DNA from: Antedon mediterranea
Lineage: Eukaryota > Echinodermata > Crinoidea > Comatulida > Antedonidae
DNA length: 64,000 nucleotides
Assembly: GCF_964355755.1 (NCBI RefSeq)
Contig: NC_092670.1
Coordinates: 18,785,201 to 18,849,200, forward strand
Direction: 5' to 3'
Positions 1 through 64,000 of this stretch are shown piece by piece. Position numbers and translations under genes: made by a program. Each line of letters starts with the position of its first letter. The stretch's first letter is position 1. Under the pieces are notes generated by a model. It made no database searches, was not told where the DNA came from, and saw only the letters and a program-made list of their open reading frames with translations.

Positions 1-190
1 TATGTGGTTAAGAATAAATAAAGTATGTGGTTAAGAATAAATAAAGTATGTGGTTAAGAATAAATAAAGTATGTGGTTAAGAATAAATAAAGTATGTGGT
101 TAAGAATAAATAAAGTATGTGGTTAAGAATAAATAAAGTATGTGGTTAACATTAAATAAACTATGGGGTTAAGAATAAATAAAGTATATT
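1..190. repeat. 23-bp tandem minisatellite
   Basis: About eight head-to-tail units containing GTGGTTAAGAATAAATAAAG, nearly identical over the first six and diverging in the last two (substitutions such as GTTAACATTAAA). The array starts before the window, so its full length is unknown. Confidence 0.95.
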
Positions 191-1669
191 GTGGGGTGTC
201 TAATTGTCAACATCTAGTATCTAGTGGAAAATAAGCTCGACTCACCAAAAATTACAGGAAGAATTACAAGAAAACAGGCCCACTTTTCAATCAATAAATT
301 TGTTTACATTAAATACATTTAATAAAGATATATGATCACTATATGATATCTATATATAAATGACTATATTCTAAATAGAGGTCTACTGTACCATTGTCAA
401 TTTGAATAATAATCATATACTTATAAATTGTATCTATTATTTTCTACAATAAGTAATTTACATTAAATAAAAAAAAATACAATTGGAAATACGTAAAATA
501 AGAAATATAACTTAGAAAAATTGCTGTAATATGTTTACGAAAAGGCACAAACTTACTCCTCCCCTCCCTTACCAAAACAAAAATTAAATAAAATTCTTTT
601 TTTTTTCCATGGTGAACCTGGTAGACTATTTCTCTTTCTCTGTCAACTTTTGGTCAACAACAAAGAAAGCTGGACTGCATAAACAGCCAGCGAAATGGTC
701 AAGATCAATTTGTCCCTTCATGATCTTGGACAATTTATATAATTCAATTATAATTTAATATTATTAAAAAATTATATTCTGTAAGTCTAATTGCTGATAT
801 ACTACAGCTATAGAAATATTTAACAATAGAGCACTCTGGGATATTGCAGAGATTGAATTAAACCTACATGTGACTGACTGTACACAGTCTGGATCTGCAA
901 ACTACTAAACATTTGTCACTTTTCTGCCATCAATATGACAATCGTTTTAATGTCACATTTTGCATTTCTTATTGAACAAAGTTTGTTCTATAAAGCTTCC
1001 GTTCCATAGGCACAGAAAAAACATAATACAAAAAATAATTCTTTATATTGTTTTATACTTATATACACTTTATACGCCTTGTTAGATTACATATACTATT
1101 TGATATTAATATCTGTGCAATAATTCTTTCGTCTTTATACACTGATCACATTACAATTGATGTTATCAATACATGTATAATGTTATATCAATACCTTTTA
1201 TTTTAATCAAAGAAAAAATATATTTTATTTCTAGTTGACAGTATTAATCAGATGCGGGGCTTTAGAATACATGTATATTTATTTATTTTTTTTAATTTAT
1301 TTATTTAACAACATATTTATACAGGATAATACACAATCAAGTAGAAATAAACTTGTTTTGCATTGTGGTCCTGTCGACAAAAACGGATACAAATTTAAAT
1401 AATAGAAGTATTATAGATGACAAACTTTAAGATTGAAACCAAAGATGTGAAAATTATATAGTGACATAAATAGAACATTTAAATGCAAATATTTCAGTGA
1501 ATATGCAAATAATGTAATAATATACTTTAAGAATACAAAAGTATATTAATTAATATGCAGATTAATATGCAAATTAATAAAAACCTAAAATGAAAGGTGA
1601 AAAATCCATTGCTCCAAATGTTGAAGTGCAGTGAAGACTCGAAGAGGGTGAAGGGTGAAAGGTTAAAGT
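191..1669. other. SGSM3 3' untranslated region and downstream flank
   Basis: AT-rich sequence beyond the SGSM3 stop. Several TTTATT words (AATAAA on the minus strand) between 1240 and 1610 could serve as polyadenylation signals; I cannot choose one. No supported coding region. A short open minus-strand stretch near 610-735 was considered and rejected. Confidence 0.6.
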
Positions 1670-4600
1670 TCAAAGATCCCAGCTGAAGAGATGATGCTTG
1701 ATGAGCATGTCTCGCACACTGTCTTTCAGGGGGATGCCACCCTATTAAAAGATGAGATGAGCAAGCGAATGATAGAATGAACCAAAATGTGAGATAAAAA
1801 AAGTAAAAACTTTACAAATGAGCTGAATAGCATAGAATACCATCAAATTACTGCAGTACTAACAAAATTAATGTGGTAACAGTGTGATTACTGCAGTAAA
1901 CGGTTTATTCAGCATTATTTGCAATAGTGTCATGCATGTCAAACAACAACAAAAAAACATTCTTTCATATTTTCAGACTGAAAAAATAAAATTTCAAGAT
2001 TCAGAAAACCGCAAAAAAAAAAAGTGTGAAATTAATAAAAAAAAATAAGTGTAGAAAACTTACCTTTCAAATAAAATCAGAAATAAATTTTTGTTTTACA
2101 CAATGTTTAAATTTCTTTAAGTGTTAATTGAGGAATAAATATTTATTAATAAATTATGAAATATTAATTTAATTAGAATTTTGAAGATACAAGTTTTTGG
2201 ATTTTTCTTCTTGTAAACAGATATTAATATTTCCATTACAATATTAAGAATTAAGCTGTCTACACTATCAAACTAGTTTGACAAAAAAAAGTGTGATGTG
2301 TCTAAATCTGGTAGTGATATGCTTAAATATGGTAATGATAACATCATTATGTCCATATATGGGCACATCACATTTTTTGTCACATAAAGTTTGATAGTGT
2401 AGACAGAGTTTTAGGTTATGAATTAAAACTATGAACGATACACATATAAATGTAGAATCAAAAAACAAAAGTGCTCATTAAAATTATAAAAAGCTACATG
2501 CATTATCCATCCTGTAATTGGCGGGTTACTCGCTGTTGGATGAGTATGAAATAAAAAAAAAAATCAAAAAAAATCTATGTGGTACTAAGTGGTAGAAAGA
2601 TTTAGTAGACATAGTGTGGAGATGGTACACCAAAGAAGATGAAGAGATGCCTAAATGTTAGTAAAGTCAACAAGTAATTTCATTTTACAGTACTGCGGTA
2701 CTATTTATTTATTAAATCCAAAGGCAACAAGGCCTCATACATGGCTGCAGTCGCGTGCGCAAATTTGAGTTAGTGTATACCGAACGACAGACCAATAGAC
2801 CAACCGACATAGTGAGCTGTAGAGTCGTGTTTGTACGCGACTAAAAATTACTGATAAAATGATAATGCTGCGAATATCAGTGGCTAGATCGCAATACAAA
2901 TAAAATCACAATAACATTTATACATTATTATTAGTTGATTCTTGATTTGTGTTCTTTATCAATCAAAGCGCTAATAATCTGAGAACCCATTAAGGTTTAT
3001 CGTTATTTTAGGAAAACTGTTGCTATAATTAATGGTGATATAATTTACGTTTTCCTTTGAAATTTAAGAAGGACTTAAGGAGTTAATAAAAAAATTAATA
3101 TATCAGCAACTAACTCTTCTTTCTTCTTTTTGCAGAAAGAAAGGTAGAAATATTGAATTTGAATTTGTTGTGACTGAAAATGTTGTACTATGATGGTTAT
3201 TCAATTAATTTATCAATCTATAAATCATGCCACTAAAACATTAAATCAATTATTTAACAAATAAATCAATAATACAATTCATCATATGTTAAATGACATT
3301 TTCATTGACCCTACTTCTAATTGGATACTTCAGGGTGATATGATACTCATTAAATAATTAAAATATTATTATTTAATCATTCATTCAAAGCAATCACACA
3401 AATTAAAACAATTCAAACCCTCAACAAGTTAACTTACTCAAACATAAAAGAAAATAGTGTTTTAATATTTAATGTAGAATATGCTATTTTATTGTCACAT
3501 AATTAATAGTTATTCACTTTGATAAAAAATTGGATCAAACTAAATTTATTTACCAGAAAAAATGTAATTTAAAGCTAAATTTACTGCTAGCCAATGGGTT
3601 TTTTGGTTCAATTTCAACTGTTTATTTTGTCAATTAATAGAAACATTATTTTTTCTGTTTTTTTTCTATGGAAGTGATAAACTTTGTTGAAACTACAAAA
3701 TGGCCTATTGAATGTTTTATTAATCCTTACTTTTGATGTTTTTGGGGAACAATCCATCTTTAACTTATTTTGGAAAAAACACAAATTTGGTGCTTTTATA
3801 TGGAATGTAATTTCCTTCGGCTAAACTTACGGACAAACAAACGTGTGAATTGCATAACCTACGCATTTAAATTAAAAATGTGAATTTAGTGTATGTTGAC
3901 ACTTTGTTGAATTTAACAATAACATCCCCAGAAAAAAACCTACATTATGTGCCCGCTGGCATATTATACTATAAAGTTTACTACGAGTAAACAAAATTAT
4001 GTCTTGTTTTTTCTGTTTACGAAAGCTATAAAAATGATCCTTATTGTTGAACAAATAGCGGGTGTTACTTTTCACAAGACACTGCGTATGTTGACTAACA
4101 ATTGAAATGCATCATCAGGATAAGACTAATATTTGAGAAAATGTCTAATTATTGAAAGTAGCTTATTAATCCTATGAGTTTATTATGCGTTTAATATCAA
4201 ACAGTAGGCATGGTAACTAACAGCAATTTAATGATAATAAAAGCATTTATAATGCGTTGTTTATATCCAATAAAATTGCTAATAGACGCTTAATATAACA
4301 TGATAAATGTAGTTACATAATGATGAAGACAAGAAGTTTGAAAATCTATAAGGCACTGTAGAAGCTGTCACTCTACATGATTAAATAACAAGCAAAAGCT
4401 GTTTGTAATACTGCAACATAATCGCTTGAACACAGTGGACATACATCTGTTGTTTAGCATTGTGTATCATATATCTCATATCCCATCTTTTATAACACCG
4501 GCAAAAAAATCAATGATTCAACTTTGAAAAAACGGTCATGTTTAAGAAAAAGTCAAACTTTGATTGGATAGAATATTATGACATAATAAAATGGGTGGAG

Positions 4601-7600
4601 TTTACATCTTAACCTGTAATGTAAATTAATCCAAATTAAAATGAAATTGTGTTTGAATAATATTGTATTATTTCTTTACTTGATGAAATTAAAATGTCAG
4701 AGTAATCAAAATTTAATTAATTTATAAGAGACAGTGAAATAATATTTATTAGTTTCCAGAATGTTCTTCTTTATATTACTGATGGTGAGAGGCAAACAAA
4801 AATATCTTAATTGTGCTGTCAATGATTTTGTCAGTTTTTAAGCTAATTCTATTTTCTGAAATATTAAATGATGGGAGTCCATTGCGTAAGATAAAAAGAA
4901 CTTCTTTGATTTTATAACTATCTATAATTGATATAGGCATGGATCTGAAACAAATAAACTACTCACTCAAAAAATATTATAATTTGAAAAATCTATATCT
5001 AACAGAAGGGAATTTGGGGTGAATTAAAATTGTAAAGTTGAAGTTTTAAAAAACTGTCTCTACAAACTACAACTAGTTTATTAAAACTCTTTAAAAATGT
5101 AAATATGTATTTGGCTTCACATGCAGTATAAAATAACTAAACTAAAAGCTATTTTTTAGAAATAAAATTTTAAATAAATTTACTACATTGTAACAATAGT
5201 GTGCAAATAGTATTGTTCTTAGTGGCATTGCAGCTACTTTGTTAGATCCTTGCCTGCCAATATTAGAGTATTTGGTTCGGTCCAGTATTTTAATATGTAT
5301 CTTTTCGTAATAGTCACCAGCGAAATTATAACAATGTTTACGGTACAAGAAAAAATGGCACATGATATGAAATTAACCAATCAAATGACAAGTATACACT
5401 CAGGTGTGTTATAATCAATGATAACCAATGCCACTGTGTAAGCATAGACAGACTTCCGGAAGTGTACCAAAGTTCTTATCATTTTTTTTATGAGTTAATA
5501 ATTTGGAAAAATTGTCTACCATTGTGTGCTGAAACACTTGAGATATAATTATTGAAATATGACTTTCAGTGGTTGCTCTGCCTTACTTCCACAATACTAT
5601 TTGCACACTAACTTTAAAAAAGTAAAAGTAAACACACCTCCTTTTTAACTGGTATTTCCCAATCTTGGGACAGGTTGAAGGCAAAGTTTGACAGCACCCG
5701 TAACTCGCACTTAATCTGAACCCAACCGGGGCTACGCATGAACGACCACGGATGGTACCATTTTTCAACTATTTGTTCACATGAGCACAAACATTCTAGC
5801 CATAGGTGGAGAGCTTGCTCACTGTAATAAATAAAAGTTTAAGAAAACATGTAAAAAAGTTACTTTGTGTTACATAGTACAACCCATTCTTTTTAGGACA
5901 CCCCATTAAGGGGACACTACCTATGAAACAAAACAAAAATAAATGTGACTAAAACGCTGTCTACACTGTCAAACTTTATATGACAAAAAAATGTGATGTG
6001 CCCATATATGGACACGTCATATTACTACCCCATATTTTGGCACATCACATTTTTTTGTTACATAAAATTTGATAGTGTAGATAGAGCTTTACCCATGTGC
6101 AAATATACTAATATATGGTTCTGCACTGGAAAGAAAGCTGATGATGGGCAATACATGATTCAACACCTTGACCAACACCTATTCAGGGACCACTACTATT
6201 AAGGGAAGATTTCATTAGGCCCCAAAGGCATTCCTCTAATAGGGGTTCTGATATGAATTGAAATGCAACACAAAAATCTTGAAATATCTCAATATGATTC
6301 AGATTTTTTTCTTCTACATTTTGCCTTGTCATATTGATGAATGCAACAAATACAAACATAATTCCTATTCAGCCCTAGTTCCTGTCTTTATCTTTCAACC
6401 TACTTTTATGCAGTTTAACAGATAATCTTCCAAAGATAGGTATTAATACAAACATAGAAAGATTGATTTTATAGATGAAAATATGCTGAAATATTTAGAG
6501 ATCATCTTCGTTAAAGCATTATTGGGGGCGACAGTTAAAGTCAAAATATTCCTGATGCACAATCATCCATACATATATGGGGTATCAAAATGAAAGTGGA
6601 ATGGTACTGGATAGGTTTTAAACTACATGAACTGGCCCTGGGGATGAAATTGCGGGCGTATTTACACTATATAATAATAGAACTTTCAGCTTGGAGAATT
6701 TGTTTGTTTGCTAATAATAGCCACCAAAACTGTGAATATGACATATAATATGTTTACAGTCCTCAACTAAACACCGCAATCAATCCTCATAGAATTAATG
6801 ATATTGACAAACCAATACAAACAGTGCAGCTTGCTAAACCAAACAGAAGCTGTTGATGAATTAATTATGTTTAATTACAATTACTGCAGTACATTTCATA
6901 ATTCAACTGCAGTAATATCTGAATATTTTCCACAGAGATTTTTTCATTATTTCATTCATTCAAAATATTGAAACAGTGTAAAGTTCTGTCTACACTATCA
7001 AACTTTATGTGACAACAAAATGTTGGACACAACGATAACATAATAGGTATTGTACTGTAAATATCTATAAAATGTGGTGGTTTTTTGCTATCAATTTTTT
7101 CTGCTGCAGTAACTGCAGTAGATGGTGTTGACACGGTCATTAAGCTTTCTTTGCTATTTATTATAGATTGATGTATGGCGAGATGACAGTTATTAGTTGA
7201 AATGTCAAAAATTGTCAGACAGCATATTTTAAGTTGGTTTTCCATCTACAGTCAATATAGAAGACGCCTACATTCAGAAGATGTCTTCAGTACATTACAA
7301 AATATATTTAATATACTTAAAATAATTAACACTTTCTTCTCAAATAATGTGATAATTAGACCACAGAAAAGTGATCCGTAATTGAATAGGTTTTAATTTG
7401 AAGGATATTTAATTTGGGGGTTATTTAATTTGAGGGTACTGAATTTATTTTGGGAGCATTTAATTTGAGAGCATTTAATTGAAGGGGTATTAAAGAAGGG
7501 GTATTAATTTAAGGGATATTTAATTTGGTGGCATTCCATTTAAGGGGTACTTAATTTAGGGGCATTTAATTTGAGTGCGTTTAATTGGAGGGATATTTAA

Positions 7601-10600
7601 TTGAAGGGATATTTAATTGGAGGGGTATTTAATTGGAGGGGTATTTAATTGAAGGGGTATTTAATTGGAGGGATATTCAATTGGAGGGCATTTAATTGGA
7701 GGGGTATTTAATTTAAAGGGTATTTAATTGAAGAAGTATTTAATTTGGGGGCATTTAATTGGAGGGATGTTTAATTTGAAGGCATTCAATTCGAGGGTAT
7801 TTAATTTGAGGGAATTTAATTGAAGAGGTATTTGTTGGTTGTCTTTTAATTAGTTGAGTAAATTTTAATTTTATGGAGTCTTTAATTGTAAAAGTCTTTA
7901 ATTAGAGGGAGTTTTTATAAACATAAAAGTAAAGTAAATAATGTGAAAAAAACATATCTTATGATGAGGTAATTTATGTGTTTTTCTCAATTTATAATAC
8001 ACAATAAAAGCCTAAGGATTATACTGATTTACCCATTATCATAAAAATAGAAATATTGAAATGCAGACTCATTTTTCTTGTTGATGGTTTGAATCTTGCT
8101 TTCTTCTGCGGTGAGGCATAATATTCTTGAATATATATTTACATAGGATGTCTAAAGTAATTCATCATAATAAAAATTGACGATTTAGTTTGAGATTGTT
8201 ATTCCTTTAATGTTACATGACTTTTTGAACTTATAAGACGTGGAGTGACTGAACCTTAGGGGTGTGGTAAATTCATCGTGGTGTTTCCGGTCAGTGAATA
8301 ACGAACAACATTTCATTTTAGCACGTAAATGTGCGTATGCAGAAATTACTGATTGAACAATAAACAATTGCATTCAAGTTTTGGTGGTAAGGCTTAGCTA
8401 ATCATGATCAAGTAATGATACCGAGGTAGGATTTAAACCCAGGATTAGATTTACAGGCAAGCTACCAAGATGCAGTGCCACTAAAATACAAACCTTTTCT
8501 CTCTAGTATTGATTCTAGTAAGTTCAGATGAATTAAAGAACATTATTTGTCAGCATTTAAATCATAAAGTTTAGCTATATCATTTGGAAATGAATTACAG
8601 GTATATTCATATATGCCAAAACATATTATAACAATATCCACTAATGGATAGAAATACCGAACCAAAAGGCAAACTAAGCTAATACAATTACGTGAAAATA
8701 TTTTATATTAATTATTATAAATATTATTCTATTCTAAAAAAAATCTATATACATAGATACTATATATCCAATCTGCAGACAGTACTGTTTCGATCTTATT
8801 AGATCTCGTCAGTGCAGCTCAGGTTTTCGAAATGAAATGTACCGCAGAACTGGCACAATATATAGGCTGAGTCAGGTATGTGGGACATGGTACACTGATT
8901 ATATATAGCAAACAGAATTTCTATGTTTTTTCTTAAAACAAATGACAATAAATGATACTTGACTTGACATTAAAATTAAATAAATACTTAGCTGTATATG
9001 ATTTAATTGTAATTTTTCATTTTCACCAATGTTGTGACAATATGTGAAGCGCTGCTGATTATGAGGTTTTCATAGAAATGGGTGCTATATAAATTTTAAT
9101 GTTAATAGCAACAAGTTACTGCAAAGAGACCAACTTACTTTAGTCCTAAGCACATTAACGATCGGAACTTGACATCCATCTGAGCATGAGCAGTGTCATG
9201 TGACAGGTTTACAGCTTGAACTGAACGATACAGAAGTTCTTCAGGTGTAAGAACCTTTCCGTCCTCATCCAGCCTATAACGACAAATAAACCATAATTAA
9301 AATTTAAAATGTTTAGTTTCAACATCCTCTCCCTCAATAATTGTTTGAGCCACATCATTTGTTTGTACTACTATCCCATCGAAATTGCATGCATGACTAC
9401 CATTAGGCATTTATTCTGGGGTGTGTACATTGCAACTGGACTTTTATACTATCAGTCTCATTTCAAATAATGGACATGAAACTAACATTTCATTTTTATT
9501 TGCCTTAATGTATAAAACTCTGTCTACATTTAGCAAACTAGTTCGATAAAAAAAAGTGTGATGTGCCCAAATGTGGTAGTGATGTGCTTAAATGTGGTAG
9601 TGATGTGACCAAATATGGTAGTGATGTGCCCAAATATGTTCATCTATGGGCACATCACTTTTTTTTTTCACATAAAGTTTAATAGTGTAGACAGAGCTTA
9701 AGAAAATGTTTTTCCATACTTGAAATGCAAAACACGATTTTATAAAATTCAGACTTTTTATGAGGATTATCAGTACATTTTATATTAAGGTATTATTTTC
9801 AAATTTTAAGAAAAACCATTTCAAGATATCGAAACACTAAGATTTGTGTGCAGGCTTAGTTAGTTTCTAAAAAAAAACCTCCCCGTATAAATAACATAAT
9901 ATGTCATGAGGCACGTACCTGAATGTTTTACACAGTACTAATCTTGAATACACAGAATCAAAGTCCCTTTCAACTTCTTTTGCTGCTGCCTATAAGTATG
10001 AATAACATTTATAATTACTGTACTTATTTGGGTGGAAATACAAGTTTGGGTAGACGACAAACCACAGTGGGGTTGTATTAACATTTTTGGGGGTAGGTGT
10101 TGAATTACATAGACATTGTAAATTGGTATTAATAATATTTGTTTCATATACAATCACCATCATCATCTATTACTAAATTTTACTGTTGTTATAGACATTT
10201 GGTTTACACCTTTTTAGTAGACGTACATAGTTTTTTTGGATTGATGTATTTGCTTTTATAGTTACCGTATAAGACCGAGTAGTCCTAGGTGGGCCAGGGT
10301 ATGAAATTTGGGGGAAATTAGAGGCTGGGATTAACATACTATGGTTACATTAAAAATGGAATTCACCAAAGTCTGGTGTCAGAATTTAGCCTAAAATAAG
10401 GGGTGGTATTATATACTCGAGTATAAGATGTATAGATATTCGGTATGGTATTGTTTTCTTATCAAATCGGATATACAGTACAAATTTACTTTGCCAGGGA
10501 AGATGTGGATTTTAAAGTTCATTTATGTTTTAAACATTCCAAACATCTACTATGCCAAACATTGACACCACATCAAGTGTATAACCATCACAAAATGTCA

Positions 10601-11536
10601 ATAACATTGCAAACAGATACACAATGTCTACAACCTTTCCAATTATCCTCATGTTTTCATTAACCTGTCATTAGCAATCACCACAGAAAAGTTTTGATAC
10701 AAGTTATTACGCACAAGTCCTTTTGACTTGATCACACTGACCAAAGATCTCTAATTATCTACATACTCATAATATGAGTATGTTTGATAAACACACAAAT
10801 TGTCACTGGCAATTGTTTTTGATTTTTTGACTGTAAATGACTAACTTTGTGGAACTTTTCTGATTTCTTTACAAAGTATTTACTAATAATATTTGGAATC
10901 GCACATTAGCAGAATCAAATGCGGAAAGCTGTCTATTTACTTTACGTCAAGTTAAGCAAAATTCAAAACCAAATCACCAATCATCTGTAGACTTAATTAG
11001 TTCCCATTATATATTACACCAAAAATAAAGATGTGTTTATATTGAATACATCTCAATGGATTGTTTATTTCATTGATCAATCAATTCATCATTCTATTTT
11101 TACTATCAATTAATCCTTGTTTCTATCTATCCTTTAGCACTGGTCAGATAATTTAAAGTTGTACACAATAAAACACATCTACTTTGCTTTACTAGGAACT
11201 AGGCTGTAAATGTGCAAAAGGGACCACAACCAATTACAGAGTATCAAGAAAAGTACTAGTTAGCCAAAGATAAATTAGTAACACACAAGTGATTTAATAT
11301 AAATGTAAGAACATGTATATGAACAACATTAATTGTAATGTGGTCAATAACAAAAATAGGTTTAAGTAAGAAGGCTACTTTGGGAACAATAACAATTGAA
11401 AGTGCTGGAGAATGGAGCGGTGTAAATGGTTCCTCTGCTTTTTTTTCTGGTTTTGGTTATCTTAGGATATTATATGAATAATTTTTGTGTGTAAAGCGCT
11501 TGGAAACACTGTTGCTATATAAGATTACCATTCATT

Positions 11537-11568
<32 letters not shown>

Positions 11569-14500
11569 TATATATTATTATACAAAGAAAATGAGTCCTT
11601 CACCCAGGTCCAAAATCTTTCATAAAGGTTTACTCAACAAGTTGACCAAAATTGTCATCACGTTATTCTTATAAGTTTAACTCAAATTATATACAGAAAT
11701 ATATCCTCCGAGGAAAAGCCTTGGATGGCCTACTCAGTAGACAGAATTTGGGTCAGTATTTCAGGTTTACCTGGTTGAAAGATATCAAACAAGGAAAATC
11801 CTTGGACATGACCTGATTTGTATAGGTTTCTTGACCTATAGAAGTGAGCCTGGCTATAGAAGTGAGCTTGGCTATACCATATGCAAAATCTAAGCTACAC
11901 ATACTGTATGAACATGATTAACTGGTAGGAACATACCTCTTCAAGGAATAACCATGGATGGCAGGGTCCACCCAGAGTAGATGGTTGCTTCATCCCATGT
12001 CCAAAGATTAGCTTCAAGCTTGGACACAGACTGATTAAAAAAGTGATAGTAGTAGTTCCCATCCACGCCACAAGTTTAGTAGAGAGAGAGAAGAAAGACA
12101 AAATCACCAGGTTAATATAGACAATAAGTGCACAACAGAAATACCATATTTTTACAAATTAGTACATTGTATTATACATTTCTTAAGCTTGGTTCCCACT
12201 AGAACGTAACGACGTAAACGCAACGCAAGCGTTTTAACCAATGACAAGCGAAGTTATAGACAGTTAGCAATCACAAGCGAATAAGCCATCGCTTGTGATT
12301 GGTAAATTCACTTGCGTTGCGTTACGTCCTTGTGTTGCGTCGCTAGTGGGAACCACGCTTTATGTGCATAATGTACTGTACATTGTTCCAGTATCAAAAT
12401 GTTGATACAAAATTTGAAATTGGCTTTATTTATTATTTCATCATTCATTTGTATTGTTTAAACATGTTGTTAAACATTGCCTTTAAAATTGTCATCATCA
12501 TCGTCATTTACTTGTATTTTCTAAACACTCAACATGTTGAGAAACGTTCTCTTTAAATTTGTTTTAATTTTGAATTAATTCATGATTATATTATTGTTAT
12601 CATATATCTCTAGATTTTAGCAGTATTTTTCTCTTCATAATTGCCATATTATTGCTATTGGAAGACTATTATTAATCTCTTGGTATTATTTGCATCATTG
12701 TTAGTTGTTAAAGCATTAAAATAGTTTGCAATCATTAGTACACAAATTAGTGGTTATGGTTAGTGTAAGGTTAAAGTTCAAAGGTGACCCAAAAGGTAAA
12801 TTATTTGTAAAAGCAGACAAAAACAAATGAGGATAATTTGGTTGTTTTTTAGTCCATCTGCAGTTTTTTGAAAAAAAAAAAAAAAAATCGAAGATGGATT
12901 TGTCAAATCAATCAATTTAAATGCTATTTAAACAAGCGATTTATGCCAGCTAACTCCAAACAAAACCAAGCAAATTGTGCCTATTTTGTTTATGTCTGCT
13001 TGTAAGTAGCCCAACATTATTATTAGCAAAGATGTTAGTCCACGGCATAAGCATGCGTGAGTGTTAAACCTCTGTCAGCAACCATTAGAAATTTACCTCT
13101 TCAATAAATAGCCAAGGATGGCTTATGCCACCCAGCACGGATGCTGCCTTTATGCCGTTCATAAAGATTTTTTTAATAACTCTACTGAATCTGTTTGTAT
13201 AAATGTCAATAAACATGTTTTTTTTATATTTCATAAAGAATATTTTAAAAATTAATGTTAAATACATAAAAAGGTCTGTTAATAAAAAATATTTTTAAAT
13301 GGTATAGTAAAAAGTCAAATAAGTTAAAACGATTATGAAAATAGTTACGTCATTGTAAAAAAAATTTGAAATAAAGCATAGTGCAAACATTTAAAAACGT
13401 TTAATTTATTGAAAAATGTATGAAAACTATTCCATATTCAAATGAAGTAAAACATTGCTGCTATACACTTATGTTTGCATGGTGAATAAGATTTGTGATG
13501 CACCATCTTATGCTTATATTGCATCACGGTTATCAAGTAGTATTAAGCTCTGTCTACACTATCAAGCTTTATGTGACAAAAAAATATGGTAGTGATACGC
13601 TTAAATATGGTAGTGTTATGACATCATCATGTCCATATATGGGCACATCACATTTTTTTGTCACATAGATTTTGATAGTGTAGACAGAGCTTAACATTAA
13701 AATAAATGTAGTTATGATGTCTTAAAAAGGACTGATTAAACTTACGACCCCCTAACAAGATCTGTGATGACCTCTGTAACCGTGTCATCTCCAGCACTCG
13801 TATACATTTTACTTCGTTCATCTAAAAGTTCAACAAACTTTGCTGGAAACCATCCTGATAATCAAAAAATATAATAGTCAATAAATTACATAAAGATAAA
13901 TCTCTAAAATAAGTAATGACCAAGTAAAAATGTATGTGGCCCTACCTCTCAGTCCATTTAATTCACCAACCCAGCAGTGTTCATCCTTTTGAGAAATTAT
14001 CTAAATTATAATTAAAGTTTCATTTTAATATAGCAAGGAGTGAGTTAATGATATGTACACGATACCAACAGGGCAGGGACTCCTCAAAATGGCTGCCGTA
14101 TATATGTTCAAAAATATTATTTAGTATTATTAAAAATATTATGGAGAGGAGCAGAAATCGAAACATACATTAATTCTTAGAATTTATTTATTAATGTATT
14201 ATTATAGTGTTGCCCGAAAGCTCTGCTACTTTTTCTGGCTGTTTTACTATAGCTTTTTGCTTATTTTATTTTGTATCTCCATTGAGATCCAGCCACTGAT
14301 ATCCACAACATTGTTCATTTTTTTCAGTAATTTGCCTTTGGATTTAATCTATTATTATACATACTTGTTGATGGCAATACAATTAAATTACTTCTTGGTA
14401 TTAATATTGTATAAGACTACTTTCTTGTGTTGAAATCAAACAAAGTGGCAGATTTATGTCTGTTGTATTTTGCTTAAATAAACAAATTAATTACAGTACA

Positions 14501-17500
14501 TTCTTAGAATGTTAATGTATACTAACGTCAGAAATTAAGGAGAACTAGATCAGTTAAATTGAATTTGGTTCCAAGAAAAGTACTCACTGTAATAACGTCA
14601 TTTTTGCGGAAGCCCAGTTCATCATCGTCGTGACGTTCAAAATCAAGCAATGCTTTTGCTCTCCGTCTTCTTGTTCGTGAAACTGCTACAAATTGCTCGT
14701 GGTCTTTGTGATGGCTACCTAAACTGTAGTCTGGAAGGAGACTCTGTAAATAATAGAGCATGTTATTGTTATAACAGTATGGAATAGTTAGTGCAATTGA
14801 CTACAGAACAGCAAGTGTGTACATTGAACGGCCAGTTTTAAAGCTCTGTCTACACTATCAAACTAGTTGGACAAAAAAAGTGTGATGTGCCCAAATATTG
14901 TAGTAATATTGTTTTTTTGTCACATAAATTTTGATGGTGTAGATAGTCCTTATCCGAGACACCGGAAGTAAGTACATTTTTTTAAAAAGTAAATAATCAT
15001 ATACTGTAAAAATCATCGCCAGTTTCTTTGACTATAGAATTACAAGGGGTGTTAAATACCCTTAGAGCTACATCTTTTGAGCTCGTAAGCTCTGTCTACA
15101 CTATCAAACTTCATGTGACAAAAAATTTTGATGTGCCCATATACGGACATGACGATGTCATATCACTACCATATGTGGGCATATCACTTCCATATTTGGG
15201 CACATCACACTTTTTTGACAGAGCTTAAGCTGTATCCAAAACATTGGAATGGAGAAGAGTACGCATTTGTCAATACTATGGAATAACAACAACTGGATAT
15301 CAGCTAAAATACCATAGCACCCATGGACTGTGAAAAACACAAACTGGACTTACAACTTTTGAATTTTTGGGGTCAATTTGTTGAAAGTGTCTGCCCAATT
15401 GTAGAATAGCTTCTCTTAAGTCTGTTATCAATTCTGTCTGTCTGATATTCTTGGCCTTCAGATCTTCTGGTTTATCATCTTGACCTATATACAACATTGT
15501 ATATCAATACACTCAGTTATCAAGATTATTTTACTGAAGTTACTGCATTAAATGTTTAATATGCATATTCACTTTAATCTTCTCCGTTTTTACAGTATCT
15601 ATGCTATATTAAATTTAAATAATCACCTATGATGATGTATGACTAGTTGCAGTATAAACACAAAAAGGTATTCTGGATAAATAAAATAGCCTAAAAAGGT
15701 AAAATTATTGTGAAAGTACATGAATAAAAGAGACTTACCAAATAGAAGGCCTGTAAAGGATTTTCGCCTTTGAAGATGTCTTTTATTAAGATGCTAAAGA
15801 AACATAAAAGAATTGTTTGTAATTTAACTTTCAAACGTGTAACTTGTGAATCTACATTCTAAAACCCTAAAATGGAAGATATTGGACTGAACTTACTTGT
15901 TTGGGTAGGTTTCCAGTGTTTTCTGGGTTCACTATTGCACCTTGGTCCGCCATTAAGTAAGCTAAATGCTTGCGTCTATGAGTATCAACTACCACGTCTG
16001 TCAGGGAGGTAGATGTCTTCATTCCAACCTAAAAATGAAGAAAAATCACCTCATAGTTAATTTAACAGAGATAATACTGTTTATTATACAAGTAATAGAA
16101 AACAGTTTTTGTTCTGTCAATGTACATACAATATATAGTATAATGGCAGTAAAGTCAACTCTCCCAATAATGGATACCTTTGGGTTGACCTAATATGTCT
16201 GATTTTCTGGACAGTCTGGTATTCAGAATGTTTTTTTAATGTTAAAAATGAATTTGGGACCTTTGGTGCCTCAAGAAAAGTCTGGTTTTGGGAAAGTTTA
16301 CAGCTTTTAGAGAGTCCGGTATAAGGAGAGTCGACTATTAACATAAATTTAATTTAAGTTGTTTTGACTATAATAAAAACTATTTTACTACTCTGTACTA
16401 CACATAGCCCTCTGTTGCTTGTGCATTATTATATGTGTATTATCTACAGTTTTCAGAGCTGAAAGGCAAAGGAGGTTGTAGATTAAAGACTCACATGATT
16501 TCTATACACTAACCCAATATCAACAGATATAGGAAAGCAGAAAACCGATGACCACAGTGAATGATAGGGATGATCAACAGATAGAAGAGCTTGACAATAG
16601 AACCAATGGTAACATGATAGTATAAGACAACTATGGTGTACAGTAGTGATGTTGATGAGTGCATGTTAGGCTGTGCCTACACTATCAAACTAGTTTGACA
16701 AAAAAATTGTGATGTGCCTAAATATGGTAGTGATATGCCTAAATATGGTAGTGATATGACATCATGTCCATATTTGGGCACAACCAATTTTTTTGTCACA
16801 AAATTTGATAGTGTAGACTGAGCTTAAGAGTGATTTTAGATAGTTTATAGATGATCACTACTGACAGTAGTACTAACATAAAATACCGTACTATTTGTTT
16901 CATACATATCCAACTAATTACAGAATGGATAAACTACAGTATCTTTATAAACTAAGTCATTTGAGGCTTAGAGAGTGGAGTAGTTTGACAGTTGTGAGGT
17001 ACAACCCTGGCAATAGGTCAGCATTTAACCCAGGCATTAAATCAGCATTGAACCCTGGTACTTGGTCAGGATTGAACCCTGGCGCTAGGTTAAGATTGAA
17101 CCCTGGCACTAGGTCAGCATTGAACCCAGGCATTAAATCAGCATTGAATCCTGGTACTTGGACAGGATTGAACTCTGGCGCTAGGTCAGGACTGAACAGT
17201 GGCACTACGTCAGGACTGAACCGTGGCACTAGGTCAGGATTGAACCGTGGCACTAGGTCAGGACTGAACCGTGGCACTAGGTCAGGATTGAACCGTGGCA
17301 CTAGGTCAGGACTGAACCATGGCACTAGGTCAGGATTGAACCGTGGCACTAGGTCAGGATTGAACCGTGGCACTAGGTCAGGACTGAACCGTGGCACTAG
17401 GTCAGGACTGAACCGTGGCACTAGGTCAGGATTAAACCCTGGTACTAGGTCAGGACTGAACCCTGGTACTAGGTCAGGACTGAACCGTGGCACTAGGTCA

Positions 17501-20500
17501 GGACTAAACTGTGGCACTAGGTCAGGACTAAACCCTGGTACTAGGTCAGGATTTAACCATGGCACTAGGGTCAGGATTGAACCCTGGTACTAGGTCAGCA
17601 TTGAACCCTGGTACTAGGTCAGGATTGAACCCTGGTACTAGGTCAGGACTGAACCGTGGCACTAGGTCAGCATTGACCCTGGCACTAGGTCAGCATTGAC
17701 CCTGGTACTAGGTCAGGATTGAACCCTGGTACTGGGTCCGCATTGACCCTGGTACTAGGTCAGGATTGAACCCTGGTACTAGGTCAGGACTAAACCGTGG
17801 CACTAGATCACAATTTAACCCGGGATCTTGAGTATAAGTGAGGATTATGATATATAAAGTGTACGGCAATGCTAAAAGACTATCAGCATCCTCTGTCTAT
17901 AAGCATTTAGCAAACCACACCAGTTGTGGTTGAACACAGCATTCTGCAATGAACACTTGTAGAACAAACTTACGAAGAAAAGAAAACACTGATAATGATT
18001 ATATATACAATCCGTTTGCATGAACAACTGCTTACCAACCTCCACAACCTGTTAAAAGCACTCAACCAATAAATGATCTATCAATTACAATTGTTATAAT
18101 TTTTAACTTTGAACAACCTGGCTAGACTATGACATAGCTACATATGTGGGTTTTGTTTATTAAATGCCTAATACTTCTATATTGACATGATATCCCAGGT
18201 AAATAGAATGTAAGTAAGTCATTCTTTTTGTGACTCTCTTAAAATATCCTGATGGTAATAATATTTACTATCAATTTTAACAATATTTACCATAATCAAC
18301 TTGCGAACATCATCAATTTCTCCAGGAAGATCTGATAAAGCGTTAAATATTTGAGCGGAGTTTTCTAGTTCTAGTAATTCTTCTTCCTATATAAAAATAA
18401 AATGAAATAATAAATACAATAATCAGAATTACGTTTAATATATCAACTACATATTCCGTTCATGCACATCACAGAAAAGTGGTTTGAGGTACTAATTGGT
18501 GGCTAACTTGTGCCTAAAAAAAACAACGAGTTTACGATTCGCATTAATTGTGCATATATAGGGACTGCGAGATGTGTTTCTTCAATCCATTCCGCGACAT
18601 AGTTTGGTGGATACCAAGCCGCGGCAATGATCTAACTATGAACTAAAAATGAGTAGGTCCTAGGTAGTTGCAAATCGAATGATCCATAATATTCAATGGA
18701 TGGAATGTTTCTGTAAATTCTAGTGCCTATACTTACCGTCACCGGATACATCATTGTCTAATATCATCACATGAACAAAAATCACAATTAACTAAAATAT
18801 TATCCCAAAATATCTTCATAATTTTGTATAACATTCAGAATAAAATAAAATCAAAAACAGATATTTATTCTAAAAGAATATTATTACTCCAGTCTGCATA
18901 ATAGTAGTATAGTTTCCATTGAATAGATAGCTCCATATGGCTGGCAATATCCAGATATGCTGTTAAACACACAGGCTGTGCCTATGTAATTGTTCGTTGA
19001 TTAATAACTGATTCTATTTGTTAGGGATGATAACAATAGAAACAGATGTTCTGCTACTGAAGTCTCATAATATTATGCAAAAAATGGTTGATTCAACATT
19101 GAGAGGCTAATGGTTAAACCACAAAGGTACCAATTAAAACAATTCATTTAATCCAATATGTTCTAAATCATCTTGAAAATGAAACAAGTGTACAACAATA
19201 AACAGGTGTTTTTTGTTCTGTACAAGTGCTTTCTTCGTGTTTTATTACTACTTGTCTGTTCTTGAAAACAATAAGAATCTTTTTTTTTTCTATGGATATA
19301 ATTTCTATTCTGTTTTTTTTATTAAGGGGACACTTTCAGATGTAATGATCAGAAGGGAAAATACATAAATTAAACCGTAGTCAACTCGTATTCAGTCACC
19401 CCCCCCCCCCCCCCACACCCACCCCGTTATGGGAGGAAATTTGTTAGGTCTTAATGGTGTCCCCTTTTATAGGGATTCCACTTTTACTAAACAAACTGTA
19501 TGTTTTTTTTAAGTAACAAACTTGCCTTCATTTTAAGCATTCCCAATGCAACTTGGAAGAGGATAACAGAGCCCTCGCTGAAAAACATGTCCCAGATACT
19601 GAGCAAGACTTTGATGTGAACCACACTAGCAAACGCCGTTAAAAACCAATGTAATGTTATTAACGACAATTCTGAAAATAAGAAGAAATACCTAAATTAA
19701 AAGGATGGAGTACAGAATAATGTTAAATTATATATAGAAGTTAACAAACACATCCCATGCACATGACACATGTAACCCAGTGGTGTAAAGCAGAGGTCTT
19801 GGGTGTTTTTAGCATTTTTGACATATTTGAATGCCTGTTTTTTCCTCTGGACACGGCCCCTGAGTTTAGCCAGTGAGTGCTCATAGTTGTTACGCCACTG
19901 ATGTAACCATTAAACTTACGAGGTAGGTAAAGTCTTGTGGGGTGTACATAAAAACACATTTATTACCTCCACTAAGGAAGATATCAAACTTATTCATATA
20001 TATTCATTACCAAGCAAGTACAAATTACATTATGAATATAAATTCAAGAATACATTTACGAACCAATGTCATGATTCTGCAGTTGTTTATCAAGCTGTGG
20101 CAAGTAACTAACTAGCAATTGTCGAAGCACTCGTTGATCAGCCTGTAAAAAATAATACATTAAGCTCTTTCTACACAAGTTTGACAAAAAAAGTGATGTG
20201 CCCAAATATGGTAGCAATATGCCAAAATAAGGTAGTGATATGCCTAATTAAGGTAGTGATATGCCTAAATATGGTAGTGCTATGACATCATCAGGTCCAT
20301 ATATGGGCACATCACATTTTTTTGTAGACAGAGCCTAAAGTCTAAATCAGTATAGAACTCAAGTATACAATTGGATATGTACAAGAGCACACACAACATC
20401 AACCTCAAGGGCCACATCAGCTTATCCTCAAGTTATCTGGACTCTAGTTGAGTAGTATGATGCTGGTATAATTTGAAACCAAGGCACTGAGAATGAATTG

Positions 20501-23500
20501 CAAGTACTAGCAATTCTTTATTTTCATATTAGGTTACCTGGACATTTATAATGTACTCTAGTTGAGTATCACAATGCTGGTATTTTGTTTACATTTATAT
20601 ATATTTTTAAACATTTAGGCAAATTGCCAAGGATAACCTTTCCTGCCCACAAGACAAACATTATAGTTTATACACAAGATATTGTACATAAAGTTTTAAG
20701 CTCTGTCTACACTATAAAATTAGTTTCGACAAAAAAGTGTGATGTGCCCAAATATGGTAGTGATATGTCCAAATATGGTAGTGATATGACATCATTATGT
20801 CCATATATGGGCAAATCACATCACATTGTTTGTCACATAGTTTGATAGTGTAGACAGTACAGATCTACTTTAAGTATTTAGGAGTGGAGTTAATAACAAG
20901 GATGCGATAATTGAAACCCAGTGGGACTGCATGGCAAACACCACACCAGTATTTAATTTTATATTAGGTTACCTGGACTCCTAGTAATGTGGTTGAGTAG
21001 TATGATGCTGGTACCAGGTCCTCAATTATTGCACACATCATCCAGAATGCATCCTCTTCTTCAAGGAATAATAGTAGTGAAGCTGCCATCTACAAAATTT
21101 AAAAAAAATGTTACTATGCTTTTTTAATACAGTAGAACACTACCTTTGGGACACCCCTTTTAAGGTTACACATTCCCATAAAATAATAATAATACTAATA
21201 ATAATAATAGTTCATTCTTATATAGCGCATATAGGCAAGCTCTCAATGCGATGAACATTATTACCCCAGGCAATTTTTTGGATCAAACACGTATGGAAAC
21301 ATACTCCCATAAATGCAGCTAGTAATCAGTGGAAAGCTTTGTCTTGATCTAACCGGGTTCCCATACTCCCATAAAATGAACAAGAGGCAATATTTAAACA
21401 CTATGACCAACCAACTGCTTAATATGTAATAATTTCACTTCAGAGCAAAAATTCAGTAAAATAATTTTATTTTTTTGTTCCTTTCAGTGAAACATAAACA
21501 TAAAAAGGGAGCACTAAGGAGAGACAGGAGCTGTCAAAGACAACTGTCGCCAATGGGCGTGTCTCATCAACTTAACATGGTTCATAAGAAATCTTAGTTT
21601 CCATAAAATAAAATGGCCAATGTGAATGACAGTTACCACGCCAGTGCCTTGACAATAGCCTATATCTGGATACAGCCACGCTAGCGCCCTCAAGATACGT
21701 CTAAGTCGTGGAACACCGGTCGCATTCTTTGAACAAAAACATGCATTGCTTGGCATTGTACGTAATAAATCCTGAAAGAACAATTTAATTATAAACTTGT
21801 ATTTCAATTTGTTTAAATTGTACTATTTTTAAAAACAAAACTAAAACATTTTTTATATTTCATGGAGTGAATCCTTATTTAGTAAAAACAGTTAAGTTAA
21901 AGTTTAGTAAAGGTTTAAAGCTGTGTCTACACTATCAAACTAGTTTGACAAATATGGTAATGTTATGATGTCATCGTGTCCATTATTATGAACACATCAC
22001 ATTTTTGTGTCACATAAAATTTGATAGTGTAAACAGAGCTTTAGGATAAGACAGTATTTTATAATTAAATTTAACTGAGCTTTTAGGTAGCATAATTCTC
22101 TTGTTTATTAGTACAATACTATTTTTTCCGAAATGAAAGATTGATAATAAAAAAAACAACAATTTGTTGTATTTTAGTTTCATTTTACATTTGTCTCATT
22201 GCATACCATTTATGCTAAATGATATACTGTAACTTGTATCCTTGTACAAGACAGGAAAGGGTAGGGCCTAGCAGTCAAGAGGACGTGCTTTATCTCCTAT
22301 ACAATATTACACCTAAGGCTTTATAGACTCTTATCTGCGTTATCATCTGTAGTCCGGTAGTTTTATCTTGGTAATCAGGCCGATACCGTTTTATTGACTC
22401 AGTGTAAATATTTGTCTTTTTGAATGACGAAAACAATAAATGAAAATTGGGGTGTTCAAATGTTGAGGTCAAATTATATATCACAGTAAATACTATAGAA
22501 AAGGATGTGGGTAGGGGATTTAAATATTTTGCTATTTCTGTCTTTAGTTATCTTATTGTCTTTGTAATATTAAAGATAATACTGTACATTAAAAAGATAT
22601 GGTGTGACTTAAGCTATGTCTACACTATCAAACTTTATTTGACTAAAAATGTGACGTGCCCATATACGGACATGATGATGTCATATTACTACCATATTAA
22701 AGCATATCACTACCATATTTGGGCACATCACACCTTTTTTGTCAAACTAGTTTGATAGTGTAGACAGAGTTTTAGGCTGACTTACCTTTTCAATTTGTTT
22801 TGCTGTTAGCGTGTGATCATTCTGACTTGCTTTAATAACTTCCTATGAGAGAAATAAAGGAAACATTTAAACAAATTGATAGATTGAGATGGGAATCAAA
22901 TTACAATTTGGGACAGCTTAAGTACAGCATTGATAGTAATATCCAATTTGGGAAAAATGTGATCTATAAATTTAGTATTATTCATATCTGAGTAGAATCT
23001 TTTTCATGGTTTAATTGAATTAGAATTTTAAAGAGCGCCCTCTCAGGCACTGTAATGCATCTTATGTTTAATAGATATTTTGATACATTGTATCAAAATA
23101 TCTTATGAATATGAATTATACACTTATACATACTTACACAATATATCTACAGTAAATAAAATGAAATGGGTTGAGAGGGATAAGTAGGAAAATGTACTGT
23201 TTCATTTGCAATAATATATATATAATTACTGCAACATTTTATTCTATTACTTTTTTTACTTTGTTTGTTTTGTGTATTGGATGCCTTTTATTAAAGGATG
23301 CCCATTTGGACTATAAGTGTATAAATTATTACTACTAATAAACTATATTTAAATAAATTGATCTTGCCTTGTATGTAGTTTCACTTTCTTTCTTTTTTAG
23401 TAAAGCCCCTGAAAATCTCATCCATAGTTGAGGTCGCATGCTATGAGGAATGCCAGACTTGATCATTCCACGCAGTTTGTCAGTTAATGGAAGCTTTTGA

Positions 23501-26500
23501 TCAACCTAAAATAAAGACAAAATTAAATGTTTCATCAAAGTTTCCATCTCCTGAGAGTAATGTGGGAGTCTGAATTGATTGGCAGGTTGTTCACTTAAGC
23601 CTGTTTTCCTGTTGACGTTATTCGACGCTATCGTTAACAAAAATCGGCGATCTTCTACGTAAACATTGACATTTTAACAATTTACAGGAAAATGTACTTT
23701 TTTAACTAACGACGACGATACAAAATGTCGGCAATTTACAGGAAAAGGTGTAATAATCGACGCTACAAGTCGCGATCGTTGACAATCGTTGAATCCAGTT
23801 CAACTCTAGCGATATCGCAACGCTAAAACGTAAGAACTGACCAATCATCAGGCCGATACAGCACATGACGTCCCATAATTGATGGCAAATTCTGATGACT
23901 ACATTTATTTTTGTTGCATTGCGCAGTCAAAGCTAGGCCTAGCCTTACCAAAGTGGCTATAAAATGATGTTCCCGAAAGTAGGCGTGGGGATATTAGGTA
24001 GGTCAAAGTCTTCAGCCTAGTCCAAAATACTATTTGTATTGTATACATCTTAATGTTCGAAAATACACATAATGAAACCATGTAATTGTAATTAGTTGCC
24101 TAAAATTGAAAGCTCTTACATTACATTGAGCAAGAAACTAAAGATCAGAATATAATTTTGTAAAAGTTAATGAGGTTCAAAGACATACCTGATCCCACGT
24201 AAAATCTCCAACTTCTGTATTATGTGAAAACTCAAAATATGCAACCCACTTTAAACGATATTGCGGTTCCTCTATAAATGGTTCGCTTAGAAGTTTGCTA
24301 GAATTTGGTTCAGCGCCATCTGGAAATAAAATTAAAACAAATTTATTAAAAAAGGAATAAAGAAACTAAGGAATTTATTAAGAGATTATATCAATTAAAA
24401 AAACAATCAGTTAAAAGTAAAAAAAATGTACTGTACCTTCTTCTTCCACCCGATACCCAAACTCATCATAGCGGTATTCCGATGGTCCTCTCGAATCTTC
24501 CGTCTAAGGAACAAAAAAACGTACCGTATTTCAATGTTGGACATACTTTGTGTAACTGTATATATTTTTAGCACACAGTATACAACAGTAAATAACTGGC
24601 AATTACATGGCATGAAGTGGAATCAACGTCACTTTCTGTATATAAAAAAATACAGTATGTAGCATTTTAACTAATTCTATATTTCTAGCATACCTGTGCT
24701 AACTGGGCAAGAATATCCTGGGGCCACATTGATGGTATAAGAGCGGAGAATGGTCCACCAGGCGAGGGCGACAAACCACCTGTTGAAGAACGTCTTGTTT
24801 TACCCATCTTTCTGTCTAAGTCTTCTTCATCTTCAGATAATGTTTCAGCTGAAATTAGATAAAAACAAACAAATGGTCATTATATTGTTGTAGATTGTTA
24901 ATCTTAGATCGTTAATTTGAATCCGTCAACTAACCTATTTCCCACTAGACAAATTTTATTTGTGAGAATTGAAAGCTTATGCTTATGTGTAGTAATATTT
25001 AAATTTTTCTTTGTCTAATACCCTTTTCACATCTGAATAAATTGTTACAACTTGTAAAAAGTTGTAACCAGCTTTGCATAGTGTGAAGACAATTTTGAGG
25101 AAAATCTCCTGAGATTTCACAGGGGGCCCTTGTGAAATCTCGGAAGAAAAACACACCAAGAGGCCTGTGTTTTTGTTTCTTACTGCGTGCAAATGTATTG
25201 CCCTGGTATTAACTGACCAATCATTATAATAATTTCACTTTAGAGAAATTAGTAGTTCGAACAGCGGTTTATACAGATAAGCTACAGTAGGCACGAAATA
25301 GACTATTTTTAATTAATTTTTTTAACTATTTTTGTGAAGTTAAACAATTTGCGCAACCAATCAGAGGAAATGATTGTAATCGAAAGGTAAATTGAAGCTA
25401 AATTCACTCTTGTACCAGAAAAATGTTTTGCGTGTGTGATGTTTGACTCATGCAAATTAATTCGCCTAGTGGAAAACAGGCTTACAGTAAGACACCTACA
25501 GTATCTATGTTCATGAAATGGTATCTAATTGAGTATTAAATGAGATTCAAATTATGGTTAAGCAGCTGTGAACACATATTTATGCATGAATTTTTTTATA
25601 AAAAATATCACAAGATGGTAATGTTGATATCTTATCAATTGATATTAATGTAATCATTATAAAAATGAATGTAGTATAATTATTATGTTTATTATTATAT
25701 TAAATATGGCTGGCAGATCATTATGTAATTCACATCAAACTGTGTAAACATGACTTAACTTTGAATAAAAAACATGAAAAAAACATTATCATATTCTGAA
25801 ATAATATTATTTAGTTTGTCAAATACCTTACATCTAAACAAATAAACAATAAAGAATAAGATACTTTTAACCAGTTCACTGCATCCATTAAGAATACTTT
25901 ACAGATATTGATAACCATTCAACTGTATACCTTTTAAATATCAAATCACAGTGATTTAAATGCCACGTATTCTATAGTTAGTAGTATTGTTATAGTACAG
26001 TATTGTGTAGTGAAGGTCTACTTTGTCCTTAACAATTTCAATTCTTTGTAAAAAAATCAATTATATTTTGGAGGAACTGTATAACACGCTCAATAAAAAA
26101 ATGTTATGACAAGAATATTTAATTTCATAAAATTATCAAATGCGATATCGTACTAAGTAATAAAATATACCGTATACAGTACATGACTGAGTATAGGTCA
26201 TGAGAGCCTGGGTATGGAATATATGGAACTCGGAGTGGTATTATACTTGGATGATTGCATTACCAAACTCAAATTTAGCCTAAATTAGGGGGTGGGTGTT
26301 ATACTTCAGCATGGGATGGTCAAAAGGTGGGTGCTTACAGTAACGTTGGTGACTTATTAGTTATTGGGGCTACCTTTTTTTTAACCAGGTCAATCTAAGT
26401 CATGCCTTTTTAAAATTGTATTTCCAAAAACACAATCAATAGGCCAGCTGGCTAAAATACAAAAACAGGTTCTCAAGATTTATTTATTGGGGCTACTAAT

Positions 26501-29500
26501 AAAGGTAAAGTGGTACCAAGCAAAGTGCATTTATCATTTATCATATTTTCAGGAGTGTTTTTAAGGGTTTATTCGAGGGAGTCATATTCAAATTTATTCA
26601 AATAAATCTATTGCGTACAGCATTCTGGTAAACAGTATTTCACCATGTATATTAAGGATGATGCTAAACACATCTATTCTCTTGACAAATTTAACATCTT
26701 TTAAATTACCAAATATTGTAATTCAATAAATACTATAAAAACTATTGGTTTCATTAATCAATATTTATGCTCTCTCTTCTTTCTTTTAAAAATAATAACA
26801 AAAATTATGAAAGCAGATATAATTAAAATACCATTGCCATGGAGATTGAAAGGTCACCATTTTCATAGTACCAAATTATCCGTAGGTGTCAATGAATTAA
26901 ATTAAAATCATACATTTTTTTTCTTATAGTGATACATATACTGTTGACAATGGTAGAAATGATTTGTTCTTTGAGTCATTTAAATTTTGTTTAAATTGTG
27001 AAATTTATTTAAGGAAAATATATAATTAACCAATCTATTAAAATGTCTATTTTAATAATACCGGTAACTGTAATTAGCCAATCACAGAAAATCTAACTTT
27101 AACAAACATTCAGAATGTTAGTTATTGTTAGATTCTTATACACTACTGTACATGTTCCAATTGTATCCAGCAATACAGTACAGTTCATCTGCAGTACACC
27201 ATATGGATGAAAATTATGCATTATATAATTATTAACTATCTTCTCCATTAACAATTTCAAATTTTATTTGTTTATGGAATTCTTTGTTTTTTTAATTTAA
27301 AATACACACAAAAGCTGGAAACTCAACCCTCTTAAACTCTTTTGATACTAAAACTATACAGTAGTATTATTAATTTTACAGGCTCAACATTATCGAAGAT
27401 ATTACTTTATGATTACCATTTACTACCAACAGCATGCACTGAATTAAGTAATGTTCTTACCCTGCCTTAGCCGGCTAAAACCCATGTTCCACCAAAAATC
27501 GGGGTAGAAATACGAAGCTAAAGCGGCCTTTCCTAATCGGTGCATTTAGCCTTGATATTTAAACACGCAAACGAATGTTTTCAACAGATAATTGCAACAT
27601 CTTATTCCGGAATTTTTGCTGACAATTTAAGATAGAGGTCATGGCATAGGTCATTTAATTTAAATATTTATGTCTGCTTTTATATAATAATGTACACGTG
27701 ACAATAGTCTACATTAAAAAAAAAAAACCTCTATCATACAGCGTACTTGGAATACGGTACTGCACAGTGCACAGTTTAGCAATTTTATTCTAAATAAAAG
27801 AATTGAGTATTACTTTATATTACAGTAGGCCTACAGTAGTAGAATATTAAAAGATTATTATAAAAATATCTATTCACACAGGTGTAATGAAGTTACATCT
27901 TGGAAACAATCTTTACAGTTAATACAACCACAAACAATAATATTGTGTGAAAAGGTCCTTATTAAATTATTTATCACAAGTGATGTATTAATAATTTTTC
28001 TGTTTGTCACACTGAATTGAAGTAAATATTAAAGAATTTCAATCATTTCAAATCTCACAAAGCTCTATTTCTTGAAAACCAATAATTTGATATGATCACA
28101 TTTTCTGCTTCAGTCTTCACATTGTCAAGGAAGCAAACAAAATATCCTGCAAATATTCTTGATTACCACCTTTCATTTCAAATTCTTTTAACGACCTGCG
28201 GAACTGTATACAAATCAGGAATGAGAGGATAACAAGCTTACGTCATCATGGTTACATTCAACAACGCATGAATACTGTTAATCAATTCTAAAAACAACAC
28301 AAGAGCTTTATGGACTCTATGAACATTTTGTTAATGTCAATAAAAAGGGAAAGCATTACAATTTAGAATAATAAATGATTGAAATACAATATGTATTAAT
28401 GGTTTTATAGTTATGGTTTTATTATTAGCATTAAAATGAAAATAAATAATCTACAGTTAGTAATAAGCAGGTAACATTCTTTATAATCATTTCATTAAAA
28501 ACTCTACATCTATTATTTAAAACTACAGTAATTAATGAACAAACGTAATTAGGCCAAGAAATCATACCGGAAAAAAAAACCAAACCAATAAATTGCTGGT
28601 AATGGTAATGATGACCATATGTTACAAAATAAAAGTAATTATGATAATAAATAAAAGTCAGCTTTAGCTAAGTGTATTTGGAACAAATTATCAATTGAGT
28701 TAAAAAGAAATTATCGTACATGCAGGCCAGGAATGTACACACACGACGTATATCAAATTTGTATAGAAAGATAGCAAGCACATCAAACATACTGTAGCCC
28801 ACTGATAATAGTCTCCAAGCAATAATGATATGCACACAATCATTATCCTCCTACACGTGTGCGTCACACAGAATTGATGACATCATAAAGGTTACCAATA
28901 ATGCTGCTGCTATTTTAACAGCTTCAATGATTAAATGAACAAGATGTGCGCATAAAAACATTATTTATGAACTGTAAGATTATTTTCATTAAATTTTAAT
29001 TTAAATTTTAATTTAACTAAAGCCTTTTCTTGATAATCTTAAAATATGTTTTAATTGACTCTGTATCTAATTACCCTGGTGTGATGTCATTACAGGATTG
29101 TCGTTGTCATGGTTCACTGATTTTATGTTGAAAATACTGTACTCATAATGTGTTGAGCGTGCCATTTCTATCAATATTGCATACAGTAGTTTGTATATTG
29201 CAGAATTCATGAAGTGGCATAAAATTATTTAATATTATTGTTAAAGTTATTTTATTAATCCAAAGGCAAATTACTGAAAAAATGACAATGCTGTGGGTAT
29301 CAGTGGCTGGATCTCAATGGAGATACAAAATAAAAGCGAAAAGCTAAATCAAAACGAGAAGTAAAACAACCAGAAAAGTTAGCAGAGCTTTCGGGCAGCA
29401 CTAGCCCTTCATCAGTGCAAGTTATTTTATTATATATTCTAATGGTTACTAACTACTATACTTTAATAGACTCTGAAAGATCTTACTTGGTAAAAATATA

Positions 29501-29912
29501 TTTTAGTTATGTTATATAATGTTAATTATTTAATTGATAGCACACATGGAACACTGTGGAGGATGTACTTAGTGTGTGGGTGATGGCAGAGGTTTATTAG
29601 GATTCATAGGGTGGGGTCAATTAGTTAAATTTGTAACATCTCTTATCATCTTATATTGTATCTGTGATTCATGGAGATGCTTGCAATGTTATTACTAATA
29701 ATTATCAGTAATTTCCTTATTTATAAATATTACAAAAATGTTTATATTAAAATTTTATCATTAAGTTAAAGAAATATATGAATTTGAGCAAAATATGAAT
29801 GATTAAGTTTGTTGTATATCTATGAATTTCATTAATAATAATATTATCCATTCATCCATACTAATGTATCCTATAGTATAAGTATACCTCCTAGTATCGT
29901 GACTATACAACA

Positions 29913-29943
<31 letters not shown>

Positions 29944-30217
29944 ACACACACGCTCTAAAGTCTAAAATCAAAAAAAATCTTTAATTAGAATTAGAATAAT
30001 AACAATAAAACATAAACTTAAAATAGAAAAATTGAAAACTGTAATTTTAAATACAATATAGAAATAAACACTGTATGGTAAAGGCTAGTAGGTCTAGCTA
30101 GGCCCTACATACAATAACCACCCGTCCGGTTTAATGAACCGTATCCCACTCACCTTGCACTCGCTCCCCTGAATAACCCTCCGATGTTCGACCACCAAAT
30201 ACTGACCGAAAATTCAT
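1670..30217 (-). CDS. SGSM3: Small G protein signalling modulator 3 (TBC-SH3-RUN RabGAP), 22 coding exons
   Basis: RabGAP-type regulator of Rab/Rap GTPases, expected cytosolic or on endosomal membranes. Exons in transcript order: 30154-30217, 24694-24848, 24437-24503, 24189-24319, 23368-23505, 22786-22842, 21637-21771, 20973-21089, 20064-20142, 19526-19671, 18291-18386, 15897-16028, 15739-15793, 15354-15484, 14588-14743, 13946-14000, 13746-13854, then 13097-13190 or 11937-12030, 9919-9989, 9139-9273, 5638-5821, 1670-1741. All phases join and sum to 2379 nt, or 792 aa (human about 750). The TBC domain (about 125-330) keeps the arginine finger in IEKDLLRTMP (R208) and the glutamine finger in YCQG (Q245), so GAP activity is expected. 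The SH3 domain (about 520-575) contains [19 protein letters not shown]; the RUN domain (about 600-770) contains HPWLFIEE and ends in HHLFSWD. Exons 5 and 10 use GC donors. Identification is from remembered vertebrate SGSM3; exon 1 is the least certain part. Confidence 0.93.
2251..2412. mobile_element. MITE family A, copy 1
   Basis: Palindromic element whose ends read TAAGCT..GTCTACACTATCAAAC and its inverse. The interior has the GGTAGTGATATG iteration and GTCCATATATGGGCACATCA. It lies in the last SGSM3 intron. Confidence 0.85.
2705..2900. repeat. Dispersed repeat fragment, family D
   Basis: The TTAAATCCAAAGGCAA start and the later ATATCAGTGGCTAGATCGCA segment recur at 29251-29420 and, inverted, at 14194-14350. 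Probably a retroelement or SINE-like family; class not determined. Confidence 0.5.
5950..6091. mobile_element. MITE family A, copy 2
   Basis: Compact copy of about 142 bp with both ends present and without multiple internal iterations. It sits in the SGSM3 intron just upstream of exon 21. Confidence 0.85.
6979..7022. mobile_element. MITE family A, solo left end (copy 3)
   Basis: Only one arm is present (GTTCTGTCTACACTATCAAA then CTTTATGTGACA); the rest of the element is missing. Confidence 0.75.
7390..7860. repeat. 17-bp degenerate minisatellite
   Basis: More than 20 diverged units around GGGGTATTTAATTGGAG, with frequent TTTAATTTGAGGGCA variants. It lies in an SGSM3 intron and has no long ORF. 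Confidence 0.9.
9512..9701. mobile_element. MITE family A, copy 4 (expanded interior)
   Basis: Both ends present. The interior has four successive copies of the AAATATGGTAGTGATGTG unit, making it one of the longest copies. It lies in the intron between SGSM3 exons 19 and 20. Confidence 0.85.
10264..10446. mobile_element. MITE-like inverted-repeat element
   Basis: Starts ACCGTATAAGACCGAGTA and ends with CTCGAGTATAAG followed by ATTCGGTAT, an imperfect inverted repeat. A diverged relative is at about 26165-26345 (shared AATTTAGCCTAAA and GGGGTGG words). Class unknown. Confidence 0.5.
11540..11580. repeat. ATT/AT microsatellite
   Basis: Run of ATT trinucleotides passing into (TA)n, in the intron 3' of SGSM3 exon 18b. 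Confidence 0.9.
11937..12030 (-). CDS. SGSM3: SGSM3 alternative exon 18b (RUN domain)
   Basis: 94-nt exon with acceptor TTTTTTAATCAG and donor GAAGAG/GTATGT. It encodes [20 protein letters not shown] then PWLFLEE. This is closer to the vertebrate version ([21 protein letters not shown]) than 18a, especially around the HGMK and GGPCH residues, so it probably represents the ancestral form. Same length and phases as 18a. Confidence 0.88.
12185..12360. mobile_element. MITE with 18-bp terminal inverted repeats
   Basis: Left end AAGCTTGGTTCCCACTAG; the inverse of the right end reads AAGCGTGGTTCCCACTAG. Inner arms also pair (CAATCACAAGCGA with TCGCTTGTGATTGG). The ends resemble hAT-type MITEs, but no clear 8-bp target duplication is visible. 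It lies between the two alternative SGSM3 exons. Confidence 0.7.
13097..13190 (-). CDS. SGSM3: SGSM3 alternative exon 18a (RUN domain)
   Basis: 94-nt exon bounded by an AAACAG acceptor and a GAAGAG/GTAAAT donor. It enters in phase 2 and ends in phase 0, exactly like the exon at 11937-12030. It encodes [20 protein letters not shown] followed by WLFIEE, which aligns without gaps to the product of the other copy. Because 94 is not a multiple of three, including both exons or neither would shift the frame. It lies upstream of 18b in the transcript. Both copies look intact, so I read them as mutually exclusive. Confidence 0.85.
13543..13694. mobile_element. MITE family A, copy 5
   Basis: Nearly intact copy ending GTGTAGACAGAGCTTAA on the right, about 50 bp from SGSM3 exon 17. 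Confidence 0.85.
14194..14350. repeat. Dispersed repeat fragment, family D, inverted
   Basis: Contains TGCCCGAAAGCTCTGCTA, CCATTGAGATCCAGCCACTG and TTTTTTCAGTAATTTGCCTT, the inverse of 29251-29420. A shorter relative of the last word is in NTAN1 intron 7 near 53015-53036. Confidence 0.6.
14839..14951. mobile_element. MITE family A, copy 6 (internally deleted)
   Basis: Short copy of about 113 bp lacking most of the interior; the right end is diverged (GTGTAGATAGTCCTTA). Confidence 0.75.
15086..15228. mobile_element. MITE family A, copy 7
   Basis: Left end intact. The right arm is truncated, passing from a T-run directly into GACAGAGCTTAA. It lies between SGSM3 exons 14 and 15. Confidence 0.8.
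16145..16335. mobile_element. Imperfect inverted-repeat element
   Basis: Left side AGTCAACTCTCCCAATA and right side TATAAGGAGAGTCGACT are inverse of each other, with paired inner words (TCTGG/CCAGA type). Probably a non-autonomous DNA transposon related to pogo/Tigger-type MITEs; low certainty on class. Confidence 0.5.
16667..16826. mobile_element. MITE family A, copy 8
   Basis: Both ends present, slightly diverged (GCTGTGCCTACACTATC at left, GTGTAGACTGAGCTTAA at right), with three internal iterations. Confidence 0.82.
16990..17835. repeat. 24-bp minisatellite open on both strands
   Basis: About 35 units of 24 bp built on GGCACTAGGTCAGGA plus TTGAACC. Because the unit is a multiple of three and stop-free in one frame on each strand, it gives a plus-strand ORF of 232 codons (repeating NPGTRSGL / NRGTRSGL) and a minus-strand ORF of about 200 codons (repeating FSPDLVPR). 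It lies in the SGSM3 intron between exons 11 and 12. Single-base deletions break the frame beyond about 17570. I treat the ORFs as a by-product of the repeat, not a gene. Confidence 0.9.
19398..19428. repeat. Poly-C tract
   Basis: About 20 consecutive C followed by CACACCCACCCC, flanked by AAGGGGACACTTTC and GGTGTCCCCTTTTATAG words of the CAGTAGAAC/GGACACC repeat group. Confidence 0.85.
20161..20338. mobile_element. MITE family A, copy 9 (four internal units)
   Basis: Left arm shortened (CTACACAAGTTTGAC). The interior has four GGTAGTGATATG-type units, two changed to AAGGTAGTG. It starts 18 bp from SGSM3 exon 9 on its upstream side. Confidence 0.8.
20696..20858. mobile_element. MITE family A, copy 10
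   Basis: Two internal units. The right end stops at TAGACAG without the final AGCTTA. Confidence 0.8.
21916..22043. mobile_element. MITE family A, copy 11 (short)
   Basis: About 128 bp, no tandem iterations, right end GTGTAAACAGAGCTTTA. Confidence 0.8.
22609..22774. mobile_element. MITE family A, copy 12 (inverse orientation)
   Basis: Interior reads ACTACCATATT rather than GGTAGTGATAT, so it is inserted in the opposite sense. The right end CTAGTTTGATAGTGTAGACA is 12 bp from SGSM3 exon 6. Confidence 0.82.
23595..23870. mobile_element. Probable non-autonomous DNA transposon
   Basis: CpG-rich segment in an otherwise AT-rich intron, with CCTGTTTTCCTGTTGACG at left and repeated TTTACAGGAAAA words and CGACG/CGTCG arms. 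Boundaries uncertain. Confidence 0.35.
24930..25490. mobile_element. Possible TIR element in SGSM3 intron 1
   Basis: Left ACCTATTTCCCACTAGACAA and right TTCGCCTAGTGGAAAACAGG are imperfect inverses. Inside is TACCCTTTTCACAT, which resembles the terminus of the MITE at the right edge of the window, so this may be a nested insertion. Confidence 0.4.
27461..27485 (-). CDS. SGSM3: Candidate alternative first coding exon of SGSM3
   Basis: Inside intron 1 an ATG opens an 8-codon reading frame (MGFSRLRQ plus one nucleotide) that runs into the donor CAGG/GTAAGAAC. It ends in phase 1, as the exon at 30154-30217 does, so it would join exon 2 in frame. This implies a second promoter just upstream (27486-27700). 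It rests only on a good donor and a matching phase over a short ORF, so chance is possible. Confidence 0.4.
29251..29420. repeat. Dispersed repeat, family D
   Basis: Runs from TTAATCCAAAGGCAAATTAC to GGCAGCACTAGCCCTTCATC. It shares words with 2705-2900 and, inverted, with 14194-14350. Confidence 0.6.
29911..29952. repeat. Poly-C followed by (CA)n
   Basis: About 19 C then about ten CA dinucleotides; likely length-polymorphic and prone to assembly error. Confidence 0.95.
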
Positions 30218-33084
30218 TATTACTGCCTTCTATTAGTACGTAAAACTTAATTTCCGATGTTAATATATACAAATAGTCAAAATGTTTGTGGTTACATCAC
30301 TCTAAATATCCACGGATGATCATTATTTTCAGAAATAAAGAGATAATTTACGCTACTACAGGAGCAGACAACACTGGATTTTTCAATTATCTTTTTCATA
30401 ACAATATGATAGAGGGCGCTATATATAAAAACTGTCTTCCTTTAATTTTGTGTGTGACGTGTGTCTAAAAAATTGACATACTCAATGAAACTATTATTAA
30501 GGAAATATGTTCAATCAGAAAATTTTTAATTTTATTGAAGGAAGAACACATTGATATCATCTGATCGCACATGCATATGAGCAAGAATTCCTACGTAAAA
30601 TCTCAATTTAAGAACAAATGGAATGGTAGACCTTCTGCTGCAGTACATCGCATAGGTATCACCATTTTCTATCATTGACAAATAATTTCTTTCGTAAAGT
30701 AGTACTTATTCTCGATCCATTGTTTTACTTATTTACTTTTCTTCTTGAAATCGTCTATTATTTTCTGAAAAAGTATCTATATAAAACATTAACCACCTGG
30801 CGGATATCCAGTGTTCAAAATTTAACTTTCTTCTCAAATCCGCTTTATTTTTGTTGGGAGTGGTGTCTGAAGTAGCTGCACCCAACTTCCTCTTATTATG
30901 TGACTGTTTAGCCTCCTCTTATTAATAAGTGGCACTCTAAATGTGTGTGACCTTATTGAAACAGCGACAACGTCTTTTCTCCTCTTAATCATATATGACG
31001 GCTTTGATTAATTCATGGAATACATCATGATCATTGGTCGATTTTTTAAATAATACCGCAAAATTATACTAAATATTATAATTGATAATGGGGTTACACA
31101 TATATTCTTGTTACTCAGCTTGAAAAATATGTTCGAGAGCATCCTATATAGGCCCTGTAGTGATTTGATATATATCAGACAGTATTACTACAATATAGTA
31201 AATCAGGTAAATACTTTATAATTTCGGATATTGAAATCTTAACAAATATCTTATTTAAAGTAAAATACACCATTCAATGGTGTTTGTAATTTACGTGCCT
31301 ATATTTATTTAGTGACATTTACATCGCGTCAAACTACAACTTTACGTAACGTTAAACGTTAACAAAATGAGTAAGTTCCACTCGAAAAAAACCTTTCTTA
31401 AGTAAATAGTGGATAAGAGATTATGACGTATTATACTTACAAACAGTGCAATAATGCTGTACAGACTGGAACATATTATTATCATTGTCCTCAGACATTG
31501 TTAAGCCCTAGTCTGTTGATTTCACCTAGCCAGCAACAGGTGTTGTAAAACATAGGAGGGCCATCGTTAAGCTTTTGTTATGCAAATTATATCTGATTTC
31601 TTCAAACAATACGTTTTGGTTTTATAACCATATTGTGTGCTTGTGATTTTTCTCGATAATGAGGACTTAATTGTATTATTATTTATAATTAATTATTCAT
31701 ATTATTACAATAAACATATACGGGATAGCAATAAATCATTTTTGTTATTATCAAGATCAGCGTGACGTCATACATATTAACGTATACGTAATATTTATAT
31801 ATCACCTTAGCTGATCACCATAATTAACCTGAGTTCAGTTATCAATCATCATCAATATCGTCGTGATTTATATCATTAAATTAGATATCGTCATCATCAT
31901 CCTCATCATCATTTACGTCATCTTACTAATTATAACAATACATCATTATCCATCATCTATCATGATCTATTGTTTTCAGCAATATCCATTTGTATGGAGT
32001 GGAGTATATTTCGGACCCTCGGGAAATTCTCACTATATTTAGTCATCAATTTTAATTGCGAATGTGTAGACTGGTGTTCCACTGATAGTAGGCATATTAT
32101 CTTCTCATCAATTGATAAGTACAATGTATCACACAGCCCATACCATAAAATTAATATTAATATTAATAATGCGGTAATCCTTTAATTTCTTGACAACGTG
32201 GACTATTCTGATAATACAACCTGTTTGGTAAAATCTATTTATTTATAAGGTAAATAATAATAATTTACGTATAATATAAATTATTCAAATGCTAATTTGG
32301 TTTAATTAAAGAAAATAGTCATATTAAGTAGGCATAAATGCAATAGTAGTAGTATATTTCGATTATCAAAATTAATTAATAATAAATTTGAAAAATTAAA
32401 ATACGGATAACCTACCTTCAAAATGAATAGATCATTCCTTCATGCTTCGTTACACAATATTATGATAATCCAGATGATGTACACCGGTCGTTGAGAACAA
32501 TACATCTGTAATTTTCACCATTGTATACGTTTTACATGGCTTAATAACAAGTTGATGGATTTTACACTAAATTACACATAGTGTGTAGCAAACAACTTTC
32601 TTTTTTACTGCTAATTCGCGTCAGAGGTAAGGGGAGAAAACTCCCTGTGGGATGGATGAGACTGAATGATGACCGTTAGGCCTACCTGCTGTAGTTAATA
32701 ATAATATCATTATCCAACAAAAAAGGTAAGCATTGCAGCGATGATTGCAGGGACTTTCCTTCCTACACACCTGTACCTGATCATTGTATGTAAAGTGTAT
32801 ACGTTCTGTGTTTTTGTATAAAATTATTTTAATTGCCGAGCAGTATTAATATTATTGCTGTCACGTAGACTTTTGGGTAAGTAGTGCATTTACATAAACT
32901 GTGATTTGTATACTATTTAAGTAGCAAAAGCAAAATGAAACTTGCATCTCATACAAATTATATACTGTATAGTTTGCATACGTGCATGTTAAAAATGTGT
33001 TGCATTATAGTTTATAACAATCTTCCTCTGATATTATTTTATGTTTCTTTTTTTTCCAAAGTTAATAAGTCTTAGAAAATCAAA
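30218..33084. other. Intergenic region between SGSM3 and the MFSD6-like gene
   Basis: The two genes diverge, so promoters for both are expected here. No CpG island or clear TATA box stands out. ATC-rich simple sequence lies at 31845-31930. A donor-like AAAAAAGGTAAGC near 32730 and an acceptor TTTTTTTTCCAAAG ending near 33060 suggest an untranslated first exon for the MFSD6-like gene. Short ORFs show no family resemblance. Confidence 0.5.
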
Positions 33085-34947
33085 ATGGTACGAGAGCAAG
33101 TTAATACGAAGAAGGTGATCCTGTTCACAACTTTTTTCTTCACCGTATTGTACTCTGGAAGAGGGAGCTTGTTACCATTTCTCACACTCTACTTCCGGCA
33201 GTTAGGACTCTCTGCTACGCAAACTGGAATCCTCTTTGGTGGAAAATCTCTGGTGGCATTCTGGACGGGACCAGCATGGACACGATGTGCTGGCCGTTAC
33301 AAGAAAAAGCGTATTATTCTTATGATGGCACTGTTTATGGCGATCGCTGGGAACCTTGGTTTGACGCTAATACCACCTGTGGATAAATCTCTTTCATTGA
33401 TCTATTGCCCAAAAACGGGTAATAACCATACTGGTGGGGCAAGTGCTGGTGGAAATGGCCGTATTAACACCACAGAAGTGCCAAATACTGTATTGATGAC
33501 GCCAAATGTGCCCACTCAATCAACTGTTGAGATAACCTCAAGCACTGTAGGAAATTTAAACGAGGCTAGTTTGGTAGCAACCCTAACAACCCATGAAACC
33601 AGTGCCAATTACAATTTTGTTAACAGTTTAGACAATGCTTATGATCAATATAAAACTAAACAACTTAAGAAAGGAAAAAAAATAAGCATGGACCGCTTTC
33701 TCAACTGGCTGGAGTCACATGACCCTAATCTTTACAATGCAGTTTTGACAAATACTTTACCGCCAGATTTTGGTGAGCGACAAAAAAGAGAGCTAAATGA
33801 TGGTTATGAAAAAACTTACTCCGCAAACTTCTCTGGTACCACAAGATGGTCTTTGCGAGGTATTCAAGATCAAATGTTCACATTAAAAGATCAATTTATG
33901 GACTTGGAGTATCGCACATTTATATTTGCACTCATTGTCATCCTTATCAGTGAAATATTCGCATCACCCGGGCAAGAAATATGTGAGGATTCACTCTATG
34001 AAACATTAGACTCTGTTGATGAAACCGAAAAGTATGGTTCACATCAAACCTATTGCATTTTCAGTTACGGGCTTTTCGCATTTATTACTTCATTAATAGT
34101 AGAAAATGCTAGTTGTATTATATTCCCGGAGACGAGTCGTCTCATGATTCATTTTTATTCATTTGCCATTTTTTTTGGATCTGCATTTTTGTTAGCATTT
34201 TGTTATCCATTTCATACAGACACAAAAATTAGACACCGTAGTAAATATGTGATAGGATTGAAATCAATTTTGTCAAGTCGTTCGAACGCGATATTCGTTT
34301 TGACGATGATTATTGCCGGTGGTTTCCAAGCGAATGTTAGTAATTTTTTGTTTTGGTTGCTACAAGATTTAGGTGGCTCGGAGATTCTCTTTGGTTCAGT
34401 TGTGTTTCTGGGTGCAATGTGTGAAATCCCAATGCTCTATCTTGGAGTATTTCTAGCGAAAAAAATCACAAATATTGGAACTCTAGCGTTAGCCATGTTT
34501 TTCTTATGCGTGCGTTGTTTATTGTACTCGTTTATGCAACATCCTTGGGCGGTTCTGCCTATTGAGTTGTCGCACGCTTTTAGCTATGGAGCATTAATGG
34601 GTGCAGTGTCGTCATTAGCAGAGAATATAGCGCCACCTGGAGAGGAACGCACTGTAGAATATATCTTGCTATCATTATATTGGGGCTTAGGATACGGCGC
34701 CGGTTGTATGATTGGTGGGTATCTATATGATAAAGTAGGCCTTGTTATCCTGTTCCAGGGGTCGGCTGTTTTAGCATTCATCTGGGGAACTATTGTAATA
34801 GCAACTGCGAAGTTAGCCCCACAAAAAAAGAAGACTTTACACTATGCTAGCTTGTTGCATGGGGGAGATGATGACGAGGACATTAGTGATGATTCAGACG
34901 AAATGTTTAGTGATGATTGGTTAGTCAATGCTTTAAACGAGAAATAA
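33085..34947 (+). CDS. MFSD6-like major facilitator superfamily protein
   Basis: 620-aa multi-pass membrane protein in one uninterrupted coding exon. The N-terminus (KKVILFTTFFFTVLYSGRGS then LLPFLTLYFRQLGL, about residues 9-43) is the conserved start of the MFS_1-like/MFSD6 group. The second half (about 410-590) has several hydrophobic helices with motifs SNFLFWLLQDLGG, CEIPMLYLG and GLGYGAGCMIGGYLYDKVG. Between them, about residues 110-265, is a long polar Ser/Thr-rich loop with N-glycosylation sequons (NHT, NTT, NFS), as in family members with a large luminal or extracellular loop. The tail is acidic (DDDEDISDDSDE). Start chosen at the first ATG after an acceptor-like pyrimidine tract. MFSD6 proteins are little characterised; no substrate can be read from the sequence. 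Confidence 0.88.
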   Translation: MVREQVNTKKVILFTTFFFTVLYSGRGSLLPFLTLYFRQLGLSATQTGILFGGKSLVAFWTGPAWTRCAGRYKKKRIILMMALFMAIAGNLGLTLIPPVDKSLSLIYCPKTGNNHTGGASAGGNGRINTTEVPNTVLMTPNVPTQSTVEITSSTVGNLNEASLVATLTTHETSANYNFVNSLDNAYDQYKTKQLKKGKKISMDRFLNWLESHDPNLYNAVLTNTLPPDFGERQKRELNDGYEKTYSANFSGTTRWSLRGIQDQMFTLKDQFMDLEYRTFIFALIVILISEIFASPGQEICEDSLYETLDSVDETEKYGSHQTYCIFSYGLFAFITSLIVENASCIIFPETSRLMIHFYSFAIFFGSAFLLAFCYPFHTDTKIRHRSKYVIGLKSILSSRSNAIFVLTMIIAGGFQANVSNFLFWLLQDLGGSEILFGSVVFLGAMCEIPMLYLGVFLAKKITNIGTLALAMFFLCVRCLLYSFMQHPWAVLPIELSHAFSYGALMGAVSSLAENIAPPGEERTVEYILLSLYWGLGYGAGCMIGGYLYDKVGLVILFQGSAVLAFIWGTIVIATAKLAPQKKKTLHYASLLHGGDDDEDISDDSDEMFSDDWLVNALNEK

Positions 34948-37900
34948 CGTTATTAAATAACGACGTTATTGTGCGTTTATTCTTATTGTGTGTAAATATA
35001 AAGGGAAAAATCTGGTAAAATCAGAGTATCATCAGCTGTATTAAAAAATATCGTTGAAGATAAAGATACTGTATTATAATTTATAACAATAATCTGATTA
35101 ATAATAGTAATGAATAATTTATGTTAATTTATAAACAAAGCGTTTATTATTTATTCAAATAATAGAAAAGCATTTTTTTATACACAATGTTGTACAAAAA
35201 ATGTTGCATTTATTATGTATGTAAATAAATGGAAAAAATCTAGTAAAATCAGAGTATCATCAGCTGTATTAAAAAATATCGTTGAAGATAAAGATACTGT
35301 ATTATTATAATCTATAACAATAATCTGATTAATAATGGTAATGAATAATTGATGTTAATTTATAAACAAAGAGTTTATTATAGATAATTTTTTTTATACA
35401 CAATGTTTTACAATTTTCTATTCCAAAGGTAAATAATGATTTAATATAGCATTTCTATTTAATGTCCATTCATTTTAATAAATATTAAAAGTTTATTTGC
35501 TTATGTGTATACAGAAAAGGTTTTAAATAGCTGACTGCCATTGTGCTATAGTAGTATAAGTACAGTAATTAGAGCAACTGCAGTATTTTGTAAAGATTTT
35601 TAGCTTGGTGTGCTTTTAAGGTTACAATCATAAGTAGGCCTATCTTCTTCTATTCTACTTAAATTAAAATAATTCTTTATAATTATTGTTAGTACATTTA
35701 TGTGGACAAAATATTAATTCTTAATGCGGGTATTAGCCCACCCCCGACATGGAGTAATTTCCATGAACAAAATATGTAAATTGATTCTTATCGTTTTCTT
35801 ATTATTTTATACATTCTTGCAAAATGTTGGTATCATTTTAAGAATTTATTAAAACTTTTATGAATATGTTGTTTGTTGAATATCATTATTGGTTGTCTTA
35901 ATGCTTTATGACGATTTGACAGAAGTCATATTCTTTAAAAATGGAAAAATGTTCACTTGTACTAGCAGATGGATGGATGTACCACTGAAATCAAGTTGGA
36001 CACACTAATAATGCAGCAAACATACAGTTTAAATAATTGTGGTATTCATTTATTTGTTCTTCTTTAATAAAAGTATTTGCATTAAAAAATATAACCAATA
36101 TGTAGCAGATCTAATATTAATTGAAAATAGTTGTACTGCCCTCTAGAGTCAAAGGTGACAAAATATTATTTTAACATTACAATAACCCTTCACAATATAC
36201 AGTAATAACACTATGGCCCCTAATTCTGTGGATACTTTTGTTGGGTCACAAGTGTACTATACTGTTAAAGATACCTGATTCATATAAATCTCCTTAAAGA
36301 TACAAATTTAGAAAGAGAAAACATATTTTAGTTTACAATGAACATACTGTAATTAAAAAAAAAATAAATTTATACCAAAAAACAGGTACAAAGACATTTC
36401 TTTATTTATATTATTTACATCATATTTGGCAAAATATCCAATAAAGTATCAAGTTACTGTTAAGTTCAAGTATAATTTATACCAAATTAAAATATTAGTT
36501 AATAATTAAACATGTGTTTATTGGTTTTAATAACCAACATTTCAAATAGCTACTAAAATATAGAAAATTCAATTCAACCTCTTATAGCATATGTATTGTC
36601 ATTGAATAAAAAGTACCTCAGCCACAGACACCACAAGCATTCACATATACAATACCCTCTATAACAAGCCTGTTTCAACATGTGGCCCTGTTTAATTAGT
36701 GGGCATGTGTTTGTAAGTTTGAAAGTGGACAATCTAAATATTTGGCAATAAATACACTTTTAAAACTACAGTATGTACAGTATTACAAAACACTCACTTG
36801 CATTGTTCTTAAAAGCAGCATTAATATAATATTGCATCAAAATATGCTTTTATGGGAATGAATGTTGAGTGTAGCTTAGCTGGGCTGTGATGAAAAAATG
36901 AAGGGAATGTTGAGAGAGGACAGATTACAGGTAGGATGGAAAAGTGATGAGGTAAATGGTTGTGGGATAAACATCCCATGTAACTTACACAATTGGTTCC
37001 TAAAACATCTACTCAGAACAAATGCAAACAGATGTATCATATTAAAGAATGCACTACTGTATTATACAAAAGGATAACTTTAAAGACACTAAAAAACATT
37101 AAACCGGGTCATTTCTTGTTTTAAATATAAGTTCTATTCTAAGGTTAATTATGATAAAAGAAAAAAAATGCACTACCTTGCAGCTTGCATCGTCTTGTAA
37201 ATTAGGTTGAAAAAACAAGCAAGCAATACTGTACAGTACTTGCTTGCCAATAGTTTAAATTTATTAGTACTGTTGTTTTCAAGAGTTTTATTTAAAGATA
37301 AAAAAAGGTGCTAATGATTTGTAAAGTTGTTGGTTCTTATAAGTAGATTATCAAGAAGAAGAACCAGGGAAAAAATGCACAAAAAAAAAAATGATTTTTT
37401 CATAATGTATCTAGATCAACACTAGTTTCTTTAAGAGCCAATTTGTAATGACCTATGACCTAAACATATTGTGTTGCTGGTCGACATCTTGACCTAGAAT
37501 CTGCCAAAACTGTGTCAACGAATCAAGTGAGGCAGCACATCCAACATCATCCATGCATACAGTGAATTAACATGACATAAACTAGGTCTTAAGTCATTGC
37601 AAATTGTAACCTCCCTAAGAAGGCCTGTAAAATTAATAAAATATTAAATAAACATGCACACAGAACAGATTTACTGGACCCATTGATTGTTGCTCAGTAA
37701 CGCGACATGGAAAAACTAAGTATTATTATCTAAATTCTATATTTCCTGCACCGCCATGAAAATGCATGGAAAGCTTTGTTAAATTGTAATATTCTTTTAA
37801 AAACCTGCTGACTATGAATACTAACAGTAAGGCACTTTAAAAACAACACTACTTAATGTTAGTATCAAAAAATAATTATATTGTAAAAAATGTAAAGTAC

Positions 37901-38242
37901 ACCCTGGATTATATTATATTTTAAATGCCTTTGATAAAGATTTATTAGCATTTGTCTATTATTCCAATATCATTACAACAATGAATAAATTTAAATATTA
38001 AATAAAATTTGTTTTTAATCAATTCTACATTGACTATATAGTATATTTAGTAATCATTCAACCAATCATGTGCAGAATTTTTATAATTTTTTTTTCTGTA
38101 TACTGCATCATATTGAATGCAATTTACTTCAGTTCAGTAAAATATTTGTTTATGGTCCCTAAATATGGCAGTCTAGTTGATTAAGGATTAATACAATCGG
38201 TCATCTCCACTCAGCTGCAATAAAATGTCAGACAGTAGTTGG
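34948..38242. other. 3' flank of the MFSD6-like gene and downstream of MPV17L
   Basis: Convergent gene ends with AT-rich sequence. A roughly 220-bp tandem duplication is at 34993-35412. No coding signal in the rest. Confidence 0.6.
34993..35412. repeat. About 220-bp tandem duplication
   Basis: Two adjacent copies (about 34993-35215 and 35219-35412) share GTAAAATCAGAGTATCATCA and AATATCGTTGAAGATAAAGA and end with TTTTATACACAATGTT. Differences are few substitutions and small indels, so the duplication is fairly recent. It probably lies in the 3' UTR of the MFSD6-like gene. Confidence 0.9.
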
Positions 38243-40062
38243 CTATCGTTTATTACTCACAAAGGGTTGACCTGATATCTGTCTATCTTTCACAGGGTTC
38301 ACTTCAGTAATTCTTGGTTCTGTTGACTATAAAGTAGACAAAACAAACATTATGTTTTATTATTAACTGACTGGAATATATGCTCAAACATCTGTATAAA
38401 CATTATGAGGTTTGGTCAAGTTAAGAGCGTGGGCATATAAACCTACATGAGGATTAAAATGTACTAATTGTTCAGGGTAATAATTGAAATACATACTGTA
38501 ATTTAGAGGTAGCTTTATATGTTTTATACTACATATAAAAACACTGCTGCCAAGGCCTTGTTTTCTTCTGCCAAACACAGATTACACAGATATACCATGT
38601 CCTTGTTATTCAATGTGCAATAAAATACTGTACTGTATCATGACTTGCACAAATTATATCTTTTTTACACTATCTATTCAAAAGTCTTGGTACGCTATCT
38701 ACTCACTCTTTTGTTGATAAAACACAAGACGTTAGCCCACACAAACCCTGCTGAAGCTACGTAAACAATTCGCAAATGGGATGGAATGAAAATAAAGTTT
38801 ACAGCCTGTCAAAATAAACAAATAAAAATGATATAATAATTCATTACATTCGCAACAACAAAGAATTATGTTAGATTGAAAAAAAAGTTTTGCAATCAAT
38901 CAGAATTTTAGATTACAATTAACTTATTAAGATTTAGTACTAAGGTAAGTTTTTGTTAAATAAGCTACAGTTCCATTTTTAATCAACAATAGGAAATGGT
39001 AGATCAAAATTGAATATTTTCACTTACTTGAGCTGGTGGCCAAAAAGCAAATCCAACTAGATATGATGGTATAAATTTCTCCTTTAAACTTGCATATATA
39101 TCTTTTTTTCGTTCCAATATACTAATACCTATAAATCAAGACAAATCAAAATTTAGATTATATTAGTATTTTAGGTATGGTTTAAGTTTAACCCTTAATT
39201 TTATATCATAAATTATTTTATACCTAGGCCTAGTTTATGGAAAAATAAATGCTATTTATTTAATTATCTCACTATAGTTGAAAAGTTAGGGAAAAATAAA
39301 ATGGTATTTATAGTTATCTCATTAGTAGAAAAGAAACATTTTTTTGAAAATAAAAGTTTATTTCATATAAAATAACCATAGGAACAGAACATGCATATTA
39401 TCACGATACAACTTACAAGTGAACCATGTAATTTTTTTTGTTTGGCCATTGTAAAATATTCTTTTAATTAAAAGTTCTGAATCGTCACACACATTGTTCA
39501 ATTTTCAAGGGTACGGCTTACAGATACAATTGGATTTGTGAATTGGTTTTTAAAAGTATAGTGTATGGCTTTGGTTATTATGAAATAGAAATTTCCACCC
39601 TCTTCAACTGAGGTATTGCACTGATGACAGTAGCAATCAATTAAAAAAAAAGTATTTTCTCCCAGATTAATTAATATAAATTTAAAACACTTTCTTACCA
39701 ACGTAAAATGCACAAATAAAAGGTGGACAGGCACATAATTGATCAATGATCATTTTCTTAATTATAGTCCTCCTCGCAGTTCCTGGTAACCATTTATCTA
39801 ATAATCTATACCACGTATAACCGACTGGTCCATTGAAAACTAAACCAATTAATGCTACATGCCCAACTTTCCTCCAATCTATGCGGCCTTCCATCATCGA
39901 GGTACTGTTCTTCGTGTGTGGTGGTTGTTCCTTCAAAATTAACTGTTGAGTAACTTCTGCCGCAGCATATAAACCACAGTATGTAAGGCTATTTGATAAC
40001 ATTGGATACTTAGCAAATGCTTTTTTCGTCCCTGATGTGAAAAAACGTAGCATTGTAGCCAT
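38243..40062 (-). CDS. MPV17L: Mpv17/PMP22 family membrane protein (MPV17L-like), 4 exons
   Basis: Small four-helix organelle membrane protein of the Mpv17/PMP22 family; relatives sit in the mitochondrial inner membrane or in peroxisomes and affect redox state and mtDNA maintenance. Exons: 39699-40062, 39028-39128, 38707-38805, 38243-38326; phases join to 648 nt, 215 aa. Family features: YPMLSNSLTYCGLYAAAEVT near the N-terminus, GPVGYTWYRLLDKWLPG (about 85-100), DQLCACPP, and the signature pair FWPPAQAVNF and FIPSHLRIVY in exons 2-3. A 27-residue hydrophilic tail follows the last helix. Human MPV17L, MPV17L2 and PXMP2 are all possible relatives; the WRK and FWP..Q..NF context best fits MPV17L. 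The first ATG is used (MATMLRFF), giving a basic amphipathic start compatible with mitochondrial targeting. Confidence 0.87.
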
Positions 40063-41746
40063 TTTATTGGAATTAAATTGTTAGTCCTGGCGGTATACCG
40101 TGCAATGTTTATCTCTCTCTTCATAATCTGTGCGCGTAATTCGAGACGGAAACAAATTAGATCACTCGATTTATTGTTAGGGAAATTGATACACAACCTA
40201 CTGTATTTTCTTAGGGAAGAAAAATTGTACTCAGAATAAATATGATTTATTAGAATTGCATGAATAACAATGCTATTTTTTAAATTTTAATCTCGATAAT
40301 AATCAAATATAGTTAAATAACTTACAACACTTTAACACATCATTTCCCGATACATCATAAGTGGTAGAGGCGAAACCGGCGGTAACACAGGTCACGGCTT
40401 ACATTCCGGAAGTACACCCCAGTAGTAATCTGTGTTGACAAGTGTTGTATGGAACGCATACTGCGCAATTATTTAAATTATTTACGGTAATATGGTATAT
40501 ACTCAATCACTTTTGGATTAATCAACCATCAATCGGCCTGTCTAACATAGCACATTATCAATAAACATTAAAATAGATAAATCAACTAAAGAATCAATCA
40601 AGACACATGTTACATGAATTTTAAGTCACTATTTTTAATTGCCAATGATAGTTTGACTACACACGTATCCTAATTGTAAGCAATTTCATTACTCTGGTCC
40701 AAATACAAGTAAATAATATAGTGCATTACCAGAATTGTAAAAAAAAACCAATAAAAAATATATCAAATTTTACGTCAATAAGCTACATATTTCTTAATTA
40801 TTACAGCTTTAGGTTCAATTTATTAGAAGGCTGAGTTACAAATAATATTATATTAAATTATCAAAAGTTTTCAAACATGATATAAACATAGGCCTATAAG
40901 TATTGCACAAATATATTTATTAGACATTACTCATATTATTCTTTTTTTGTTTTTACTTCATGGATTAAATAGCATTCGACCACAAATAATTTATCTAATT
41001 TGAACTAGGTTTCATTTTATAAACAAACTCAATAATCAAATCTGACTGCCAACTGGTATTGCCTATAATACCATAAGGTTGTAGATACCAATTAATTATA
41101 GAGGTATAAAATACAGTAAGGAATAAATAATAATTTTTGCATAATAGATGCAAAACATATTGTTGTTGTTATAACTATAAAAAAAAAATATTTATTTGGT
41201 TTGAACTAGGGTTTCAGTTACAAAATGTTTATTTTATAAACAAACCTATTTAATAATTAAATGTGACCATCACTGGTATTTGCCTATAATGCCATAAGGT
41301 TGTAGATAGCAATTCATTATAGAGCTATAAAATGCAGTAATGGATCAATAATAATTTTTCTAATAAAAAGATAATATAACATACTGTTGTTAAAGTTACA
41401 AAAAAAATTTGCAATGAATCTGAAAATATTCATATTATGGTTTAAACCAATATGAAGTTTATATACTTTACATTGCACAGGTACTATACCAAATTACATA
41501 CAGGTATATCACACACAATGTCAAATGGTCAATTATGATGTCATATATGGGTTAAGCAAATACTAGTCTTAATATTAGAACAAAATTTGCATATCCAGGT
41601 GACCAAATAAACTAATTTCTGTTGGAATCAGTTTTCTTGAATACAGCATATCAATTATAAATGACATATTCTAGCTCAAAAAATATAAATATAATCATCA
41701 ACAAAACCTAAACAAACTTTGGTCAAATTGTATTATTTACTGTACT
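40063..41746. other. Intergenic region upstream of MPV17L
   Basis: The MPV17L promoter should be in 40063-40450, the least AT-rich part. From 40990 to 41370 there is a tandem duplication. No genes recognised. Confidence 0.5.
40990..41370. repeat. About 210-bp tandem duplication
   Basis: Two diverged copies (about 40990-41160 and 41200-41370) share GAACTAGG(G)TTTCA, ATTTTATAAACAAAC, CCATAAGGTTGTAGATA and AATAATAATTTTT. The copies have many substitutions, so this is older than the duplication at 34993. Confidence 0.85.
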
Positions 41747-42102
41747 GTATACGGCTTTACCACGTGGAAACACCGGTTCTCGTCAGATCACCGAAGTTAA
41801 GCAACGTTGGGCCTGGTTAGAGCTTGGATGGGAGACCATCTGGGAATAGCGGGTGCTGTATACGGAGCTGGGGTCCCATTAGGCATTTGAAATCAGCACT
41901 GCTGACTCTTATGGCAGCCCCTGCATGTAGTATCTGCCACAGACCTCTGGTCAAGGTGGGCACTGGACGAGAGAAGCCCTTGATCAATATCAGGACCAAT
42001 CAAGGTGCTTTAAACAGTCCTGGCTTTGTTTGTATCAAACCTGTTAGTGGCGGTAATTATCGCTGTTGGTTTCGATTGAATAAAATAAAATAAAATAAAA
42101 TG
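41747..42102 (+). mobile_element. 5S-rRNA-derived SINE with (AAAAT)n tail
   Basis: 41747-41865 matches 5S rRNA along its length (TACGGC start, GAAGTTAAGCAACG for the A-box region, GGGCCTGGTTAGAGCTTGGA then TGGGAGACC for the C-box, GGGTGCTGTATACG end). It is joined to about 210 bp of non-5S body and ends in TAAAATAAAATAAAATAAAA. The structure of pol III head, body and A-rich simple tail is that of a SINE3-type element rather than a 5S gene. Whether the body contains a Deu-type domain cannot be judged without alignment. Confidence 0.85.
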
Positions 42103-42274
42103 AGTATTGTAAAAAAAGAATTTGAACTTATAATGCTCTGGGTGCTCTCATGATTTTTGGTGAAAGTTGAAATTGGTCAACCTAAACATATCTCTTACAA
42201 TACATTATGATACTGAATCTATAGATCATCATATACTGCAGCAACTGCAGTAGAATATTCTAAAAGCAGTCTGA

Positions 42275-45200
42275 TTAAGAATAGTTAACCTTTACTGTTG
42301 AAACACTAGACAAGGGTGCTTGAAAACCAGCCTTGTTAGTGGGCAACACCATTACTTCTAGGGTGTGCTTCTCTGTTTTTTGAGGGACCAGTAAATGACA
42401 AATACGGAACTGATTAGAATGGGATCTTCCTACGAAAACTGGTTCGTACACAGAAAGTTCAATATTTTCATTTGGACTACGCGTTACACCTTTTACAAAT
42501 ATGTCATAATGCGAGGCATCACCGGCATATTTCCATTTGACTGTGATGCAAATGGACACGAGTCCTTCAAATTGATTTGGTGAAATAATAGGTGGAGACC
42601 AGGTGATGTCCTGGCAGGTCAAGTCAGTCACCTGGGTCATGCTGTCCTTCAACTGGGCAGCATCTATAACCTACAATGAATAATTATCAATTGATCAATA
42701 TGTATTTTCCAATTGCTTACGTTTGAATATTTAATCAATAAATTGTTATAAGTCTGGTCATGGAGAATAGAATTGTATGAAGAATGGATCAATAGACAAG
42801 CTAGCATTTCACCAAAAGAAGTTATTCATTAATTAATACAAATCAATCCATCAGCCAGTCAATCATTATATAAATGAAAAGTGTTGCTTTATATATACAT
42901 ACATGTGACATACACATTATAGGAAATTAGGGTGAGAACAAATCAACTGTTTACTTTACTTTTATAACCAATCAATTCAACTTTATTAATAATACGTCCT
43001 TACCATAATCTGTCCTAAAAGAACATTGTAAATTGTAGGTTCATTTTCACTTGAGCATTTCAAACCAATTTCAGTGATTCTTGGACAACCACCTAATGAA
43101 TTACTTGTCAACAAATAATATCTAAGAAAAAAATGAAATGAGGTCAATTGATATCAAAGGTTAAAGAGGTATGAGCATGAAAAGTATGAAATCATTTTGA
43201 GGTCACCCATCCATTACTATTTGTAATAGCACACATATCCCTCAATGCTGTGATGCTTGTGCTCATTAGTGGAGCAAATACGCATCTGGCATGTTATCAA
43301 AAGGTTAAAGAGGTTTCATAAGTATGAGATCATTGAGAGGTCATTACCTGGTCACCCATCCATTACTATTTGGGATATTAGCAGACATTTCCTTCAATGC
43401 TGTGATGCTTGTGCCCATTAATGGAGCAAATACGGCAGCTGGCATGTCGGCACGTTTCTCAGATTCGTGAAGTCCGTAGTCTGTGACGGTCTGCTTGTCT
43501 GCTTTTGACGCATCTATGACAAACAGAAAGACATCAATTTACATATCTCTGTAATTGTATGGCATGCTCTGTCTTGATAATATAAGTATATGTTTTGTCT
43601 ATTTTAATTAAAAAGCCTACCTTCTGTATCTGTAAGTATTATTTGTCCCTCTGGTCCAGCTGTCTGTAAATACAACTCAGTTTTCACTTGATTCGATGTC
43701 TTTACAGAGTATGATATAAGAATGGCATCTGTACATTCAGTATCTGTCATCAACACTCTGTGAACAATTAATATTTTCATTGTAACCATTTCCTTTTGTA
43801 TTTGGATACTAGTATATCAGAAAAAGACTCGGGCAAAAATTGAACCAATGCAAGCATGGTACTCATCAGCAATACCACAATTATATGTTCTTATTATTTT
43901 ATGAATACTTAGAAACTAATTAAAAAATCTTCTCCTAATAACAACAGTAACCGTATCATTAAAAATACAGTAGAACCTATTTAATTAGGAGTTGGCCGCA
44001 GGGTATTATATTACCCCTTGTTCTTTCACAGTCCTTGGATAGGGGTGCCCCTTGAATAGTAAAGGTCTTCCACAAAGTTCAACTTTGTTATTTTTTAAAT
44101 GTTACTTACTTAAATGTATGTGTTTTACCAGCATCTAAACTGCCATCAAATGACAGGCAACCTCCACCACTGTAACCATCAGTTATCTTACGGTCCATCT
44201 TCTGTTTTGCGCCATCTTCAAACTGCTTGTTGCTAAACGATGGCTGGATCTGCTGGGCACTTAGGTTACACCAGTTCTTATTCATCATTTTCTTTCGGGG
44301 TAAAAACAGATAATTAAAGTTAATTTACTTATCAATTACTAATATCAAAGTAAAAATATACCGATTTATTTGGTAAATATATACACTATACTGATTTCTA
44401 TACCTTTCCGCTGCTGAAACCATGTACACCAAAGCCCTGACAGAAATTTGAACATAGAGGAAGTTGCTTTACGCCATGTGGGTGTAGATATGATTCTATC
44501 AATGACCAAAACCTACAAAATAAACGAACATAGAATAGCATCTTCTTCGCATTACTGTCATTCATGTTTCATCTAGATTAAATAACGCAACTATGTATAT
44601 CCTTGCCATTTGATTGGTTGAATTCTTTGGCTTTAGCTGCCATATACTTTAGATGCATAGGCCCCAAGCCAATGCTGTTGGTCACATGATTACAATTAAA
44701 GGCCAATAACGTTAGTTTTGCAGTACACCATGCGTTTCCAAAAGGAAATAAAGTAAAGTTGAGAGAGAAAATATTAGGATGTTTTTAACAATATACGCTT
44801 ACCTGTTTTCATTTATAATAAATTTAGCTGCTCCATGCTTTTCAAACACCCATCCAGGAGCAAATATTGCAGCAGATAAATCAACTCTTCGAATCACTTC
44901 CATGGCCTTGTTTGTGTTCCAGCCACCACCTCCGAAGCAGCCTCTCCCAAATATGTCCACTCCTACATATACATCATGCGGACGAGCCCCAGCATTTTTA
45001 ACAGAATCCTTAAGTTTCTGCTCATTCCAGTTGTAGTTCAAAAAGATTCCATCACATCCATCAAAAAACATTCTAAGAAAAATGTTGTGTTGGTTAGTAG
45101 TTTTTATAAACTTTATTCCCAGAGGTCAGGGGTTAAAGTTCATTGGTTAATAGGTAGTAGTTATCACATTATAAAAGTTAAATATATATCACCTGTTATT

Positions 45201-48200
45201 ATCATTGAGCATGTCCTGCCATTTTAGCTTGCCTGTTTGAATGACACTATCATACCAGATAACCTTTGACATAGGGTCAAGCTTATGCATCTCAGAGGTC
45301 AAATATTGCACAAACTCTAATAGTTGTGGCATATGCTCTGGCTGCAAGAAAAACATTTTTTTTTCACTTTATAATGATTTTACTACTATATTTATTATTA
45401 CTATATTTATTTACTGACAATACAGTATGCATAACACTTTTTATATTTTCCATTTTATACCTCTATATGATTCTCAACATTAACCAGCCAGCCATCAAAT
45501 TTGTAATATCTAGCGAGCGCAACCATCTTATCTGCAAATTTTCTACAAGTTTCTTCACTAGCAAAGATTTGCTTACATCGCTCAAATCCATCTGTCCACT
45601 CTGTAATAAAAGTCCCTGTAAAAAAAAAACCAGTTTAAAGCACCTAAAAAAGTGAATATGCCCAGGGATGTTCAAAATTAGAATTGATTGTAAAGCGCTG
45701 TCTACACTATCAAACTTTATGTGACAAAAAAATGTGATGTGCCCATATATGGACACGACAATGTCATATCACTACCATATTTGGGCACATTACAATTCTT
45801 TGTGAAACTAGTTGATAGTGTAGACAGAGCTTAACCCATTGACCCCTAAGTTTATTTTGCTCCCCTGGGACCCAAAAAGCATATGTCATATAATTAACCC
45901 TAACTTTTTTTCTAAACACAGACATTAAAAAAATTAAAAAACAAAAATAATGCAAAGGACATTTTATTTTCAAATATGTTATCAAATTTGTTTTACAACT
46001 TATTTTGGCGGAATATGGATTATGCAAATTTTAGAAATATTTTAGGAAAATTATAAAAAATTTGTAATTTATCTTTGACTACCAAATGCACAAAAATTAA
46101 TAAAAATTTCATAATAAAACTCATCTCTTCATCAGAACCTATTACTTCTCTTCAAAATAAGACCAAACTTGACCATTATGAATGACCGATTTCAAAATTA
46201 TGAAGAAATTAGTAGACTGAGTCATCCGACGGTGACCATATGGGGCCTAGGCCTATCGGGAGCCGCCCCGAGAGCCTTGTCGCCGCTGTTTGTTCACCGG
46301 GAATGTTAAGAAACACATCCCGAAAGCGACTTGGAATTCACGATTCTCACACGCACCGGCATCCCCCGGGAGCTTAGTCCGCTGTTTTAGACGAGTAGCT
46401 TGCAGAAAATTTGACGAAAATGCGTCGAAAACTTATGAAATTAAAACAAGTTTGGTATCAAAATGTTTGTCAAAAGTTATGCTTCAATAAACTGACCTTT
46501 GCGCAGAGTTTGAACAAATATTTCATGCCCATAATGCATCTGACATGTCAGGGTTCATATTACAATCAAAGGTAAACAATATGGCGCGGCCCTCGTGAGG
46601 ACATCTTCACGACTTTTCTCCGGTAGAAAAATCACATTTTTACATGGAAATATGACGATTTAGACACTGTAACTGATACATAATCTTTATTTATTATACA
46701 TTTATTGTATACAAGCTTCAAAATAGTGATTATTAGAAAAAAAGATGGATTTTAGACGATTTTACGTTGTATGTTTAGGCCTAGATTCATTCAACGCGCC
46801 TGTCGCGTTTCGAACAGCGTGCTTCGAAAAACGGTTATATTTTCGAATTTTATTTTCAAACTAACTTCAACAATTGTTTTTATATATTTAGAAGCATATT
46901 TTTAAAAAAAAAGTTGTGAGTATTTTGTATAATTTGTTGTTATGATTCATGCACAGCAAACTGCGCATGTAAATTCGATTTACTTTTTTGTTGTTGATAA
47001 TTTGTTTACAATGACCTTGACTTTTAACCTAATGAGCGCTTTAAGCGCTTATCGTGGTGAATCGGTTAATAGAGAAACAAGCAATCCAAGATTCACCACA
47101 CTTACCTAGCATGAGGGTGCCATTCTTGTGAGCTGCATTTGTCCAAGGAGCGGGTGGTATGGTTAGAAAATGATGGCTGAAGTAGATGAAAATGTCAATG
47201 TATTGCCAATGGTAGAACCGGTAGCAGTCAGTCTTTGCAACTCCTTGAATAAACCTACAAAGAAACTTGCATAATTAAGATGAGAAAGGCGCAGGATTGG
47301 TTCTTTATCAAGTTTCGTTTGTATATTGAAGGCCTCTTCAAGTACAGCTGTTAGATATACCCTTGCAAAACAAGTTTAATAAATAAACACAATTTCCCTT
47401 TTTTCTTCATTTTCATGTTGACTACACTTCCACCCACCAAAATGTTTTCATTTTTTATAGCCGAGCATCCCCACAAACCAAACCAAAATTATAATAAAGT
47501 TTATTCATTGTGTAAAGCAATACACATTACCTATCATCCACATATCCACCCATCATATCATGACAAAGCAACGTTTTTGGTTTCGCTACTTCTGATTCAG
47601 TTCGCTTTGCTAGTACCTCATTCGCTACATTGAATTCATCTTCACCTGGTTTCCATAGCAACACCTCATCCATGTTACTAAGAGGTCGGGCAATTGGTTC
47701 AGATGTTTTTGGCTCATATCCAGGCCCTAAAAAGAATAAATTATCAAAAACAGGAAGGAACAGTAAGATATTCGTATTAGTTGTAAATTTATGTAAGAAC
47801 ACAAATTAATAAATGAATAAAATTATAAAATAATTTTTGGTTAAACCAAAAATTATTTTTATGATTGCAATTAAATTAATTAATAATAATATGTGGTTGC
47901 AATAATCAGCCGGCCGGATAGGTGCAGAATATTTCTCAAATCAAATATATGACTGCCTACTCTGATTCTAGTATGTTTAATTTTAATAAGGTCTAGCCTA
48001 GGCCTAGCTAGCCCAGCAGTAGTATCAGAGGGTGTATCAGACATGCAATTCATCACTGTCACTAGGTAGGCTAGTCAGACAGATACACAAATGACTCACT
48101 CTTTCTTTAATTAGCTGCACGAAAAAGCATACATAACTGGCCCACTGGGCCTGGCAATTCATTCATTAAAACATATAGGCTAATGATAGTTAATAACACA

Positions 48201-48278
48201 CTTACCAAAGTCTACGTTCGGAGAAATGTTTACCTTAGCTTCTACTTCTGAAGCCAACCTATCGATCATCTCAGCCAT
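42275..48278 (-). CDS. ENGASE: Cytosolic endo-beta-N-acetylglucosaminidase (GH85), 12 exons
   Basis: Cleaves the chitobiose core of free or protein-linked N-glycans in the cytosol, in the ERAD/free-oligosaccharide pathway. Exons: 48206-48278, 47531-47726, 47106-47254, 45461-45615, 45193-45341, 44803-45072, 44404-44512, 44110-44291, 43621-43757, 43348-43513, 43004-43121, 42275-42670; phases join to 2100 nt, 699 aa. The GH85 domain (about 65-400) starts with TLLCHDMMGGYVDDRF and has FYHWQYIDIFIYFSHH and WTNAAHKNGTLMLGTFITEW. The active site FDGWLVNVEN carries the catalytic Asn185/Glu187 pair; VIWYDSVIQTGKLKWQD and DVYVGVDIFGRG follow. C-terminal beta-sandwich regions lead to the stop. No signal peptide, consistent with a cytosolic enzyme. 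Slightly shorter than human (about 743 aa). Introns 3 and 10 hold repeats. Confidence 0.95.
43153..43300. pseudogene. Relic duplicated half of ENGASE exon 10
   Basis: Downstream of exon 10 in the transcript, 43199-43290 repeats its last ~95 nt (shared AATAGTAATGGATGGGTGAC on the minus strand) together with flanking intron (ATCAAAGGTTAAAGAGG is found at both copies). The splice donor AG/GTAATG has become CTCAAAATG, so it cannot splice as an exon. The aligned frame is still open except after the lost donor. Confidence 0.8.
45691..45834. mobile_element. MITE family A, copy 13
   Basis: In ENGASE intron 3, inverse orientation (ACTACCATATTTGGGCACAT), both ends present. Confidence 0.85.
45831..47068. 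mobile_element. Possible TIR transposon in ENGASE intron 3
   Basis: A ~1.2 kb block with a GC-richer interior (46220-46400, 46580-46620). It begins TTAACCCATTGACC and ends with GGTGAATCGGTTAA, an imperfect inverse bounded by TTAA on each side. TTAA target sites are typical of piggyBac, but no transposase ORF is present. The left TTAA overlaps the end of MITE copy 13, so the boundary is ambiguous. Confidence 0.35.
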
Positions 48279-49161
48279 TTTCAAAATTGATTATAAATCC
48301 TCAAACCTCTCCTTCCACGTCTTCTTCCTGTTGTGAAGACACTGTTGTCGTGGTTGTGACCAATAAACGTAGGTCAAAGTGTTCAGCCAATGGGAATGAT
48401 CGGAGAGAGACATGTATGTATACATACAGTATGCACAGCGGCTGTGTGTATAGGAAGGTTGAGAGGCGATCAGTATTAAATAGACCATGGAGTAAAGAAT
48501 AAGAATTATTCTTTACTCCATGAATAGACATGAATATATTGAAAATGAAAAACAATAATTTACGATTGACCATAGAAAAAGCTATTAGTATTATGATAGC
48601 CACATGCTTGACAAAATTAATAGTTTTAAACGTGCGCCGTTTTTTGTAAAAAAAAAACGACGCACGTGCGCTGCACATCCGATACACGCGCATCCGGTAC
48701 GCGCGTTAAACTTCCGATTGGTTGCTGTGTGTGCGCGATGTGCTCAATTCCACACGCGTCGCGTGTGCAAGTACAACCAAGATAATCTTTGCTAAATATA
48801 ATAATTAATTGGGACCGTTAGAGGCTATCAGTACAGCCACCCGCAATAATTCAGAGTTCTTTATTGGCAGGTCAATCGTCTCCCCTCTGACGGACATAAA
48901 TATTAAATAATATCAATTAAATCTATATAAACGAAAAACTGTATATCCCTATTCTTGCATTCATCCCGCTCCATACAAAATAGCGCGACCGATTTCAAAC
49001 GCGACCGATATCACGAGCCATACAAAATACCAGAAGTTGATTTTATCGCGACCGATTTCATCGTAAACCTAACCAAAAACGTGTGTACTGTGTGTGTGTG
49101 TACAGTATAGTACTGTATAGTACAACCAGACTTTACTCAGCCATGGGGCGGGGTCCTACTA
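48279..49161. other. ENGASE 5' flank, shared divergent intergenic region
   Basis: Upstream of ENGASE. Contains a perfect 16-bp-arm palindrome (48487-48522), a CpG-rich hairpin (about 48630-48670) and CCGATTGGTTGCTG, an inverted-CCAAT-like motif near 48714. Promoters of ENGASE and, on the far side of the transposon at 49162-50068, NTAN1 are expected here, but no start site can be fixed. Confidence 0.5.
48487..48522. repeat. Perfect palindrome, 16-bp arms
   Basis: ATGGAGTAAAGAATAA, three bases, then its exact inverse TTATTCTTTACTCCAT. Could be a MITE remnant or form a stable hairpin in RNA from either strand. Confidence 0.95.
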
Positions 49162-50068
49162 TTAACACCACTCGCAACCACGTCCTACCACTCGCAAGCA
49201 CTCGCTACAACGCGCAACCACTCGCAACCGAAATTCATATTAATTAAGGTACATTTGGCTTATTTATTGTCTTATTATCAATAAAAACCTATTTTTATAC
49301 ACATAAACGTCAAATTAGTCATAAAACTACGGAAAAACAATCGTCAATCAACGCGTGAACTCACGCAAGAAATAACAACTCAGAATATAGAGGGCTTGTG
49401 TCAAGGTGCCAGCATTAATTATTCCAATGTTTTTCATAACGTTTATGTAAATTAACCATTATGTAATAATGACATAACGAAAAATACAAGGATTTTTTTT
49501 CTCTCTCGGATCTGAATAGATAAAATTATATATTAAAATAGTAAAGGTCTTCATGAAATATATTCAAATCAAATTTTTTTGGATACATGTCCATAATTTA
49601 TTTATTTTTATTTATTTATTCAATTTCCAGGTATACAGACAACAACATTAACAAACGAAGTAATAATAATAATACAAATACAAAAAAAAGGCACAATTTA
49701 ATTAATTAAATTATATTATTATGATAGGCCAAACAAGTATTAAAATAGGTATTTAACTTTCCAATATTAATTTTTATATAAACATTCAAAGTGGAAATAG
49801 CGGGTAATTATTATTGACGCACAACAATTCAAGTGACAACGACGCAGTTTCTATCGAATGTTATATAGTACGACGGTTTAACGAGTTTTTTTGTGTATAA
49901 AAGCACCATTTTGTGAATAAAAATAGGTTTTTATTGATAATAAGACAATAAATAAGCCAATGTACTTTAATTAATAAGAATTTCGGTTGCGAGTGGTTGC
50001 GCGTTGAAGCGAGTGGTTGCGAGTGGTAGGACGTGGTTAAGGTTTTGCGAGTCGAGTGGTGTTGTTAA
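49162..50068. mobile_element. 0.9-kb non-autonomous transposon with long inverted arms
   Basis: Arms of about 150-190 bp. The left arm begins TTAACACCACTCGCAACC; the right arm ends GCGAGTCGAGTGGTG then TTGTTAA. Both arms contain iterated CCACTCGCAA subterminal motifs and the same distal sequence (GCTTATTTATTGTCTTATTA, then ATCAATAAAAACCTATTTTT). The interior of about 550 bp is AT-rich with no coding potential. It ends 59 bp before the NTAN1 start codon, so it occupies the NTAN1 promoter position. Confidence 0.88.
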
Positions 50069-50126
50069 AGATGACGACGTGACAACAAATAAACTTGTAG
50101 TTTCTTGACAGGCTTATTATTAAAAA

Positions 50127-53100
50127 ATGCCAGTTTTTATCGAAAATACAGATATAGAAGATTTGCTAAAACCAATGACAAATATTTGTTATAGAATTTC
50201 TGAACAGTTTCCCTCACTACAGGTACGTGGTTGAGTTACATGCTCTAGGCTTACCTACAGAAGCAGCTGCATTTCCTGGATTTAATACTACTGATGCGTA
50301 CGTTTCGGCTCAGGGATGTTTCGGTCCAGGGTTGTTTCGTCCCTAATATACAGAAAGAACTATTTGTAAAAATGTTAGGCCTAGTTTTCATTCTCTTTAC
50401 AAAGTCATCATGTATTATAAACTACTATTAACTTAATTGCTATTAGAAAAAGGTATGGGTAATTGAATGGATGAAAGAAGATGTTCATATTAATAATAAT
50501 AATAATGAATATTTTACTTTTTTTATTTATTTTATTAAGGAAGAAGCAATTAAATTCCGATCAGAACCTGTTCAGGCATGTCAACCAGAAGGTTTACTGT
50601 ATGTCAAACAGAGAGAATTTGCATGCACACATCCTGATGATGGTATGTCATTCAGATTTTTATTAATAATATTATGCCCAGTAGTAATATTAGAAAAAAT
50701 AAACTTTGATATCAAATTTTAATTTTTATTTCTAAAGATGTGATTCACGTGTTAGGAACAGAGGATGCGACAACCTGCCATATAATCGTGGTGAGACATA
50801 AAGGTACTTTAGTTGATTACGAATAAACTTTAGCAAAGTAAAGATTACAGTACACCATCTTTTCCCCAAAAATATGTTGACCATTGCTAGCAATATGCAC
50901 TTACATTCATTATATTTAATTGTTGATTCCTGTTTTATATTAATTGTGGGTGACATATTCAATCAATGTCAAACTCAATTTTTCAAGCAATGCATTTATT
51001 CAATGGGAAATTCTTTGTGAGAAAAAGTAGACGAATATTAAGCAAATATTTTAATAACATATGAATATAAATTGAACAAGAGTATCCTTTAAGAGTACTA
51101 TGATAAAGCTCTGTCTACACTATCAAACTTTATTTGACGAAGATGCCATATCACTACCATATTTGGGCATATTACTACCATATTTGGGCACATCACACTT
51201 TTTTATCAAACTAGTTTGATAGTGTAGAAAGAGCTTTATGGCTGATTTGACTTACAATCTATGCACTTATTGTTGCTTTTTGTTACCATAGGCAGTGGAG
51301 TGACTTGTTTAGCTCACTGCGATGGATGCAGTACAAAACAAGGTATTGAAGACATGCTTGCGACTGTCATGCTACTGAGTGATGGCAAATTATCCGGAAG
51401 GTTTAACCTGATTTTATTGATATTTTAAACATAATAAAGTATTGAAATCAGTAAGACGTCTCTGGCCTGTAGTACATGCAGTACTGTGTGTTTTTTTTCA
51501 AAGTGGGCGGGCTCACTGCTCTGTTGTTAACCATAAGAAAATCAGTAAGGCTTCCCTGGCCTGTAGTACAGCGGAGTGTGAATTGAAATTGTAATTACAA
51601 TTTTTTTGTTTTTGCAGATTGGAACTCCATATATTTGGTGGATTTTGTGATGATCGTTTCCAGTCACAGCAATTAACCAAAGAAATCCTTAGTAAGCATA
51701 CTTGAACTTGTTCTACTCTACCTGGTACAGTTTGTAAAAAGCCACAACCTACAAATATTTTAACTAATTGTGTATATATTATATATTTTAGAAGTAATTG
51801 AATGCAAATTTGTTTTTAGGTGAATTTCATAAGCAACCTCTACCTATTTCTTTGATGACTGCATGCGTGTCAGGTAAGGTTTCTCTTGCCTCCAGTTGAT
51901 TGATTGGTTTAAGCTCTGTCTATGCTATCAAACAAGAAAAGTTTCCTAATTTGGTAGTGATATGCTTAAATATGGTAGTGATATGCTTAAATATGGTAGT
52001 GATATGGAGTCATGTCCATATATGGACACACCACATTTTTTTTACACAAAAAGTTTGATATTGTAGACAGAGCTTTAGTCTAGAATGTTTATGCACATAA
52101 AAATGCTCATATCCAAGTGAAGACCAGTTCAAAAAACATTTATTTATTCAACAATGGCATTATACAGTATAATATAATTATAGGTGTGTACATAAATGAA
52201 AACATAGTAATAAGCCATCATTTGGGGTCTTCTCTAGAAGAAAACAAGTTTCTTGTCTCGAGAAAGACCCCAGAAACAAAACACATACATTTTAACTAAT
52301 ACAATTTACTACATAAAATAATAAATAAAATTAAAAACGATGAAATAAAAATAGATACTTTCAGTGTACTACAATCATAATAATATTAAAATTAGTATAA
52401 AGAAATAAGATATTTTTTAAAATGTTTACGAAAAGTATAAAGAGATTTAAAATGCTTTAGTTTGTCATCAAGATCATTCCAGATTCGCGGTCCTGAAACA
52501 GTAAAATATTCGGAAATTTTCAGTCTAAAAGGAGGTACATCAAGATCATATGCTGAAATTTATTGTCGATACGTAAATTGTACTTGTGTGATTTTGTATG
52601 ATGACTTAATAGATTAGACATTGTCACAGGGAGTTTGGTAACCAGTGAAGTTATTGTCTTAAGGAAAATACAGTATTTCATTTACGTGTTTATTGGTGAA
52701 AGCCACTGATTTTATTTTTTTTAGAGCCATTCTTCTGTAAATGTCAGTGTACTTTATATGTTTATTTAAATTGTATTAATATTTACTTTTTTTAGAATTG
52801 AATGATGTGATAAAGGATGGTAAACATTGGCCTGTTATTTATGGCATAGGTTTGTTTGATTTTAATTTTGTTATAACCATGAATTTTTCTTCTTCAAACA
52901 CTGCATAAATGGTTTACAAAAAATTATCTTTTTGTAATATATATATATATATATATTACAAAAAGAAAATTTTTTGTAAAGCATTTTATTTTTGTAAACT
53001 ACAGCATTGTCATTTTTTCAGTAATTTGCCTTGGATTTATATATATATATAGTATATATATGTTATTGTTATTTTTCAGGAGTGAATGTTAAAACTGGTG

Positions 53101-54634
53101 CAATATTTCCTGCTAAGTTCTTGGATAAAGGCCCAGATTTAGTGATCAGATCAACAAAGACATTTGTTGGTGATAAAGATGTATGTAGAATATTTTATAT
53201 GATTTGTTTATTTTTAAATAATTCATTTTTGATACTAATCGTCGAAACGTTGCAATGAATTATTTTACTAAAATAAATATTCTGTTTTTAGATGATGAAT
53301 ATATATGATTATAAATCAAGAGAGCTTCGAATAAAACCTTTTAATTGGGAACCATGGCCAAGTGCCCCACTGTTACTTGAACAACCAGATGAAGTAATTA
53401 GACATGTAGGTATCTTATGTTCTCATGGAGAACACAACACTGTATCTGCATGTTTTTGTATTTGAATTCCCAAATACATTCTTAAACTACAAATAAAATT
53501 AGTTGTTAATTTGACAAAAATTTGTAGTAATATGACATCATCATGTCCATATAGGGGACACGTCACATTTTATTTGTCACATAAGTTTGATAGTGTAGAC
53601 AGAGCTTTATAGATTCAATAGACACGTTTCGCGCTCGCGACCAATCAGAAATAGTGGGTATAGATTTGTAAACAAACCGAACACAGCTCTCGCCTCTAGT
53701 GCGTGTTGAAGCATAGCGAAATGGCGACTGTCGAGTGCTTTTGTTGCAAGGTGCATCATAAATGTTGTATATGTTTGATAAATCGTGAATTTAACTACAC
53801 AAAATCACTGAATAATATTCCTGTTTTTAATTTTCAAACACTTGCTGAGTGGTTTGCGTCGGCTCCGAAGGATAGTGGCGCAAAATCTTGGAAATTTTTC
53901 AAGGAAAGGTACGTCCACGATGTGCTCGGGTCTCTCCGCCCACCCGGTGGCGCTGCCTGATGATGCGGTACTTGGTCTACTAGGCCTAGGCGGCTTGGGT
54001 GTCTGTTTAAGCGCCGAAGAACATGACATAATACATGGAAGATGCAATAGGAACATGAAGAAGAATGAAAGATAATAATTAATATATTTACGCAACATTT
54101 GTAAATAAAATCAACAGTTAACATGTATTAAATGCACCGTAATTATATTGTCAAACCAAAAATGACAATACATAAATAAAGGAACCAAATGCCCAAATAA
54201 TTCTACAGTGAATATAAAACATAAGTTTAGAAAATAAATAACATCCTTACCATGCCATTCCATCAAAAGGCTAGTTTTGACGATTGCTTTTAAAGAAGAT
54301 CATCTCTCAGTTCTCCCATGCTTTAACATACCTCTTGTTGTGTTTGTTTACCATTGTATACCCACTAAAAGGTCAAACTGACGGTGACCTCGCGAGCGCG
54401 AAACGTGTCTATTTGTTCTTCCTTAATATATTTGAACCTTTAAATAATCGTTATTTTTGCCTATAGTTTCTTTCTACATCTCCTGACGTTGAACCACCAG
54501 ACTTTGTCAGTAACGTACGAGAGACTCTTAAATATATCATCCAAAATCCAAAGCCAACCGCACAAGTATTTCCAGATGGACACGCAAGAACCTACAGAAA
54601 GAATGAAAGTGCCATGTGGACGAGAGTCATTTAA
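50127..54634 (+). CDS. NTAN1: Protein N-terminal asparagine amidohydrolase, 10 exons
   Basis: Deamidates N-terminal Asn to Asp, making a secondary destabilising residue in the Arg/N-degron pathway; acts in cytosol and nucleus. Exons: 50127-50222, 50540-50642, 50738-50803, 51292-51400, 51618-51691, 51820-51873, 52796-52849, 53080-53180, 53292-53405, 54467-54634; phases join to 939 nt, 312 aa (human 310). Conserved blocks: PEGLLYVKQRE, GTEDATTCHIIVVRH with the catalytic Cys80, VTCLAHCDG, HIFGGFCDDR, PVIYGIGVNVKT, LRIKPFNWEPWP and the C-terminal STSPDVEPPDFV...YRKNESAMW. The start matches the family MP start. Introns hold MITE copies 14, 15 and 16 and, in intron 9, a 0.8-kb TIR element. A copy of the last coding nucleotides is found downstream at 57528. 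Confidence 0.96.
51104..51238. mobile_element. MITE family A, copy 14
   Basis: NTAN1 intron 3, inverse orientation, two ACTACCATATTTGGGCA units, right end AGTTTGATAGTGTAGAAAGA. Confidence 0.83.
51909..52077. mobile_element. MITE family A, copy 15
   Basis: NTAN1 intron 6. Three internal GGTAGTGATATG units; ends slightly diverged (CTATGCTATCAAAC, GATATTGTAGACAGAGC). Confidence 0.83.
52913..52981. repeat. Long hairpin around an AT microsatellite
   Basis: TTTACAAAAAATTATCTTTT and AAAAGAAAATTTTTTGTAAA flank a (TA)n core with TTGTAATA/TATTACAA arms, giving about 30 bp per arm. It lies in NTAN1 intron 7. Confidence 0.85.
53511..53609. mobile_element. MITE family A, left-truncated copy 16
   Basis: Lacks the left end; the right end AAGTTTGATAGTGTAGACAG is intact and abuts the TIR element that starts at 53617. 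Confidence 0.75.
53617..54413. mobile_element. 0.8-kb DNA transposon with 24-bp perfect TIRs and an exon-like ORF
   Basis: Both ends carry the same 24 bp (AGACACGTTTCGCGCTCGCG at its core) in inverse orientation. Imperfect arms continue inward (AGTGGGTATA and GTAAACAAAC occur inverted on the right). The element is CpG-rich compared with the host intron. Inside, an ATG at 53721 opens an 80-codon frame with Cys-rich CFCCKVHHKCCICL and a possible donor GAAAG/GTACGT at about 53909. No known transposase is recognisable. It sits in NTAN1 intron 9 and is probably non-autonomous. The target duplication is unclear (perhaps TA). Confidence 0.85.
53721..53960 (+). CDS. Unidentified Cys-rich ORF within the TIR element
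   Basis: Starts MATVECFCCKVHHKCCICLI and continues with NFQTLAEWFASAPKDSGAKS. If the donor-like GAAAG/GTACGT at about 53909 is used, it would be a first exon of about 63 residues; unspliced it ends at 53960. The clustered Cys/His could be a zinc-binding N-terminus of an element-encoded protein, as in autonomous DNA transposons, or a captured host exon. I recognise no family. Confidence 0.35.
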   Translation: MATVECFCCKVHHKCCICLINREFNYTKSLNNIPVFNFQTLAEWFASAPKDSGAKSWKFFKERYVHDVLGSLRPPGGAA

Positions 54635-55089
54635 CAGTGCAATAATAGCACAAAAAAACAAGGCAATTTAACAACATGATGATGAGCTCCGGAGATCAAA
54701 GGGTTTATCTGTGGCTGCGACACTATCAGTTCCACGCCACTTAACAGGCACCGTGCATCGTGGAGAATATGTACATAGTACAGTATTATGGTATTTGTTG
54801 CAGCAGACATAAGATCAAAGGACTATGACGAGTTTCTGTTGTGGCAAGGCGAGCTCATTTTCCTGTTGCCTTGTATTGGTATAAACATGGAGGTATAAAT
54901 ATACCTCCATGGTATAAATAAGAGTAGCACACCTCCTTTGAGACACCCCTATCCTATTCAGGAAACACCCCTACTAAGCGGACATGTTATATTCGAACAC
55001 TACAACCAAGCTCTTTTCAGGGACACCTGTATATTAAAGGGACACTTTTTGGTGTCCCCTAGCCGCAGTGGTTCTACTGTATCTAGTTT
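54635..55089. other. NTAN1 3' flank
   Basis: Probable NTAN1 3' UTR. 54935-55085 carries a repeat with GACACCCCTATCCTATTCAG and GTGTCCCCTAGCCGCAGTGG that recurs at about 58020-58190. Words like CAGTAGAAC, GGACACCCC and AAGGGGACAC recur in many places here and resemble pogo/Tigger-type MITE ends. Confidence 0.5.
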
Positions 55090-55420
55090 TATATATTACA
55101 ATTTGTACATGAATATATACAACAAAATAGGTAAAGCTAAAGAATTAAAAATCAGGAGTCTGCCCATTAAAGACATTTTCCTGTTTTTCCATTTTTCCAC
55201 TGTTTTCTCAAACCGTACCACTACTTTCTCCAACGCAGCAAGGCCAGGGTCCGGAGCCCTAAACTCCACTCCACAAACCCTTAATGAATTCTCGGACCAC
55301 GGGATAGACTCCACCCCAGAAAGTCAAGATAACCCGCACCGCACACAACAGACCACTTTAGCAACGTGGTGGGACGCCGATTCTTTGGATCTTGATTATC
55401 ACCAGGCTTCGCTGTAAGCG
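55090..55420 (-). pseudogene. Non-LTR retrotransposon (LINE) reverse-transcriptase relic
   Basis: Minus-strand frames carry DPKNRRPTTLLK, like the start of a LINE RT domain, and further on VEKWKNRKMSLMGRLLIFNS followed by LALPILLY, like the RT thumb region. The catalytic middle is missing and the frame is broken, so it is an internally deleted dead copy. Identification is from remembered LINE motifs. Confidence 0.6.
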
Positions 55421-55589
55421 TTATAAGACCACTTGTTGAGACTTTGACAAACTACCAGACTGAAACACTGAAGTATTTATCTCAATTAAATCATTGCTAA
55501 TAACCGACAAAAATTCCAAATAATATTCCAGACCCCGGTGACTTATCTTTGAACATGGAAGAAAGTGCTCTCTGTACCTCGACAACCTC

Positions 55590-55890
55590 TACAGTCCGTT
55601 ACAAATTATGCATATTTGCTCCTCTTGTTATTCTTGGAAATGTTGATACCTTTGTTTATGAAGTACACAAAAGTATTTCTGTGTTCATCACATGTAAGGT
55701 TTGCTTGAGCATTGTGTATAGCGGTGTGTGGAAACTGTTGGATCTTAACAAAACTAACCTTGTTTTTCTTTGAAATCTCTATACCTTTTTTTATGAAGTA
55801 CACAAAAGTATTTCTGTGGTCATCAGACATAAGGTTTGCTTTAGCACATAAATGCATAGCAGTGTCTCCATTCTCGTAAAAGTGAAAAGA
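55590..55890 (-). pseudogene. Two tandem ankyrin-like repeat fragments
   Basis: Minus strand encodes NGDTAMHLCAKANL then HRNTFVYFIKKGIEISKKNK, followed by a second diverged copy with HRNTFVYFINKGINISKNNK. The DNA itself is a tandem duplication of about 150 bp. No initiation site or splice frame could be assigned, so this is a fragment. Confidence 0.4.
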
Positions 55891-55979
55891 ATAGTGCAAA
55901 AGCTGTACTGCATATATTTTAAATAATTGAAGTTCTTTGTGTCATATTCTGATACGGTGCTGGCTCCGTTGTTGGTTAA

Positions 55980-56393
55980 GTCAGTACATATTTGTCTAGC
56001 TTTTGCGTTACTAACCATGCTAAGAATTTTGTATCCCAAATCTCAAAATCATCTGGATTTCCAATAAAAAGCTGCTTTGAAACCTCCCATAACCTGTTGA
56101 ACATGACAAGTCCAGATGAAATGCCCTTCAATGCACCTGCAGCCGATGGCAGATGGCAGGGGATTTAAAAGTAAATCAATCTGGCCCCCACCGAGCTGCT
56201 GCACCGCCACAACCTCCTGAACAGAAATTTCTGCCGACTTCAAGTCATCAGGTTCTGTTCTGTTGGTGGTTGGTGTGATTTTTATTTTGTCTCTAAGCAT
56301 TTCTCCATAACAGATAGTTTTTTTAGGATTGCGTGAAGTGGATCTTTCTTTATTTTTCTGACTGTTAACATTGTTGTTGGTGGGATAAGCCAA
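55980..56393 (-). pseudogene. LINE ORF1-like (nucleic-acid-binding) fragment
   Basis: The minus-strand frame includes SVQEVVAVQQLGGGQIDLLL, like the start of ORF1 in LINE elements that encode a CCHC-type protein. A second frame carries WEVSKQLFIGNPDDF. The frames are broken and neither is full length. It lies on the same strand as the LINE relic at 55090-55420 and may derive from the same or a nested insertion. Confidence 0.4.
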
Positions 56394-57500
56394 TTCTGCT
56401 GCAACTTTGAGTTCCTTTCGTTCGAATATCGGAAAACTTTATGTCTCTAGGACGCATCTGTCGACCTCAACCCATCCATAAACTGAGATGAGAGAAGACG
56501 GTCCTTGTCTGTGGTAAATCCTGTCATGTCCTTTTCAACTGGTTTTTGAAGGAGGGCTTACAAAGCAATTGGTATTCAGACTGTGTCTCTGTTGACTGTT
56601 GGAATCTGGCATATAATGCCGCTATTGGAGATTTGGTTACATGGTCTTTTGTGTATTCTTCGATCATAGCCGCTCTATAGCTTGTTCACCATCGTTTTGG
56701 CCATCTAGTTTAAGGTTTAGAACACGGTCTCTTGCTCGGCCTGATGTGTGGCGAACTACTTCGTCGTATGCTCCGGCTGAAAGTATTCCTTTATGGGAGA
56801 TGTTGTATCGGACGTCTCTTGCTCAGTCTGTCTTCGATCCGTATGAACGTGTCTTTACCTGCAAAAACTGCCACTTGCTTTGGTTATGTCAGGTATATGT
56901 GATTTTGGTATTTATTAGTTTCTGGTTCTGTTACTGTTGCCCTCTAGTGGATCGAAACCAGCTATCTCTAATAGAGAAAGTTTGGCTTGCGGTATGTCCC
57001 ATTCTGGTGACTGTGGTCGTCTTTGACTGGCTTGGCATTCATTGTGAGCTGTTGTTTATCGATGGTACCTCAGAGTAAATTATAATTTGAGAGAAATTAT
57101 GTGATGACTGAATAAACCAAGTAGGCAAAACTTCTGGGAGAGCTATGATTTAACTTTTAATTCAACAAATCCAAACAATTCAACATTTAAACAACAGTAA
57201 CAACAACCCACCTAATTATACCCAACTCTCTGGTTCACTCAGAAGGTTACAATATAATATGCTTATATTACTAAATGTAGTAAAGTATTGTTATCTTGGG
57301 GTATTAATGAAGATTATGTAGCGCAAGTATATGTTCATTTCAATCTTGGTTTTTTTGTTTTACTTCCACCACACATGTTCGTCCCTGTCCTCCGCCACCT
57401 GTAGGGGGCGCTACCGTTTAATCTCATATCTCACATCTGCTGACCATCTTAAGAATTGCCACCCTTCGCATCTTCTCGATAGCGTATCAAATCCACTTGA
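56394..57500. other. Unassigned sequence, likely retroelement debris
   Basis: Contains a 145-codon plus-strand open frame (56641-57078; includes RVFTCKNCHLLWLC and hydrophobic stretches) that I cannot place in any family. It lies among LINE fragments and I do not call it a gene. GTAGGGGGCGCTACC at 57403 is a common repeat motif. Confidence 0.4.
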
Positions 57501-57575
57501 GTTATATCCTCCGTGAAGCAGTCTTGCGAATGAAAGTGCCATGTGGACGAGAGTCATTTAACAGTGCAGTAATAG
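57501..57575 (+). repeat. Tandem-duplication junction: SNU13 leader copy joined to NTAN1 stop-region copy
   Basis: 57501-57527 is identical to 59362-59388 in the SNU13 leader (TATATCCTCCGTGAAGCAGT core, 27 bp). 57528-57575 repeats 54601-54648, the end of NTAN1 coding sequence including the stop (ATGAAAGTGCCATGTGGACG core; one mismatch seen in 48). The two blocks abut without a gap, as expected at the join of a tandem duplication. Confidence 0.88.
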
Positions 57576-58790
57576 TATTGTAACAGTGGTATTTTAGTGT
57601 ATCTGTTACTATTATATTATAGTCTCAGCGGCAGGATTTCACACAGTCACAGAAATGTACAAACAGTAAATATGGTTTTGTCCAGATACAGTTTTATTTA
57701 AATATTCAATGTAATACAGTCTGTCCTGGCTATATCACATATGTTTTCTTCTCTCTATTATAATCATTTTATTCTCCTTCCTCCTCTTACCAGTAAATCC
57801 ATATTTAAGGAACGGTCCTTATTAATATGCATGTACTGGGAGGGGAGTATTTAGTAAAGGGAACATTCCTTGATGATGAGGAAACAGTAATTCATTAAGG
57901 ATGTGGGTTATAGGAGAGCGAACAAAGAGTACCTGGGATAGGAAGAAACTACTAGGAATGTTAATAGATGGAGTAGGGAGAAATAGTGAAAAAGAGTTGT
58001 TGACCTGATGGTCAGAGTGTTACAGTATTATAAATAATACAGTATCCTATTCAGAGAACAACCCTGTTAAAGGGATACTTTCTAATAGGAAAATATATAT
58101 TTTAACACAACAACCAACCCCTTTTCAGGCACACCTCTATACATATTGTGTGTCCCCTAGCCGCAGTGGTTCTTCTGTATCTAGTTATATGTTACAATTT
58201 TACAGTAGAATAGTTTTTTATTTGCAGAACAGAAAAAACATTTTGTAATTGTTGTAATTTAAGAACAGTTTTATTCAATAAACTCATATGTTTATAGAAC
58301 TACAGTAGCACTTTTATGGTTGAATGAGAGAGGGTAGGGTCAAAGAAGAATACTGTATATATCAATGAGTAATCCGCGATTTTTGCATTAGAAATTTGTA
58401 ACAGAGAGTGATGCCCGCCCTTTTTTTTACTGAATAAATAGCATGAAACGAACAATTAAATATCCAAACAGCATTTAACATGATGTTGACATGTAGTTGA
58501 TAACATTTTTTATCATGAAAACACGCCAGGCTTAAATTAGGTGTGACCGTCACAAAAAGTTGTATACATCCTGACTTGTAGCGGCGGCCTACCACATGGA
58601 CAATATTACTGTTACAGGGAAAACCGCAGATAACACATTCTTATGATATATATTCTTTGGTAACGTCTTGTGGAGAAATAATGAAAAGAGAGCTATTTGT
58701 ACAAGTATCGATGTGAAATAACTAATAGTTATGTACAATACTTCGTACTATTGATAAGTTCTGATTTTGGATTATTATTTCCTCCGAAGA
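57576..58790. other. Second duplication unit, left part
   Basis: Follows the duplicated NTAN1 stop region. 58020-58190 matches 54935-55100 in the first unit. No coding region or further structure recognised. Confidence 0.5.
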
Positions 58791-58979
58791 GGATGGGCCG
58801 ATCCTGGAGGTACTGCAATACCAGGCCAACCCGTGGCCAGGATGGAGCAAGCTCCTATTCCATGGCCTAGGTTCAAAAATCAGTTTAATATAGAAGCTAC
58901 TCGATGAGTAGCGTTTCAGATATTAAGCTGAAAAGAACAGATACTACACATGATCTTAGCCAAAAGGCCGAGAAGCGAT
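58791..58979 (-). ncRNA. RNU2: U2 spliceosomal snRNA
   Basis: 189 nt on the minus strand, reading ATCGCTTCTCGGCCTTTTGG at the 5' end, then the branch-site recognition region GTGTAGTATCTGTTC. Stem-loop IIa/IIb is present with compensatory changes (GCTACTC loop GAGTAGC). The Sm site is TGATTTTTGAA, and the 3' stem-loops (TGGAATAGGAGCTTGCTCCA; CCTGGTATTGCAGTACCTCC) lead to the 3' end. All functional segments are intact, so I call it a gene, not a pseudogene. The PSE could not be verified. A possible 3' box (CCAAAATCAGAA) lies just downstream. Confidence 0.95.
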
Positions 58980-59440
58980 ACTGATAAATATCTTCATAGG
59001 TATACCACTTAACAACTAGCTGTGACTGTATTGGTGTTAAAATTCCTTAAAATAGATAAGTTCTAATATGATGTCCATTATAGCAAAAAAGTAGATAATA
59101 TTTATGCATTACAGAATCTAGAGTACCGTTTTATTGTTACTTTATAAATTATTGATAAACTAAATAAAATTAGATTACTTTTTCTCCAATATGCAAATTA
59201 GATAGCTCTACCGCGCGCAGTACCCGCTATAAAGTCTATAGCGGGCGCCTTTGTTAAAATACGCCCTCTATATATCATCACAAACAACGATTTGCACACA
59301 ACGTGCGTCTCGTCCACGATTAAACACCACGAGGTTTCGTTGTTTATATTTTTTACTGTTAGTTATATCCTCCGTGAAGCAGTCTTGCCGAGAGGACAAA
59401 CTACGTTAAACTGTTCCGTAATAAATAAAGCAAACAAAAG
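58980..59440. other. Upstream region shared by U2 and SNU13 (divergent)
   Basis: U2 is transcribed left and SNU13 right from this 460-bp interval. It has ATTTGCAT-like TATGCAAATTAGATA near 59190, resembling an octamer element used by snRNA and other promoters, and GTACCCGCTATAAAGTCTAT near 59219 with a TATA-like core. The SNU13 leader (59362-59440) contains the 27-bp block duplicated at 57501. Confidence 0.5.
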
Positions 59441-60807
59441 ATGGTAGGTATAATAAATCCATAGCCTAGTTTTGCAATTTTGCTAAACTAGGCTAGGCCC
59501 CCTCTAGTAATACCCTGATCTGAAGAGTCCCGAGAAGAGGCCTAGTAGGGTATCCCCGACCGAGAGTAGGCCTAGACTAGTAGTAAGTAAAGTAGGCCTA
59601 GCCTAAACTATAAACCCCAGTATTGATTGTAGCCCGTGTAAGCGCGCGGTACAGTTAAGTTAGGCATAATGACTCTCTAGTTTGAGTGTGTCGCATTAAT
59701 TGTTATTCTTTGTTAAATAAAATGATTGCCAAAATAATAATTTAATATATTATTGGCCTATCTATTGATATTATTATATGAATAGGTTAGCCCTAATGAT
59801 TATCATTTTGATATTTATAATTGAAAGTTTGCGATACACAACGTGTAAGCGGCAGGCCCTATAATTATTAATACTGTAATATAATTATAGTTCTGAATAA
59901 AATATACACTTTTCATGAGTGAGAAAGGGTTTTCTTTATAATTTTTATCAGGCTTCCGAAGAGGTAAACCCAAAGGCATTTCCACTGGCCGACCCACAAT
60001 TGACGGTAACAATATTGGACTTGATTCAGCAAGCCTCAAACTACAAACAGTTACGGAAAGGTGCAAATGAAGGTACTGTAATTTAAGGGAAAAACAGAAA
60101 TAGGCCTATAGTTAATTTGTGTCAAAAAAAATATAGTGCGAAATACACTTGATAAATAATTGACAGGCTTTTTTTTTATTGTCTAACCAAACTAAACCCT
60201 TATATTAATATTAAATAATGTATTTTTGGTTTAAAAATTTAATTCCCTGCCAAATTCTGTGTTGATCAATCTTGAATGTTTATCAATTAACATGCTTTTT
60301 ATTTAGCAACCAAAGCACTAAATCGTGGGATTGCTGAGTTCATTGTGATGGCAGCTGATGCAGAACCATTGGAAATTCTACTTCACTTGCCACTGCTTTG
60401 TGAAGACAAGAATGTGCCATATGTGTTTGTTAGATCCAAACAGGGTAAGTCCAAGATTATCAGTGACGACCGCCGCTGGTTGCCTAAACAGTGGACCTTT
60501 TGCCGGGGGTGCATCCGCATCTCCCCTTACCAGCCTACATATTTCATTCTAATCCTTTGCCAGACTTTTGGCTCCAAATTAATATGATACAATATAGACC
60601 ATATCTTACCTATACATAATTATTGTTAAGGTGGATTACCAATAAGTTATTTAATCATTATCCTGTTTTATTATCTTTTCAGCTCTTGGCAGAGCAACTG
60701 GTGTGTCCAGACCTGTGATTGCGTGTTCAGTTACTATCAACGAAGGCTCACAGTTAAAACCGCAGATTCAGAGTCTGCAACTCAGTATTGAAAAACTTCT
60801 GATTTAA
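59441..60807 (+). CDS. SNU13: U4/U6.U5 tri-snRNP and box C/D snoRNP protein SNU13 (15.5K), 4 exons
   Basis: Binds kink-turns in U4 snRNA and box C/D snoRNAs and nucleates both particles in the nucleus and nucleolus. Exons: 59441-59443 (start codon only), 59952-60072, 60307-60444, 60683-60807; 387 nt, 128 aa, the same length as human. The L7Ae domain fills the protein: [84 protein letters not shown]. The start exon must be ATG alone (donor ATG/GTAGGT), because the alternative donor four bases later breaks the frame. Very similar to vertebrate SNU13. Confidence 0.96.
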
Positions 60808-61487
60808 ACACCTGTCAAAAGATCTCTTCTGTAGGGGGAAGGTTTATTTTTAAAGTATTGTAAGATTTTTATTAGTGAACAGTGTAAGTAAGTCATGGAT
60901 ATTGGAAATATATAACCATGATATTAATGTAAACATGTGTTTAGATGATTTTCTATTAAAAAAAAACAACATTGAATACTTTAGTGCTTGAAGAACATGA
61001 ATATTATTATACAGTATATATCATAATTTGTTTAAATTGTGTATTTTCACAGTTCACACATAAATTGACTCATCATTCAACGGTACAAGGCTGATATTTG
61101 TTAAGCACCTTTAGTTAGAATTGTACATGACATACTTTACCAATATATATATAATTGCAACAAAAATTTAATACCTATGAACTTTGAAATTACCTGCCAA
61201 ATAGAATACCCTGACTAGTACATTCACTATAATAATACCACAAACATTTAAATTCAAATAAATAGAATATAGCTTTGCTATTGGCATTATAAATATATTC
61301 ATGGCTAGTATAATGTGTAAAGCTTGTGAAAGAATGGAATGTATAAATCAATTTGGTATCCCAATTTAAATCATTATTAACATAATTAACTGCAGTGTAA
61401 CCATTAGTATATTTTATAATTCATAATTGCTAATATACAGTACATTAATAATTTATCTGTTTAGTATTAACTGTGTATTATAAATTC
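60808..61487. other. Convergent 3' flanks of SNU13 and UBE2O
   Basis: AT-rich. ATTAAA at 60955-60960 could be the SNU13 polyadenylation signal, and TTTATT words near 61450 could serve UBE2O. Nothing else seen. Confidence 0.5.
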
Positions 61488-63529
61488 TTATTGTGCTATA
61501 TTCAAGAAAGCTGTTTTGTATGCTTTTAATGCTTGCTGTATGCTAAGCAAGAAACCTTTTGAAAAAGGCAACAATGGGAAAGCTGGCAACCCAGGCTTGA
61601 CACTGTCAGGCGACACAGGCTTGACACTGTCAGGCGATACAGGTTTAGTGCTGCCCGATGACGCCCCATCAACCTCAAGCCAATATTCAATTCTCTGGAT
61701 TAGCTTGGTGTTATGTTTTCGACAAAAATCAATCACTTCATCTTTGAAGACTATAGGCGGATTAATCAGCATTTTCGTCATTGACTGAAAAGAAATAAAC
61801 AGTTTATTTATACAATATTATACAACTACATTCCCAGTAAGATTTGCTAATAAAGTAAATAAAGCATTGTATCAAAAGAAGAAAATTACCTTTTTTTACC
61901 AACCTAATTAATATGTAAATAAGCTAAGAGTGTCAAAAATGACATTATTCGTAATGAGTCTGCTTTTACGATAGTACTCCTGTATCTTCACTTTTGTTCA
62001 TAATTATGCAATAAAGCGCTGTGGTCTGGTGGTAAGATATTCTTCATGTAAGCGAGAAGTTGCAGGTTCAAATCCTGCCAGACACATTTTTTCATACAAC
62101 TAAAAATACAGAACTTTCGTCAATGAGCTATGCTCGACGCGATTATAACATGTTCTGAATATGAACACTGTTTCTATAATTTGACAGTATGATTTATAAA
62201 TGGACAGTAGACTCTTTAGGAATTGGTGTCATTCTTACAATTCTGCTAATTTGCATATTCATTAGGTTCATATTCTCTAAAATGCATTTGTAGCATTGAA
62301 TTATTACAATTATAGCAGTACCTGTACAACTTTGAGCAGAGTCATCTCGTTGTACATGTGACTGTTTTCTTCACCTAGACTTGAGCCACGATGTTTCTCA
62401 AATCCAGCTTCATTGTAATATGGTTCAGCAACTAAGATTAGCCCCTGCACGGAGACTAGCACCTGTAGCAGTGTGGATTTGCTATTCCACATCTCATCAT
62501 GCTGCAGATAAAAATAGTACTAATAGATACTAATTTCCAAGTGAAGTATATATATATATATAAACACAACAGGCACAGAACATTAATTCCACACCGTTCA
62601 GTGATATACTAAGATTGAAATAATTAATTTGAAACGATAAAGATGAAGGTATCTGTGGGAATAAGAAAAAGCCGCCCCAACCGAGATTCGAACTCGGAAT
62701 ATCTGGGTTGTTAAGTAGACTAATCTGTGGGAGCTTGTTGATGAACCAAGTGCTTATAAAAACAATTACAAGAGAACTGTATAAAGCATACATACCTTGC
62801 CTGTCCATGTGCCAAGCAAACTGATGCACACTTTACCATCCTCGTACAGGTTAGGGTTAAGCCGCATACTGCAGTATGAATGGTAGTGGAGTATAGGCGG
62901 AACCCTGGGGTAATCTGAAGGTAGTCGCACATCAAAGTGAAATAAAGCATCTTCATAGGGAGTGTTCTTGGGGCCTTCAATTAGTACTGAAAACAAATCC
63001 TATAAAACAATCATTCATAACAATAGTTAATTACAATTTCAGTAGAAAACCCTCTATTAAGAAAACCTCTTCAGGGCCTAAAAAAGTGTCCTTTTAACAG
63101 GGGTTAGCCATATTGTTGAAGCATGTCACTGGAAAGTGTTCCCTTTTTAATAGGGTGTCCCAATTAGGGGCTCCAATGTATTATACTGTAAATATTATTA
63201 TTCAGTATCATACCATGCGATCTTCAAAGGCTTTCACTAAAATTCCAACTGGCAAGGAGCATTGCAAAAGGCTAATCTGTATAAATAAACAAAAGAGTTT
63301 ATAAAGATTTCTTATGTCTTAATATATTATAATATATTAATTTGTCTCATCTATTAGTAGATGCCTTTGATTCAATTTTTCAATGACTTCATCATTACCA
63401 GAGACAGGAATAATTGCATTTCACAAACCTCCTTTTGTACTGCAGATAAAAATCTCTTTGGCGCTATCGGCGTGTGAACAGATTTTGCGAATATATGATT
63501 TGCCGGTATGGTTTCAACACTAATAAATT
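61488..63529 (-). CDS. UBE2O: E2/E3 hybrid ubiquitin-conjugating enzyme UBE2O, C-terminal part (5 exons, partial)
   Basis: UBE2O is a large E2 with E3-like activity that ubiquitinates orphan ribosomal and other proteins. Exons visible in transcript order: 63429-63529, 63214-63276, 62796-62999, 62322-62501, 61488-61784 (stop 61488). Upstream exons lie beyond the window. The UBC fold begins near SAVQKE, with [39 protein letters not shown] with the catalytic Cys, and [20 protein letters not shown]. After IEYWLEVDG comes a short linker with a duplicated KPVSPDSV, then [20 protein letters not shown] and the stop. Human UBE2O has a much longer linker here with a basic NLS-like cluster, which is absent. 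Confidence 0.93.
62018..62090 (+). tRNA. tRNA-like sequence (pseudogene or SINE head)
   Basis: T-arm intact (GCAGG TTCAAAT CCTGC) followed by CAGACAC. The 5' side GTGGTCTG can pair with it only with a bulged G, and the D-arm is shortened (about 65 nt in all). The anticodon arm is imperfect (GTA possible). The pol III boxes look present, but a functional tRNA is unlikely. It lies in the last UBE2O intron. Confidence 0.4.
62665..62715 (-). repeat. tRNA T-arm-like SINE fragment
   Basis: Minus strand has CCGAG TTCGAAT CTCGG followed by TTGGGGCGGC, a tRNA 3'-half pattern without a matching 5' half. Probably a truncated tRNA-derived SINE in a UBE2O intron. Confidence 0.45.
63040..63190. repeat. 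CAGTAGAAC/GGACACC-group repeat remnant
   Basis: AAGAAAACCTCTTCAGGGCC, GTGTCCTTTTAACAGGGG and TTAATAGGGTGTCCCAATTA are pogo/Tigger-MITE-like words also seen near 5880, 19330, 21130, 43970, 54940 and 58040. Confidence 0.45.
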
Positions 63530-63659
63530 CTGTAACGAAACAATTTTTTATGTAAAAATTTCATTATTATTAGATATGGCATAACTATTGGATTGCTATT
63601 AATCAAATACATACAATACTCTCTTTGCTAATAAATGCAATAGTTTTGATTGAACTTTA

Positions 63660-63829
63660 CTACACCTTTCACACCAAACTTTGCAGTGATCTCCAAAACA
63701 CCACGGAGAGACCCCATTCACATCGTTGTTTAATTTTACCTTTACTTTCACAACTCCGGAGTTGACTCCCTGGTGTGTCTAAACTCTAGAGTGTCTCCGG
63801 AGTATTGCGCGTTGGTGTGAAAAGGGTAT
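63660..63829. mobile_element. MITE with CACACCAA-type TIR
   Basis: Left CACCTTTCACACCAAAC and right GTTGGTGTGAAAAGGGTA form a roughly 15-bp imperfect TIR. Inner words CTCCGGAG/CTCCGGAGT are also paired. Confidence 0.65.
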
Positions 63830-64000
63830 AAAGGTAAAGGTATTCATATTTGTCCTCAAGCTTAACTGGAAACTGAGGAAATTCGGATTAGGCCCTCCAC
63901 GGACCCACGACAGCCAGCAGTGCAGCGCCTACCAGATCAGCACACCGGGAGACGATCCCCTACTCTTTTCGAATAGTGTACCAAGTTCTTTAACGTGCAC
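63830..64000. repeat. Dispersed repeat running off the right edge
   Basis: GAGACGATCCCCTACTCTTT then CGAATAGTG and TTCTTTAACGTGCAC look like a widespread invertebrate interspersed repeat; no ORF. The element is cut by the end of the window. Confidence 0.4.

Follow-up and report, generated by a model that had tools for sequence, protein, structure and literature searches.

Frame-incompatible tandem mutually exclusive exons are a well-known kind of alternative splicing, and a stop well upstream of later exon junctions leads to nonsense-mediated decay (NMD) of the message. SGSM3, the gene considered here, regulates Rab/Rap and contains an SH3 domain as well as a RUN domain; to our knowledge, partner choice by RUN domains is poorly known. 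According to its main text, the human atlas of mutually exclusive exons comprises 1,399 exons in 629 clusters, and in 60% of the clusters the exon lengths are not divisible by three (PMC5740500). The exons Ab and 3 of human U2AF1 (U2AF35a/b) are tandem, homologous and, in practice, mutually exclusive; when both are included a stop is met and the message undergoes NMD, and the selection is made at the branch point and the pyrimidine tract (PMC5224494). Regarding exons with distant branch points, all those known experimentally are alternatively spliced, and PTB controls several; human exons with AG-free zones of at least 100 nt are enriched for alternative splicing, and in human introns zones of this length are made by chance about half the time (PMC1431707).

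The exon pair described here was studied in a window of 64,000 nt (the whole stretch of Antedon mediterranea DNA that was analysed). With the clusters of the human atlas it shares equal length, equal phase, homology and frame incompatibility if the exons are joined; the species is another one, and the main text of the atlas names no SGSM gene (PMC5740500). As for U2AF1, frame incompatibility would act as the enforcer of the choice between tandem homologous exons (PMC5224494), although the gene and the protein are unrelated and exclusivity, proven experimentally there, is what we infer for SGSM3. The search for earlier reports covered the open-text literature, as distinct from genomes, and there we found no report of a mutually exclusive exon pair in SGSM3, vertebrates included. 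The pair would add a new case to a familiar class of alternative splicing, and the splicing arrangement in itself is ordinary.

The host gene lies on the minus strand and occupies the window from about 24.8 down to about 5.6 kb. The Pfam domains that it encodes are, in order, RabGAP-TBC (146 bits), SH3_1 (46.7 bits) and RUN (105-114 bits). Among solved structures, the closest match of its SH3 domain was mouse RUN and TBC1 domain containing 3 (2yuo; E 6.7e-38), the second best having an E value of 2.4e-15. Judged by the TBC-SH3-RUN order and by the match of the SH3 domain to 2yuo, the gene is SGSM3 (RUTBC3), as an earlier note on this DNA had called it. The same two features liken it to the mammalian SGSM3/RUTBC3/MAP/CIP85, from which it differs in that no alternative RUN exon has been reported for the latter in the literature searched.

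The exons of the pair, A and B, and the features around them are collected in Table 1. Both are flanked by AG/GT and have identical phases: in each, the first nucleotide completes a codon begun in the preceding exon and the last nucleotide closes a codon. A 1,066-nt intron separates them. They align without gaps, with 57 identical nucleotides out of 94 (61%) and 17 identical amino acids out of 32 (53%); identity is highest at second codon positions (24/31, against 16/31 at first and 17/32 at third positions). The two equal exons that the earlier note had placed here were found with the length, phase and positions it gave. Its 20-letter peptides, however, are not in register with each other; correctly paired, the exons correspond over 32 amino acids each. 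The BLOSUM62 score of A against B was 82, the next match to either of them in the gene scoring 12-15, and for the remaining exons of the gene no partner scored above 26. In a search of the 354-Mb assembly the only matches were A, B and the neighbouring exon that they share; an intact third copy was absent from the whole assembly. These scores, together with the genome search, rule out a chance similarity of the two exons.

Table 1. Coordinates in the window of the exon pair and of the features associated with it
Feature	Positions	Strand	Remarks
Upstream constitutive exon	13746..13854	-	109 nt; end of SH3 and linker; donor GTC/GTAAGT
AG-free zone and AG of exon A	13191..13275	-	83 nt; second longest of 16; limits approximate
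Exon A, diverged version	13097..13190	-	94 nt; acceptor score 0.08; donor GAG/GTAAAT
AG-free zone and AG of exon B	12031..12181	-	149 nt; longest of 16; limits approximate
C-rich polypyrimidine tract TTTTGTCTTTCTTCTCTCTCTCTACT	12078..12103	-	within the AG-free zone of B, about -73 to -49
Exon B, conserved version	11937..12030	-	94 nt; acceptor score 0.89; donor GAG/GTATGT
Probable decayed third exon copy	11695..11808	-	alignment to exon B extends into its donor region; many indels; GT lost
Downstream constitutive exon	9919..9989	-	71 nt; encodes 23 aa
Further RUN exons	5638..9273	-	first starts at 9273; next 5821-5638

By homology and Pfam match, it was confirmed that A and B encode the initial part of the SGSM3 RUN domain in two alternative versions. 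Precisely, either exon gives a full RUN match, in agreement with the placement of the pair at the start of this domain in the earlier note: the score is 104.9 bits with A and 114 bits with B (cut-off 22), and the match covers positions 2-130 or 1-130, respectively, of the 131 positions of the profile. The family consensus is kept less well by A, which lacks the LCP of B; the corresponding motifs are LCPSLK..G.GMK in B and FSRVIK..MNGIK in A, and the RUN domain of Iporin, with LCPAVRAVLEDGLK, resembles the former. Solved RUN domains were matched weakly by sequence (Iporin 6if2, E 0.0055; Rab6IP1 3cwz, E 0.8). Because of its higher RUN score and its motif likeness to Iporin, B is probably the ancestral-like version and A the derived one; human SGSM3, we assume, reads like B in the matching segment. 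Form A has basic residues at R4, K7, K8 and K15, and form B at K7 and K15; as acidic residues are equal in number, the additional R4 and K8 make form A more basic by two charges. Reported partners of the SGSM3 RUN domain are RAP proteins and merlin (PMC11725557). It is a fair hypothesis that the swap would retune the choice of GTPase or of another partner.

We examined the four ways of joining the exons to their neighbours. With A alone or with B alone the frame stays open through the RUN domain. Since 94 nt are 31 codons plus one base, using both exons or neither shifts the frame, as the earlier note had reasoned, and leads to a premature stop: a TGA is met near the end of B when A and B are joined, and a TAG in exon 9989-9919 when both are skipped. 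Two or more exon junctions follow each of these stops, and NMD would therefore be expected for both kinds of message, which is consistent with NMD as the enforcer of the exon choice. Two other modes of exclusivity were considered and are unlikely: steric interference, given the length of the intron between A and B, and U2/U12 incompatibility, given that neither donor is U12-like and both exons are ordinary GT-AG exons. With these set aside, frame incompatibility is the visible enforcer.

Splice sites were scored with matrices built from the SGSM3 gene itself. The donor matrix was built without the entries 21642 and 23368 (wrong cut base or non-GT). The donors of A (9.1) and B (11.3) are among the strongest of the gene; the three introns contain 198 other GTs, all with lower scores. 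The acceptors of A and B are instead the two weakest of the 16 in the gene, scoring below all the 14 others (2.3-15.7) with a matrix that rests on 14 sites of one gene; thus, of the good splice sites that the earlier note had seen at both exons, the donors stand and the acceptors do not. In fact, 22 out of 136 intronic AGs score equal to or above the acceptor of A, and 15 out of 136 equal to or above that of B. Both acceptors are preceded by long AG-free zones, those of the other acceptors of the gene being of 18-77 nt; intronic gaps between AGs as long as 83 and 149 nt make up 2.2% and 0.65%, respectively, of such gaps in the gene. Weak acceptors together with long AG-free zones favour a regulated use of the pair.

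The C-rich pyrimidine tract in the AG-free zone of B has no equal elsewhere in 18 kb of the gene. This zone also holds branch-point-like sequences at -82 (ATTAAC) and -129 (ACTAAT), with nearer candidates at -14 and -46; closer branch-point candidates are present for both A and B. Exon B looks like a distant-branch-point exon and might, as a guess from these motifs, be a candidate for repression of the PTB type. In its long AG-free zone and in a pyrimidine tract far upstream of the acceptor it resembles the known exons of this class (alpha-tropomyosin, alpha-actinin, PTB exon 11), but its 149 nt, although beyond the 100-nt mark, are at the low end for the class, its branch points are sequence candidates, and control by PTB would be a guess. 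RBFOX-type sites amount to one GCATG (position 13056), on the downstream side of A, and make no case for RBFOX.

Downstream of B, the segment listed in Table 1 as a probable third copy aligned with exon B with a local score of 42, a value reached by 0.4% of shuffles (P 0.004), or about 0.02 after six comparisons. With the two exons themselves set aside, nothing else in the window matches B as well as this segment and a neighbouring one. We consider the former as probably a third exon copy that has decayed, the evidence being moderate. In the same intron, 81 nt from it, there is a weaker fourth segment (11695-11870 for the two, minus strand). The third copy and the fourth segment suggest that a larger exon array may once have been present, and with two intact copies and a decayed one the locus seems to show the birth and the death of alternative exons together.

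If A were a dead or dying duplicate, B alone would be spliced into SGSM3 mRNA. A is indeed the more diverged copy, its RUN score is 9 bits lower and no acceptor in the gene scores below its own. We nevertheless judge this reading unlikely: exon A has an intact frame with neither stop nor indel, both splice sites, a donor among the strongest and conservative replacements, and the probable third copy displays what decay looks like at this locus, namely several indels and a lost donor, none of which is seen in A. A comparison of synonymous and non-synonymous rates gave dN 0.40 and dS 1.56 (NG86) or dN 0.41 and dS 0.89 (LWL85), that is, a dN/dS of about 0.25-0.47 between the copies; the signal goes in the direction of constraint and is modest, resting on one genome with P values of 0.001-0.07. 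We also simulated neutral divergence, leaving aside the lack of indels in A and its two kept splice sites. With all the differences placed on A, the observed amino acid identity with no stop was obtained in 0.1% of the runs; with 5, 10, 15 or 20 silent changes first taken by B, it was obtained in 0.5, 1.0, 3.6 and 6.7% of the runs, respectively, so that a neutral model with many silent changes on B reaches a P value of up to 0.07 and leaves some room for a dying A. On the whole, exon A looks maintained.

Quite unlikely, in our view, is that competing RNA structures, and not weak acceptors and NMD, impose exclusivity. A complementary helix of 14 bp can join exon B (12009-11996) to the intron (11810-11797), with the donor of B looped out, and it is the strongest among the 11 exons tested (P 0.004 against shuffles). 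However, when tiles of 94 nt are drawn at random from the window, 2.6% do as well, its counterpart is missing at A (P 0.085), the fold of the whole region is ordinary (z -1.05), and its intron arm falls in the probable third copy. A docking-site/selector mechanism requires intronic complementarity at both exons, and here the helix was found at B only. We regard as very unlikely a role of A as a poison exon, or as a cassette of rare use, that when included beside B lowers SGSM3 output through NMD, with protein form A being of minor importance, for, even if A+B gives a stop ahead of later junctions, a poison exon does not need a homologous open frame of 31 codons, and the amino acid conservation between A and B at second codon positions points to a role in the protein.

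The best explanation, which we consider likely, is that a tandem exon duplication in SGSM3 produced A and B as alternatives to encode the beginning of the RUN domain, that each mRNA would carry one of them, that exclusivity would be enforced at least by the frame, with double inclusion or skipping leading to an early stop and NMD, and that the acceptors would probably set the choice, B being possibly repressed by a pyrimidine-tract protein of the PTB kind. The anatomy, the frames, the homology and the weak acceptors are observed at the locus; from these we infer, as the best reading, a mutually exclusive use of A and B. The use of both exons in RNA, the NMD, the regulator and any effect of form A on GTPase or merlin-like partners are putative. 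A further-reaching reading, which we hold to be less likely than not, is that an animal lineage evolved a RUN splicing switch from an array of at least three copies, and that in certain tissues the more basic form A picks a different partner, either a small GTPase or a protein like merlin. If RNA confirms the pair, SGSM3 outside vertebrates has an additional RUN domain version that is introduced by splicing. Such a natural pair, with 15 differing residues confined to one segment, would offer a ready means of testing how RUN domains choose partners.

Other features were observed in the introns of the gene. One intron, on the minus strand, is of the GC-AG type, with its donor at 23368 (ACAAG/GCAAGA) and a normal AG acceptor at 22842. 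Another contains a minisatellite (16877-17896) with long open frames on both strands and a unit of about NPGTRSGL / SPDLVPRF, which is likely not a gene. In the intron between A and B there is an inverted-repeat element with ends AAGCTTGGTTCCCACTAG (12185-12360). Short inverted repeats with ends AGCTCTGTCTACACTA are found at 13538-13699, at 9515-9702 and in several other introns, and they apparently form a MITE family with many copies in the window.
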